Shown piece by piece: positions 1 to 43,053 of a stretch of DNA of 43,053 nucleotides. The translations under genes were made by a program, and so were the position numbers. Numbering within the stretch: the stretch's first letter is position 1; every line of letters begins with the position of its first letter. Origin of the DNA: Actinomycetes bacterium (GTDB lineage Bacteria; Actinomycetota; Actinomycetes; Actinomycetales; Cellulomonadaceae); assembly GCA_021793675.1 (NCBI GenBank), contig JAJYSG010000013.1:1-43053 (forward strand), in the 5' to 3' direction. The notes beneath the pieces are model-generated. The model saw nothing but the letters and a program-made list of their open reading frames with translations, was not told the DNA's origin and made no database searches.

Positions 1-31
1 TGACGATCGCGTACACCACGTTGCTGCTCAT
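1..31 (-). CDS. rplU: 50S ribosomal protein L21, N-terminal fragment cut by window edge
   Basis: Only the first ten codons are inside the window. Read on the minus strand from the ATG at 31 they give MSSNVVYAIV; the VVYAIV part is the characteristic beginning of L21. An in-frame GTG at 19 would give the more usual MVYAIV start, so the true start is 31 or 19; no strong Shine-Dalgarno decides it. L21 is a 23S rRNA-binding protein of the large subunit. The order rne then rplU is common in actinobacteria, where rpmA and obg normally follow, and this supports the call despite the short length. Confidence 0.75.
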   Translation of the reverse strand, partial: MSSNVVYAIV

Positions 32-145
32 CTCTGCTCGAAGTCCTGCGTTTCGCGGCGTTCGACGAACCCGCGCACAACGGTCTGCGTCGGCGGACTG
101 GGTCCGGTCGGGGCACGCCTGAACGGCGCGACGCGCCGACCGTCC

Positions 146-174
146 AGAGTACGGACCCGTCGGTCCCCGGTCAA
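146..174 (-). promoter_or_regulatory. Promoter for rplU
   Basis: On the minus strand TTGACC (169-174) and TACTCT (146-151) are separated by exactly 17 bases, a near-consensus housekeeping sigma promoter. Transcription would start near 139 and leave a leader of about 108 bases before rplU. The spacer contains a palindrome, GGACC-GACG-GGTCC. The promoter lies just past the rne stop codon, so rplU can be transcribed independently of rne. Confidence 0.6.
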
Positions 175-180
175 ACCGCC

Positions 181-3100
181 CTACCCCTCCGGCGACCCGT
201 CCTCGGCCGGCGCATCGGCGTCGTCCTCGTCCTGGTCGAACAGGGTGGGGTCCACCAGCGCCAGGCCCAGCTCGCGCTGCCCGGAACCACCCTCACCGGA
301 CTCGTCCGGCTGCTCCTCCACCGGCGGCGCGGCCTCCTCGGACCGCGCCTCGACCGGCACCTCGTCGGACCGCACGTCGACCGACGGCCCGGCCTCGTGG
401 GACCGCACCGCGACCGGCTGGTCGGCCTCGTCGGACCGCACCTCGGCCGGCTGGTCGGCCATGTCGGGCGCGGACGGACCGGCCACCGGCTCGTCGACCG
501 CGACCGAGGCCGCGAGCTCGGCCAGCTCGGCCAGCACCGCCCGGCCGGTCCCACCCGCCGGGCGGTCACCGACCGGCAGGTGGGCCGCCAGCTCCGCCAG
601 CACGTCCAGCCGGGCGTGCTCCTCCGGTGCCACATCCGCCGGCACCGGCTGCGTCTCCGGCTCCGCCCCGTCCTCATGACCCTGCTCGTGCGCGTGTGCG
701 GCCGCCGCGGCGATCGTCGCGAGCGTCGCCTTGACGGCCTCGCGCGCCTCCGGCAGCACCGGCACCACGGGCAGCGCCGCGGCGGGCGGCTCCGCGGCAC
801 GCTTGCGGCGCGACCGCTTGCCCCCGGTCTCCGCCACCGCCGGCTGACCGGCCGCCTCGGCATGCGCACCGGACCGCTCGATGGGATCGGTGTGGACGAT
901 GAAGCCGCGCCCGTGGCAGTGCTCGCACGTCTCGCTGAACGCCTCGACCAGGCCCTGTCCCACCCGCTTGCGGGTCATCTGCACCAGGCCGAGCGACGTG
1001 ACCTCCGCCACCTGGTGCTTGGTGCGGTCGCGGCCCAGGCACTCGACGAGGCGGCGCAGCACCAGGTCGCGGTTGGACTCCAGCACCATGTCGATGAAGT
1101 CGATGACGATGATCCCGCCGATGTCCCGCAGCCGGAGCTGCCGGACGATCTCCTCGGCGGCCTCGAGGTTGTTGCGGGTGACCGTCTCCTCGAGCGTGCC
1201 GCCGACACCGGTGAACTTGCCGGTGTTGACGTCGATCACCGTCATCGCCTCGGTGCGGTCGATGACCAGCGATCCGCCCGACGGCAGCCAGACCTTGCGG
1301 TCCATGCCCTTGGCGAGCTGCTCGTCGACCCGGTGCACCGCGAAGACGTCGACGTTCTCGGTCCACGGGCGCACCCGCGCCGCAAGGTCCGGCGCGAGCT
1401 CGGCGACGTACGACGAGATGGTCGACCAGGCCTCGTCGCCCTGGACGACGAGCTCGGCGAAGTCGTCGTTGAAGATGTCCCGCACCACGCGGATCGCCAT
1501 GTCGGGCTCGCCCTGCAGCAGCGCCGGGGCGCTGGCGCGCGCGGCCTTGGCCTCGATCGCCTCCCACTGCCCGCGCAGCCGGGCGATGTCCGCCTGGAGC
1601 TCTTCCTCGCTGGCCCCCTCGGCCGCGGTGCGCACGATGACGCCCGCCGAGTCCGGGACGATGTCGCGCAGGATCTTCTTCAGCCGGCTGCGCTCGGTGT
1701 CGGGCAGCTTGCGACTGATGCCCGTCATGCCGCCGCCCGGCACGTACACGAGGTAGCGGCCGGCGAGCGTCACCTGGCTCGTCAGCCGTGCTCCCTTGTG
1801 GCCGATCGGGTCCTTGGTCACCTGCACCAGCACCGAGTCGCCCGACTTCAGGGCCTGCTCGATGCGGCGCGGCTGGCCCTCCAGGCCGGCGGCGTCCCAG
1901 TTGACCTCACCGGCGTACAGCACGGCGTTGCGGCCCTTGCCGACATCGACGAACGCCGCCTCCATGCTCGGCAGCACGTTCTGCACGCGGCCCAGGTAGA
2001 CGTTGCCGACCATCGAGGCGGCCGCCTGGTCGGAGACGTAGTGCTCGACGAGCACGCCGTCCTCGAGCACGGCGATCTGGGTGCGGCCGCTGCGTTCCCG
2101 CACCACCATCGCGCGGTCGACCGACTCGCGCCGGGCGAGGAACTCCGCCTCGGTGATGATCTGGCGGCGACGGCCCGCGTCGCGACCCTCGCGACGGCGC
2201 TGGCGCTTGGCCTCCAGCCGCGTGGACCCGCGCAGCGCGGTCACTTCGTCGCGGCGGCGCGGCTCGCTCTCGGCAGCGCCCTCGGACCGGGCGCCCCGCC
2301 GGCGCCGGCGCCGCCGACGCGTGCCGGCCGTGCCCTCGGCCTCGTCGGTCGCGTCCACCGGCTCGTCGTCCTCGGCGGCCTCGTCCGGCTCGTCGTCGTC
2401 CGCCGCCTCGCCGTCCGGACCGGAGGTCTCGGCGGCACCGTCGCCGCGACCACGGCGACCACGGCCACCCCGACGCCGCCGACGCCGCGGCGAACCCGAC
2501 GCGGCGTCCTCGGCCTCGGCGTCGGCCTCGGCGACGGCGGCGGGCTCGTCCGGCTCGTCGTCGCCGACCGTCTCGGCGAGCTCCTCGGCGACCGCGTCGT
2601 CGTGGTCCGCGCCACGCCCCCGCCGGCGGCGCGAACGTGACGACCGGGCGCGGCTCGGGGGCTGCTCCTCGACCGGCTCGGCGGCGGCCCCCTGCGGCAC
2701 GTCCTGCTGCTCCGGCTCGGCCACGTCGTGGCGGGCCGCCTGGGAGATCTCCTCCGGCGAACCGGCGGTGGCGGTGACGCGGCGCCGCCGAGTGCGCGCC
2801 TGCGTGAGGTCCGGTGCCTGGAACAGCACGGCCGCGGTGGTCGCGAGCCGGGGTGGCACGGGCGGCGTGGGTGCCGCCGGCTCGGAGACGGGCTGCGTCG
2901 CCGGCTGGAGGCTCTCCTCGAGGACGACCTCCTCGGCGACCTCGTCGGCGGCGAGCTCGTCCGCCGACACCGGCTCCGGCACGAGCCCGGCCGTGGTCTC
3001 GGGCTCGGCCGCCGGCACGGGCTCGGGGGTCGACTCCGCTGGGGCGGCGGCCTTGCGACTGCGGGTGGCACGGCGCCGCGGCGCCGTCGCGGGCGGCGCG

Positions 3101-3333
3101 TCGGAGGACGACGCCGTTCCTGGTGCCGCGGCGGACGGCTCGTCCGCGACGGGCGCCGCGTCGACGGCCGGCTGGTTCGCCACGGCCACCGACGGCTCGG
3201 GCTGTGACGCCGCCGACGTCTGGTCGGCAGCGGTGCTGGGGGCGGCGGGACGGGTCGCGCGGCGGCGCCGCGGTCTGGCGCCCGCACCCCCGGTGGTCTC
3301 GTCGTTGACGTCGGGGGTGTTCAGCTCGGTCAC
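181..3333 (-). CDS. rne: Ribonuclease E/G
   Basis: Endoribonuclease for rRNA maturation and mRNA decay, 1050 aa from the GTG at 3333. That start is preceded by AGGAG eight bases upstream; the frame stays open to 3612 but without such a site. The catalytic core sits in the middle of the protein, as in other actinobacterial RNase E. An S1 domain lies near residues 447-508 (VGNVYLGRVQNVLPSMEAAFVD). The DNase I-like part carries the two metal-binding aspartates in IDVNTGK (near 700) and IDFIDM (near 745). The zinc-link Cys pair is in CEHCHGRG (near 805). Roughly 400 N-terminal residues and 240 C-terminal residues are low-complexity Ala/Glu/Pro/Arg sequence with blocks of eight or more arginines, expected to be disordered and RNA- or partner-binding. 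The tail ends in an acidic stretch. Divergent from cydA. Confidence 0.95.
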   Translation of the reverse strand: MTELNTPDVNDETTGGAGARPRRRRATRPAAPSTAADQTSAASQPEPSVAVANQPAVDAAPVADEPSAAAPGTASSSDAPPATAPRRRATRSRKAAAPAESTPEPVPAAEPETTAGLVPEPVSADELAADEVAEEVVLEESLQPATQPVSEPAAPTPPVPPRLATTAAVLFQAPDLTQARTRRRRVTATAGSPEEISQAARHDVAEPEQQDVPQGAAAEPVEEQPPSRARSSRSRRRRGRGADHDDAVAEELAETVGDDEPDEPAAVAEADAEAEDAASGSPRRRRRRGGRGRRGRGDGAAETSGPDGEAADDDEPDEAAEDDEPVDATDEAEGTAGTRRRRRRRRGARSEGAAESEPRRRDEVTALRGSTRLEAKRQRRREGRDAGRRRQIITEAEFLARRESVDRAMVVRERSGRTQIAVLEDGVLVEHYVSDQAAASMVGNVYLGRVQNVLPSMEAAFVDVGKGRNAVLYAGEVNWDAAGLEGQPRRIEQALKSGDSVLVQVTKDPIGHKGARLTSQVTLAGRYLVYVPGGGMTGISRKLPDTERSRLKKILRDIVPDSAGVIVRTAAEGASEEELQADIARLRGQWEAIEAKAARASAPALLQGEPDMAIRVVRDIFNDDFAELVVQGDEAWSTISSYVAELAPDLAARVRPWTENVDVFAVHRVDEQLAKGMDRKVWLPSGGSLVIDRTEAMTVIDVNTGKFTGVGGTLEETVTRNNLEAAEEIVRQLRLRDIGGIIVIDFIDMVLESNRDLVLRRLVECLGRDRTKHQVAEVTSLGLVQMTRKRVGQGLVEAFSETCEHCHGRGFIVHTDPIERSGAHAEAAGQPAVAETGGKRSRRKRAAEPPAAALPVVPVLPEAREAVKATLATIAAAAAHAHEQGHEDGAEPETQPVPADVAPEEHARLDVLAELAAHLPVGDRPAGGTGRAVLAELAELAASVAVDEPVAGPSAPDMADQPAEVRSDEADQPVAVRSHEAGPSVDVRSDEVPVEARSEEAAPPVEEQPDESGEGGSGQRELGLALVDPTLFDQDEDDADAPAEDGSPEG
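301..459 (-). repeat. Degenerate 33-bp tandem repeats inside rne
   Basis: The C-terminal tail of RNase E contains five consecutive copies of an 11-residue unit resembling ADQPAEVRSDE (the fourth copy has nine residues). At DNA level these are imperfect 33-bp tandem repeats. They lie in the disordered tail outside the catalytic core, and copy number could vary between strains. Confidence 0.6.
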
Positions 3334-3686
3334 GCTGGGTGCTCCTGGGTGCCCGACAGCTGCCGCGCCCACACTGTCGCGGCGCCGCTCGGGCCGGTCG
3401 GTCGTCGCTCGCGCCCTCGGCGCGGCGACGGAAGTCGTCGTGGTCGCCGCGGCCCCACGATCGGCGCCAGCGCCTGCGGTGCCCGTCCGAGGCGGCTCCG
3501 ATGAGGAGCTTCCCCGCGCGGGGCGGCGGCTGGCGCGCACGATGCGCGATGGACTGCGACCCGGGTCGGGGACGGTGTGGAACGCCCCCTCGCCGCGGCC
3601 AGTATCGCACACGGCGTCGTTCCCGCCGGGGTGACGCGACCGCGCGGCGAGCCGCCGCAGTGAGACGAGTACGATCCCCGAGTCAT

Positions 3687-3723
3687 GGGACGTTCGTCCC
3701 GACAGGCGCAGGACGAAGGTCCC
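3687..3723 (+). promoter_or_regulatory. Tandem DosR/DevR-like operator boxes upstream of cydA
   Basis: Box 1 at 3687-3700 is GGGAC-GTTC-GTCCC, a perfect 5-4-5 inverted repeat. Box 2 at 3710-3723 is AGGAC-GAAG-GTCCC, one mismatch from perfect. The mycobacterial DosR consensus core is GGGAC-N4-GTCCC with flanking TTS/SAA; both boxes also keep GA on the right flank. Their centres are 23 bp apart, about two helical turns, as in tandem DosR sites. A DevR-like regulator and DevS-like kinase are encoded in the window. Binding is inferred. Confidence 0.6.
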
Positions 3724-3745
3724 GATCGGCGCGAGAGCGTGGTCC

Positions 3746-3751
3746 TAGCGT
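3746..3751 (+). promoter_or_regulatory. Possible -10 element of the cydA promoter
   Basis: TAGCGT fits the actinobacterial TAnnnT form. The position 17 bases upstream (CGATCG, 3723-3728) is a poor -35, and the proximal DosR-like box ends there. This is the layout expected of an activator-dependent promoter. A start near 3758 would give a leader of about 75 bases. Confidence 0.35.
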
Positions 3752-3833
3752 CTGGGACAGAGGCGCAGGTCACGGCGGACAACGCCCCCGGCGTGCGCCC
3801 CACTTCACCGTCCGGACGAGTTCGGAGACCTCC

Positions 3834-5315
3834 GTGGCAGCAGACGCGCTCGACCTGGCCCGCTGGCAGTTCGGCATCACCACCGTCTACCACTTCATCT
3901 TCGTCCCGCTGACGATCGGGCTGTCGACGCTCGTCGCGATCATGCAGACGTTGTGGGTACGCCGTGGCGACAAGCGCTGGCTGAGGCTCACCAAGTTCTT
4001 CGGCAAGCTCCTGCTCATCAACTTCGCCATCGGCATCGCCACCGGCATCGTGCAGGAATTCCAGTTCGGCATGAACTGGAGCGAGTACTCCCGGTTCGTC
4101 GGCGACGTCTTCGGGGCGCCGCTGGCCATGGAGGCGCTCGTCGCGTTCTTCGTCGAGTCGACGTTCCTCGGCCTGTGGATCTTCGGCTGGGACAAGCTGC
4201 CCAAGCGGGTCCACCTGGCGACGATCTGGCTGGTCGCAGCGGCGTCGACCGTCTCGGCCTACTTCATCCTCACCGCCAACTCCTGGATGCAGCACCCGGT
4301 CGGTGCGACGTTCGACGCCCAGACCGGGCGCGCGGAGATGACGGACCTGGCCAAGGTGCTGACCAACCCGACGGTCCTGGCGGCGTTCCCGCACACCATC
4401 GGCGCGGCGTTCCTCACCGCCGGCACGTTCGTGGCCGCCGTGTGCGCCTGGTGGATGGTCAAGCTGGTGCGCGCCGGCGACGCCACCAAGGCGCGCGACG
4501 TCTACCGCCCCGGCCTGCAGCTCGGGCTCGTCGTCATGGTGATCTCGGCCCTCGTCGTGGGCATCAGCGGTGACCTGCAGGGCAAGCTGCTGTTCCAGCA
4601 GCAGCCGATGAAGATGGCGGCCGCGGAAGGCCTCATGGACTCCGGCAGCCACGTCTCGATGACGCTCCTGGCCATCGGCGACTTCTCGAACAACCCCAAC
4701 AGCGTCCACCGCTACGTCGAGATCCCCGGCCTGACGTCGTTCCTCGCCACGAACAACTGGAACGCGCACCTCTACGGCGTCCGGGACCTGCAGCAGCAGG
4801 ACGTGACCAAGTACGGCGCCGGCATCGACTACATCCCGAACCTCGCGGTGACCTTCTGGTCGTTCCGCCTCATGATCGGCTTCGCCGCGTTCGCCGGGCT
4901 GCTCGCCCTCCTGGCGCTGTGGCTCACCCGCCGGGGCAGGATCTCGGGCAACCCCTGGCTGTCACGCGCCGCCGTCTGGGCGCTGCCGACGATCTTCCTG
5001 GCGTCGACAACCGGCTGGATCTTCACCGAGCTGGGTCGTCAGCCCTGGGTCGTCGCGCCCAACCCGAACCCGGAGGGCGTCGACATGGTGTGGCAGCTGA
5101 CGGCACGCGGCGTCTCCCACCAGGTCGGTCCGGTCTCCGTCGTCATCTCGCTCGTCGTGTTCACGCTGCTGTACGGCGTCCTCGCGGTCGCCTGGTACCG
5201 CCTGATGCACCGCTACACCATCGGTGGCGTCGAGGACGACCCGGTCGACCCGAGCCCCGACAACCCCGCCAACCGGACGGACGAGGCCGACAAGCCCCTG
5301 TCCTTCGCGTACTGA
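3834..5315 (+). CDS. cydA: Cytochrome bd quinol oxidase subunit I
   Basis: Quinol-oxidising, heme-bearing subunit of the high-affinity terminal oxidase, 493 aa with about nine membrane segments. The GTG at 3834 is chosen because GGAG sits six bases upstream and the protein then begins MAADALDLARWQFG, typical of CydA. Heme ligands and conserved acids are visible: His20 (ITTVYHFIFVPLTIG), Glu100 and Glu108 (AMEALVAFFVES), His187, Met347 (FRLMIGF) and the TELGRQPW motif at 398-405. The stretch between LQGKLLFQQQPMKMAAAEG (249-266) and the next helix is short, so this is a short-Q-loop CydA, as expected in actinobacteria. First gene of cydABDC, 15 bases before cydB. Probably controlled by the DosR-like boxes upstream. 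Confidence 0.97.
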   Translation: MAADALDLARWQFGITTVYHFIFVPLTIGLSTLVAIMQTLWVRRGDKRWLRLTKFFGKLLLINFAIGIATGIVQEFQFGMNWSEYSRFVGDVFGAPLAMEALVAFFVESTFLGLWIFGWDKLPKRVHLATIWLVAAASTVSAYFILTANSWMQHPVGATFDAQTGRAEMTDLAKVLTNPTVLAAFPHTIGAAFLTAGTFVAAVCAWWMVKLVRAGDATKARDVYRPGLQLGLVVMVISALVVGISGDLQGKLLFQQQPMKMAAAEGLMDSGSHVSMTLLAIGDFSNNPNSVHRYVEIPGLTSFLATNNWNAHLYGVRDLQQQDVTKYGAGIDYIPNLAVTFWSFRLMIGFAAFAGLLALLALWLTRRGRISGNPWLSRAAVWALPTIFLASTTGWIFTELGRQPWVVAPNPNPEGVDMVWQLTARGVSHQVGPVSVVISLVVFTLLYGVLAVAWYRLMHRYTIGGVEDDPVDPSPDNPANRTDEADKPLSFAY

Positions 5316-5330
5316 GCCGGAGCGCCCGCC

Positions 5331-6437
5331 ATGAGCCACGAGACCCTGCAGATCATCTGGTTCCTCCTCATCGCCGTGCTGTGGACCGGGTACCTGGTCC
5401 TCGAGGGGTTCGACTTCGGCGTGGGGATGCTGCTGCCGTTCATCCCGCGCGACGAGAAGGAACGCCGCGTCGCGATCAACACCGTCGGCCCGCTGTGGGA
5501 CGGCAACGAGGTGTGGCTGATCACCGCCGGCGGCGCGACCTTCGCCGCCTTCCCCGAGTGGTACGCGACCCTCTTCTCCGGCGCCTACCTGGCGCTGCTC
5601 GCGATCCTCGTGGCGCTCATCGTCCGGATCGTCTCGTTCGAGTGGCGCGGCAAGATCTCGACGCCGCGCTGGCAGAACGCCTACTACTGGGGCCTGGTGC
5701 TCGGCTCCTGGGTGCCGGCGGTGCTGTGGGGCGTCGCGTTCGGCAACCTCGTCGCGGGCATGAAGATCGAGCCGATCACCACCAGCGTGAGCAACGTCGC
5801 GGGCGCGACGACGCGGACGACCCTGCAGTACACCGGAAGCTTCTTCGACCTGCTCGTCAACGGGCACGGGTTCGCCCTGCTCACCGGCGTGCTGACGGCG
5901 GTCGTCTTCCTCGCGCACGGCGCGGTCTTCCTGTCGCTCAAGACGAGCGGCGAGCTGCGGGAGCGGGCCGCCGCCGCGGCGTCGCGGCTGAGCGTCGTCG
6001 CGCTCGTCGTCGGGGCCGTCTGGGCGATCTGGCTGCAGCTGGCCTACTCGGGCAAGACGTGGACGTGGGCGGCGCTCGTCGTCGCGGCGCTGGCCCTGGC
6101 CGGGTCGGCGTGGTTCACCCGGGCGCGCTCCGCGGGACGGGCGTTCGCCTCGTCGGCCGTCGCCATCGTCGCCGCCGTGGTGCTCATCTTCGGATCCCTC
6201 TACCCCGACGTCATCCCGTCGAGCGTCGACCCGGCGTACTCGCTGACCATCCACAACGCGTCGTCCAGCGCCTACACCCTGACGATGATGAGCTGGGTCG
6301 CGCTGGTCTTCACACCGATCGTGCTGGCCTACCAGGCGTGGTCCTACTGGGTGTTCCGCAAGCGGATCGGCGTGGCGCAGATCCCCGAGCAGGTGGCGGT
6401 CACGTTCACGCTCGAGAACGCCAACCCGGCGCGGTGA
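5331..6437 (+). CDS. cydB: Cytochrome bd quinol oxidase subunit II
   Basis: Second integral-membrane subunit of cytochrome bd, 368 aa, about eight or nine helices. The N-terminus (WFLLIAVLWTGYLVLEGFDFGVGML) and the following LWDGNEVWLITAGGATFAAFPEWYA block are the hallmark CydB sequences. The ATG at 5331 has GGAG nine bases upstream. CydB pairs with CydA; it carries no heme in characterised enzymes but is required for assembly. Length is normal for the family. cydD begins 22 bases downstream. Confidence 0.97.
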   Translation: MSHETLQIIWFLLIAVLWTGYLVLEGFDFGVGMLLPFIPRDEKERRVAINTVGPLWDGNEVWLITAGGATFAAFPEWYATLFSGAYLALLAILVALIVRIVSFEWRGKISTPRWQNAYYWGLVLGSWVPAVLWGVAFGNLVAGMKIEPITTSVSNVAGATTRTTLQYTGSFFDLLVNGHGFALLTGVLTAVVFLAHGAVFLSLKTSGELRERAAAAASRLSVVALVVGAVWAIWLQLAYSGKTWTWAALVVAALALAGSAWFTRARSAGRAFASSAVAIVAAVVLIFGSLYPDVIPSSVDPAYSLTIHNASSSAYTLTMMSWVALVFTPIVLAYQAWSYWVFRKRIGVAQIPEQVAVTFTLENANPAR

Positions 6438-6459
6438 CGCCGACCTGGTCGGCGGCGGC

Positions 6460-8148
6460 GTGACGCCGCTCGACCCTCGTCTGCTGCGGTACGCACGATC
6501 GGCCCGCGGCTACCTCGCGCTCACCGTCGGGCTCGGCGTGCTGACGGCCGGGCTCGTCGTCGCCCAGGCGCTGCTGCTGGCCCACGCGCTCGGTCGCGCC
6601 GCCCACGACGGCGCGACCCTCGCGTCGCTCGCGCCGACGATCGGATGGCTGGCCGCCGTCGTCGTCGGCCGCGCGTCGCTGGTGGCGGTGCAGGAACGGT
6701 TCGCCCACCGGGCCGCGACGCGCGCGGTCGGCGAGCTGCGTGCGGGCGTCGTCGGGCACGCCGTCGCCCTCGGCCCGCGCTGGCTGGCGACCGGGCGCGG
6801 CCCGGAGGTGGTCACGCTGGCCACCCGGGGCCTGGACGCGCTGGAGCCGTACTTCGTGCGCTACCTGCCCCAGCTGGTGCTGTCCGCCACCGTGACGCCC
6901 GCGACGATCCTCGTCGTGCTCGGGCTCGACTGGGTCTCCGCGGCCATCGTCGTCGGGACCCTGCCGCTCATCCCGGTCTTCATGGTGCTCATCGGCCGGA
7001 TGACCGAGGGCAGCTCGGAGCGCGGGCTGCGGGCCATGTCGCGGCTCGGCTCCCAGGTGCTCGACCTCCTCGCCGGCCTGCCCACGCTGCGGGCGTTCGG
7101 CCGGGAGTCGGGGCCGGCGGCGCGGGTGCGGGCGCTCGGCGACGCGCACCGGCGCGCCACCATGGGCACGCTGCGGATCGCCTTCCTGTCCGGCATGGTG
7201 CTGGAGCTGCTGACGACGTTGTCGGTGGCGCTCGTCGCGGTGTCCATCGGGCTGCGGCTCGTCGGCGGCGACCTGTCCCTCGAGACCGGGCTGGCGGTGC
7301 TGGTGCTCGCCCCCGAGGTGTACTGGCCGCTGCGGCAGGTGGGGGCGCAGTTCCACGCCTCGACCGACGGCGTCGCCGCCGCGCAGGCTGCCTTCGCCGT
7401 CCTCGAGGCCCCCGTGCCGGCGACCGGCACCGTGCCGTGCCCCGACCTGCGCGACGCCACGCTGCGGCTGTCCGGCGTGACGGTCCGGTCGTCGGGCGGC
7501 CGCACCCCGGACGGCCTCGACCTCACGCTGTCGCCCGGACACGTGACGGCGCTCGTCGGGCCGAGCGGTGCCGGCAAGACGACCACGGTCGAGGTGCTGC
7601 TCGGCCTGCTGCGGCCCGACGAGGGCGCGGCATCCCTGTCGGTGCCCGGCGCCGAGCCCGTCGCCGTGGCCGACCTCGACCCGGCGACGTACTGGCCGCA
7701 GGTGGCGTGGCTGCCGCAGCGGCCGGTGCTGGAGCCGGGCCCGCTGCGCACGCTGGTCGGTGGCGCGTCGGACGACGAGCGCGCGGCGGCCGCCGTCCGC
7801 ACCGGTCTGGACGCGGTGGTCGCGGGCCTGCCGGACGGCTGGGACACCGAGCTCGGCGCCGGTGGCGCAGGCCTGTCGGTCGGGCAGCGGCAGCGGGTGG
7901 CGCTCACCCGTGCGCTGCTGTCCCCCGCGCCGCTCGTCGTGCTCGACGAACCCACCGCGCACCTCGACGCGGCCGGCGAGCGTGTGGTGCTGGCGACGGT
8001 CGACGCGATGCGCGCGGCCGGTCGCACCGTGCTGCTCGTCGCGCACCGCCCGTCGCTGGTGGCCACCGCCGACACCGTGGTGACGGTGGCACCGCCGGCC
8101 TGCGGGCCGGAGCCGGTCGCGGCGGTACCCGCGCGGGGCGCCCGATGA
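6460..8148 (+). CDS. cydD: ABC transporter for cytochrome bd assembly, CydD
   Basis: Half of the CydDC exporter needed to assemble cytochrome bd and linked to thiol and heme homeostasis of the outer cell face. 562 aa: an N-terminal six-helix exporter domain (about 1-310) and a C-terminal nucleotide-binding domain. The latter has a Walker A VGPSGAGKTT (near 366-376), signature LSVGQ (near 472) and Walker B LVVLDEP (near 492). The GTG start at 6460 has only a weak GGCGGCGGC stretch upstream, so the start is less certain than for neighbours. The stop overlaps the cydC start by four bases (ATGA). Confidence 0.93.
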   Translation: MTPLDPRLLRYARSARGYLALTVGLGVLTAGLVVAQALLLAHALGRAAHDGATLASLAPTIGWLAAVVVGRASLVAVQERFAHRAATRAVGELRAGVVGHAVALGPRWLATGRGPEVVTLATRGLDALEPYFVRYLPQLVLSATVTPATILVVLGLDWVSAAIVVGTLPLIPVFMVLIGRMTEGSSERGLRAMSRLGSQVLDLLAGLPTLRAFGRESGPAARVRALGDAHRRATMGTLRIAFLSGMVLELLTTLSVALVAVSIGLRLVGGDLSLETGLAVLVLAPEVYWPLRQVGAQFHASTDGVAAAQAAFAVLEAPVPATGTVPCPDLRDATLRLSGVTVRSSGGRTPDGLDLTLSPGHVTALVGPSGAGKTTTVEVLLGLLRPDEGAASLSVPGAEPVAVADLDPATYWPQVAWLPQRPVLEPGPLRTLVGGASDDERAAAAVRTGLDAVVAGLPDGWDTELGAGGAGLSVGQRQRVALTRALLSPAPLVVLDEPTAHLDAAGERVVLATVDAMRAAGRTVLLVAHRPSLVATADTVVTVAPPACGPEPVAAVPARGAR

Positions 8149-10022
8149 CCGACGCAGCCGCCGCCCCGGTGACGGCTCCCGCGCCGGACGAGCGGCCGCC
8201 CCGAGGCACGCTGCGGCGCGCCGTGCGGATGCTGGGCCTCGACAGGCGGCGCGTGCTGCTCGCCGTGCTCACCGGCACGCTCGCGCTCGGCTGCGGCGTG
8301 GCGCTGGCCGCCGTGTCCGCCTGGCTCATCACGCGGGCCTCGCAGATGCCGCCGGTGCTGCAGCTGTCCATCGCGACCGTCGCCGTCCGCACGTTCGGCA
8401 TCGGCCGCGGCGTGCTGCGCTACCTCGACCGGCTGGTGTCGCACGACGTCGCGCTGCGCGGCATGACGAACCTGCGCACCACCCTGTACGGCCGGTTGGC
8501 AGCCGGGCGGAGCGAGGCGACCCTGCGGGTGCGGCGTGGCGACCTGCTCGCCCGCGTGGGCGCGGACGTCGACGCGGTCGGCGACGTCGTCGTGCGCGGC
8601 CTGCTCCCCGCGGGGGTGGCGCTGCTGCTCGGTGCGGGGACGGTGGCCGCGATGGCGTTCTTCTGGCCGCCCGCGGCGGCCGCGCTCGCGGCCTGCCTGG
8701 TGCTGGCGGGAGTCGGCGCGCCGCTGCTGGCCGCGCGCGGTGCCCGGATCGCCGAGCGGCGGGCCGCGAGCGCCCGCGCCGACGCGTCCGCGGCGGCGTT
8801 GACGGCGCTCGACGACGCCGGGCCGCTGCTCGTCGCCGGCGGTGTGGAGCGCCGGCTGCGTGAGCTGCGCGACGCCGACCGGCGGCTGGCGCGCGCCGTG
8901 GACTCCGGCGCGGCGACGAGCGCGCTCGCGGCCGGCATCGGCATCCTCGCGACCGGGCTCGCCGCGACGGCCGCCCTGGTGACGGGCATCCCCGCGGTGC
9001 GGTCCGGCGCGTTGGCGCCGGTCGATCTGGCGGTCGTCGTGCTGACGCCGCTGGCCGCGTTCGAGGCCACGGGCATGCTGCCGGCCGCGGCGGTCGCCGT
9101 GCAGCGCTCGCGCGCCGCCGCCGCGCGGATCCTGGCACTCCTGGACTCCGCCGACGCGCCGGCACCCGTCGCATCCGTCGCACCGGAGGGAGCCGCCCCG
9201 GCACCCGTCGCTGCGACGTCCGAGGCACTGGCGGCTGCGGCCGCGGCCGGGATCGACGACGCCGGCATCCAGGCCCGCGCGCTGGCATGCGGGTGGCCCG
9301 GCCTGTCGCCGGTGCTGCGCGACGTGGACCTGGACGTCGTGCCGGGCCGGTCGGTGGCCGTCGTCGGCCCCTCCGGCGCGGGCAAGACGACGCTGCTGCT
9401 GACCCTCGCCGGGCTGCTGCCGCCGGCCGGCGGCACGCTCCTGCTCGGCGGGGTCGAGCCCGCGCACCTGTCCCCTGCCGACCGGGCCGGCCGGGTCGTC
9501 GTCACCACCGAGGACGCGCACGTGTTCGGCACCACCGTGCTGGAGAACCTGCGCGTCGCCCGCGGCGACGTGACACCCGAGGAGGCCGTGGCGGCGCTCG
9601 CCGCGGCGGGCCTGGACGGCTGGCTCACCGCGCTGCCCGACGGCCTGGACACGCTGCTCGGCCCGGACGCCCGCACGGTCTCCGGTGGCGAGCGCCGGCG
9701 GCTGCTGCTCGCCCGGGCCCTGCTCGCCCCGGCACCCCTGCTGCTCGTCGACGAGCCCGCCGAGCACCTCGACCCCGACACGGCCGACGCCCTGGTCACG
9801 AGCCTCCTGGCCGGGCCTGCGGCCCCGGACGGCGGCCGACGCGGGGTCGTCGTGGTCACCCACCGGCTGACGCCGCTGGCGGCCGCCGACGAGGTGCTGT
9901 GGGTGGAGTCCGGCCGCATCGTCGCCCGGGGGACGCACGCGGAGCTGTCCGCCGGTCTGCTCGACTACCGTGAAGCCGTGCGTCGCGAGCGGGTCACAGC
10001 AGATCAACGGGAGCGCGCGTGA
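8145..10022 (+). CDS. cydC: ABC transporter for cytochrome bd assembly, CydC
   Basis: Partner half-transporter of CydD, 625 aa. The ATG at 8145 overlaps the cydD stop (ATGA), indicating translational coupling. The membrane domain spans about 30-330. An Ala/Pro-rich linker near 335-370 separates it from an ATPase domain with Walker A GPSGAGKTTL (near 407), signature VSGGE (near 511) and Walker B LLLVDEP (near 532). The linker is longer than usual. The stop codon overlaps the start of the DevS-like kinase by four bases (GTGA), tying a sensor gene directly to the oxidase operon. Confidence 0.93.
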   Translation: MTDAAAAPVTAPAPDERPPRGTLRRAVRMLGLDRRRVLLAVLTGTLALGCGVALAAVSAWLITRASQMPPVLQLSIATVAVRTFGIGRGVLRYLDRLVSHDVALRGMTNLRTTLYGRLAAGRSEATLRVRRGDLLARVGADVDAVGDVVVRGLLPAGVALLLGAGTVAAMAFFWPPAAAALAACLVLAGVGAPLLAARGARIAERRAASARADASAAALTALDDAGPLLVAGGVERRLRELRDADRRLARAVDSGAATSALAAGIGILATGLAATAALVTGIPAVRSGALAPVDLAVVVLTPLAAFEATGMLPAAAVAVQRSRAAAARILALLDSADAPAPVASVAPEGAAPAPVAATSEALAAAAAAGIDDAGIQARALACGWPGLSPVLRDVDLDVVPGRSVAVVGPSGAGKTTLLLTLAGLLPPAGGTLLLGGVEPAHLSPADRAGRVVVTTEDAHVFGTTVLENLRVARGDVTPEEAVAALAAAGLDGWLTALPDGLDTLLGPDARTVSGGERRRLLLARALLAPAPLLLVDEPAEHLDPDTADALVTSLLAGPAAPDGGRRGVVVVTHRLTPLAAADEVLWVESGRIVARGTHAELSAGLLDYREAVRRERVTADQRERA

Positions 10023-11770
10023 CCGAGGTCCCCGCTCCGGGCGGCCAGGTCGGCGCCCCGTTCCAGCACGGTGTCCTCACGGAGGCCGTACCCGCCCCGC
10101 CGTCGCTCACCGGAGACGGCCTGCAGGACCTCATGGCGGCGATCCTCGCCGTCGCCAGCGAGCTCGAGCTGCCGGCGGTGCTGGAGCGGTTCGTCCAGGT
10201 CAGCGCCGAGCTGACCGGAGCGCGCTTCGGCGCGATCAACGTGCTCGACACGCAAGGTGCCTCGGTGACGTTCGTCTACACGGGCGTGCCCACGGCGATC
10301 GCGCGGATGATGGCCCACCCGCCGCACGCGCAGGGCGTGCTCAGCCAGATCCCGGAGACCGGGGCGCTGCGGCTCGACGACCTCACCGAGCACCCCGCGT
10401 TCCGCGGCTGGCCCGCCAACCACCCGCAGATGGGCTCGTTCCTCGGGGCCTCGGTCCGCGTGCGCGACCAGGTGTTCGGCCAGCTCTACCTGTCCGAGAA
10501 GCTCGACGGCACACCCTTCAGCGAGGACGACGAGCGGACCATCATCGCCCTGGCGTCGGCCGCCGGCGTCGCGGTCGCCAACGCCCAGATGTACGCGCAG
10601 TCCGCCCGCCGCGAGCACTGGCTGCAGGCCGGGCAGGCGATCACGACGATGCTGCTCGAGGGCATCGACGAGGAGGAGGCGCTCGAGCACATCGCGCACA
10701 CCGCGAAGGAGGTCGCCGGCGCGGACACCGCCGCGCTCGCCCTCCCCGGGCTGGGCGGCGAGCTGCTCGTCGAGCTGGCGGACGGCCACGACGCCGACAA
10801 GCTGCTCGGCCAGGTGATGCCCGAGGGCGGCCGCGCCTGGACGGTGCAGTACGAGGGCAAGGGCCTCATGACGCCGTCGCTGGCCAGCTCGCGCTCCGAG
10901 AAGCTCGAGGTGATGCGCGGGTTCGGGCCCGCGATGTTCGCCCCGCTGCAGACCAGCGGGCGCGGTGTCGGCGTGCTGATCCTGCTGCGCCGAGTGGGTG
11001 AGCCACCGTTCGACGAGGGTGACCTGGCCACCGCGGAGTCGTTCGCCGCGCAGGCGGCGCTGGCCTACGTGCTCGCCGAGGCCCGCCACGCGCAGGACGT
11101 CGCGGCACTGCTCGACGAGCGCGAGCGCATCGCCCGTGACCTGCACGACCTGGCGATCCAGCAGCTGTTCGCCACCGGCATGCAGCTGGAGACGGTGCGG
11201 CGCCGCTCGGCCCGCGGCGTCGATCCCCACGAGCTCACGGCGATCGTCGAGGAGGCCCTCGACAACGTCGACGAGTCGGTGCGCCAGATCCGGCACATCG
11301 TCTACGAGCTGCGTGACCCGGACGCCGCGACCGGTCTCGTCGAACGGCTGCGTCGCGAGTCATCGCTCGCCCGCACCGGCCTGGGCTTCGCCCCCTCGCT
11401 CGTCATCCTGCTGGACGGCGTGAGCCTGGACGCCGACGACGTCGACGCCGAGTACCTCATCGACGAGCGGCTGGACGCCCAGCTGACCGACGACGTCGTC
11501 GCCGTGGTCCGGGAGGGCCTGGCCAACGCCGCGCGGCACGCCCAGGCCTCGTCGGTGCGGGTGCGGGTCTCGGTCGCCGGGAAGGGTCCGCAGGGCACGG
11601 TGACGGTCGAGGTGCAGGACGACGGCGTCGGCCTGCCGCTGGTCCGTGAGCGCTCGTCGGGCACGGGGAACCTGGCGACACGGGCCCGGCAGCACAGCGG
11701 CACGTTCACGCTGGGCGTGCCTCCCGAGGGCCGCGGCACGCTGCTCACCTGGCAGTCGCCGCTCTCGTGA
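10019..11770 (+). CDS. devS: GAF-GAF sensor histidine kinase of the DevS/DosT type (probable heme oxygen/redox sensor)
   Basis: Cytosolic kinase of 583 aa with no membrane segment. It has two GAF domains (about 46-190 and 205-350), a HisKA_3 dimerisation domain with phospho-acceptor His376 (RIARDLHDLAIQQLF), and an ATPase domain with N-box EGLANAARHA (499-508) and G-box DDGVGLP (534-540). The first GAF strongly recalls M. tuberculosis DevS/DosS, including LRLDDLTEHPAFRGWP and FLGASVRVRDQVFGQLYL. His135 in NHPQM aligns by eye with DevS His149, the known heme ligand. The GTG start overlaps the cydC stop and has GGGAG six bases upstream. Sensing oxygen, NO or CO through heme is inferred. The likely partner is the DevR-like regulator at 13248-13922. 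Confidence 0.85.
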   Translation: MTEVPAPGGQVGAPFQHGVLTEAVPAPPSLTGDGLQDLMAAILAVASELELPAVLERFVQVSAELTGARFGAINVLDTQGASVTFVYTGVPTAIARMMAHPPHAQGVLSQIPETGALRLDDLTEHPAFRGWPANHPQMGSFLGASVRVRDQVFGQLYLSEKLDGTPFSEDDERTIIALASAAGVAVANAQMYAQSARREHWLQAGQAITTMLLEGIDEEEALEHIAHTAKEVAGADTAALALPGLGGELLVELADGHDADKLLGQVMPEGGRAWTVQYEGKGLMTPSLASSRSEKLEVMRGFGPAMFAPLQTSGRGVGVLILLRRVGEPPFDEGDLATAESFAAQAALAYVLAEARHAQDVAALLDERERIARDLHDLAIQQLFATGMQLETVRRRSARGVDPHELTAIVEEALDNVDESVRQIRHIVYELRDPDAATGLVERLRRESSLARTGLGFAPSLVILLDGVSLDADDVDAEYLIDERLDAQLTDDVVAVVREGLANAARHAQASSVRVRVSVAGKGPQGTVTVEVQDDGVGLPLVRERSSGTGNLATRARQHSGTFTLGVPPEGRGTLLTWQSPLS

Positions 11771-12399
11771 CGCCCGTGGTTGATACCCGGTCCCCGCGCT
11801 GGGACGGCGCCCTCAACCTCGCCGATCTCGGCGGGCTTCCGCTGCGCGGCGGCGGGCACACCGCATACGGGCGCGTGTTCCGCTCCGGTAGCCCGGACTC
11901 GCTGACGTGCGCTGGCTGGGCATCGTTGATGGCGGCCGGCGTCACCACCGTGATCGACCTGCGGAACCAGGCGGAGCGGCCGAGCCCGGGCGAGCCGATG
12001 CCAGGCGTCCAGATCGTCCCGGCCCCGACCGAGGTGCCCGACGACCCCGTGTTCATCGAGCTCTGCGGCCCGTGGCTGGACCACCCGCGTTCATACGCCG
12101 ACAACCTCCGGCTGTTCCCGGCGCTGCTGGCGGTGGCCTTCCGCGGGATCGCCGATGCAGCAGGCGGCGTCCTGATCCACTGCGCCGGCGGTCGAGACCG
12201 CACCGGAATGGTGGTGGCGTTGTTCCTGTCGCTCGCGGGGGTGACCGCAGAAGCCATCGCTGACGACTACACGCGAGCCTGCCGCGGCGCGGGCCAGCAG
12301 TGGCCCGCTACCGATGGCGACACCGCGAGCGAACACGGAATGCCGGAGCGGGCGTTGGCCCTGCTCGAATGGCTCGAAGGCTTCGACCCCGCCGCCTAA
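11767..12399 (+). CDS. Tyrosine-protein-phosphatase-like protein (Y_phosphatase3 family)
   Basis: 210 aa. The N-terminal NLADLGGLPLRGGG and YGRVFRSGSP motifs and the active-site loop HCAGGRDRTGM (His-Cys-x5-Arg) place it with MptpB-like tyrosine or lipid phosphatases; the Asp before Arg resembles phosphoinositide-active members. No signal peptide, so probably cytosolic. The GTG start overlaps the kinase stop (GTGA), making it the sixth gene of the cyd operon. Codon third positions look less G/C-biased than in neighbours (for example gttgat, gca, gaa codons), hinting at later acquisition. Substrate unknown. The stop overlaps the stop of the convergent YhhN gene. Confidence 0.85.
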   Translation: MTPVVDTRSPRWDGALNLADLGGLPLRGGGHTAYGRVFRSGSPDSLTCAGWASLMAAGVTTVIDLRNQAERPSPGEPMPGVQIVPAPTEVPDDPVFIELCGPWLDHPRSYADNLRLFPALLAVAFRGIADAAGGVLIHCAGGRDRTGMVVALFLSLAGVTAEAIADDYTRACRGAGQQWPATDGDTASEHGMPERALALLEWLEGFDPAA

Positions 12400-13097
12400 C
12401 TGGTGAACGCCGGGGTCCCCGAGGCATCGGTGGCCGAGCTCGCCGGCCGGCTTCGCTGAACCTGCCGGACGATACCCAGCGCGATGACGCCCTGCCCCAC
12501 GCAGTACAGCGTCATGATCGCCAGGTCCTGCCACGGGTCGGGGAACGTCGACCGGAAGTCCGGCCAGAAGAGGCGGAACGCCAGGAGGCTGTCCGACGCG
12601 AGGAAGGCCAGCGCGCCCCACGCGGTCGTGGCGTCGACCCCGGTGGCGGTGGCGGCCGTGGCAGCCAGGAGGAGGCCGTAGACCACGACCGCCGGCGCGA
12701 GCGAGCCGAGGTGCGGCCACAGCACCGGGACCAGGACCGCGAGCCAGACGAGGTAGGCCAGCGCGGGCCGGGCGATGCGCCGCCGGCGCGCCGGCCCGAC
12801 GAACAGCGTCACGTAGGCGAGGTGGGCCAGCGCGAAGGCGGCGAGCCCGACGACGAACGAGACGCCCAGCAGCACGTCACCGGCCCAGGACGCCACGATC
12901 CCGGCACCCAGCAGCAGGACGGCACGGGAGCGGGCGGCACGGCCGCGGTGCGCGACGACGAGCACCGCCGCCAGCAGGGCCGGCATGAGGAGCCACTTCG
13001 TCACCGCCCGGCCCGGCAGGTCGAACGCGATGAGGGCCAGGTGGACCGCCGCCACGACGGTGTAGCCGGTGAGCGGGAGGAGTGCGCGCCGTTGCAC
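12396..13097 (-). CDS. YhhN-family membrane protein (lysoplasmalogenase)
   Basis: 233-aa polytopic protein with about eight hydrophobic helices. The family contains lysoplasmalogenases, which hydrolyse the vinyl-ether bond of lysoplasmalogens in the membrane. Family-typical stretches include TKWLLMPALLAAVL near the N-terminus, GDVLLG in the middle and GALAFLASDSLLAF in the later half, with conserved Asp residues. The GTG at 13097 is chosen because a TAGGGT -10 element lies seven bases upstream, implying a leaderless message; the frame extends to 13142. Activity on a specific lipid cannot be told from sequence. Convergent with the phosphatase gene, overlapping by four bases. Confidence 0.8.
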   Translation of the reverse strand: MQRRALLPLTGYTVVAAVHLALIAFDLPGRAVTKWLLMPALLAAVLVVAHRGRAARSRAVLLLGAGIVASWAGDVLLGVSFVVGLAAFALAHLAYVTLFVGPARRRRIARPALAYLVWLAVLVPVLWPHLGSLAPAVVVYGLLLAATAATATGVDATTAWGALAFLASDSLLAFRLFWPDFRSTFPDPWQDLAIMTLYCVGQGVIALGIVRQVQRSRPASSATDASGTPAFTS

Positions 13098-13104
13098 GGG
13101 CCCG

Positions 13105-13110
13105 ACCCTA
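13105..13110 (-). promoter_or_regulatory. -10 element for the YhhN gene, leaderless start
   Basis: TAGGGT on the minus strand followed by seven bases and then the GTG start codon. This spacing puts the transcript start at the initiation codon. Confidence 0.45.
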
Positions 13111-13226
13111 TGTTCCGCCGCCTTCGGGAGCAGCGAACGCACCGTTGTTCAGCGAGCGCAGGCTTCTGCGCGTGCAGAACGTGCGCCGTCGAGGAACAAG
13201 GGTGCTCTCGGCGGGGGGTGGACGCC

Positions 13227-13252
13227 GGCCGGACTCAGCGGCCGGACTCAGC
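13227..13252. repeat. 13-bp tandem repeat across the devR-like stop codon
   Basis: GGCCGGACTCAGC occurs twice back to back (13227-13239 and 13240-13252), with a degenerate third copy to 13265. The TGA stop of the response regulator lies in the second copy. Confidence 0.7.
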
Positions 13253-13922
13253 GGCCGGGCTCGGCGCGCCAGCCGCTGTGCTTGCGGGCCGCCACCCACG
13301 CGGCGACCTGGGTGCGCCGCTGCAGGCCCATCTTCGCCAGCAGCGACGTGATGTGGTTCTTGATGGTCTTCTCCGCGACGCCGAGGCGGTCGGCGATCTG
13401 CCGGTTCGACAGGCCCTCGCCGATGAGGTCGAGCACGCGCAGCTCGCTCGGCGTGAGGTTCTCGGTCGGGTCCTCGTGGCCGGCGCGCCGGCGGGTGACC
13501 GTCCGCTCGTCGAGCAGCGTGCGGCCGGCCGCCACGGCGCGGATGACGTCGGTGATCTCGGCGCCCCGCACCGACTTCAGCAGGTAGGCGGCGGCGCCCG
13601 CGTCGAGCGCGGCGGCCACGGCGTCGTCGTCGTCGAAGCTCGTCAGCACGATCGCCTTGGCGCTGGGCAGCGTCTCGCGCACGGACCGCATGAGGTCGAT
13701 GCCGGTGCCGTCGGGCAGCTGCAGGTCGACGAGCAGCACCTGGGGCCGCACGAGCGTGGCACGGCGCACGCCGTCGGCCACCGACCCGGCCTCGGCGACG
13801 ACGGTCATGCCGTCGGTGCGCTCCACCACCTCGGCGATGCCGCGACGCACCACCTCGTGGTCGTCGACGATCATCACGGAGATGGGCTTGAGGCGATCAG
13901 CGCCCGCAGGTGCGGAGGTCAC
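13248..13922 (-). CDS. devR: NarL/LuxR-family response regulator of the DevR/DosR type
   Basis: 224 aa from the GTG at 13922. Receiver domain at about 14-130: Asp20/Asp21 (MIVDDHEVVRRG), phospho-acceptor Asp66 (LLVDLQLPDG), Thr94 and Lys116. LuxR-type HTH at about 155-210. Similarity to M. tuberculosis DosR is high in VDDHEVVRRG, EAGSVA, AGRTLLD, EGLSNRQIADR and AEKTIKN...LLAKMGLQRRTQ. Lys185, Lys188 and Asn189 match DosR Lys179, Lys182 and Asn183, which contact GGGAC half-sites. No Shine-Dalgarno is present. A TACGAT -10 element six bases upstream suggests a leaderless message. Likely partner: the DevS-like kinase; likely target: the cydA boxes. Confidence 0.88.
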   Translation of the reverse strand: MTSAPAGADRLKPISVMIVDDHEVVRRGIAEVVERTDGMTVVAEAGSVADGVRRATLVRPQVLLVDLQLPDGTGIDLMRSVRETLPSAKAIVLTSFDDDDAVAAALDAGAAAYLLKSVRGAEITDVIRAVAAGRTLLDERTVTRRRAGHEDPTENLTPSELRVLDLIGEGLSNRQIADRLGVAEKTIKNHITSLLAKMGLQRRTQVAAWVAARKHSGWRAEPGR

Positions 13923-13927
13923 CGTGG

Positions 13928-13941
13928 CATCGTAGCCATTC
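13928..13941. promoter_or_regulatory. Overlapping divergent promoter elements between devR-like gene and dehydrogenase
   Basis: The two start codons are only 19 bases apart. On the minus strand TACGAT (13929-13934) lies six bases before the devR-like GTG. On the plus strand CATCGT (13928-13933) lies eight bases before the dehydrogenase GTG. The -10 elements overlap almost completely, so the two genes probably compete for polymerase. Both transcripts would be leaderless or nearly so. Confidence 0.4.
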
Positions 13942-14883
13942 GTGACCAGCATCCTTCTGCCTGACACGATCGACGACGACCCCATCCTCCCGGCCGGTGT
14001 CCACGCGCTGCGCTACCACCCGGGCGCGCCGCTCCCCGCGGGGGCCGACGAGGCCGAGGCGCTCGTCGTCTGGACGCTCGACCCGGGCACCCTCACCGAG
14101 CTCGCCGCCCTGCCGAGGCTGCGCTGGGTGCAGACGCTGGCCGCCGGCCCGGACGCCGTCCTCGCGGCGGGGTTCGCGCCGGACGTGCTCATCACCTCGG
14201 GCCGCGGCCTCCACGACGGCCCCGTCGCCGAGCACGTGCTGGCCTTGACGTTGTCGCTGGTCAGGCGCGTTCCGGCGATGCTGCGGGCGCAGGGCGAGCA
14301 CCGCTGGTCCGCCGAGCTGGGCGGTGCCCAGCCCCTGCACCCGGCCGGCCCGGTCACCACGCTGCTCGATGCCCGCGTGACGATCTGGGGCTTCGGCTCC
14401 ATCGCCGCCCGGCTGGCCGGGCTGTACGCCGCGCTCGGCGCGCACGTCACGGGCGTCGCGACCCGTGCCGGGACGCGGGGCGGCTACCCCGTGGTGGCGG
14501 CGGGCGACGTCGGCGGCCTGCTCCCCCGCACCGACGTGCTCGTCGGCCTGCTGCCGGCGACCCCGGCGACGCGGCACGCCATCGACGCGCGGGTGCTCGG
14601 CCTGCTGCCGGAGGGCGCCTTCGTCGTCAACGCCGGCCGCGGCGCGACGCTGGACGAGGCCGCGCTGCTGGCCGCCCTGCGCGCCGGGCACCTCGGCGGC
14701 GCCGCCCTCGACGTCTTCGAGACCGAGCCGCTGCCCCCGGCGTCCCCGCTCTGGGACGAGCCGCACGTGCTGGTCAGCCCGCACGGCGCCGGCGGCCGTC
14801 CCCTCGGGTCGGGCGACCTGATCGCGGCGAACGTGCGCCACTTCCTCGCCGGGGAGCCCCTGCGCAACCTCGTCGCCCGCTGA
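13942..14883 (+). CDS. D-isomer-specific 2-hydroxyacid dehydrogenase
   Basis: 313 aa, NAD(P)-dependent oxidoreductase of the D-2-hydroxyacid dehydrogenase family. The Rossmann dinucleotide site is GFGSIAARLAGLYAALGAHV (about 151-170). Family signatures include LLPATPATRHAID, VNAGRGATLDEAALLAAL and DVFETEPLPPASPLWD followed by the catalytic-His region VSPHGAGG. The catalytic Arg is expected near 232 (NAGRG). The substrate (glyoxylate, hydroxypyruvate, phosphoglycerate or other) cannot be deduced, and there is no ACT domain, so this is not the full SerA type. Start is the GTG at 13942. The gene stands alone, divergent from the response regulator and convergent with mutM. Confidence 0.85.
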   Translation: MTSILLPDTIDDDPILPAGVHALRYHPGAPLPAGADEAEALVVWTLDPGTLTELAALPRLRWVQTLAAGPDAVLAAGFAPDVLITSGRGLHDGPVAEHVLALTLSLVRRVPAMLRAQGEHRWSAELGGAQPLHPAGPVTTLLDARVTIWGFGSIAARLAGLYAALGAHVTGVATRAGTRGGYPVVAAGDVGGLLPRTDVLVGLLPATPATRHAIDARVLGLLPEGAFVVNAGRGATLDEAALLAALRAGHLGGAALDVFETEPLPPASPLWDEPHVLVSPHGAGGRPLGSGDLIAANVRHFLAGEPLRNLVAR

Positions 14884-14884
14884 C

Positions 14885-14923
14885 CGGTCCAGTCCCGCCG
14901 ATGTCCCTGACGCGCCTGGACCG
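14885..14923. terminator. Hairpin between dehydrogenase and mutM
   Basis: CGGTCCAG at 14885-14892 pairs perfectly with CTGGACCG at 14916-14923. The 23-base loop is long and there is no T-run, so termination is plausible but weak. Located just after the dehydrogenase stop, between convergent genes. Confidence 0.35.
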
Positions 14924-14962
14924 TGGACCCCGTGCCGAGCGTCAGCGACGTCCCGCCGGCCC

Positions 14963-15865
14963 TCAGCGAGCGCCGCGGCGCGGCCGGGGCTGGCAGCGCG
15001 GGCAGGAGTACGACGAGCGGTTGGCGAACGACTCCCGCCGGATCGGCGTCCCGCACCGCGGGCACGGCAGCCCCGCTCGTCCGTACGCCGCCAGCTCGCG
15101 CTCGAACCAGCCGGACGCGCCGTCGACGTCGACGTACATCGCGTCGAAGCTCGTTCCGCCGGCGGCCAGCGCCGCTGCCAGCACCTCGGCGGCAGCGTCG
15201 AGCACCCGCGCGACCTCGACCGGGCGCAGCGCATCGGTCGGGCGCGCCCCGTGCAGCCGGGCCCGCCACAGGGACTCGTCCGCGTAGATGTTGCCGATGC
15301 CGGAGACCAGGGTCTGGTCCAGCAGCGCGCGCTTGAGCTCGGTCCTCCGCCGCCGGATCGCGGCGGCCAGCGCCACGCGGTCGAGCCACGGGTCGAGCAG
15401 GTCGCGCGCGATGTGGGCGACCTGCGCCGGCAGCGCCGGCACGTCGGAGCCGAGACCGCCCGGGCCGCCGTCCGCCGTGGGCACGAGGTCCGGCACCGCC
15501 AGGTAGCCGAAGGTCCGCTGGTCGACGAAGTCCAGCGCCGACCCGTCGTCGAGGTCGAGCCGGGCGCGCAGGTGCGGTGCCGCCGGTTCCCCGTGGTCGG
15601 CGCTGCGCACCAGGATCTGCCCGCTCATCCCGAGGTGGAGCAGCAGCGCCTCACCGGGCTCGTCGAGCAGCAGCCAGCAGAACTTGCCGCGCCGCACCGC
15701 AGCGGTCAGGGTCCGCCCGCGCAGCCGCCCGACGAGGTCCGCCTCGCCCCCGTCGTGGCGACGCGCCACCCGCGTGCCGTGCACGTGCACGTCGATGACG
15801 CGACGGCCCAGCACGTGCCCGGCCAGCCCGGCACGGACCGTCTCGACCTCCGGAAGCTCCGGCAC
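14963..15865 (-). CDS. mutM: Formamidopyrimidine-DNA glycosylase
   Basis: Base-excision repair enzyme that removes 8-oxoguanine and formamidopyrimidines and cleaves the abasic site. 300 aa. The mature N-terminus PELPEVETV supplies catalytic Pro2 and Glu3. Lys61 (RRGKFCWLL) and the helix-two-turn-helix region ([12 protein letters not shown]) are present. The C-terminal zinc finger has Cys268, Cys271, Cys288 and Cys291. Start is the GTG at 15865, six bases after the rnc stop, so the two are cotranscribed. Last gene of the DUF177-rpmF-rnc-mutM operon. Confidence 0.97.
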
Positions 15866-15871
15866 GGTCGG

Positions 15872-16657
15872 TCAGCTCGCGGCGCCGCCGCCGCGGGCGA
15901 CGTCGTCCGGCGCGGCCGCGGCCTCGTCCGGCGCGGCGGTCCGCTGCCCGGGACGACCGGAGGCACCACCCCGTGCCCGCTCCAGGAGCGCGGTGTAGGC
16001 CGCCTCGGCGGCCTCCTGCTCGGCGATCTTCTTGGCGGTGCCGGTCCCCGTGCCGCAGACCTCGTCGGCCACGACGACCTGCGCCGCGAAGGTCCGCGCG
16101 TGGTCCGGGCCCGTGCCGGTGACGACGTACTGCGGCACGCCCAGACCGAGGGCCGCCACCAGCTCCTGCAGCGAGGTCTTCCAGTCGAGGCCGGCCCCGA
16201 GGTCGGTGGCCCGTGCCAGCGTGGCGCCGACGAGGCGCTCCACCATCTCACGGGACACCTCGAGGCCGTGCGTGAGGTAGACCGCGCCGATGACGGCCTC
16301 GAGCGTGTCGGAGAGGATCGAGTCCTTGTCCCGCCCGCCGGTGGCCAGCTCACCCTTCCCCAGCAGGATGTAGCGCCCGAGGTCGAGCTCCCGGGCGACG
16401 CCCGCCAGCGCGCGCTGCGAGACCGTCGCGGCACGCATCCGCGCCAGGTCGCCCTCGGGATGGTCGGGCTGCCCCCGGTACAGGCGTTCCGTCACGACCA
16501 GCCCGAGCACCGTGTCGCCGAGGAACTCCAGCCGCTCGTTGGTCGGGATGCCTCCGGCCTCGTGCGCGAAGCTGCGATGGGTCAGGGACAGCACGAGAAG
16601 CTCGGGGTCCAGGTGGACCCCGAGCTTCTCCAGCAACGGCGCGACGGCGGCGCTCAC
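15872..16657 (-). CDS. rnc: Ribonuclease III
   Basis: Double-strand-specific endoribonuclease for rRNA precursor processing, 261 aa. The catalytic signature [14 protein letters not shown] (40-53, Glu44 and Asp48) and the second metal site Asp117/Glu120 ([11 protein letters not shown]) are intact. The dsRNA-binding domain spans about 159-226 and includes [15 protein letters not shown]. The last 35 residues are an Ala/Gly/Pro-rich tail not needed for the fold. GTG start at 16657, 28 bases after the rpmF stop. Confidence 0.97.
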
Positions 16658-16685
16658 GAGATCACCCCGAGATCACCGCGCGACG

Positions 16686-16883
16686 TCACGCGTGCTCGTG
16701 CTCGCTTCGCAGCGCCTGCTCGTAGGTGCGCTCGCCGTAGGCGCCGCACGCCGGGCAGGCCATGTGCGGCTGCTTGGGTGCCTTGCAACGGGGGCACGTG
16801 CTGAGGGACGTGGCAGTGGTCTTCCACTGCGACCGCCGCGCACGGGTGTTGGCGCGCGACATCCTGCGCTTGGGAACAGCCAC
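16686..16883 (-). CDS. rpmF: 50S ribosomal protein L32, zinc-ribbon type
   Basis: 65 aa. [19 protein letters not shown] is the diagnostic N-terminus. Two Cys pairs (30/33 and 43/46) form a zinc ribbon, so this is the zinc-binding (C+) form. The GTG at 16883 is chosen by homology, with GAGAG upstream; two bases separate it from the DUF177 stop, a standard coupled arrangement. Confidence 0.97.
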
Positions 16884-16885
16884 GG

Positions 16886-17464
16886 CTAGCTCTCTTTCGT
16901 CTCGTCGTCCGGCCCCGTCAGACCGCCCAGGGCGGCCCATCGGGGGTCAAGCGTCTCATGCGAGTGGTCCGGCTCGTCCGCCAGCCTGGCTCCGCACAGG
17001 GAGCACAGGCCCGGGCAGTCGGGCCGGCACACGGGCTGGAACGGCAGCATCGGCACCACCGCGTCCCGCAACGCGGGCTCCAGGTCGAGAAGATCCCCGT
17101 CCAGCTCCCGCAGGTCGTCGTCCTCGTCGCCGTCCTGCGCGGCCACGGCAGCGCGCTCGGGGTAGACGAACAGCTCGGCAAGGACGACGTCCACGGCGCA
17201 CGTGACCTCGTCCAGGCAGCGCACGCACTCCCCGACCGCTTGGCCGCGGACCGCTCCGGTGACCAGGACCCCCTCCATCACCGCCTCGAGCCTCAGATCG
17301 AGCTCCAGGTCGGATCCTTCGGGGATGCCGATGACAGCGGTGCCGAGATCCGCGGGGGCCTTGACGGTCATCCGCACGGTCCGCGTCGATCCCGGACGTC
17401 GACCGAGCTCGTGAGTCTCGAGCACGAACGGCGAGCGGGGATCGAGGTGACCAGGGCGCTGCAC
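16886..17464 (-). CDS. YceD/DUF177 family protein
   Basis: 192 aa. Members are encoded next to rpmF in most bacteria and have been linked to 23S rRNA accumulation. Two cysteine pairs are visible: [10 protein letters not shown] (about 79-82) and a later cluster [13 protein letters not shown] (about 146-157) that could bind metal. A central Asp/Glu-rich segment ([14 protein letters not shown]) precedes it. GTG start at 17464 with AGGGG nine bases upstream. First gene of its operon, with a good promoter at 17521-17549. Confidence 0.88.
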
Positions 17465-17520
17465 GACAGTGTCCCCTCGTCGATCCCGGTCCCAACCACC
17501 ACCGGCTGGACCAGCGGACG

Positions 17521-17549
17521 AGTCTACGGCACGGCCGGACCGGTCCCAA
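17521..17549 (-). promoter_or_regulatory. Promoter for the DUF177-rpmF-rnc-mutM operon
   Basis: Minus strand TTGGGA (17544-17549) and TAGACT (17521-17526) are separated by exactly 17 bases. The start would be near 17514, leaving a leader of about 50 bases to the DUF177 GTG. It splits this operon from sepIVA upstream. Confidence 0.55.
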
Positions 17550-17581
17550 ACCGGCGCTCGTCCCGCACCGGCACCGGCCGG

Positions 17582-18070
17582 TCAGGCGTCGTCGAGGCCG
17601 AGCCGGCCGGCCAGCTTGGCGCGGCCGGCCTGCACCTGCGCCAGCACCTTGCCGAGGTCGATCTCGAAGTCCGCCAGCCGCCGGTCGCAGTAGTCGTCGG
17701 CGTCGCGGCGCAGCGTGTCGGCGATCTCCTGCGCCTCGGCGAGGATCTCGGTTGCCCGCTGGCGGGCGGCCACGGTGACGGCCTCGGACTCGACGAGCCG
17801 CTCCGCCTCGCGGCGGGCCTGCGCGACGATCTCGCCGGCCTCCACCCGGGCCCGCTCCTTGGCGGCGTCCACGTCGGCCAGCAGGGCGTCCGCAGCCGTC
17901 AGCTGGTCCGGGAGCGCCTCGCGCGCCTGCTCGACGAGGTCCAGCACCTCGGCCCTGTTGACCAGCACCGACGACGACATCGGCATCGCGCGCGCGCCCG
18001 TCACGGTTGCCGTCAGCGCCTCCAGCACGCCCTGCACGCCGCCGGTCCGCTCGTCGTTCGTCGCGCTCAT
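17582..18070 (-). CDS. sepIVA: SepIVA-like coiled-coil septation protein
   Basis: 162 aa. After a short disordered N-terminus, residues 35-155 form a long charged, Ala-rich helix pattern (VEQAREALPDQLTAADALLADVDAAKERARVEAGEIVAQARREAERLV) typical of DivIVA-like coiled coils. In mycobacteria the equivalent gene (Rv2927c, MSMEG_2416, SepIVA) sits beside DUF177-rnc-fpg, as here, and is required for septation. Identification therefore rests on coiled-coil character plus synteny. The ATG at 18070 overlaps the coaD stop (ATGA). Confidence 0.75.
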   Translation of the reverse strand: MSATNDERTGGVQGVLEALTATVTGARAMPMSSSVLVNRAEVLDLVEQAREALPDQLTAADALLADVDAAKERARVEAGEIVAQARREAERLVESEAVTVAARQRATEILAEAQEIADTLRRDADDYCDRRLADFEIDLGKVLAQVQAGRAKLAGRLGLDDA

Positions 18071-18552
18071 CGGGTTCCCCTCTCCAGGGCCGCGCGCACG
18101 GCAGCAGCGACACCCGGGGGCACCAGGTCGTCGATCTGCCCGCCGTGCCGGGCCACGTCCTTGACCAGCGAGGACGCCACATGGCCGAGCGCGCCGTCGC
18201 CGGGGACGAAGACCGTCTCCACGCCCGAAAGGTGCCGGTTCAGCAGCGCCATGCCGAGCTCCGCGTCGACGTCGGCACCGCCCCGCAGGCCCTTGACCAC
18301 GGCCTGCGCCCCGGACGCCGTGAGGAAGTCCGCCAGCAGCCCGTCCCAGCTCGTCACGGTGACGCGGCTCAGGTCCGCCACGGCGCGCTCGACGAGCGCG
18401 ACGCGCTCCACCACCGACAGCAACGGCCGCTTGGCCGCGTTGTGGGCGACCACGACGACGACCTCGTCGAACATCGACCGGGCCCGGCGGATGACGTCCA
18501 GGTGGCCCAGCGTGACGGGGTCGAAAGACCCAGGGCAGACCGCGCGACTCAC
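18067..18552 (-). CDS. coaD: Phosphopantetheine adenylyltransferase
   Basis: Fourth step of coenzyme A synthesis: transfers AMP from ATP to 4'-phosphopantetheine. 161 aa, normal length. The nucleotidyltransferase motif GSFDPVTLGHLD (9-20) contains the T/HxGH site, and KGLRGGADVDAEL (87-99) and the C-terminal VPGDGALGHVASSLVK (116-131) segments are typical. The GTG at 18552 starts directly before SRAVCPGSFDP. The stop overlaps the sepIVA start. Confidence 0.97.
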   Translation of the reverse strand: MSRAVCPGSFDPVTLGHLDVIRRARSMFDEVVVVVAHNAAKRPLLSVVERVALVERAVADLSRVTVTSWDGLLADFLTASGAQAVVKGLRGGADVDAELGMALLNRHLSGVETVFVPGDGALGHVASSLVKDVARHGGQIDDLVPPGVAAAVRAALERGTR

Positions 18553-18608
18553 GGGCGTCAACCTACGCCGCGCCCGTCGGCACCGCCGTGCACCCTCGCC
18601 GGTCCGTC

Positions 18609-19163
18609 TCAGGGTGCCGGCTCGGCCAACCAGAGCACGCTGTCGCCGTAGCGCCGCTCGTCGAACCGCCGCAGGCCGGCAGGCCACCCCGGTTCCGGGC
18701 TGCGTGCGGAGCGTTCCACGACGACCACGGCGCCGCCCTCGAGCGCCCCCACCAGCCCGGACAGCACCGTCGCCAGGGCCGCCTCGGCGACGTCGTACGG
18801 CGGGTCGAGGACGACGAGCCGCCACGGCGCCACCACCGGGCGGTCCACGAAGCGTTCGGCACGCTCGGCGACGACGGTCACCCGCGACGCCAGGCCCAGC
18901 GAGGCGGCGTTGCGCCGGCACACCTCGGCGGCAGGCCTCGCCGACTCGACGAGCGTCACCGACACCGCGCCGCGACTCGCCGCCTCCAGGCCGAGCGCGC
19001 CCGACCCGGCGTAGAGGTCCAGCACGCGGGCTCCCGCGACGGCACCGAGGTGCTCGAGCCGCGAGAACAGCGCCTCCCGCACCCGCTCGCTCGTCGGCCG
19101 CGTGCCGCGCGCGGGCACCTGCAGCGTCCGCCCGCCCGCCGTGCCCGCGACGACCCGCGTCAC
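18609..19163 (-). CDS. rsmD: 16S rRNA (guanine(966)-N(2))-methyltransferase
   Basis: 184 aa. SAM-binding motif I is VLDLYAGSGALGLE (47-60) and the catalytic DPPY is at 120-123. The N-terminal RVVAGTAGGRTLQVP and RPTSERVREALFSRL are characteristic of RsmD. Modifies m2G966 of 16S rRNA in the assembled small subunit. The GTG at 19163 overlaps the stop of the membrane protein gene upstream (GTGA). coaD follows after 56 bases, the usual rsmD-coaD pairing. Confidence 0.95.
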   Translation of the reverse strand: MTRVVAGTAGGRTLQVPARGTRPTSERVREALFSRLEHLGAVAGARVLDLYAGSGALGLEAASRGAVSVTLVESARPAAEVCRRNAASLGLASRVTVVAERAERFVDRPVVAPWRLVVLDPPYDVAEAALATVLSGLVGALEGGAVVVVERSARSPEPGWPAGLRRFDERRYGDSVLWLAEPAP

Positions 19164-20839
19164 CGGCCGGCCGCCGCCGGCTTGCTGCCCGGCGCGCCGC
19201 CGGACGCCTCGAACAGCCGGTCCATGAGCGTGCCGGTCGCGATCGACGAGCCGACCGCGAACGCGATCGCCGCACCCGCGAGCTGCAGCATCAGGAACGT
19301 CGGGGTGACGTGCCGCAGCAGGAGCGCGATCCAGGTCGGCAGCAGGCACAGCACCACGAGGTCGGGCCCCCGGGACACCACCGTCGTCACGCCCGTCGGC
19401 AGTGCGCCGAAGGGCGTCGACACCAGGGGCTTCGACCAGTTGGGGCCGGGCCGGTAGGCGGCGCGCACGGTCGCGGCGGCCCACACCGGGGCCCCGAGCA
19501 CCGCGAGCACCAGCCACGGTGCGGGGTCACCGGCCCACCGGCCGAGCCCCGCGAAGGCCAGCAGCGCCCAGACGAGCAGGGCAGCGCCCGGCACCACCAT
19601 CCGCAGCCGGCGGACGGTCTTCGCCGCCAACGGCAGCATCCGGTCGATGATGGGGTTCATCTCGCCGGCCCGCGCCCCCTCGCCCGCGGCGCTCGACGCG
19701 ATGCCGCCCGCCACCAGCACCGAGACGAGCACACCCGGCACGTTCGCCAGCTGGGGCACCACCGTGGCGAGCCACGGGATCAACGCCGCCACGGCCAGCT
19801 GCACCACGTGACGTGGCGACCGCCGCAGCTGGGCGAGATCGGCCGCGACCAGCGCGGTGGCCGGCCCGCGCACCCCGTGGAAGCGCGAGACCCACCGGCG
19901 CACCGGCCGGGACGACCCCGCCGTCAGGGCACGGCCCAGCTCTCGGGAGTCGAGCGAGACGACGGCTCCCATCGCCTGGGTCGCCACCGAGCCGCTCTCG
20001 CGCAGGCTCCGTGCCGGCATGCTGTCCAGCCGGCCGTCGACGACCCAGGCCAGGACGGCCACCAGCAGCACACCGACGCCGAGCAGCGGCCCGGGTGGCA
20101 CCGGCAGCTCCGCCAGCTGCGTGCCACCCAGCGCCAGCACGACCGCCAGCACCGCCGACAACGCGAGCACCACGTCGCCGACGAGCGCCACCCGGCGGCG
20201 CGGCACCCCGACCGACTGCGCCACGGTGGCCAGCAGCACCAGCAGGGCCGCCACGACGAGGCCCGCGCCCGCAGCCAGCAGCGTGCGACGGGGCGTGTCA
20301 CCGAGCAGCCCGGCGTCCAGCAGCGCGACGACCGCACCGCCCGCGAGCGCACCGAGGATCGGCAGCCGGCGCGCCGCCGGTCGCAGCAGGCCGCGCCGTC
20401 CCACCGGCAGGGCGAGCCACCAGGCCGACTCCGCGCCGCCGGCGCCCACCGGGCCGAGCCGACCCGCGAGCGAGACCAGGACGCCCGCCGTGGCGAGCAG
20501 CGCCACCCCGACGAGGGCCGGCAGGCTCAGGCTCGTCGCGGGCGCCACCCGCGGTGCCGGCGGCAGCGAGGCACGCACCTGCTGGGCGATGCCGAACGCC
20601 GCGGCGGCACCGATCGCCACCGAGATGACCGCGTAGTAGACGTCGCCGAGCAGCGACGTCAGGCTCGCGCCGGCACGTGCCTTGCCGGCGGCCGCCGTGA
20701 ACCGCCGGATCGACCGCGCCGACGGCAGGTCGCCGACCTCGCCGGGCGAGACCGCCGGGCCGCGGTCCCGGTCCGGTCCGGCGGGCTCGGTGAGCTCGTC
20801 AGGGCCCTCCGGCTCGTCGCCGCGCGCGGGGCCGCTCAC
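19160..20839 (-). CDS. ABC transporter membrane protein, DUF6297-like
   Basis: 559 aa. A charged 60-residue N-terminus is followed by about 12-14 hydrophobic helices, for example LLGDVYYAVISVAIGAAAAFGIAQQV and VQLAVAALIPWLATVVPQLANVPG. No ATPase motif. The adjacent upstream gene is an ABC ATPase, so this is very likely the permease of an ABC-2-like exporter. I assign it to DUF6297 from recollection of actinobacterial recG-rsmD neighbourhoods; substrate unknown. The GTG start has AGGAGG four bases upstream. Overlaps rsmD by four bases. Confidence 0.7.
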   Translation of the reverse strand: MSGPARGDEPEGPDELTEPAGPDRDRGPAVSPGEVGDLPSARSIRRFTAAAGKARAGASLTSLLGDVYYAVISVAIGAAAAFGIAQQVRASLPPAPRVAPATSLSLPALVGVALLATAGVLVSLAGRLGPVGAGGAESAWWLALPVGRRGLLRPAARRLPILGALAGGAVVALLDAGLLGDTPRRTLLAAGAGLVVAALLVLLATVAQSVGVPRRRVALVGDVVLALSAVLAVVLALGGTQLAELPVPPGPLLGVGVLLVAVLAWVVDGRLDSMPARSLRESGSVATQAMGAVVSLDSRELGRALTAGSSRPVRRWVSRFHGVRGPATALVAADLAQLRRSPRHVVQLAVAALIPWLATVVPQLANVPGVLVSVLVAGGIASSAAGEGARAGEMNPIIDRMLPLAAKTVRRLRMVVPGAALLVWALLAFAGLGRWAGDPAPWLVLAVLGAPVWAAATVRAAYRPGPNWSKPLVSTPFGALPTGVTTVVSRGPDLVVLCLLPTWIALLLRHVTPTFLMLQLAGAAIAFAVGSSIATGTLMDRLFEASGGAPGSKPAAAGR

Positions 20840-20870
20840 CGCGCCTCCTGCCGTCGCCGCCGGCCGGCCG

Positions 20871-21560
20871 TCACGCCGGGATCCGCGCGATGCGGGTGGC
20901 GGCGTCGGCCGCCGACAGCAGCTCGTTGCGCTCGTCGTCCAAATGCAGGGCCCGATCCGCGACGGCGCGCACCAGCTCCGGGTCGTGCGAGGCCATCAGC
21001 ACGGCCCCGCCGGAGGCCTTCTCCGCCAGCAGCCGGTCCGTCAGCGCGGAGAGCATCCGCCGGTCCAGGCGCTGCTCGGGCTCGTCGAGCACCAGCAGCG
21101 AGCGCGGCCGCGCGAACCCGGCGGCCAGCAGCAGCCGACGGCGCTGGCCGCTGGACAGCGACACGGGCAGCGCGGCGGCGTGGTCGACGAGCCCGAACTC
21201 GTCGAGCAGCTCGTCGACCCGGTCCCAGGCGTCCAGCACGCCATGCCCACGCGCGACGAGGTAGAGGTGCTCGGCGACCGACAGCGACGGGAAGTAGGCG
21301 TCGTCGTCCAGCACGCTCGACACGGCGCTGCGGAACTCGACGGTCCGCTCGTCGACCTCCCTGCCCAGCACGGTCAGCTTGCCGCCGGACGGCTCGAGCA
21401 GGCCGATGACGGCACGCAGCACGGTGGACTTCCCCGAGCCGTTGGAGCCGACGAGCGCCAGCGCGCGTCCCGGGTGCAGCGTGAACGTCACGGGCGCGCA
21501 CACCGGCGCCCCGCCGTAGCCGACGAGCAGGTCCTGGGCGCGGGCGACAGGCTGAGGCAC
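20871..21560 (-). CDS. ABC transporter ATP-binding protein
   Basis: 229 aa, single nucleotide-binding domain. Walker A GSNGSGKST (38-46), signature LSSGQRRRLLLAAG, Walker B LLVLDEPEQRLD and switch His in MASHDPELV are all present, so it should be catalytically competent. No membrane domain; it pairs with the permease encoded 31 bases downstream. GTG start at 21560 lies 26 bases after recG. Probably an efflux or lipid-related exporter; nothing in the sequence fixes the substrate. Confidence 0.88.
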   Translation of the reverse strand: MPQPVARAQDLLVGYGGAPVCAPVTFTLHPGRALALVGSNGSGKSTVLRAVIGLLEPSGGKLTVLGREVDERTVEFRSAVSSVLDDDAYFPSLSVAEHLYLVARGHGVLDAWDRVDELLDEFGLVDHAAALPVSLSSGQRRRLLLAAGFARPRSLLVLDEPEQRLDRRMLSALTDRLLAEKASGGAVLMASHDPELVRAVADRALHLDDERNELLSAADAATRIARIPA

Positions 21561-21586
21561 GAGCGCCAGGGTAGCCCGCCCGGGGG

Positions 21587-23827
21587 CTACACCCGGTCGA
21601 TGAACTCCTCGCCGGAGCCCGCCAGGCGATGCTCGATCGCGTCGGTCAGGGCGGGCCAGCCGGCCAGCTCCGGGTCCTGCCCGACGAGCGCGGCGGCCTC
21701 ACCCCGCGCCCGCTCGATGAGGTCGGCGTCGCGCGCGACCCGCAGCAGCCGCAGCGACGAGGCCGTGCCCGACTGCGCCGCGCCGAGCACGTCGCCCTCG
21801 CGGCGCAGCTCGAGGTCGGCGGCGGCCAGCGCGAAGCCGTCCGTGGTGCGGGTGAGCGTCTCCAGCCGCTCCCAGGCAGGCGTGCCCTCGTCGGCCGACG
21901 AGACCAGCAGGCAGACGCCGGGTGCCGCACCGCGCCCCACGCGGCCCCGCAGCTGGTGCAGCTGCGACAGCCCGAACCGGTCGGCGTCCAGCACGACCAT
22001 CGCGGTCGCCGCCGGCACGTCGACCCCGACCTCGATCACCGTGGTGGTGACGAGCACCGGCGTGGCGCCCGAGGCGAACGCGTCGAGGGCCCGGTCCTTG
22101 TCCTCGGCAGGCATCCGGCCGTGCAGCAGCCCGATGGGAATGCCTGCCAGCTCGGGACGGGCGGCCAGCTCGTCGCGCACCTCGAGCACCGCCCGCAGCG
22201 GCGGACGCGGCGCGCCGGCGCCCTCCGGCGGCAGCCCGACGCCCTCGTCCGCCAGCAGGTCGGCGTCGTCGCCGCCGTCGTCGTCGTCCGCAGCGATACG
22301 CGGGCACACGACGAAGGCACAGCCGCCGGAGTCCACCTGCTCGCGCACCAGGGTCCACGTGCGCGCCACGTAGTTGGGCCGCCGGGCGTCCGCCATGAAG
22401 GTCCGGACGCCGGACCGTCCCGCCGGTACCTCGCGGAGCACGGACGTCTCCAGGTCGCCGAACACCGTCATGGCGACGGTGCGCGGGATGGGCGTCGCCG
22501 TCATGACGAGCAGGTGCGGGTGCACCTGGCCCCGGGTGCGCAGCACGTCGCGCTGCTCGACGCCGAACCGGTGCTGCTCGTCGACCACGACGAGCCCGAG
22601 GTCGGCGAACTGGACGTCGGGGTTGAGCAGCGCGTGCGTGCCGACGACGATGCCGGCCGCTCCCCCGGCGGCGTCCGCGAGGGCTTCCCGCCGGGCCGCC
22701 GCCGGCAGCGACCCGGTGAGGAGCGCCACGCGGGTGGCCTGCTCCGCGCCGCCCAGGAACCCGCCCTCGGCGAGGTCGCCGAGCAGCGCCCGCAGCGTGC
22801 GCACGTGCTGCGCCGCGAGCACCTCCGTCGGCGCCAGCAGGGCGGCCTGGCCGCCGGAGTCGATCACCTGGAGCATCGCCCGCAGCGCCACGACGGTCTT
22901 GCCGGAACCGACCTCGCCCTGCAGCAACCGTTGCATGGGGTGCGGGCGCGCGAGCTCACCGGCGATCTGCTCGCCGACCTCGCGCTGCCCCGCGGTGAGC
23001 GTGAACGGCAGCCGGGCGTCGAACGCGTCCAGCAGGCCGCCGGCCACGCCGGGGCGCCGGACCGCCGCCTGGCCCGCCGACCTGGCCCGCCGCCGCGCCA
23101 GCTCGGCCTGCAGCACGAACGCCTCCTCGAACCGCAGCCGGTGCCGCCCGCGGTGCCAGTCGGCGTCCTCCTGCGGCACGTGCACCAGTCGCAACGCCTC
23201 CAGCAGCGAGGGCAGGTGGTGCGCGGCCCGCAGACCGCTGGGCAGCGGGTCCGGCACCTCGCCGTCACCCAGGCCGTCGAGCTCGTGACGCACGGCGCGG
23301 CGGATCTGCCAGCTCTGCAGGCTCGACGACGACGGGTAGATGGGGATGGGCCAGGCCGCCTCCTCGCGCGCCTGCGCCTCGTCCTCGGGGTCGAACACCT
23401 CGAAGTCCGGGTGCATGAGCTGCAGCCGGCCCTGGTACTGGCTCACCACACCGCTGAACAACCCCCGCCGGCCGGGCACCAGCTTGCCCTCGTGCCAGCG
23501 CAACCGGCCCGGATGACCGGCGAAGAACGCGATCCGCAGCCGGCCCCGGCCGTCGGCGATGGCGGCCTCGAGCAGCGCCTTGCCGTCCCGGGTCCGGCGG
23601 ATCGTGGCGGTCTCCACGTCGGCGACGACGGTGACGTGCTCGCCGAGCGCGAGGCCGGCCAGGTCGGTGAGCTCACCGCGGTGCTCGTAGCGACGGGGGT
23701 AGTGCCGCAGCAGGTCGCCCACGGTGCGCAGGCCGAGGCTCTCCAGGCTCTTGCCGGACGAGGCCCCGAACGCCTTGAGTACCGGCCGGTCGAGCGGCGC
23801 CGAGAACGGGAAGGCCGAGACCGCCAC
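21587..23827 (-). CDS. recG: ATP-dependent DNA helicase RecG
   Basis: Branch-migration helicase that processes stalled forks and Holliday junctions, 746 aa. The N-terminal wedge/OB region includes LRHYPRRYEHRGELTDL. The helicase core contains Walker A GEVGSGKTVVALRAML, Walker B VVDEQHRFGVEQR (the DEQH form), TATPIPRT, HGRMPAEDKDR and the motif VI region QLRGRVGRG. The GTG at 23827 begins one base after the stop of the DAK2 gene, and the protein starts AVSAFPFSAPLDRPVLK; the frame is open further upstream, but only inside the DAK2 gene. Confidence 0.96.
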   Translation of the reverse strand: MAVSAFPFSAPLDRPVLKAFGASSGKSLESLGLRTVGDLLRHYPRRYEHRGELTDLAGLALGEHVTVVADVETATIRRTRDGKALLEAAIADGRGRLRIAFFAGHPGRLRWHEGKLVPGRRGLFSGVVSQYQGRLQLMHPDFEVFDPEDEAQAREEAAWPIPIYPSSSSLQSWQIRRAVRHELDGLGDGEVPDPLPSGLRAAHHLPSLLEALRLVHVPQEDADWHRGRHRLRFEEAFVLQAELARRRARSAGQAAVRRPGVAGGLLDAFDARLPFTLTAGQREVGEQIAGELARPHPMQRLLQGEVGSGKTVVALRAMLQVIDSGGQAALLAPTEVLAAQHVRTLRALLGDLAEGGFLGGAEQATRVALLTGSLPAAARREALADAAGGAAGIVVGTHALLNPDVQFADLGLVVVDEQHRFGVEQRDVLRTRGQVHPHLLVMTATPIPRTVAMTVFGDLETSVLREVPAGRSGVRTFMADARRPNYVARTWTLVREQVDSGGCAFVVCPRIAADDDDGGDDADLLADEGVGLPPEGAGAPRPPLRAVLEVRDELAARPELAGIPIGLLHGRMPAEDKDRALDAFASGATPVLVTTTVIEVGVDVPAATAMVVLDADRFGLSQLHQLRGRVGRGAAPGVCLLVSSADEGTPAWERLETLTRTTDGFALAAADLELRREGDVLGAAQSGTASSLRLLRVARDADLIERARGEAAALVGQDPELAGWPALTDAIEHRLAGSGEEFIDRV

Positions 23828-23828
23828 G

Positions 23829-25331
23829 TCAGTCCACCCCGATCCGCCACCGCGGCCCGCCGACCACGGGGCCGACGAGCACCACGTCGACGTCCGGGTA
23901 GGCGTCCGCCATCCAGTCGCGCAGCGCCACCGCCTCGTCGAACGCCGCGCCCGGACCGTGCTGCACGGTGACCGCCTGGGCGTCCCCGGCCATCTCCTCC
24001 ACGAGGGCGGCCGCGATCGGCGCCAGGTCGCCCCACACGTCGACGTCGGCGGTCCGCAACCGGGCGACAGCCGCCTGCGCCTCGTCCGCCCGTTGCGCGG
24101 CCGTACCACGGCCGCCGAGCACCGCGAGCGCGGCGACCGCCGTCGAGAGCACGTCCGGCGCGCCGACGAGCTCGAGGGCCACACCGGGGACGAGGACCGC
24201 GCCCGCCGGGCCGGCCAGCTCGTCGTCCCCCGCCAGCAGCACCACGTGCGGCGTCGCGGTGTCGGCCACCGCGCGCGCCAGGTGCTCGGGCGTCACAGGG
24301 CCCTCGGGGCTGCGGACGACGACCACGGCCCCGCCGGTCGCGAAGTACCGCGCCATCCCCGGCTCCTCGGTCGCGACCACCAGGCCGAGGTCGTCGCCCG
24401 CGGCGACCTGCTGCGCCGCGCCCTCGACCAGCCGGACCACCACCTGCGAGCGGTCGCCGAGGTGCGCCGCCTCGATCGCCGCGGCGGGGTCGTCCGTGTG
24501 GACGTGGACGTGCCACAGCTCGGCCGACCCCACCACCGCGACCGCGTCACCGACGCGCATCAGGGCCGTCCGCAGGGCGGGCCCGAGGTCGGCCGGCCGG
24601 CCGGGCCGCACCAGGAGCATCACCTCGTAGGCGCCACCAGGCTCCGCCGCCCGCCAGGCGGCCAGCTCGTCGGCGCCCACGCCGTGCTCGGGCAACCAGT
24701 CGAGCGACGCCGCCGTCCGCGGGTCCGACAGCGTGACCGCCAGCGCCTCGAGCACGACGAGCAGCGCACACGCCCCGGCGTCGACCACGTGGGCCTGGCG
24801 CAGCACGGGGTGCTCGGCGCTGATGCGCGCCAGCTCGTGGCGGGCCTGCCCGAGGGCCGGACCGAGCAGCGCGGACACGTCCGCGCCCGTGCGCGCCGCG
24901 TGCCGCACGTGCTCGGCGACCAGGCGCGCCACCGTGAGCACGGTGCCCTCCTGCGGCAGGGCCACCGCATCACGCGCGGCCGTGGCCGCCGCGTCGAGGG
25001 CGGCGGCGATCTGGGACGGGCCGGCGGTCTCGTCGGGCAGCGCGCCGGCGAACCCGGCCAGCCACTGGCTGACGATGACGCCCGAGCTGCCGCGGGCCGC
25101 GGTCAGCGCGCCGGACGCGAACGCCCGCGCAACCGTTCCCGCGCCGGCCTCCCCGGAGACCGCGGCCACCTGACCCGCCCCGCCGACGACCGTGAGCCGC
25201 ACGTTGGTCCCGGTGTCGCAGTCCGCGACCGGGAACACGTTGACCGCATCGATCCGCGGCGCGGCCTGCGCCAGGAGCTCCCCCGCGACCTGCGCCCAGC
25301 CGCGCACCGCTGCCCCGTCCAGCCACTCCAC
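23829..25331 (-). CDS. DAK2-domain protein, FakA-like fatty acid kinase ATP-binding subunit
   Basis: 500 aa. The N-terminal DhaL/DAK2 domain (about 10-200) carries the metal-binding Asp motif in [13 protein letters not shown] (32-44). The consensus is DGDTGTN; the Gly is Cys here, while both Asp residues are kept. [13 protein letters not shown]-like loop ([12 protein letters not shown]) and the central and C-terminal domains of the FakA/YloV family follow. In Firmicutes FakA phosphorylates fatty acids held by FakB; no fakB gene is in this window. GTG start with AAGGAGG seven bases upstream. First gene of the operon running to sepIVA; its location before recG is conserved widely. Confidence 0.85.
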
Positions 25332-25389
25332 GCCACGTCCTCCTTCTCGGCGGCCCCACTGTGCCGCGTCCCACCGACAGCGTCCGCAT

Positions 25390-25418
25390 TTGGGCGCCCG
25401 CCAACCCTGGGCTAGTCT
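25390..25418 (+). promoter_or_regulatory. Promoter for rpmB
   Basis: TTGGGC (25390-25395) and TAGTCT (25413-25418) with a 17-base spacer. Start near 25425 leaves a leader of about 105 bases. The element type matches the DUF177 promoter (TTGGGA-17-TAGACT). Confidence 0.55.
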
Positions 25419-25528
25419 TGTCCGGTTGTCCGGCAGCCCCGGACATTCGTGGTGCCCGCAGCGGCCCGCGCCGGTCCCGGCGCCCGAGGACGACGAGCAC
25501 TCCGCCGACCATCGACCGGGAGTACACC

Positions 25529-25720
25529 GTGGCAGCCACCTGCGACGTCTGCGCGAAGGGCCCGAGCTTCGGGCACAACGTCTCGCACTCGAACCTCAAG
25601 ACCAACCGCCGCTGGAACCCGAACATCCAGCGCGTCCGCGTCGTGGAGAACGGCACCCCGAAGCGCCTCAACGTGTGCACGTCGTGCCTCAAGGCCGGCA
25701 AGGTGCAGCGCGCCGTCTGA
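25529..25720 (+). CDS. rpmB: 50S ribosomal protein L28, zinc-binding type
   Basis: 63 aa. [20 protein letters not shown] and [12 protein letters not shown] are diagnostic of L28. Cys5/Cys8 and the CTSC pair near the C-terminus mark the zinc-binding (C+) form. The GTG at 25529 has GGGAG six bases upstream. Monocistronic, with its own promoter and a strong terminator directly downstream; divergent from the DAK2-recG operon. Confidence 0.97.
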
Positions 25721-25735
25721 CCGACCGACGTCGTC

Positions 25736-25773
25736 CCAAGGGCCTGTGGGGGTTCATCCTCACAGGCCCTTGG
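25736..25773 (+). terminator. Strong intrinsic terminator after rpmB
   Basis: CCAAGGGCCTGTG (25736-25748) pairs perfectly with CACAGGCCCTTGG (25761-25773). The loop can extend the stem by four more pairs (two of them G-U), leaving a TTCA tetraloop. Only a short TCTTT follows instead of a T-run. Fifteen bases after the rpmB stop. Confidence 0.85.
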
Positions 25774-25810
25774 CATGTCTTTGACGCGTCGCCTATGGCA
25801 TCGTGACCAT

Positions 25811-26332
25811 ATGGAGCAGCACGACGAGGTGTCCATCCGCCCGGCCACCGTCGCGGACGCGGCGGGCATCGCCGAGGTCCACGTCCGCTCGTGGCAGCAC
25901 GCCTACACCGGGATCGTCCCCGACGACTTCCTCGCCGGGCTGGACGCCGCCCGACGCACCCCGGTCTGGGCGGAGAACCTGCGCCGCGGCCCGGACGACC
26001 ACGTGCTGACCTGGGTCGCCGAGGCGGACCACAGGATCGTCGGCTTCGCGACCCTCGGCCCGGGACGCGACGAGGACGCCGCGCGCGGCGACCGGGAGAT
26101 CTACTCGATCTACCTCGACCCCGAGCAGTGGGGCCAGGGCGTGGCACGCGAGCTGTTGCGCACCGTCGTCGCCGAGGCCGGCACCGGCACCCGGATCCTG
26201 CTCTGGGTGCTCGCGGACAACGAGCGCGCCCGCCACTTCTACCGACGCAACGGCTTCGAGCCGGACGGTGTGGAGAAGCTGGCGCCGGTGGGTGGCGCGG
26301 AGCTGCTCGAGGTGCGCTACCGGCGCGGCTGA
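25811..26332 (+). CDS. GNAT-family N-acetyltransferase
   Basis: 173 aa from the ATG at 25811. Residues about 7-165 form a GNAT fold: IRPATVADAAGIAEVHVRSWQHAYTGIVPDDFL at the N-terminus, the acetyl-CoA loop YLDPEQWGQGVARELL (Q-x-x-G-x-G/A type) and NERARHFYRRNGFEPDG near the end. This pattern is typical of small amino-group acetyltransferases such as RimI-like or antibiotic-resistance-like enzymes; substrate unknown. The frame is open from 25775, but that would begin inside the region after the rpmB hairpin. No Shine-Dalgarno; CATCGT six bases upstream may be a leaderless -10. Confidence 0.85.
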   Translation: MEQHDEVSIRPATVADAAGIAEVHVRSWQHAYTGIVPDDFLAGLDAARRTPVWAENLRRGPDDHVLTWVAEADHRIVGFATLGPGRDEDAARGDREIYSIYLDPEQWGQGVARELLRTVVAEAGTGTRILLWVLADNERARHFYRRNGFEPDGVEKLAPVGGAELLEVRYRRG

Positions 26333-26402
26333 CCGTCACCCGTTTGCAGCAGCGGTCCGGGCTCGTGGTCAAGCCCCCGCCGATCGGTGCCGATTGTCCG
26401 GC

Positions 26403-27173
26403 ATGTCCTCGTCGACGCCCACGTCCATCCAGCCGGGCTGGTACGAGGACCCGCAGATGGCGGGCATGCTGCGCTGGCACGACGGCGTGCTGTGGTCGCC
26501 GTTCACGAAGTCCCGTACCGCGCCGGCCCAGCCGACCCGCGTGCCGCGACCCCGGACGGAACCGGCACAGCCGGTGTCGCCGTCCCGGCCCCAGCCGGCC
26601 GCGGCCATGTCGCCCGGTCTCACCCCGCCAGCGCGGCCCGTGTCGCCGCCCGCGCCGGCGCCGTCCGTCGCCACGTCCTGGGCGACCGCCGCGGCCGTTC
26701 CCGTACCGACCGCGGCCCCCGTTCTGTCGGCTCCGGCGACCCCGCCCCGGGTGGCACCCGACTCCCCGCCGAGCGGCCCGCGCCGGATCGTCGGCCGGCT
26801 CGCCGAGCGGCTGCCGGACTGGCTGCCGGCATCCGTCGGCGAGTGGTTGTCGCTGCGGATGGTGCGCTCCGCCACCCGCACGGACCGGTTCCGGGACCGG
26901 GTCACCGCGGCGGGCCTGCGGCGGCTGCTCTTCCCGGCCGAGACCGCCTGGCAGGCGTCGACCGCCGCGTGCCTCGGCATCGTCACCGTCGCGCTGTCGG
27001 TCTGGCCGCTGGCCGGTCTCCTCTCCTGGGTGGTGACCTGCGGCTTCGCGGGTCTGGCGCTGCGCCGTCTGCGCCGGGAGGTGCTGCTTGGTGGCGCCGA
27101 GCGCGCCTGGTTCGCCGTCGCGTGCGGGGTCGGGCCGCTGTGGACCGGTCTGCTCTCGCTCACCTTCCGCTGA
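26403..27173 (+). CDS. DUF2510 domain membrane protein
   Basis: 256 aa from the ATG at 26403. The N-terminal DUF2510 motif is PGWYEDPQMAGMLRWHDGVLWSPF (about 10-33). A Pro/Ala-rich linker of about 90 residues (35-125) follows. The C-terminal third has at least two hydrophobic helices (TAACLGIVTVALSVWPLAGLLSWVVTCGFAGLAL, and WFAVACGVGPLWTGLLSL). DUF2510 is an actinobacterial module found at the N-terminus of many membrane proteins, role unknown. No Shine-Dalgarno is visible; GATTGT five bases upstream may be a -10. Convergent with thiL. Confidence 0.75.
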   Translation: MSSSTPTSIQPGWYEDPQMAGMLRWHDGVLWSPFTKSRTAPAQPTRVPRPRTEPAQPVSPSRPQPAAAMSPGLTPPARPVSPPAPAPSVATSWATAAAVPVPTAAPVLSAPATPPRVAPDSPPSGPRRIVGRLAERLPDWLPASVGEWLSLRMVRSATRTDRFRDRVTAAGLRRLLFPAETAWQASTAACLGIVTVALSVWPLAGLLSWVVTCGFAGLALRRLRREVLLGGAERAWFAVACGVGPLWTGLLSLTFR

Positions 27174-27178
27174 GCACC

Positions 27179-27195
27179 GGGCCGGTCGGCGGCCC
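27179..27195. terminator. Short hairpin between DUF2510 gene and thiL
   Basis: GGGCCG (27179-27184) pairs with CGGCCC (27190-27195) across a five-base loop, just after the DUF2510 stop. No T-run; weak evidence for a bidirectional terminator. Confidence 0.3.
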
Positions 27196-27201
27196 CGCCG
27201 G

Positions 27202-28173
27202 TCAGCCGGCGAAGTGGTCCCAGCCGGGACGCACGGCCGACGACGCGCCGCCGACGAGCACACCGGCGGCGGCACCGGGACCGGCGGGCAGGACACGGCC
27301 GACGACGACGAAGGGCGGCGGCACCGCGGCGGACGACGGGAACGTGGCCAGCAGCCCGTGGTCCTCACCGCCCCCGAGCACCCACTGCGCCACGTCCGCG
27401 CCGAGCACGTCCGCGACGGCTGCCAGCCGGTGCCGGTCGGCAGCGAACGCGTCGGTGTCCAGGTCGATCACCACCGCCGAGGCGGTCGCCAGGCGTCCGG
27501 CATCCCGCAGCAGCCCGTCGGAGACGTCGATCATCGCCGTGGCCCCCGCCCGGGCCGCGCTCGGACCCGCCGCCAGCGGGCTGGTCGGGTGGCGATAGGC
27601 GGCGACGAGCTCGTCGTCCAACGTCTCGAGGTCGGCGGACAGCAGCGCCAGTCCCGCGGCGGAGTGGCCGCACACCCCGGCGTGCGCCACGACGTCGCCG
27701 GGCCGGGCGCCGGAGCGCGTCACGGGTGCCCGCCCCTCGAGATCGCCGAGGGCGGTCACCGCGACGGTCAGCTCCGACCCGCCGGACAGGTCGCCGCCGA
27801 CCACCCCGACGCCGAGCGGACCACACTCGTCGGCCAGGCCGCGGGCCAGGTCCTCCAGCCACGCCACCGGCAGCTCACCGGGTACGCCCAGCGCCACCAC
27901 GAGCGCCGTCGGCACCGCGCCCATCGCCGCGACGTCCGCCAGGTTCTGCACGGCGGCCCGGCGCCCGACGTCACGCCCCGTGGACCACGCCCGCCGGAAG
28001 TGCCGGTCCTCGACCAGCACGTCGGTCGTCACGACGAACCGCGCGTCCGGTGCGGCGACCACCGCGGCGTCGTCGCCCGAGGGCAGCAGCGTCGCGCGGC
28101 CCACCGGCAGCAGCGGGACGATGCGCGCCAGCAGCGCGTCCTCGGACACCTCGCGTACCAGGGTCTCGCTCAC
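27202..28173 (-). CDS. thiL: Thiamine-monophosphate kinase
   Basis: Phosphorylates thiamine monophosphate to the active cofactor thiamine diphosphate. 323 aa from the GTG at 28173. AIR-synthase-like fold motifs: GDDAAVV (33-39), TTDVLVEDRHF (49-59), VQNLADVAAMGAVP (75-88), GVVGGDLSGG (123-132), MIDVSDGLLRDAGRL (214-228) and LGGGEDHGLLATF (266-278). Length is typical. A TACGGT -10 element seven bases upstream implies a leaderless transcript. An unusual tandem repeat lies where the -35 element should be. Confidence 0.94.
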   Translation of the reverse strand: MSETLVREVSEDALLARIVPLLPVGRATLLPSGDDAAVVAAPDARFVVTTDVLVEDRHFRRAWSTGRDVGRRAAVQNLADVAAMGAVPTALVVALGVPGELPVAWLEDLARGLADECGPLGVGVVGGDLSGGSELTVAVTALGDLEGRAPVTRSGARPGDVVAHAGVCGHSAAGLALLSADLETLDDELVAAYRHPTSPLAAGPSAARAGATAMIDVSDGLLRDAGRLATASAVVIDLDTDAFAADRHRLAAVADVLGADVAQWVLGGGEDHGLLATFPSSAAVPPPFVVVGRVLPAGPGAAAGVLVGGASSAVRPGWDHFAG

Positions 28174-28180
28174 GGCCGCC

Positions 28181-28186
28181 ACCGTA
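28181..28186 (-). promoter_or_regulatory. -10 element for thiL, leaderless start
   Basis: TACGGT on the minus strand, seven bases before the thiL GTG. The expected -35 position (about 28204-28209) falls inside the CCTGTCCCGG repeat and reads GGGACA. No TPP riboswitch is visible upstream. Confidence 0.4.
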
Positions 28187-28200
28187 TCGTCCCCGCCCCG

Positions 28201-28260
28201 CCTGTCCCGGCCTGTCCCGGCCTGTCCCGTCCCAGCCTGTCCCGGCCTGTCCCGTCCCAG
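28201..28260. repeat. Tandem CCTGTCCC repeat upstream of thiL
   Basis: One CCTGTCCCGG decamer (28201-28210) is followed by two perfect 25-bp units (28211-28235 and 28236-28260). Each unit is CCTGTCCCGG plus CCTGTCCCGTCCCAG. The result is five direct copies of CCTGTCCC in 60 bp, or GGGACAGG on the thiL sense strand. They abut the thiL -10 region. Confidence 0.9.
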
Positions 28261-28416
28261 CTGGACCCTCGCGACGATCGCCGGCATGACCGCCGCACCG
28301 TGCCGGCCGCGCCCCGGGACGTCATGCTCCACCGGAAGACGACTCCGTGCGACCACCGCGAGCGCCCTGACGCCACCGTCGCGCGCCCCGATCCGCGCGT
28401 GGGCAAGGATGGGACC

Positions 28417-28956
28417 GTGACACGCCGCCGCTCGCTCCAGCGCGCGGTGCTCGTCGTGCTCCCCACGCTGCTGGTCGGCGGCTGCGCGTCCGCGGTGCCG
28501 GTGACGGCGGCACCCCACGCGACGGACCCCGCATGCGCAGCGCTCGTCCTCGCCACCCCGGACTCGCTGGGCGACGGCCTGAGCCGGCGCCACACCACGG
28601 CACAGGCGACGACCGCGTGGGGCGATCCGGCGATCGTGCTGCGCTGCGGCGTCGAGCCGCCGGGCCCGACGACCGAACGGTGCGTCACGGTGACGTCGCC
28701 GGACGGACCACCCATCGACTGGCTCGTCGTGCAGGACGACGGCAGCGGTGCGTCGGCCGCGCCGACGCCGGGCACCCCGCCCACGGCGACGGCCGCTCCG
28801 ACCGCCACGGCCTGGACGTTCACCACCTACGGGCGCGTCCCGGCGGTCGAGGTCGACGTGCCGGCGGCCGTGGCGCTGCAGCGCTCGACGTCGTTCCTCG
28901 ACGGCCTGTCGACCGCGATCGCGGCCCACACGGACCACCGGCGCAGCTGCCTGTGA
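28417..28956 (+). CDS. DUF3515 family lipoprotein
   Basis: 179 aa from the GTG at 28417, with AAGGA nine bases upstream. The N-terminus has the lipoprotein layout: positively charged TRRRSLQR, hydrophobic AVLVVLPTLLV, then lipobox VGGC with Cys at about 22, so the mature protein should be lipid-anchored outside the membrane. Family features include DPACAALVLATPDSLG, WGDPAIVLRCGVEPP and the terminal Cys-Leu. A Pro/Thr/Ala linker interrupts the domain near 115-130. DUF3515 genes commonly lie between thiL and ddl in actinobacteria, as here; function unknown. The stop is seven bases from the convergent ddl stop. Confidence 0.82.
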   Translation: MTRRRSLQRAVLVVLPTLLVGGCASAVPVTAAPHATDPACAALVLATPDSLGDGLSRRHTTAQATTAWGDPAIVLRCGVEPPGPTTERCVTVTSPDGPPIDWLVVQDDGSGASAAPTPGTPPTATAAPTATAWTFTTYGRVPAVEVDVPAAVALQRSTSFLDGLSTAIAAHTDHRRSCL

Positions 28957-28963
28957 CGCCTCG

Positions 28964-30082
28964 TCAGCGCAGGCCCGCCGGGCGGTGCAGCGCGAGCTGG
29001 ATGAGCTCGTCCACCAGCGTCGGGTAGTCCAGACCGGTGGCGGCCCACATCCGCGGGTACATCGAGAAGGGCGTGAACCCCGGCATCGTGTTGATCTCGT
29101 TGACCAGCACGTCCCCGCCCGGCTGGACGAACACGTCCACCCGGGCCAGGCCCTCGCACCCGACCGCCTCGAACGCGCGCACCGCCACGTCGCGCACGTG
29201 AGCCGTCACCTCGGCGGGCAGGTCCGCCGGGCAGCTGAGCTCGACCGACTCCTCGTCCAGGTACTTCGCGTCGAAGTCGTAGAAGGCGTGCTGCCCGTGC
29301 ACCACGATCTCGCCGGGCAGCGACGCCCGGGCGGGCCCGCCGTCCCGGCTGCCGAGCACGCCGCACTCGATCTCGCGGCCCGTGATCGCGGCCTCGACCA
29401 GCACCTTCGGGTCGTGCTGCGCCGCGGCGCGGATCGCCGCGGGCAGGTCCGCCCAGTCGGTGACCCGGCTGATGCCCAGGCTCGAGCCGGCCCGCGCGGG
29501 CTTGACGAACACCGGCAGGCCGAGGGGCCGCGCGCGCTCCAGCACCCCGTCGGCGTCGCGGTCCAGCTCCCCGGGCCGCACGACGACGTACGGCCCCACG
29601 GGCAGGCCCTGGCCCGCGAAGACGAGCTTCATCATCTGCTTGTCCATGCCGACCGCCGAGGCCAGCACGCCCGCGCCGACGTAGCGCACGTCGGCGAGCT
29701 CGAGCATCCCCTGCACCGTGCCGTCCTCGCCGAACGGCCCGTGCAGCAGGGGGAAGACGACGTCGACGTCGCCCAGCGCCTCGGCGACGGAGCCGCGCAG
29801 CGCCTGGACGGCCCGGTCACCGGCCGCCTGCGGCAGCAGCACGCGCACCGAGCCGTCGGTCACCTCGGGCAGCCGGCCGTCGGTGATCGCCCAGCGGTCC
29901 GGGTCGTCGTCCGCGAGCACCCAGCGGCCGTCCCGCGTGATGCCCACCGCGAGCACGTCGTACCGGGACCGGTCGATCGCGCGCAGCACGCCCCCGGCGG
30001 TGACGGCGCTGATCGGGTGCTCGCCGGAGCGACCTCCGAACAGCACGAGGACTCGTGGGCGGCGTGCGGGCGTCTCGGACAT
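28964..30082 (-). CDS. ddl: D-alanine--D-alanine ligase
   Basis: ATP-dependent synthesis of D-Ala-D-Ala for peptidoglycan, cytosolic, 372 aa. Ligase motifs: LFGGRSGEHPISAVTAGGV at the N-terminus, HGPFGEDGTVQGML, ATP-grasp FVKPARAGSSLGISRV, EIECGVLG and the terminal metal site VNEINTMPGFT. The long form with an insert between HPISAVTAGGV and the core is typical of DdlA. ATG start at 30082; a TAGGGT -10 eight bases upstream indicates a leaderless or near-leaderless message. Its usual neighbour gpsA is displaced by about 9 kb here. Confidence 0.97.
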   Translation of the reverse strand: MSETPARRPRVLVLFGGRSGEHPISAVTAGGVLRAIDRSRYDVLAVGITRDGRWVLADDDPDRWAITDGRLPEVTDGSVRVLLPQAAGDRAVQALRGSVAEALGDVDVVFPLLHGPFGEDGTVQGMLELADVRYVGAGVLASAVGMDKQMMKLVFAGQGLPVGPYVVVRPGELDRDADGVLERARPLGLPVFVKPARAGSSLGISRVTDWADLPAAIRAAAQHDPKVLVEAAITGREIECGVLGSRDGGPARASLPGEIVVHGQHAFYDFDAKYLDEESVELSCPADLPAEVTAHVRDVAVRAFEAVGCEGLARVDVFVQPGGDVLVNEINTMPGFTPFSMYPRMWAATGLDYPTLVDELIQLALHRPAGLR

Positions 30083-30090
30083 CGCGCCCG

Positions 30091-30113
30091 ACCCTACCGC
30101 CAGTCGATAGCCT
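30091..30113. promoter_or_regulatory. Overlapping divergent leaderless promoters, ddl and PLP enzyme
   Basis: The two start codons are 37 bases apart. Minus strand TAGGGT (30091-30096) lies eight bases before the ddl ATG. Plus strand TAGCCT (30108-30113) lies six bases before the GTG at 30120. Each -35 region must overlap the other gene's start, so the promoters face away from each other and share DNA. Confidence 0.5.
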
Positions 30114-30119
30114 CACCGG

Positions 30120-31337
30120 GTGACCCACCCCGACCTGTCCCCCGCCACGCTGGCCGTCACCGCGGGGCGGCCGCCCCGCGTCCAGGGCGGTCCGGTCAAC
30201 CCGCCGCTGGTGCTGTCCTCGACCTACGTCTCGACAGGTGCGCCCGCGCCCGGGGAGCTGTTCTACACGCGCAACGACACCGAGACCTGGCGGGCGCTGG
30301 AGACGGCGCTGGCGGCGCTGGAGGGCGCCGCGCTGCCGGCGCTCGGGTTCGCCTCCGGGATGGCGGCCATCGCGGCGGCGTTCTCGCTCGTGCCACGCGG
30401 CGGGCGCGTCGTCATGCCGGAGCACTCGTACGGCGTGGCGCTCGGCCTGGCCCACGAGCTCGCGGCCCTCAAAGACATCCGGCTCACGCTCGTCGACATC
30501 GCGGACACCGACGCGGTCGTCGCCGCGCTCGGGCACGGTGGGCGCTCGTCCGGCGCACCGACGCACGACGAGCCCGCCGCACGGGAGCACGACGAGCCCG
30601 GCGGCCAGGACGGGCCGGCGGCCCTGCTGTGGATCGAGACGCCGACGAACCCCATGCTCGAGATCGCCGACACCCCCGCGCTGGCGGCCGCGGCGCACGC
30701 CGTCGGGGCGCTCGTGGTGGCCGACAACACGTTCGCCACGCCGCTCGTCGTGCGCCCGCTCGCGCAGGGGGCGGACGTCGTCGTGCACTCGGTGACCAAG
30801 TACCTCGCCGGCCACAGCGACCTGGTGCTGGGGGCCGCGTTGACGTCCGACGAGGCGCTGCGCGCCCGCCTGGCCGCGTACCGCACCGTCCACGGCGCCA
30901 TCCCGGGGCCGTTCGAGGCGTGGCTGGCGCTGCGCGGCCTGCGCACCGTGGCGCTGCGGGTCGAGCGGTCCCAGGCCAACGCCGCCGAGGTGGCGGCCCG
31001 GCTCGTCGGGCATCCGGGCGTGGTCGAGGTGCGGCATCCGTCGCTGCCGTCCGACCCCGGTCACGCGCGCGCGGCGCGCCTCATGGCCGGGTTCGGCTCG
31101 ATCATCGGGGTGCGGCCCGTCGGCGGCGCGCCGGGTGCGGACGCCCTCGTCGACCGCGTGCGCCTCTGGCTGCCCGCGACGAGCCTCGGCGGGGTGGAGT
31201 CGAGCCTGGAACGCCGCCGGCGGTTCGCCACCGAGTCCCTCACCGTGCCCGACGACCTCGTCCGGCTGTCGGTCGGCATCGAGGACGTCGAGGACCTCTG
31301 GGCCGACCTCGACCAGGCGTTGCGCGGCCGGTCCTAG
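30120..31337 (+). CDS. Cys/Met metabolism PLP-dependent enzyme (cystathionine gamma-synthase/lyase family)
   Basis: 405 aa. PLP lysine Lys227 in HSVTKYLAGHSD; upstream LWIETPTNPMLEIAD and VADNTFATPLVVRPLAQGADVVV are diagnostic. Early FYTRNDTETWRALETALAALEG matches the substrate-binding loop of the family. The C-terminal RLSVGIEDVEDLWADLDQAL is also typical. Synthase, gamma-lyase or related activity cannot be separated by eye. Residues 139-165 are a low-complexity His/Glu/Gly insert absent from most relatives. Probably leaderless from TAGCCT six bases upstream. Divergent from ddl and convergent with the complex I-like operon. Confidence 0.88.
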   Translation: MTHPDLSPATLAVTAGRPPRVQGGPVNPPLVLSSTYVSTGAPAPGELFYTRNDTETWRALETALAALEGAALPALGFASGMAAIAAAFSLVPRGGRVVMPEHSYGVALGLAHELAALKDIRLTLVDIADTDAVVAALGHGGRSSGAPTHDEPAAREHDEPGGQDGPAALLWIETPTNPMLEIADTPALAAAAHAVGALVVADNTFATPLVVRPLAQGADVVVHSVTKYLAGHSDLVLGAALTSDEALRARLAAYRTVHGAIPGPFEAWLALRGLRTVALRVERSQANAAEVAARLVGHPGVVEVRHPSLPSDPGHARAARLMAGFGSIIGVRPVGGAPGADALVDRVRLWLPATSLGGVESSLERRRRFATESLTVPDDLVRLSVGIEDVEDLWADLDQALRGRS

Positions 31338-31344
31338 CGGCCGC
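31324..31344. terminator. Hairpin over the PLP-enzyme stop codon, between convergent genes
   Basis: GCGGCCG (31324-31330) pairs perfectly with CGGCCGC (31338-31344) around a seven-base loop containing the TAG stop. It could serve both convergent transcripts, though no T-run follows. Confidence 0.4.
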
Positions 31345-31359
31345 GGGACGACCGCCCGG

Positions 31360-32943
31360 TCACAGGTCGTTGCCGGCGTAGGACTGGTTGAAGCTCTTGT
31401 TGGCCAGGGGGAAGTCCGGGACGATCGTGTCCGCCAGGGCGACCGGCAGCGCCGGCCAGGTGAAGAACGAGGGGTCGACGATCGCGGCCCTGGTGAGGCG
31501 GCCGGCGGCATCCAGCTCCACCCGGTGGCAGGCGGTGCCGCGCCACGCCTCGACGAGCGCCAGCCCGGAGGCGACCGGGGTGCCGCCGAGGTCCTGGTGG
31601 GGTTCGTCGGACCGCCCACCCGCGGCGACGCCCGGCCCGGACCAGGTCCGCCCGGTGCCAAGCCCGCCGTCCAGGCGCGCCACCAGGTCGGCGACGAGGG
31701 CGGCGGAGACCTGCAGCTCGTCCGCGCGCACCCGGAACCGGGCCATGACGTCGCCCTCCTGCGCGGTGCAGGTGCGGAAGGCGGGCCCGAGGTCGACGAA
31801 CGGGTGGTCGCGGCGGGCGTCCACGTCCAGGCCGGAGGCGCGGGCGACGTAGCCGAGCACGCCCATCTCGGCGGCCGCCTCGCGGTGCAGCACCGCGGTC
31901 CCGGTGAACCGGTCGACCAGCACCGACCCGTCCAGGGCGATCCGCACCAGCTCGGCGACCTCGGCGGCGACCGAGCGGACGATGTCCAGGTCGGGCAGGG
32001 CCCGGATCCGGGCGCCGCCGATGCCGATCCCGCCGCGCAGCAGGCGGTGGCCGGTCACCGCGGCGTTCGAGCGCAGCAGCGACTCGCGCAACCGCAGGGC
32101 GTGCGTCTGCAGGATGCCGAGGCCCACGTCGTTGGCCATCGCGCCGAGGTCGGCCGTGTGGCAGTGCAGCCGCTCGAGCTCGAGCAGCAGGGCGCGCACC
32201 AGGCGGTCCTCCTCGGCGACCGGCACGCCGAGCGCGTCCTCGACGGCCATCGCGAACGTCAGGGCGTGCCCCACCGCGGTGTCGCCGCTGATCCGCTCCG
32301 TCAGCGGCAGCGCCTCGTCGGGCGTGCGGCCCTGCAGGTGCTTCTCCAGCCCGCGGTGCACGAACCAGAGCCGGGCCTTCATCCGGACGATCGTCTCCCC
32401 GACCACCGAGAACCTGAAGTGGCCGGGCTCGATCATCCCGGCGTGCACCGGACCCACCGGGATCTCGTAGACGCCCTGGCCCTCGACCGGGACGAAGGCG
32501 AACCCGCTCTCGTCGGGGCCGAAGGCAGGGTCCACGGCGGCGTCGCGGCGCATCGGGTACCACCCGGTGGGCCAGTGCGCGTGGCGGATCAGCCGGCGCG
32601 GCCGCACGTGGTCGCGGGGCTCGATGCCGAACCCGTCGCGCACCGCGCGCTCGAAGCGACCGGCGGGGAACGAGACCGTCGACAGCGACGGCACCCAGGC
32701 GTCGTCGCGCGGCACGGCGACGGTGAGCTCGGTGCGGCGGTCGGTGCCCGGGTGCGCGAACACGTACACCACGCGGAAGCCGGCGGGGCCGTCGTCGTGG
32801 CCGGCGGCCAGGGCCAGCCGGTGGCCGTCGGCGAGCAGGGCCTCGACGCGCGCGGGCAGCGCGTCCCGGCTGACGGCCTGGGACGACGAGAGCGGCGACG
32901 CGGACGACGACCCCGCCGGGCCGCTCGGACGCGGCGCGGTCAC
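31360..32943 (-). CDS. Fused NuoC/NuoD-like large subunit, HycE/HyfG-related, lacking nickel ligands
   Basis: 527 aa. Residues about 25-130 resemble the 30-kDa (NuoC) domain and 150-527 the 49-kDa/hydrogenase large subunit. In [NiFe] hydrogenases the first motif is RxCGxCxxxH. Here it reads RISGDTAVGH (217-226), with Ser219 and Thr222 in place of the cysteines. The terminal DPCxxC motif is replaced by DFPLANKSF (510-518). All four Ni-Fe ligands are therefore gone, and the protein cannot hold the classical active site. This is the pattern of energy-converting hydrogenase-related (Ehr) complexes. Start GTG overlaps the upstream stop (GTGA). Last gene of the operon; positional equivalent of M. 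tuberculosis Rv0087 (hycE). Confidence 0.88.
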   Translation of the reverse strand: MTAPRPSGPAGSSSASPLSSSQAVSRDALPARVEALLADGHRLALAAGHDDGPAGFRVVYVFAHPGTDRRTELTVAVPRDDAWVPSLSTVSFPAGRFERAVRDGFGIEPRDHVRPRRLIRHAHWPTGWYPMRRDAAVDPAFGPDESGFAFVPVEGQGVYEIPVGPVHAGMIEPGHFRFSVVGETIVRMKARLWFVHRGLEKHLQGRTPDEALPLTERISGDTAVGHALTFAMAVEDALGVPVAEEDRLVRALLLELERLHCHTADLGAMANDVGLGILQTHALRLRESLLRSNAAVTGHRLLRGGIGIGGARIRALPDLDIVRSVAAEVAELVRIALDGSVLVDRFTGTAVLHREAAAEMGVLGYVARASGLDVDARRDHPFVDLGPAFRTCTAQEGDVMARFRVRADELQVSAALVADLVARLDGGLGTGRTWSGPGVAAGGRSDEPHQDLGGTPVASGLALVEAWRGTACHRVELDAAGRLTRAAIVDPSFFTWPALPVALADTIVPDFPLANKSFNQSYAGNDL

Positions 32944-34448
32944 GACAGCCCCAGCGTGGCGGCCGCCCGGGCCAGCACGTCGCCGACGGGGAAGGCGACG
33001 AAGCCGATCACGGCCGTCACCCCGAGGGCCAGCACGAGCGGTGTCGTCGGTCCTCGGTCGGCGCCGTGCCCGGGGCTCGGCAGGCCCGCGGACGGCTCCG
33101 CGCGCGTCACTCCGGCGGCCTCGGGGGCGTCGTCGTGCGCCGGGCCGAGCACCATCGACGCCGTCGCCCGCACCAGGCCCGCCACCACCACGAGCAGCAG
33201 CGCCACCACGAGCGCCATCGCCCAGCCCAGCCCGGCCCGCCAGCCGCTCAGGACGATCGCCACCTCGGAGAAGAACAGGGCGAACGGCGGGAAGCCGAGC
33301 AGGGCCGTCATCCCGACCACCAGCGGCACGGCGACGTCGGGACGCCGGGCGAGCAGCCCGCGCACGTCCGCGATGGTGGTGGTGCCCTCCGCCGCCAGCA
33401 TCCGGCCCGCCACCACGAACAGGCTCGCCTTGGCCAGCCCGTGCCCGATGAGGTGCAGCAGCACCGCCGCCAGCGCGATCGGTCCGCCCACAGCGGCCCC
33501 GATGGCCAGCACCCCCATGTGCTCGATGCTCGAGTAGGCGAGCATCCGCTTGTGGTCCCGCTGTCGCAGGATCAGGGCGGCCGCCACCGCCAGCGACCCG
33601 AGCCCGGCGGCCAGCAGCAGGCCGCGGACCAGGCCCGGGCCCAGCACCACGTAGGCGATCGCGCGAATCCGCAGGATCGCGTAGAACGCCACCGCGAGCA
33701 GCACGCCGGACATCAGGCCGGACACCGGCGCGGGCGCCTGGCTGTGCGCGTCCGGCAGCCAGGAGTGCATCGGCGCCAGGCCCGCCTTGGTGGCGAACCC
33801 GAGCACGGCCAGGCCCGCGGCGACCCGGACCAGCCCGTGGTCCAGCGGCAGCTCGCCGCTGACCAGCCGGGTCCAGGACAGGGTCGCCTCCCCGGCGCTG
33901 CGGCTCGCCGCGTACAGCAGCACCGTGCCGAGCAGGGCGATCGCGATGCCCACCGAGCCCAGCACCACGTACTTCCAGGCCGCCTCGAGGGCGCGCGGTC
34001 CGCCGCGGTGGCCCACCAGGAAGGCCGTCGCGATGGTCGTCGCCTCGACGGCCACCCACAGCAGCCCGAGGTTGTCGGTGGTGACGGCGATCGCCATCGC
34101 GCCGAGGAACACGGCCACCAGGGCGGCGTACCGGCGGTCGGTGCGCGTGACGGCCGGCCGCGGCCCCTCGTCGGGACCCGGGCGCGGCGCCAGGCCGGCC
34201 CACGTCGCCGTGAGCCCGACCGCGCCGACGACCGCCAGCATGAGCGCCGAGAGCGGGTCGGCACGCAGCAGGTCCCCGCCGAGGGTGGGCACCGGGCCCC
34301 GGTGCGCGAGCAGCGCGATCCCGGTGGCCAGCAGCACGGCGCTCGTGAGCACACCGGACAGCCGCGTCAGGACGCCGGACACCGGCGTCGCGGCGAGCGC
34401 GCCGACGAGCAGGGCGGCCAGCGGCGGGAGCAGCAGGAGCGCGGTCAT
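32940..34448 (-). CDS. Antiporter-like membrane subunit, HyfF/HycQ-like (NuoL/M/N family)
   Basis: 502 aa with about 13-14 helices. Proton-channel residues are retained: Glu135 (LLWVAVEATTI), Lys221 and His228 in GFATKAGLAPMHSWLPDAHSQAPAPVSG. A later lysine-containing stretch, QRDHKRMLAYSSIEHMG, is also conserved. The ATG shares one base with the preceding stop (TGATG). In complex I-type machines this subunit is an ion-pumping module. A charged 45-residue loop (DDAPEAAGVTRAEPSAGLPS and on) precedes the last helix. Equivalent in order to Rv0086 (hycQ). Confidence 0.88.
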   Translation of the reverse strand: MTALLLLPPLAALLVGALAATPVSGVLTRLSGVLTSAVLLATGIALLAHRGPVPTLGGDLLRADPLSALMLAVVGAVGLTATWAGLAPRPGPDEGPRPAVTRTDRRYAALVAVFLGAMAIAVTTDNLGLLWVAVEATTIATAFLVGHRGGPRALEAAWKYVVLGSVGIAIALLGTVLLYAASRSAGEATLSWTRLVSGELPLDHGLVRVAAGLAVLGFATKAGLAPMHSWLPDAHSQAPAPVSGLMSGVLLAVAFYAILRIRAIAYVVLGPGLVRGLLLAAGLGSLAVAAALILRQRDHKRMLAYSSIEHMGVLAIGAAVGGPIALAAVLLHLIGHGLAKASLFVVAGRMLAAEGTTTIADVRGLLARRPDVAVPLVVGMTALLGFPPFALFFSEVAIVLSGWRAGLGWAMALVVALLLVVVAGLVRATASMVLGPAHDDAPEAAGVTRAEPSAGLPSPGHGADRGPTTPLVLALGVTAVIGFVAFPVGDVLARAAATLGLS

Positions 34449-35158
34449 CAGTCCTTCAGCTCCGTCATCGAGTCGAGCGTGGTGGAGCCGAGCTGCGCCT
34501 GCATGCGCCGGGACAGCACCGCGAGGATCAGCACCACGAGCAGCACGTCCGACGAGACGCCGAGCTCCACCGCGAAAGGCACCCCCGCCGCGGTGAGGAA
34601 CGCCACGGTGGCGATGCCGTTGTCCAGCACGAGGAACCCGATCAGCTGGGACATCGCCCGGCGGCGGTCGACGAGCAGCAGGAAGCCGATGAGCACCATG
34701 CAGACGCCGACCGGGACGGCGAACGCGGCGGGGCCGGAGATCCCGCCGCCGGCGCGGGTGGCCACGCCCGCCGAGATCGGCCGGCTGACCAGGTACGCCA
34801 CGGTGGTCAGCAGCGCCACCAGCACGAGGCTCGCCGTCGGGTTCAGCCGGGCGCCGTCCTCGCGCGCCGCGTCGCCGGCCTCGATCCCGGCCCGCAGCCG
34901 CCGGCCGACCACCCACGGCAGCAGCCACGCGCGCAGCACCAGCACCAGCACGGCGACGACCAGCAGCTCCGCGCGGGCCGAGCGCGGACCCGACAGGCCG
35001 ATCGTCACGGCCAGCACGGCCAGGGACACGCCCTGCACCGTCAGCAGCCGCACCTGCGCGGACAGCTCGCGCCGCCACACCACGAGCACGGACGTCACCA
35101 GCAGGGCGCCGGCGGCGAGGGCGATGAGCTGCGCGGTGGCCGCAGCGGTGCTGGACAT
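34448..35158 (-). CDS. HyfE/HycP-like membrane subunit (NuoK-related)
   Basis: 236 aa, about seven helices. Relatives in hydrogenase-4 complexes (HyfE) fuse a NuoK-like part to extra helices. The C-terminal half has the NuoK-like segment GVCMVLIGFLLLVDRRRAMSQLIGFLVLDNGI. The ATG at 35158 is preferred because GGAGAG lies nine bases upstream. An alternative ATG at 35185 would overlap the previous stop (ATGA), but has no ribosome-binding site. Ends LGSTTLDSMTELKD. Order corresponds to Rv0085 (hycP). Confidence 0.8.
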   Translation of the reverse strand: MSSTAAATAQLIALAAGALLVTSVLVVWRRELSAQVRLLTVQGVSLAVLAVTIGLSGPRSARAELLVVAVLVLVLRAWLLPWVVGRRLRAGIEAGDAAREDGARLNPTASLVLVALLTTVAYLVSRPISAGVATRAGGGISGPAAFAVPVGVCMVLIGFLLLVDRRRAMSQLIGFLVLDNGIATVAFLTAAGVPFAVELGVSSDVLLVVLILAVLSRRMQAQLGSTTLDSMTELKD

Positions 35159-35181
35159 GACGGGAAGCTCTCCGGCGACGC

Positions 35182-36129
35182 TCATGCGACGAGGTAGGAC
35201 GCCGTGACGGCGAGGAAGGCGAGCACGAAGGAGCCGGCCAGCAGCTCCGGGACGCGGAACAGGCGCAGCTTGGCCATGCCGACCTCGGCGGTGGCCAGCA
35301 GCACGGCGAGCACCGCCAGCTTGCCGGCGAGCGCGAGCGCGCCGAGCAGCACCGGCCCGACCGCGGCGGTGCCGGCCACCCCCCACGGCAGCAGCAGGTT
35401 GCCGACCAGCCCGAGCAGCACGGACAGCCGCAGCCAGGACGCGAGGTCCACCCAGGCGAGGTCCCGCGCGGAGGTCTCCAGCACCATCGCCTCGTGGATC
35501 ATCGTCAGCTCGAGGTGGGTGGCCGGGTTGTCGATCGGCAGCCGTCCGGTCTCGGCGAGCACCACGATGGCCAGCGCCACCACCGCGAGCACGCCGGCCG
35601 GGGTGGCGATGCTGGCCGGGTGGTCCCGGCGCGCCGCCACGATGAGCGGCAGCGCGGAGCTGCCCGCGGGGATCGACAGCGCGTAGACGGCCACGAGCAC
35701 GGTCGGCTCGACGAGCGCCGCGATCGTCATGTGCCGGCTGGATCCCATGCCGCCGAAGGCGGATCCCGCATCCAGCCCGAGCAGGGCGATCGCCACCGTG
35801 CCGACGAGCAGCACCGAGACCACGACGAACAGGTCGCCGGGCACCAGGGCGAGCGGCAGCGCCGCGACGAGCGGGACCAGCGCGGCCAGCAGGAGGCTCG
35901 ACGCCAGCAGCACCACCGGTGCGACCACCGTCAGCGGGCTGGTCCCGGCGGCGCGCAGCGGAGTCTTGGCGAGCAGCTTGCGCAGGTCGCGCGCCGGCTG
36001 CAGCACGCCGGGCCCGACGCGCCCCTCGAGCCGCGCCCTCGTCTGGCGCGTCACGCCGATCACCAGCGGTGCGAACACCACCGCCACGGCCACCTGGACC
36101 AGGGCGACGACCAGCGGCGCCACGCTCAC
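35182..36129 (-). CDS. NuoH/HyfC/HycD-like membrane anchor subunit
   Basis: 315 aa, eight helices. Connects the soluble arm to the pump in complex I and group 4 hydrogenases. Family motifs: EGRVGPGVLQPARDLRKLLAKT (35-56) and AETGRLPIDNPATHLELTMIHEAMVLE (about 190-216), the equivalent of the NuoH quinone-site loop AETNRxPFDxPE. The GTG at 36129 overlaps the upstream stop (GTGA). Corresponds to Rv0084 (hycD). Confidence 0.9.
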   Translation of the reverse strand: MSVAPLVVALVQVAVAVVFAPLVIGVTRQTRARLEGRVGPGVLQPARDLRKLLAKTPLRAAGTSPLTVVAPVVLLASSLLLAALVPLVAALPLALVPGDLFVVVSVLLVGTVAIALLGLDAGSAFGGMGSSRHMTIAALVEPTVLVAVYALSIPAGSSALPLIVAARRDHPASIATPAGVLAVVALAIVVLAETGRLPIDNPATHLELTMIHEAMVLETSARDLAWVDLASWLRLSVLLGLVGNLLLPWGVAGTAAVGPVLLGALALAGKLAVLAVLLATAEVGMAKLRLFRVPELLAGSFVLAFLAVTASYLVA

Positions 36130-38132
36130 GCGACCACCACCAGGAGCACCGCCACCAGCGCCGTGAACGAGAACGCGAGGTAGCGGTTGATCGAGCCGTT
36201 CTGCACCCGGCGGGCCCGGTCCGCCACCGCGTCGGCCGCGGCGACCAGCGGACGGTACAGGCGCGCCTCCACGACGTCGTCGACGTGCTGGGCGAACCGG
36301 ACGCGCTCGGCCAGGTACGCGGACTCGCCGACGTGCGTCACCACGACGTCACGGCGGGGCTGCAGGGCGTCGTCGAAGATGCGCGTCACCGGCTCGGCGT
36401 AGGACGTGGCGTTGTACTGCATGCGTGGGCTGGTGCGCACGCCGCCGCAGCCCCAGCCGAGCACGTCGGTGGTCGCCGGGCGGCGCCGGCCCACCACCAG
36501 CACCCCGACGAGGGCGGGCAGCCCCACCACAGCCCCGAGCGCGACCAGCGCCGCCGGACTCAGCACGGCGCCCACGCCGGTCAGCTCCACGCCGCCGAGC
36601 CCGGCGACCCGGGCACCGTCCGCGCCGGTCAGGCCGAGCGCCGCCGCCGCGGCCGCCGCCACCGGGCCGGGCAGCACCCCCAGCGCCAGCACCGCGAGGG
36701 CGCCGAGCGCCATCGCGACCCGCATGCTCGCCGGCGCCTCCTGCGCCCCCGCCGCCCCGGCCGATCGGGCACGAGCCAGGAACGCGATGCCGAACGCTTT
36801 GACGAACGTCACCAGCGCGAGCCCGGCGGTCAGCGCGATGAGGCCCAGGGTGAGCGGCACGACGACGGCGACGACGCGATCGGCCGGGCGCACGCCGTGG
36901 ATCAGCGCCTGCAGCAGGGTCCATTCGGCGACGAACCCACCGGTCACCGGCAGCGCCGCCGCGCCGAGGGACCCGACCCCGAACGTCGCCGCCGTCCACG
37001 GCATCGTGTGCACCAGCCCGCCCATCCGGTCCAGGTCACGCTCGCCGGTGGCCCTCAGCACGGCGCCGGCACCGAGGAACAGCGTCGCCTTGAACGCGGC
37101 ATGGCTGATGAGCAGCAGCAACGCCGCGACCAGCGCGACACTCGCCGCACCCGGGACGTGGTGGGTGCGCAGCAGCATCGCCAGGCCGATCGCGGCCACC
37201 ACCAGGCCGAGGTTCTCCGAGGTGGAGTACGCGAGCAGCCGTTTGAGGTCGGTGGCGACCCCGGCGTGCAGGATGCCGTACACGGCCGAGCCGGCGCCGA
37301 GGACGATGAGCAGCACCGCCCACCAGGTGGGGCCGCCGGGCAGCAGCCGGATGCCGACCAGCAGGATCCCGTAGCCGCCGAGCGACACCATCGCGGCGCT
37401 CATCAGCGCAGAGGCGTGGCTGGGCGCCTCCGGGTGGGCCCGCGGCAGCCACACGTGCAGCGGCGCGACGCCCGCCTTGGCCGCGAAGCCGACGACGAGC
37501 AGCACGAAGGCGACGGTGGCGCCGGGGCGCGTCGGATCGGTGCCGGCGAGCGCCGCGAAGCTCGTGGCGCCTGCCGTGGCGGCCAGCGCCGCGAATCCCG
37601 CGAGGATCAGGACGAAGCTGAGGTGGGTCATGACGGCGTACCAGACGGCCGCCTCGCGCGCGGTGCGGCGCCGGGCGTGCTCGGCCAGCACGAGCACGGT
37701 GGACGCGGCGGCCATCAGCTCCCACGCGAGCAGGAACGAGACCACGTCGCCCGCCGCCGGCACCAGCTGCATGCCGAGCAGGAACAGCGCGAGCGCCGCC
37801 CACTGCGTGCGGGACGCGGAGGCGCCGTGCACGTAGCCGATCGCGTACAGCGAGGCGAGCACGCCCACGGCTCCCACCAGCAGCATCAGCAGGCCGCCGA
37901 GCCGGTCCGGCGCGATCACCGCGGGCGGCAGCGGCAGAGCCGTGGCCACCCGCACGACGACCGTCCGACCGCCCAGCGCCAGCGCGCCCGTCACCACGCC
38001 GGCCCCCGCCACGAGGGCGCACGAGAGGCCGGCCAGCACGGTGCGCACGCGACCGCGGGTCGCCACCGCGAGCACCACGGCGCACGCTGCGAGGGCGGCC
38101 TGCGCGAGCAGGCCCCATGCCACGGCGTTCAT
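36126..38132 (-). CDS. Antiporter-like membrane subunit with long C-terminus, HyfB-like
   Basis: 668 aa. The core is a NuoL/M/N-type pump with Glu138 (LLAWELMAAAS), Lys219 and His226 (GFAAKAGVAPLHVWLPRAHPEAPSHASALMS), and a later KRLLAYSTSENLG lysine site. After residue ~550 an extended tail contains the HyfB-typical WGCGGVRTSPRMQYNATSYAEPVTRIF, a soluble helix and a final membrane helix (YLAFSFTALVAVLLVVVA). The ATG overlaps the preceding stop (ATGA). With the HyfF-like protein it makes two pump modules. Corresponds to Rv0083. Confidence 0.9.
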   Translation of the reverse strand: MNAVAWGLLAQAALAACAVVLAVATRGRVRTVLAGLSCALVAGAGVVTGALALGGRTVVVRVATALPLPPAVIAPDRLGGLLMLLVGAVGVLASLYAIGYVHGASASRTQWAALALFLLGMQLVPAAGDVVSFLLAWELMAAASTVLVLAEHARRRTAREAAVWYAVMTHLSFVLILAGFAALAATAGATSFAALAGTDPTRPGATVAFVLLVVGFAAKAGVAPLHVWLPRAHPEAPSHASALMSAAMVSLGGYGILLVGIRLLPGGPTWWAVLLIVLGAGSAVYGILHAGVATDLKRLLAYSTSENLGLVVAAIGLAMLLRTHHVPGAASVALVAALLLLISHAAFKATLFLGAGAVLRATGERDLDRMGGLVHTMPWTAATFGVGSLGAAALPVTGGFVAEWTLLQALIHGVRPADRVVAVVVPLTLGLIALTAGLALVTFVKAFGIAFLARARSAGAAGAQEAPASMRVAMALGALAVLALGVLPGPVAAAAAAALGLTGADGARVAGLGGVELTGVGAVLSPAALVALGAVVGLPALVGVLVVGRRRPATTDVLGWGCGGVRTSPRMQYNATSYAEPVTRIFDDALQPRRDVVVTHVGESAYLAERVRFAQHVDDVVEARLYRPLVAAADAVADRARRVQNGSINRYLAFSFTALVAVLLVVVA

Positions 38133-38641
38133 CGACCGGTGACCTGCCGCAACGCCGCGACGATGTCCGCCGGTGCCGGCGGGCACCCCGGCACCGCCAG
38201 GTCCACCGGGACCACGTCTCCCACCGCACCCACCACGCCGTAGGCACCGCGGAACGCGCCGCAGTCCCGTGCGCAGTCACCGACCGCCAGCACCACGCGG
38301 GGCTGCGGGGTGGCCGCCACCGTCAGCCGGAGGGGCTCGGCCATGTTCCGGGTGACCGCGCCCGTGACCAGCACCACGTCGGCATGCCGCGGCGAGGCGA
38401 CCAGGCGGGCGCCGTAGCGCTCCGCGTCGTACACGGGCCCGAACGCGGCGGCCAGCTCGATCTCGCAGCCGTTGCAGGAGCCGGCGTCGACGTGCCGCAC
38501 CTGGACGCTGCCCCGCAGGGCACGGGGCAGCACCGGCGCCTCGGCGCCGGTGTCGTGGTCGGGCCGCCCGGGCACGCCAGGGGCCGGCTCCGCGATCCGA
38601 CCGGTGCGCCAGATCAGCCGGGCCAGGCCTGCCAGGCTCAT
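38129..38641 (-). CDS. NuoB/HyfI-like iron-sulfur subunit
   Basis: 170 aa. The cysteines expected to bind the single N2-type [4Fe-4S] cluster are present: Cys56 and Cys59 (GSCNGCE), Cys123 (VGDCARDCG) and Cys153 (PGCPP), plus Cys127. So the electron-transfer end of the complex looks functional even though the catalytic subunit has lost nickel binding. An N-terminal helix of about 20 residues may contact the membrane. ATG at 38641 overlaps the arsR stop (ATGA). Corresponds to Rv0082. Confidence 0.9.
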   Translation of the reverse strand: MSLAGLARLIWRTGRIAEPAPGVPGRPDHDTGAEAPVLPRALRGSVQVRHVDAGSCNGCEIELAAAFGPVYDAERYGARLVASPRHADVVLVTGAVTRNMAEPLRLTVAATPQPRVVLAVGDCARDCGAFRGAYGVVGAVGDVVPVDLAVPGCPPAPADIVAALRQVTGR

Positions 38642-39000
38642 CGGCCGATCGACCCGTCCTCCGACGGCGCCTCGGCGGCGGAGTGCTCGAGCTCGGCCTT
38701 GAGGCCCTGCTGCCCGTCGAACAGGTCCACCAGCAGCCGCCGGGCGACGCGCAACAGCTCCGCCACCGCCGGCACGCTGGCCGCGTAGACCACCTCGCCG
38801 CCCTCGCGCCGCTGGCTGACCAGACCGGCCCGGCGCAGCACGCCGAGCTGCTGCGAGAGGTTGGACTGCTCGATGTCGATGGCGGCCAGCAGCTCGTGCA
38901 CGGGTCGGTCGCGCTCCGAGAGCAGCTCGATGATCCGGATCCGGGCCGGGTGGCCCAGCGTGCGGAACAGCTCCGCCTTGACCTGGTAGAGCTCGCTCAC
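38638..39000 (-). CDS. ArsR-family transcriptional regulator, cysteine-free, Rv0081-like
   Basis: 120 aa winged-helix repressor. The GTG at 39000 is chosen because GGAGG stands seven bases upstream; the frame is open to 39036, which would run into the promoter. The HTH is in ERDRPVHELLAAIDIEQSNLSQQLGVLRRAGLVSQRREGGEVVYAAS. There is not one cysteine, so no thiolate metal site of the ArsR/SmtB type is possible; the signal must be something else. The M. tuberculosis counterpart Rv0081 heads the same gene order and is tied to the hypoxic response. First gene of the operon; likely represses it through the palindrome at 39036-39053. Confidence 0.88.
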   Translation of the reverse strand: MSELYQVKAELFRTLGHPARIRIIELLSERDRPVHELLAAIDIEQSNLSQQLGVLRRAGLVSQRREGGEVVYAASVPAVAELLRVARRLLVDLFDGQQGLKAELEHSAAEAPSEDGSIGR

Positions 39001-39031
39001 CAGCACACCTCCCTCCGACCGACGCGACGTT

Positions 39032-39060
39032 AACATACGAAGGAATCTTCATACCAACAA
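39032..39060 (-). promoter_or_regulatory. Promoter with embedded operator for the arsR-complex operon
   Basis: Minus strand TTGTTG (39055-39060), 17 bases, TATGTT (39032-39037). Filling the spacer is an inverted repeat, TACGAAG (39036-39042), GAAT, CTTCATA (39047-39053), matching at six of seven positions. A repressor bound there would block polymerase directly. The stretch is strikingly AT-rich for this DNA. The start would be near 39025, with the arsR Shine-Dalgarno 25 bases on. Confidence 0.7.
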
Positions 39061-39091
39061 GCCCTCACGAGCGGCGCCCTCGTCAGGAGCC

Positions 39092-39107
39092 GGGGCACGC
39101 CCGCCCC
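39092..39107 (-). terminator. Possible terminator after gpsA
   Basis: GGGGC (39092-39096) pairs with GCCCC (39103-39107) over a six-base loop, about 50 bases past the gpsA stop. It could insulate the inserted operon's promoter from gpsA readthrough. No T-run. Confidence 0.3.
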
Positions 39108-39154
39108 AGGGCGCGCGCATGCCACGCGGGGCCCAGCGCCCGGACGTGCGGCCG

Positions 39155-40171
39155 TCAGTCCAGCGGCACGTCCGCGGCCTCGGCCTTCATCGGCCGGCCG
39201 AGCAGCATCGGCGCCAGGTCGTCGACCGGCAGCCCCTCGAAGAGGACGCGGGCGACGGCCTCGGTGATCGGCATGTCCACACCCAGGGTGGCCGCGAGAT
39301 CGGCGACCGCGCGGCTGGTCTTGACTCCTTCGGCCGTGCCGCCGGTCTGCCTGACGGCGTCGTCCAGGCCGATGCCCTGGCCCAGCAGCACCCCCACCGA
39401 GTGGTTGCGCGACAGCGGTGAGGCACACGTCGCCATGAGGTCACCGGCCCCGGCCAGCCCGGAGAACGTCTCGCCGTCGGCGCCCAGCCGCAGCCCGAGC
39501 CGGCGGATCTCCGCCAGCCCGCGCGTCACCAACGTCGCCATCGTGTTGTAGCCGTAGCCACGACCCTGCGCGATGCCGACGGCGATCGCGATGACGTTCT
39601 TCACGGCGCCGCACAGCTCCACGCCGACGACGTCGGACGACGTGTACGGCCGGAAGTAGGGCGTCTGGACGGTTCGGGCCACCGTGGTGGCGGTGTCGTC
39701 GGACAACGAGGCGATGACGGTGGCCGTCGGCTGGCGCGCCGCGATCTCCTTGGCGAGGTTCGGCCCGGAGAGCACGGCGACCCGCTCGTCGGGCAGCCGC
39801 AGCGCCTGGACGAGCAGCTGGGACGCCCGCACGTCACTCGCCAGCTCGACGCCCTTCATGAGCGAGAGCACCGGCACGTGCGCCGGCAGCACGGCGGCCA
39901 TCGGCACCAGCACGGACCGCGCCACCTGCACGGGGACCGCCACCGCGACCAGCTCGGCGCCCGCCAGCACCGCGCGCGGGTCCGACGAAGCGCGCACCGC
40001 CTCCGGCAGCCGGACGCCGGGCAGGTGGGCGTCGTTGACGTGCTCGGCGTCGATGCGTCGGCACAGCGCGTCGTCGTGCCCCCACAGGGTCACCTCGCAC
40101 CCTGCGTCGGCGAGCACCTGGCCGAACGTGGTGCCCCACGCGCCGGTGCCGATGACCGCCGCTCGCGTCAT
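39155..40171 (-). CDS. gpsA: Glycerol-3-phosphate dehydrogenase [NAD(P)+]
   Basis: Makes sn-glycerol-3-phosphate for phospholipids from dihydroxyacetone phosphate. 338 aa. NAD(P) loop VIGTGAWGTTFGQVLADAG (6-24), LSLMKGVE, LSGPNLAKEIA and the catalytic-lysine region CGAVKNVIAIAVGIAQG are present, as are TLVTRGLAEI and AGAGDLMATCASPLSRN. ATG start overlaps the plsC stop (ATGA), which couples glycerol-3-phosphate supply to acylation. Confidence 0.97.
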   Translation of the reverse strand: MTRAAVIGTGAWGTTFGQVLADAGCEVTLWGHDDALCRRIDAEHVNDAHLPGVRLPEAVRASSDPRAVLAGAELVAVAVPVQVARSVLVPMAAVLPAHVPVLSLMKGVELASDVRASQLLVQALRLPDERVAVLSGPNLAKEIAARQPTATVIASLSDDTATTVARTVQTPYFRPYTSSDVVGVELCGAVKNVIAIAVGIAQGRGYGYNTMATLVTRGLAEIRRLGLRLGADGETFSGLAGAGDLMATCASPLSRNHSVGVLLGQGIGLDDAVRQTGGTAEGVKTSRAVADLAATLGVDMPITEAVARVLFEGLPVDDLAPMLLGRPMKAEAADVPLD

Positions 40172-40923
40172 CGGCCCGGCACCGGCGGGTAGACGGTCCG
40201 GCGTTCCTCGTACTCGGGGTGGTCCCGCAGGTCGAACCGCGGCCGGGGGGCCTGCTCACCGCGGATCTGCTCCAGCAGCGCGGTGATGGCGTCGAGCACG
40301 CGATCCGTCGCCTCGCGCAGCACGACGGCGTCGCTGGGCCGGTCGTACAGGTCCTCGAGCGGCACCGGCGTGCCGACCACGATCGTGATGCGCTTGCGCG
40401 GGAACGGCCGGAACCGCTTCGAGTAGCGCGGCAACAGCTCCGTCGCGCCCCACTGCGCGATGGGCACCACCGGCGCGCGGCTCGCCAGCGCCAGCCGCGC
40501 GACGCCGGTCTTGCCGGCCATCGGCCACAGGTCGGGGTCGCGCGTCAGGGTGCCCTCGGGGAACACCGCGACCACCTCGCCCGCGGCCAGCGCCGCGGTC
40601 GCCGGTCCCAGCGAGTCGGCCGCCCGCGAGCCGCCGCGGTCCACCGGCAGCTGGCCGGTGGACCGCAGGATGCCGCCGAGCACCGGCACCCGGAACAACG
40701 AGGCCTTGGCGAGGATCCGGGGTGCGACGCCGTTGTTCCACAGCACGTGCGCGAACGTCAGCGGGTCGATCTCGGTGGCGTGGTTGCCGGCCGCGATGAA
40801 CCCGCCCGCCCGGTGGAGGTTCTCCGTGCCACGCCAGTCGCGCCGCGTCGTCGCCCGCAGGAACGGCCTGACGATCGCGGCGACGAGACGGTAGGCGCCG
40901 TTGGCGCGCGCCGGGTGGGCCAT
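40168..40923 (-). CDS. plsC: 1-acyl-sn-glycerol-3-phosphate acyltransferase
   Basis: 251 aa, phosphatidic-acid synthesis at the membrane. Acyltransferase motif I NHATEID (47-53; His48 and Asp53 as HX4D), motif III FPEGT (121-125) and a PVVPIAQWG segment (151-159) are clear. The ATG at 40923 is chosen over longer in-frame starts because the protein then begins just before the conserved core and a TAGAGT -10 lies eight bases upstream. Cotranscribed with gpsA. Confidence 0.93.
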   Translation of the reverse strand: MAHPARANGAYRLVAAIVRPFLRATTRRDWRGTENLHRAGGFIAAGNHATEIDPLTFAHVLWNNGVAPRILAKASLFRVPVLGGILRSTGQLPVDRGGSRAADSLGPATAALAAGEVVAVFPEGTLTRDPDLWPMAGKTGVARLALASRAPVVPIAQWGATELLPRYSKRFRPFPRKRITIVVGTPVPLEDLYDRPSDAVVLREATDRVLDAITALLEQIRGEQAPRPRFDLRDHPEYEERRTVYPPVPGR

Positions 40924-40931
40924 GGGAGCCG

Positions 40932-40937
40932 ACTCTA
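40932..40937 (-). promoter_or_regulatory. -10 element for plsC-gpsA, near-leaderless
   Basis: TAGAGT on the minus strand, eight bases before the plsC ATG, the same geometry as for ddl. There is no Shine-Dalgarno sequence. Confidence 0.4.
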
Positions 40938-41018
40938 GCGGGAGCCCTGCACCCGCACGCGCTCCGCCCGCGACCGCAGGACGACGAGAGGACGCCGCCG
41001 CGGCGGGAGGCGCCGGGG

Positions 41019-42356
41019 TCAGCGCCGGGGCGCCTCGCGGCCGAACGACGCGCCCAGCGCCGTCAGCTTCTCGGTGAACCGCTCGTAGCCACGGTCGATG
41101 AGGCTGATGCCCCGCACCGACGAGGTGCCCTTGGCGGTGAGCGCCGCGATGAGGTGGCTGAAGCCGCCCCGCAGGTCCGGCACCTCGATGGCGGCCGCCG
41201 TCAGCGTCGTCGGGCCCGAGATGACGGCCGAGTGGTAGAAGTTCCGCTGCCCGAACCGGCACGGCCGGGAGCCGAGGCACTCCTTGTAGACCTGGATCGT
41301 GGCTCCCATGCCGACGAGCGCATCGACGAAGCCGAACCGGTTCTCGTAGACGGTCTCGTGCACGATCGACAACCCGCGAGCCTGCGTGAGCGCCACGACG
41401 AGCGGCTGCTGCCAGTCGGTCATGAAGCCCGGGTGCACGTCCGTCTCGAGCTGGATCGAGTGCAGGTCACCGCCGGGGTGGTAGAAGCGGATGCCTTCGT
41501 CCTCGACGACGAACTCCCCGCCGACCTTGCGGAAGGTGTTGAGGAACGTGGTCATCTCCGGCTGCGTCGCACCGCGGACGAAGATGTCGCCCCCCGTGGC
41601 CAGCGCCGCCGACGCCCAGGACGCCGCCTCGATCCGGTCCGCCAGCGCCGTGTGGGCGAACCCGACGAGCCGATCGACGCCCTCGATGCGGATCACGCGG
41701 TCGGTGTCGACCGAGATGATGGCGCCCATCTTCTGCAGCACGTTGATGAGGTCCATGATCTCGGGCTCGATCGCCGCGTTCGACAGCTCCGTCTTGCCCT
41801 CCGCGCGGACCGCCGTGAGCAGCAGCTGCTCCGTGGCGCCGACGCTCGGGTAGGGCAGCGCGACCTTGGTCCCCGTCAGCCCGTTCGGCGCGAGGATGTG
41901 GATCCCGTTCACGCGCTTGTCCACCACGGCACCGAACTGCCGCAGGATGTCGAGGTGGTAGTTGATCGGCCGGTCGCCGATCCGGCAACCGCCCAGGTCG
42001 GGGATGAACGCCTCCCCGAGCCGGTGCAGCAGCGGCCCGCACAGCAGGATCGGGATGCGGCTGCTGCCGGCCAGCGTGTCGATGTCCGCGACCAGCGCCG
42101 ACTCGACGTCGGCCGGGTCGATGCGCACCGTGCCGGCCTCCACGTCGCGGTCGACGCGCACGCCGTGCAGCTCGAGCAGGGAGGTCACCACCTGCACGTC
42201 GCGGATCTCGGGGACGTTGCGCAGCACGCTCGGGCTCTCCCCGAGCAGTGCGGCGACCATCGCCTTGGAGACGAAGTTCTTCGCACCCCGCACGGTGATC
42301 TCACCCGAGAGCGGGTTGCCGCCGTCGACGTACAGCAGGTCTTCCATGGCGCACAT
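41019..42356 (-). CDS. murA: UDP-N-acetylglucosamine 1-carboxyvinyltransferase
   Basis: First committed step of peptidoglycan synthesis, 445 aa. The catalytic loop is GGCRIGDRP with Cys124, equivalent to E. coli Cys115; the KN pair occurs in RGAKNFVSKAM (24-34). Other motifs: LPYPSVGATEQLLLTAV, FMTDWQQPLVVALTQA and DLRGGFSHLIAAL. The Cys (rather than the Asp of M. tuberculosis MurA) predicts fosfomycin-sensitive chemistry. Start is the ATG at 42356 or the second ATG at 42347; a weak AAGAG precedes the first. Confidence 0.96.
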   Translation of the reverse strand: MCAMEDLLYVDGGNPLSGEITVRGAKNFVSKAMVAALLGESPSVLRNVPEIRDVQVVTSLLELHGVRVDRDVEAGTVRIDPADVESALVADIDTLAGSSRIPILLCGPLLHRLGEAFIPDLGGCRIGDRPINYHLDILRQFGAVVDKRVNGIHILAPNGLTGTKVALPYPSVGATEQLLLTAVRAEGKTELSNAAIEPEIMDLINVLQKMGAIISVDTDRVIRIEGVDRLVGFAHTALADRIEAASWASAALATGGDIFVRGATQPEMTTFLNTFRKVGGEFVVEDEGIRFYHPGGDLHSIQLETDVHPGFMTDWQQPLVVALTQARGLSIVHETVYENRFGFVDALVGMGATIQVYKECLGSRPCRFGQRNFYHSAVISGPTTLTAAAIEVPDLRGGFSHLIAALTAKGTSSVRGISLIDRGYERFTEKLTALGASFGREAPRR

Positions 42357-42377
42357 CGTCTCTTACGGTTGCCGCGA

Positions 42378-42446
42378 CCCGCACGCCGACGCCCGTGCGG
42401 GAGATCATCCGCCCGAAACCCTCACACCGGCTGTGGGCCGGTTGTG
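42378..42446 (-). terminator. Two hairpins between the HU gene and murA
   Basis: CCCGCACG (42378-42385) pairs with CGTGCGGG (42394-42401). Nearer the HU stop, CACACCGGC (42423-42431) pairs with GCCGGTTGTG (42437-42446) with one bulge. Read on the minus strand, the second comes seven bases after the HU stop and is the more likely terminator; the first may be part of the murA leader. Confidence 0.5.
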
Positions 42447-42452
42447 CGGTTC

Positions 42453-42977
42453 CTACTTCTTCTTGCCGGGCTTCTTGCCCTTGGCGTCCTTGCCGCGGTG
42501 CTTGTCGGCCTTCGCGGGCTTGTCAGCCTTCGCGGGCTTGTCGGCCTTGGTCGGCTTGGCGGCCTTGGTCGGCTTGGCAGGCTTGGCCACCGTGGTGCCC
42601 GTGCCCGGCACGGCGGTGCCGCCGACGAGCGCCGGCGGCTCCGCCGCGACGTGCGAGGCGTACCCGTCGGCGAGCGACCCGACCGGGCCGGGCGGCGTCG
42701 CTCCACCCTCGACGGCCGCGCGCAGCGCCGTACCGGGGTGGAACCGCGGCACCGTCGTCGCCGGCACGGGGACGGTCTCGCCGGTGCGCGGGTTGCGGGC
42801 CGTGCGGGCGGCCCGGGCCACCGGCTCGAACGAGCCGAAGCCGACGATCGTCACGCGCTCGTGGGCGGCGAGCGCGGCGGTGATCTCCTCGAGCACCGCG
42901 TCCAGGGCGTGAGCGGCCTGGCTGGGTGTGGCGCCCCGCGCCGCGATGCGCTGGGCGAGCTGCGACTTGCTGACCAT
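42453..42977 (-). CDS. hup: HU-family histone-like protein with lysine-rich tail
   Basis: 174 aa nucleoid protein. Residues 1-90 are the HU/IHF fold: VSKSQLAQRIAARGATPSQAAHALDAVLEEITAALAAHERVTIVGFGSFEPVARAARTARNPRTGE, including the GFGSF and RNPRTG DNA-arm motifs. A neutral Gly/Pro/Val linker (90-130) leads to a basic tail with KADKPAKADKPAK-type pentad repeats encoded at 42501-42584, ending GKKPGKKK. This architecture matches mycobacterial HupB and streptomycete HupS. ATG start with AAGGAGG six bases upstream, an excellent site. A TAGCGT -10 candidate is at 43004-43009. Confidence 0.95.
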   Translation of the reverse strand: MVSKSQLAQRIAARGATPSQAAHALDAVLEEITAALAAHERVTIVGFGSFEPVARAARTARNPRTGETVPVPATTVPRFHPGTALRAAVEGGATPPGPVGSLADGYASHVAAEPPALVGGTAVPGTGTTVAKPAKPTKAAKPTKADKPAKADKPAKADKHRGKDAKGKKPGKKK

Positions 42978-43003
42978 GGTGGGCCTCCTTCGCCGTGCGG
43001 CTC

Positions 43004-43009
43004 ACGCTA
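43004..43009 (-). promoter_or_regulatory. Possible -10 element of the HU gene
   Basis: TAGCGT on the minus strand; no matching -35 is visible at 17-18 bases. It would start transcription about 20 bases before the Shine-Dalgarno and initiation codon. The remaining bases to 43053 show nothing else. Confidence 0.3.
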
Positions 43010-43053
43010 CTGGTGGCCCACGGCGGGCGCGGCCGAAACGCCGACCCGGCGCC

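What the first reader, a model, noticed from the sequence alone, without database searches (positions are those of the whole stretch)
31360..39000. Seven-gene complex I/hydrogenase-like operon without nickel ligands, Rv0081-Rv0087-like
Gene order is arsR, NuoB-like, HyfB-like, HyfC-like, HyfE-like, HyfF-like, NuoCD-like, the same as the M. tuberculosis Rv0081-Rv0087 locus often annotated as formate hydrogenlyase. In this copy the large subunit has RISGDTAVGH instead of RxCGxCxxxH and DFPLANKSF instead of DPCxxC. It therefore cannot be a [NiFe] hydrogenase. Pump residues (Glu138/Lys219/His226 and Glu135/Lys221/His228) and the Fe-S cluster cysteines remain, so it should still transfer electrons and move ions. 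The reaction is unknown: this is the best candidate in the window for an undescribed function.
Basis: partly seen in the sequence, partly recalled or inferred. Interest (0 to 1): 0.82.

Follow-up and report, generated by a model that had tools for sequence, protein, structure and literature searches.

The report
Nickel-free hydrogenase-like membrane complex
These seven genes, of a kind labelled a hydrogen-making enzyme in the tuberculosis bacterium, encode a membrane machine related to respiratory complex I that has lost the nickel site needed for hydrogen and most of its electron wiring but keeps its ion-pumping parts, so that label is doubtful and its real job is open.

Summary
Largely confirmed: 31360-39000 (minus strand) holds an intact, overlapping operon arsR-nuoB-hyfB-hyfC-hyfE-hyfF-nuoCD. 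The ArsR's best match among solved structures is M. tuberculosis Rv0081. The large subunit's closest solved fold is E. coli formate hydrogenlyase HycE, but HycE's nickel ligands C241/C244/C531/C534 are S219/T222/S521/G524. None of 79 named relatives has a cysteine at any of the four positions. HypD, needed for [NiFe] cofactors, was not found in the four nearest near-complete genomes; one of them, G032, has no formate dehydrogenase hit above a NuoG-like level.

New here: the operon encodes no ferredoxin subunit (HycF/HyfH type); the small subunit's own cluster ligands are kept in 92 of 92 rows. In a related clade (B1) even those are lost in five of five readable genomes, while pump and coupling residues, checked in two, stay. 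Nickel-free "Ehr" complexes are a known kind; this variant has lost both ends of its wire. Most likely an ion-translocating complex fed through one cluster by a soluble donor; a redox-free transporter is the bold alternative. M. tuberculosis' own sequence was not retrieved.

The parts
38638..39000 (-). ArsR-family regulator, Rv0081-like; likely GTG start at 39000 behind GGAGG (the longer frame starts with ATG at 39036)
   Evidence: Pfam HTH_5; best solved structure 6JMI Rv0081 E 3.9e-30, next best 8.9e-12; starts listed; no cysteine in the sequence
38129..38641 (-). NuoB/HycG-like small subunit, 170 aa, one predicted [4Fe-4S] cluster, no ferredoxin domain
   Evidence: Oxidored_q6; best structures FHL HycG 7z0s and MBH 6cfw; the four Cys ligands kept in 92 of 92 clade A rows, window included, 91 of them distinct
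36126..38132 (-). HyfB-like (NuoL/MrpA-type) antiporter-like subunit, 668 aa
   Evidence: Proton_antipo_M; 33% to E. coli HyfB; E138, K219, H226, H344, K348 each in 93 of 95 rows, 2 rows gapped
35182..36129 (-). HyfC/HycD (NuoH)-like membrane anchor, 315 aa, coupling loop ETGRLPIDNPATHLELTMIHEAMVLE
   Evidence: NADHdh; loop alignment across clades
34448..35185 (-). HyfE-like (NuoK-type) subunit, 245 aa
   Evidence: NCBIfam hydrogenase 4 membrane subunit NF008556 E 5e-19, below cut-off; no Pfam hit; 25% to HyfE
32940..34448 (-). HyfF-like (NuoN/M-type) antiporter-like subunit, 502 aa
   Evidence: Proton_antipo_M; 42% to E. coli HyfF; E135 and K221 in 95 of 97 rows (2 gapped), H228 in 94 of 97 (2 gapped, 1 Q)
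31360..32943 (-). NuoCD/HycE-like large subunit, 527 aa, no nickel ligands and no C-terminal extension
   Evidence: fold best match 7z0s_E
32266..32295 (-). Former first nickel site, R217-H226 RISGDTAVGH (S219, T222 in place of C241, C244 of HycE)
   Evidence: alignments
31363..31395 (-). Former second nickel site at the C-terminus, S517-L527 SFNQSYAGNDL (S521, G524 in place of C531, C534 of HycE)
   Evidence: alignments; near invariant in 80 sequences
38183..38476 (-). Stretch of the small-subunit gene from C56 to C153, holding the four predicted cluster ligands C56, C59, C123, C153
39034..39053 (-). AT-rich imperfect palindrome TATGAAGATTCCTTCGTATG ahead of arsR, candidate ArsR operator
   Evidence: position. 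Window-type pattern TGAAGA..TTC in 10 of 84 upstream stretches; a looser pattern, fitted after seeing relatives and not matching the window itself, in 52 of 84 (letter-shuffle means 0.4 and 1.7): weak support

Best explanation
It is an Ehr-type complex: a membrane complex of the complex I / group 4 hydrogenase superfamily, related to Hyf/Hyc formate hydrogenlyase, that lacks what is needed to make or use H2. Shown by sequence: nickel ligands gone, no maturation tail, no ferredoxin subunit in the operon; one [4Fe-4S] ligand set, the hydrogenase proton-path residues, the coupling loop and two antiporter-like pumps kept; an Rv0081-like regulator in front. Inferred: a soluble low-potential donor (ferredoxin or a dehydrogenase subunit made elsewhere) docks on the small subunit where HycF/HyfH would sit and reduces its single cluster. 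The electron passes to a small acceptor in the rebuilt SGDT/SYAGNDL cavity, and the protonation changes there drive H+ or Na+ across the membrane through HyfC, HyfE, HyfF and HyfB. ArsR probably switches the operon on under low oxygen or redox stress, as reported for the M. tuberculosis locus. Donor, acceptor and ion are not known.
For: Large-subunit fold and sequence nearest to HycE (7z0s_E, Foldseek E 1.2e-26; phmmer E 1.4e-48). Ligand quartet CCCC -> STSG; in 79 named relatives STSG 70, SSSG 7, ATSG 2. HycE proton-path residues E193, R478, H284, E437, R395 are E172, R468, H262, E409, R368 here (roles from PMC9474812, passages). The cavity is rebuilt, not decayed: N515-N519, S521-Y522 and G524-L527 are at 99-100%, A523 and S219 at 97%, T222 at 91% in 80 sequences. 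Small-subunit cluster ligands 92 of 92 rows, with HycG-like CxxC spacing. Pump residues kept. Purifying selection on all genes. HypD not found in G032, G034, G027, G036, while 6 of 6 genomes with an FHL-type subunit have it. Ehr as a described class outside the hydrogenases.
Against: No donor gene is linked: neighbours are not conserved. Clade B1 keeps the cavity motif (and, in the two loci checked, pump residues and coupling loop) but has lost the cluster ligands, so the cavity need not be an electron acceptor. One canopy residue of HycE (D529) is N519 here, and beta1-beta2 Glu is E in 38 of 42 clade A rows, not all. No structure of the assembled complex was modelled; in the lone-subunit model the C-terminal site (494-527) and the 141-187 loop have pLDDT under 50.
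Confidence: 0.48

Rival explanations
1. Redox-free transporter. The complex has gone back to being a secondary H+/Na+ (or other ion) transporter of the Mrp kind; the former catalytic arm is a plug or ligand-binding gate, and the single cluster is structural or senses O2/NO/redox state.
For: The wire is cut at both ends: no Ni site and no ferredoxin domain. In clade B1 the small-subunit ligands read T, C, D, D in place of C56, C59, C123, C153 in 5 of 5 readable genomes, while the SGD..SYxGNDL cavity and, in the 2 loci checked, pump residues and coupling loop are kept. The fourth ligand is also lost in 2 of 2 clade D and 2 of 4 clade E rows. DabB-DabA is a precedent for a non-redox use of a complex I pump subunit (PMC13144422, abstract and outline).
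Against: In the window's own clade the four cluster ligands are invariant (92 of 92). B1's place is not settled: sister to clade A in the large-subunit tree (100/97), basal in the membrane-subunit tree. B1 may be a special case.
Confidence: 0.28
2. Small quinone reductase: electrons go from a soluble donor through the one cluster to menaquinone in the cavity, like a cut-down complex I.
For: Superfamily membership; second-tier fold matches are complex I NuoCD; actinobacteria use menaquinone (general knowledge).
Against: The complex I quinone residues H38/Y87 (named in PMC7684303, passages) have no evident counterpart: NuoD MDY aligns with ISG and the beta1-beta2 loop is EPGH as in hydrogenases. 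The small subunit has CxxC, not the tandem cysteines of cluster N2.
Confidence: 0.14
3. [NiFe] hydrogenase or formate hydrogenlyase, as the M. tuberculosis operon is annotated.
For: Overall homology to Hyc/Hyf; literature label; HypD is present in 9 of 19 clade A genomes and 66 of 80 mycobacterial carriers, and many carriers have FDH-like proteins.
Against: All four Ni ligands replaced in the window and in 79 of 79 named relatives; HypD not found in 10 of 19 clade A genomes (one of them the 62% complete window genome) nor in 14 of 80 mycobacterial carriers; G032, completeness 100, has neither HypD nor an FDH-alpha hit better than E 5e-19.
Confidence: 0.01
4. Decaying relic without function.
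For: Loss of cofactor ligands in several clades.
Against: dN/dS 0.11-0.33 in all seven genes, near-invariant cavity, operon order kept across many genera.
Confidence: 0.03

Closest known systems
M. tuberculosis Rv0081-Rv0087 (hyc locus)
   Same: Gene order by name: regulator, oxidoreductase, oxidoreductase, hycD, hycP, hycQ, hycE (PMC6901956 table, passages); the window ArsR matches Rv0081 best among solved structures
   Different: The M. tuberculosis sequences themselves were not retrieved; papers seen in passages call it a putative hydrogenase or formate hydrogenlyase
Ehr complexes (energy-converting hydrogenase-related; Geobacter Ehr, Riflemargulisbacteria FDH-Ehr)
   Same: Group 4-like, no Ni/Fe ligands, antiporter-like subunits (PMC6349859, passages; HydDB lists Ehr among families that do not metabolise H2)
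   Different: Here no ferredoxin subunit and no linked formate dehydrogenase was found and an ArsR gene heads the operon; no named Ehr sequence was available for a tree
E. coli Hyf / Hyc (formate hydrogenlyase)
   Same: HyfB, C, E, F, G(HycE), I(HycG) homologues, 25-42% identity
   Different: No HyfA, HyfD, HyfH, HyfJ or protease in the operon; no Ni ligands; no C-terminal extension; small subunit 170 aa against 255/252 aa, without their C-terminal part
P. furiosus MBS (sulfane reductase)
   Same: Nickel-free member of the superfamily
   Different: MBS keeps two large-subunit cysteines, has a shortened motif that leaves one Fe open, and two further clusters in MbsN (PMC7684303, passages); here no such cysteine, HycG-length motif, no MbsN-like subunit in the operon
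Respiratory complex I
   Same: Core fold of NuoCD, NuoB, NuoH, NuoK, NuoL/N type subunits
   Different: No counterpart of the quinone residues, no NuoEFG/I in the operon; the genome has a separate NuoD
Mrp antiporter / DAB complex
   Same: Pump subunits of the same family, used there without redox chemistry
   Different: The former hydrogenase arm is retained here; no MrpB, E, F or G was recognised in the operon

Membership tests
[NiFe] hydrogenase group 4 / formate hydrogenlyase | Four cysteine ligands of the Ni-Fe site | tested here: not met
   S219/T222/S521/G524; no cysteine at any of the four in 79 of 79 named relatives
[NiFe] hydrogenase group 4 / formate hydrogenlyase | C-terminal extension after DPCxxC, cleaved on maturation (not universal in the group; recalled) | tested here: not met
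   Protein ends NDL, three residues after G524; HycE/HyfG and L047-type proteins have the extension
[NiFe] hydrogenase group 4 / formate hydrogenlyase | Hyp maturation machinery in the genome | tested here: not met
   HypD only was tested: not found in G000 (62% complete) nor in G032, G034, G027, G036 (completeness 99-100); 6 of 6 FHL-type genomes have it; 9 of 19 clade A genomes do have HypD
[NiFe] hydrogenase group 4 / formate hydrogenlyase | 2x[4Fe-4S] ferredoxin-like subunit (HycF/HyfH/MbhN/NuoI) | tested here: not met
   In the window the nearest CxxCxxCxxxC frame is 11 kb away; 8 motif hits in 6 of 79 named loci, 7 of them 2.3-6.3 kb outside the operon and one (L179) inside it in an overlapping 121-aa frame. 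Two-cluster ferredoxins are fused to NuoB in clade B2
Formate hydrogenlyase | Formate dehydrogenase partner | tested here: not met
   Nothing linked; in G032 best FDH-alpha hit E 5e-19, about 4 kb from its NuoD, so probably NuoG. Several other carriers (e.g. G027, G034, G036) do have FDH-like proteins
Ehr (hydrogenase-related complexes) | Homologous to group 4 large/small subunits but lacking Ni/Fe ligands | tested here: met
   definition from PMC6349859 (passages)
Ehr (hydrogenase-related complexes) | Mrp/antiporter-like membrane subunits | tested here: met
   Two Proton_antipo_M subunits, NADHdh
Ehr (hydrogenase-related complexes) | Groups with named Ehr sequences in a tree | not tested
   No named Ehr sequence was fetched
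Ehr (hydrogenase-related complexes) | Couples an electron transfer to charge translocation | not testable with these tools
   Biochemistry needed; the role is only suspected for the known ones too
Respiratory complex I | Quinone residues (T. thermophilus Nqo4 H38, Y87) and tandem-cysteine cluster N2 | tested here: not met
   residue names from PMC7684303 and PMC9474812 passages
MBS sulfane reductase | Shortened small-subunit motif leaving one Fe of the proximal cluster without cysteine | tested here: not met
   Same spacing as HycG, all four cysteines present
Rv0081-Rv0087 locus | Same gene set and order with an Rv0081-type regulator | tested here: met
   Order by name; 63 of 79 named relatives of the window show exactly this order; ArsR to 6JMI E 3.9e-30
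Rv0081-Rv0087 locus | M. tuberculosis Rv0087 itself lacks the Ni ligands | not tested
   Sequence not retrieved; the M. gastri, M. persicum and M. szulgai relatives do lack them
Mrp antiporter | Seven-subunit MrpA-G set | tested here: not met
   Only the shared pump-type subunits were recognised

The most novel reading that the evidence does not exclude
A complex I-type machine that runs without electron transfer. The Rv0087-like family gave up hydrogen chemistry and its electron input, and now works as an ion transporter controlled by a ligand in the old catalytic cavity. Clade B1 is the end point, with no redox cofactor site recognised in its operon; the window's clade keeps one cluster only as a structural element or as a switch that reports low oxygen.
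Probability: 0.28. Interest if true: 0.9.

Novelty: new variant of a known kind. Interest (0 to 1): 0.62.

Why it matters
Papers seen here in passages label the M. tuberculosis hyc operon a putative [NiFe] hydrogenase or formate hydrogenlyase and note that parts of it were scored essential and linked to hypoxia. If the whole family has no nickel site and can live in genomes without HypD, that label misdirects experiments on hydrogen and formate in dormancy; reading Rv0087 itself is the first check. The relatives also form a natural series (ferredoxin intact, degenerate, absent; cluster present, lost) for asking which parts of complex I are needed for electron transfer and which for ion movement, an open question in the coupling mechanism.

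Tried and rejected
Formate hydrogenlyase / hydrogenase: rejected on ligands, HypD and FDH. Displaced cysteines: none. MBS-type open cluster: spacing does not fit. Complex I quinone site: residues absent. A linked electron donor: clustering of 386 neighbour proteins (of at least 80 aa, from a simple gene caller of my own) from 40 loci and part of the window gave no conserved partner; 13 of them were printed and read but not scanned against a family library. Formate dehydrogenase as partner: the search over 70 genomes is not clean, since 70 of 70 have some hit (molybdoenzymes, NuoG); among carriers G032 and G333 have none better than about E 1e-18, others do.

Result against my first reading: I took clade B1 to be the sister of the window's clade from the large-subunit tree (100/97). 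A tree of HyfB+HyfC+HyfF puts B1 at the base and the four-cysteine clade C next to clade A (100/99). AU tests: A+C rejected by the large subunit (p 0.013); A+B1 borderline in the membrane set (p 0.050). B1's place is therefore open. Both trees carry long-branch or composition warnings.

An N-terminal helix of the small subunit resembles that of HycF/HyfH (G[RTK][IVTL].E[PTA] pattern in 68 of 92, not in 24), which would mean that a ferredoxin domain was cut out of a fusion; the stretch is too short to prove it. HypD is present in most carriers of the one mycobacterial genus sampled (66 of 80), so HypD absence is an argument only for the genomes that lack it. In clade D the third cluster ligand aligns with Pro but a cysteine lies one or two residues away, so I count only the fourth as lost. 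AlphaFold of the lone large subunit (pLDDT 73) gave the fold but not the whole cavity. A paper search with five Ehr terms found nothing. Ten paper searches listed no paper that I recognised as reporting that Rv0087-like proteins lack nickel ligands; most listed papers were not opened, He 2011 is not held, and Berney 2014 and Marreiros 2013 were seen only as citations.

Full report
What is there. The minus strand of 31360-39000 carries seven genes that overlap start-to-stop: arsR, a NuoB-like small subunit, HyfB-, HyfC-, HyfE- and HyfF-like membrane subunits and a NuoCD-like large subunit. Pfam assigns all but the HyfE-like one to the expected families; NCBIfam finds the HyfE relation below cut-off. 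No complex I or hydrogenase model in the NCBIfam listing reaches its curated cut-off (for the two pump subunits only the best 25 of 72 and 73 models are listed).

Not a hydrogenase. Aligned to E. coli HycE, the four nickel ligands C241, C244, C531 and C534 correspond to S219, T222, S521 and G524. The protein stops three residues after the last position and has no maturation tail. At the four positions they read STSG in 70, SSSG in 7 and ATSG in 2, with no cysteine in any. HypD was not found in the four nearest genomes of completeness 99-100 (G032, G034, G027, G036) nor in 10 of 19 clade A genomes tested (the 62% complete window genome among the ten), while 6 of 6 genomes with an FHL-type subunit have it; 14 of 80 mycobacterial carriers lack it and 66 have it. 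G032, the nearest relative, has no FDH-alpha hit better than E 5e-19, and that one lies about 4 kb from its NuoD and is probably NuoG. As far as sequence can tell, nickel chemistry is excluded for this operon, and formate-to-hydrogen chemistry has neither partner in G032.

Not a ruin. dN/dS between the window and G032 is 0.11-0.33 for the seven genes. The altered C-terminal catalytic segment is among the most conserved of the protein (last 23 residues: rank 11 of 505 windows; GVYEIPVGPVHAGMIEPGHFRFS: rank 1 of 505), the first site less so (rank 149 of 517; 80 sequences). The hydrogenase proton-path residues listed for E. coli FHL (PMC9474812, passages) are kept at five positions and D529 is replaced by N519. 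Pump residues and the HyfC coupling loop are kept. Gene order arsR-nuoB-hyfB-hyfC-hyfE-hyfF-nuoCD is exact in 63 of 79 named loci; among the other 16 there are incomplete operons, split or duplicated matches and missing or misplaced arsR, which I did not examine one by one.

The wiring. In formate hydrogenlyase, electrons reach the small-subunit cluster through HycB and HycF (PMC9474812, passages). In the window the nearest ferredoxin-type frame is 11 kb from the operon; among the 79 named relatives there are eight motif hits in six loci, seven of them 2.3-6.3 kb outside the operon and one inside it in an overlapping frame of 121 aa (L179), which I take for chance. Comparing relatives: clade B2 has a two-cluster ferredoxin fused in front of NuoB; clade E a fusion with a degenerate ferredoxin; clade D a separate degenerate one; in clades A (window) and C none was found. 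The single cluster's four ligands are invariant in clade A (92 of 92 rows, 91 distinct). In clade B1, found in 6 of 19 genomes of its family, the positions read T, C, D, D in all 5 genomes whose small subunit could be read, while the large subunit keeps SGD[ST]SF in 6 of 6 loci; the SFNLSYSGNDL end is seen in 5 of 6 and cut off at a contig end in L254. Pump residues and coupling loop were checked in 2 of these and are kept. So at least one branch of this family encodes a complex I-like assembly with no redox cofactor site recognised in its operon.

Trees. A large-subunit tree of 93 rows, with the nickel motifs removed, makes every clade monophyletic and separates all of them from FHL-type subunits and NuoD. 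B1 joins clade A there (100/97), but not in a tree of three membrane subunits; AU tests disagree mildly. Whether B1 is the closest relative of the window's clade is undecided. The four-cysteine clade C sits among the cysteine-less ones in both trees, and in 7 of its 10 genomes HypD was not found, so even those cysteines may not hold nickel.

How it may work. I favour an ion-translocating complex fed by a soluble donor at the place vacated by HycF, with an unknown acceptor in the rebuilt cavity (0.48). A redox-free transporter is the main rival (0.28). What decides between them is whether transport needs a reductant. The Rv0081-like regulator and reports of hypoxia- and DosR-linked expression of the M. 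tuberculosis locus (PMC6901956, passages; PMC2799521, passages) suggest use under low oxygen; no expression data exist here for the window's organism.

What is known. Ehr complexes are a described class of group 4 relatives that lack Ni/Fe ligands (PMC6349859, passages), and the HydDB classifier is trained to exclude Ehr as a family that does not metabolise H2 (PMC5037454, passages). A link to formate dehydrogenase has been suggested for Geobacter (PMC7894505, passages) and Riflemargulisbacteria. The M. tuberculosis locus is described as a putative [NiFe] hydrogenase or formate hydrogenlyase in papers seen in passages (PMC6901956, PMC2799521, PMC3087520). My ten searches listed no paper that I recognised as placing the Rv0087-like family among Ehr, but key subscription papers could not be opened, so a claim of first report is not made. 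The M. tuberculosis sequence was not retrieved; M. gastri, M. persicum and M. szulgai relatives lack all four ligands.

Noticed in passing
   Followed up: partly
L107-L113, L121, L128, L129 (clade C): Rv0087-like proteins with cysteines at the nickel positions (all four in 9 of 10, three in one) but no C-terminal extension and no ferredoxin subunit found; HypD was not found in 7 of 10 genomes, so the cysteines may hold something other than nickel.
   Followed up: partly
L104-L106 (clade B2): Natural fusion of a two-cluster ferredoxin to the NuoB-like subunit next to a nickel-free large subunit.
   Followed up: no
L116, L117, L122, L130 (clade E): HyfF-like subunit has lost the otherwise kept Glu135 (Ala or Gly in 4 of 4) and HyfB-like His226 is changed, so the pump itself is altered there.
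   Followed up: no
window 39034-39053: AT-rich imperfect palindrome ahead of arsR in a stretch of about 75% G+C; a related motif lies upstream of arsR in relatives (10 of 84 for the window-type pattern, 52 of 84 for a looser one), letter-shuffle control only.
   Followed up: partly
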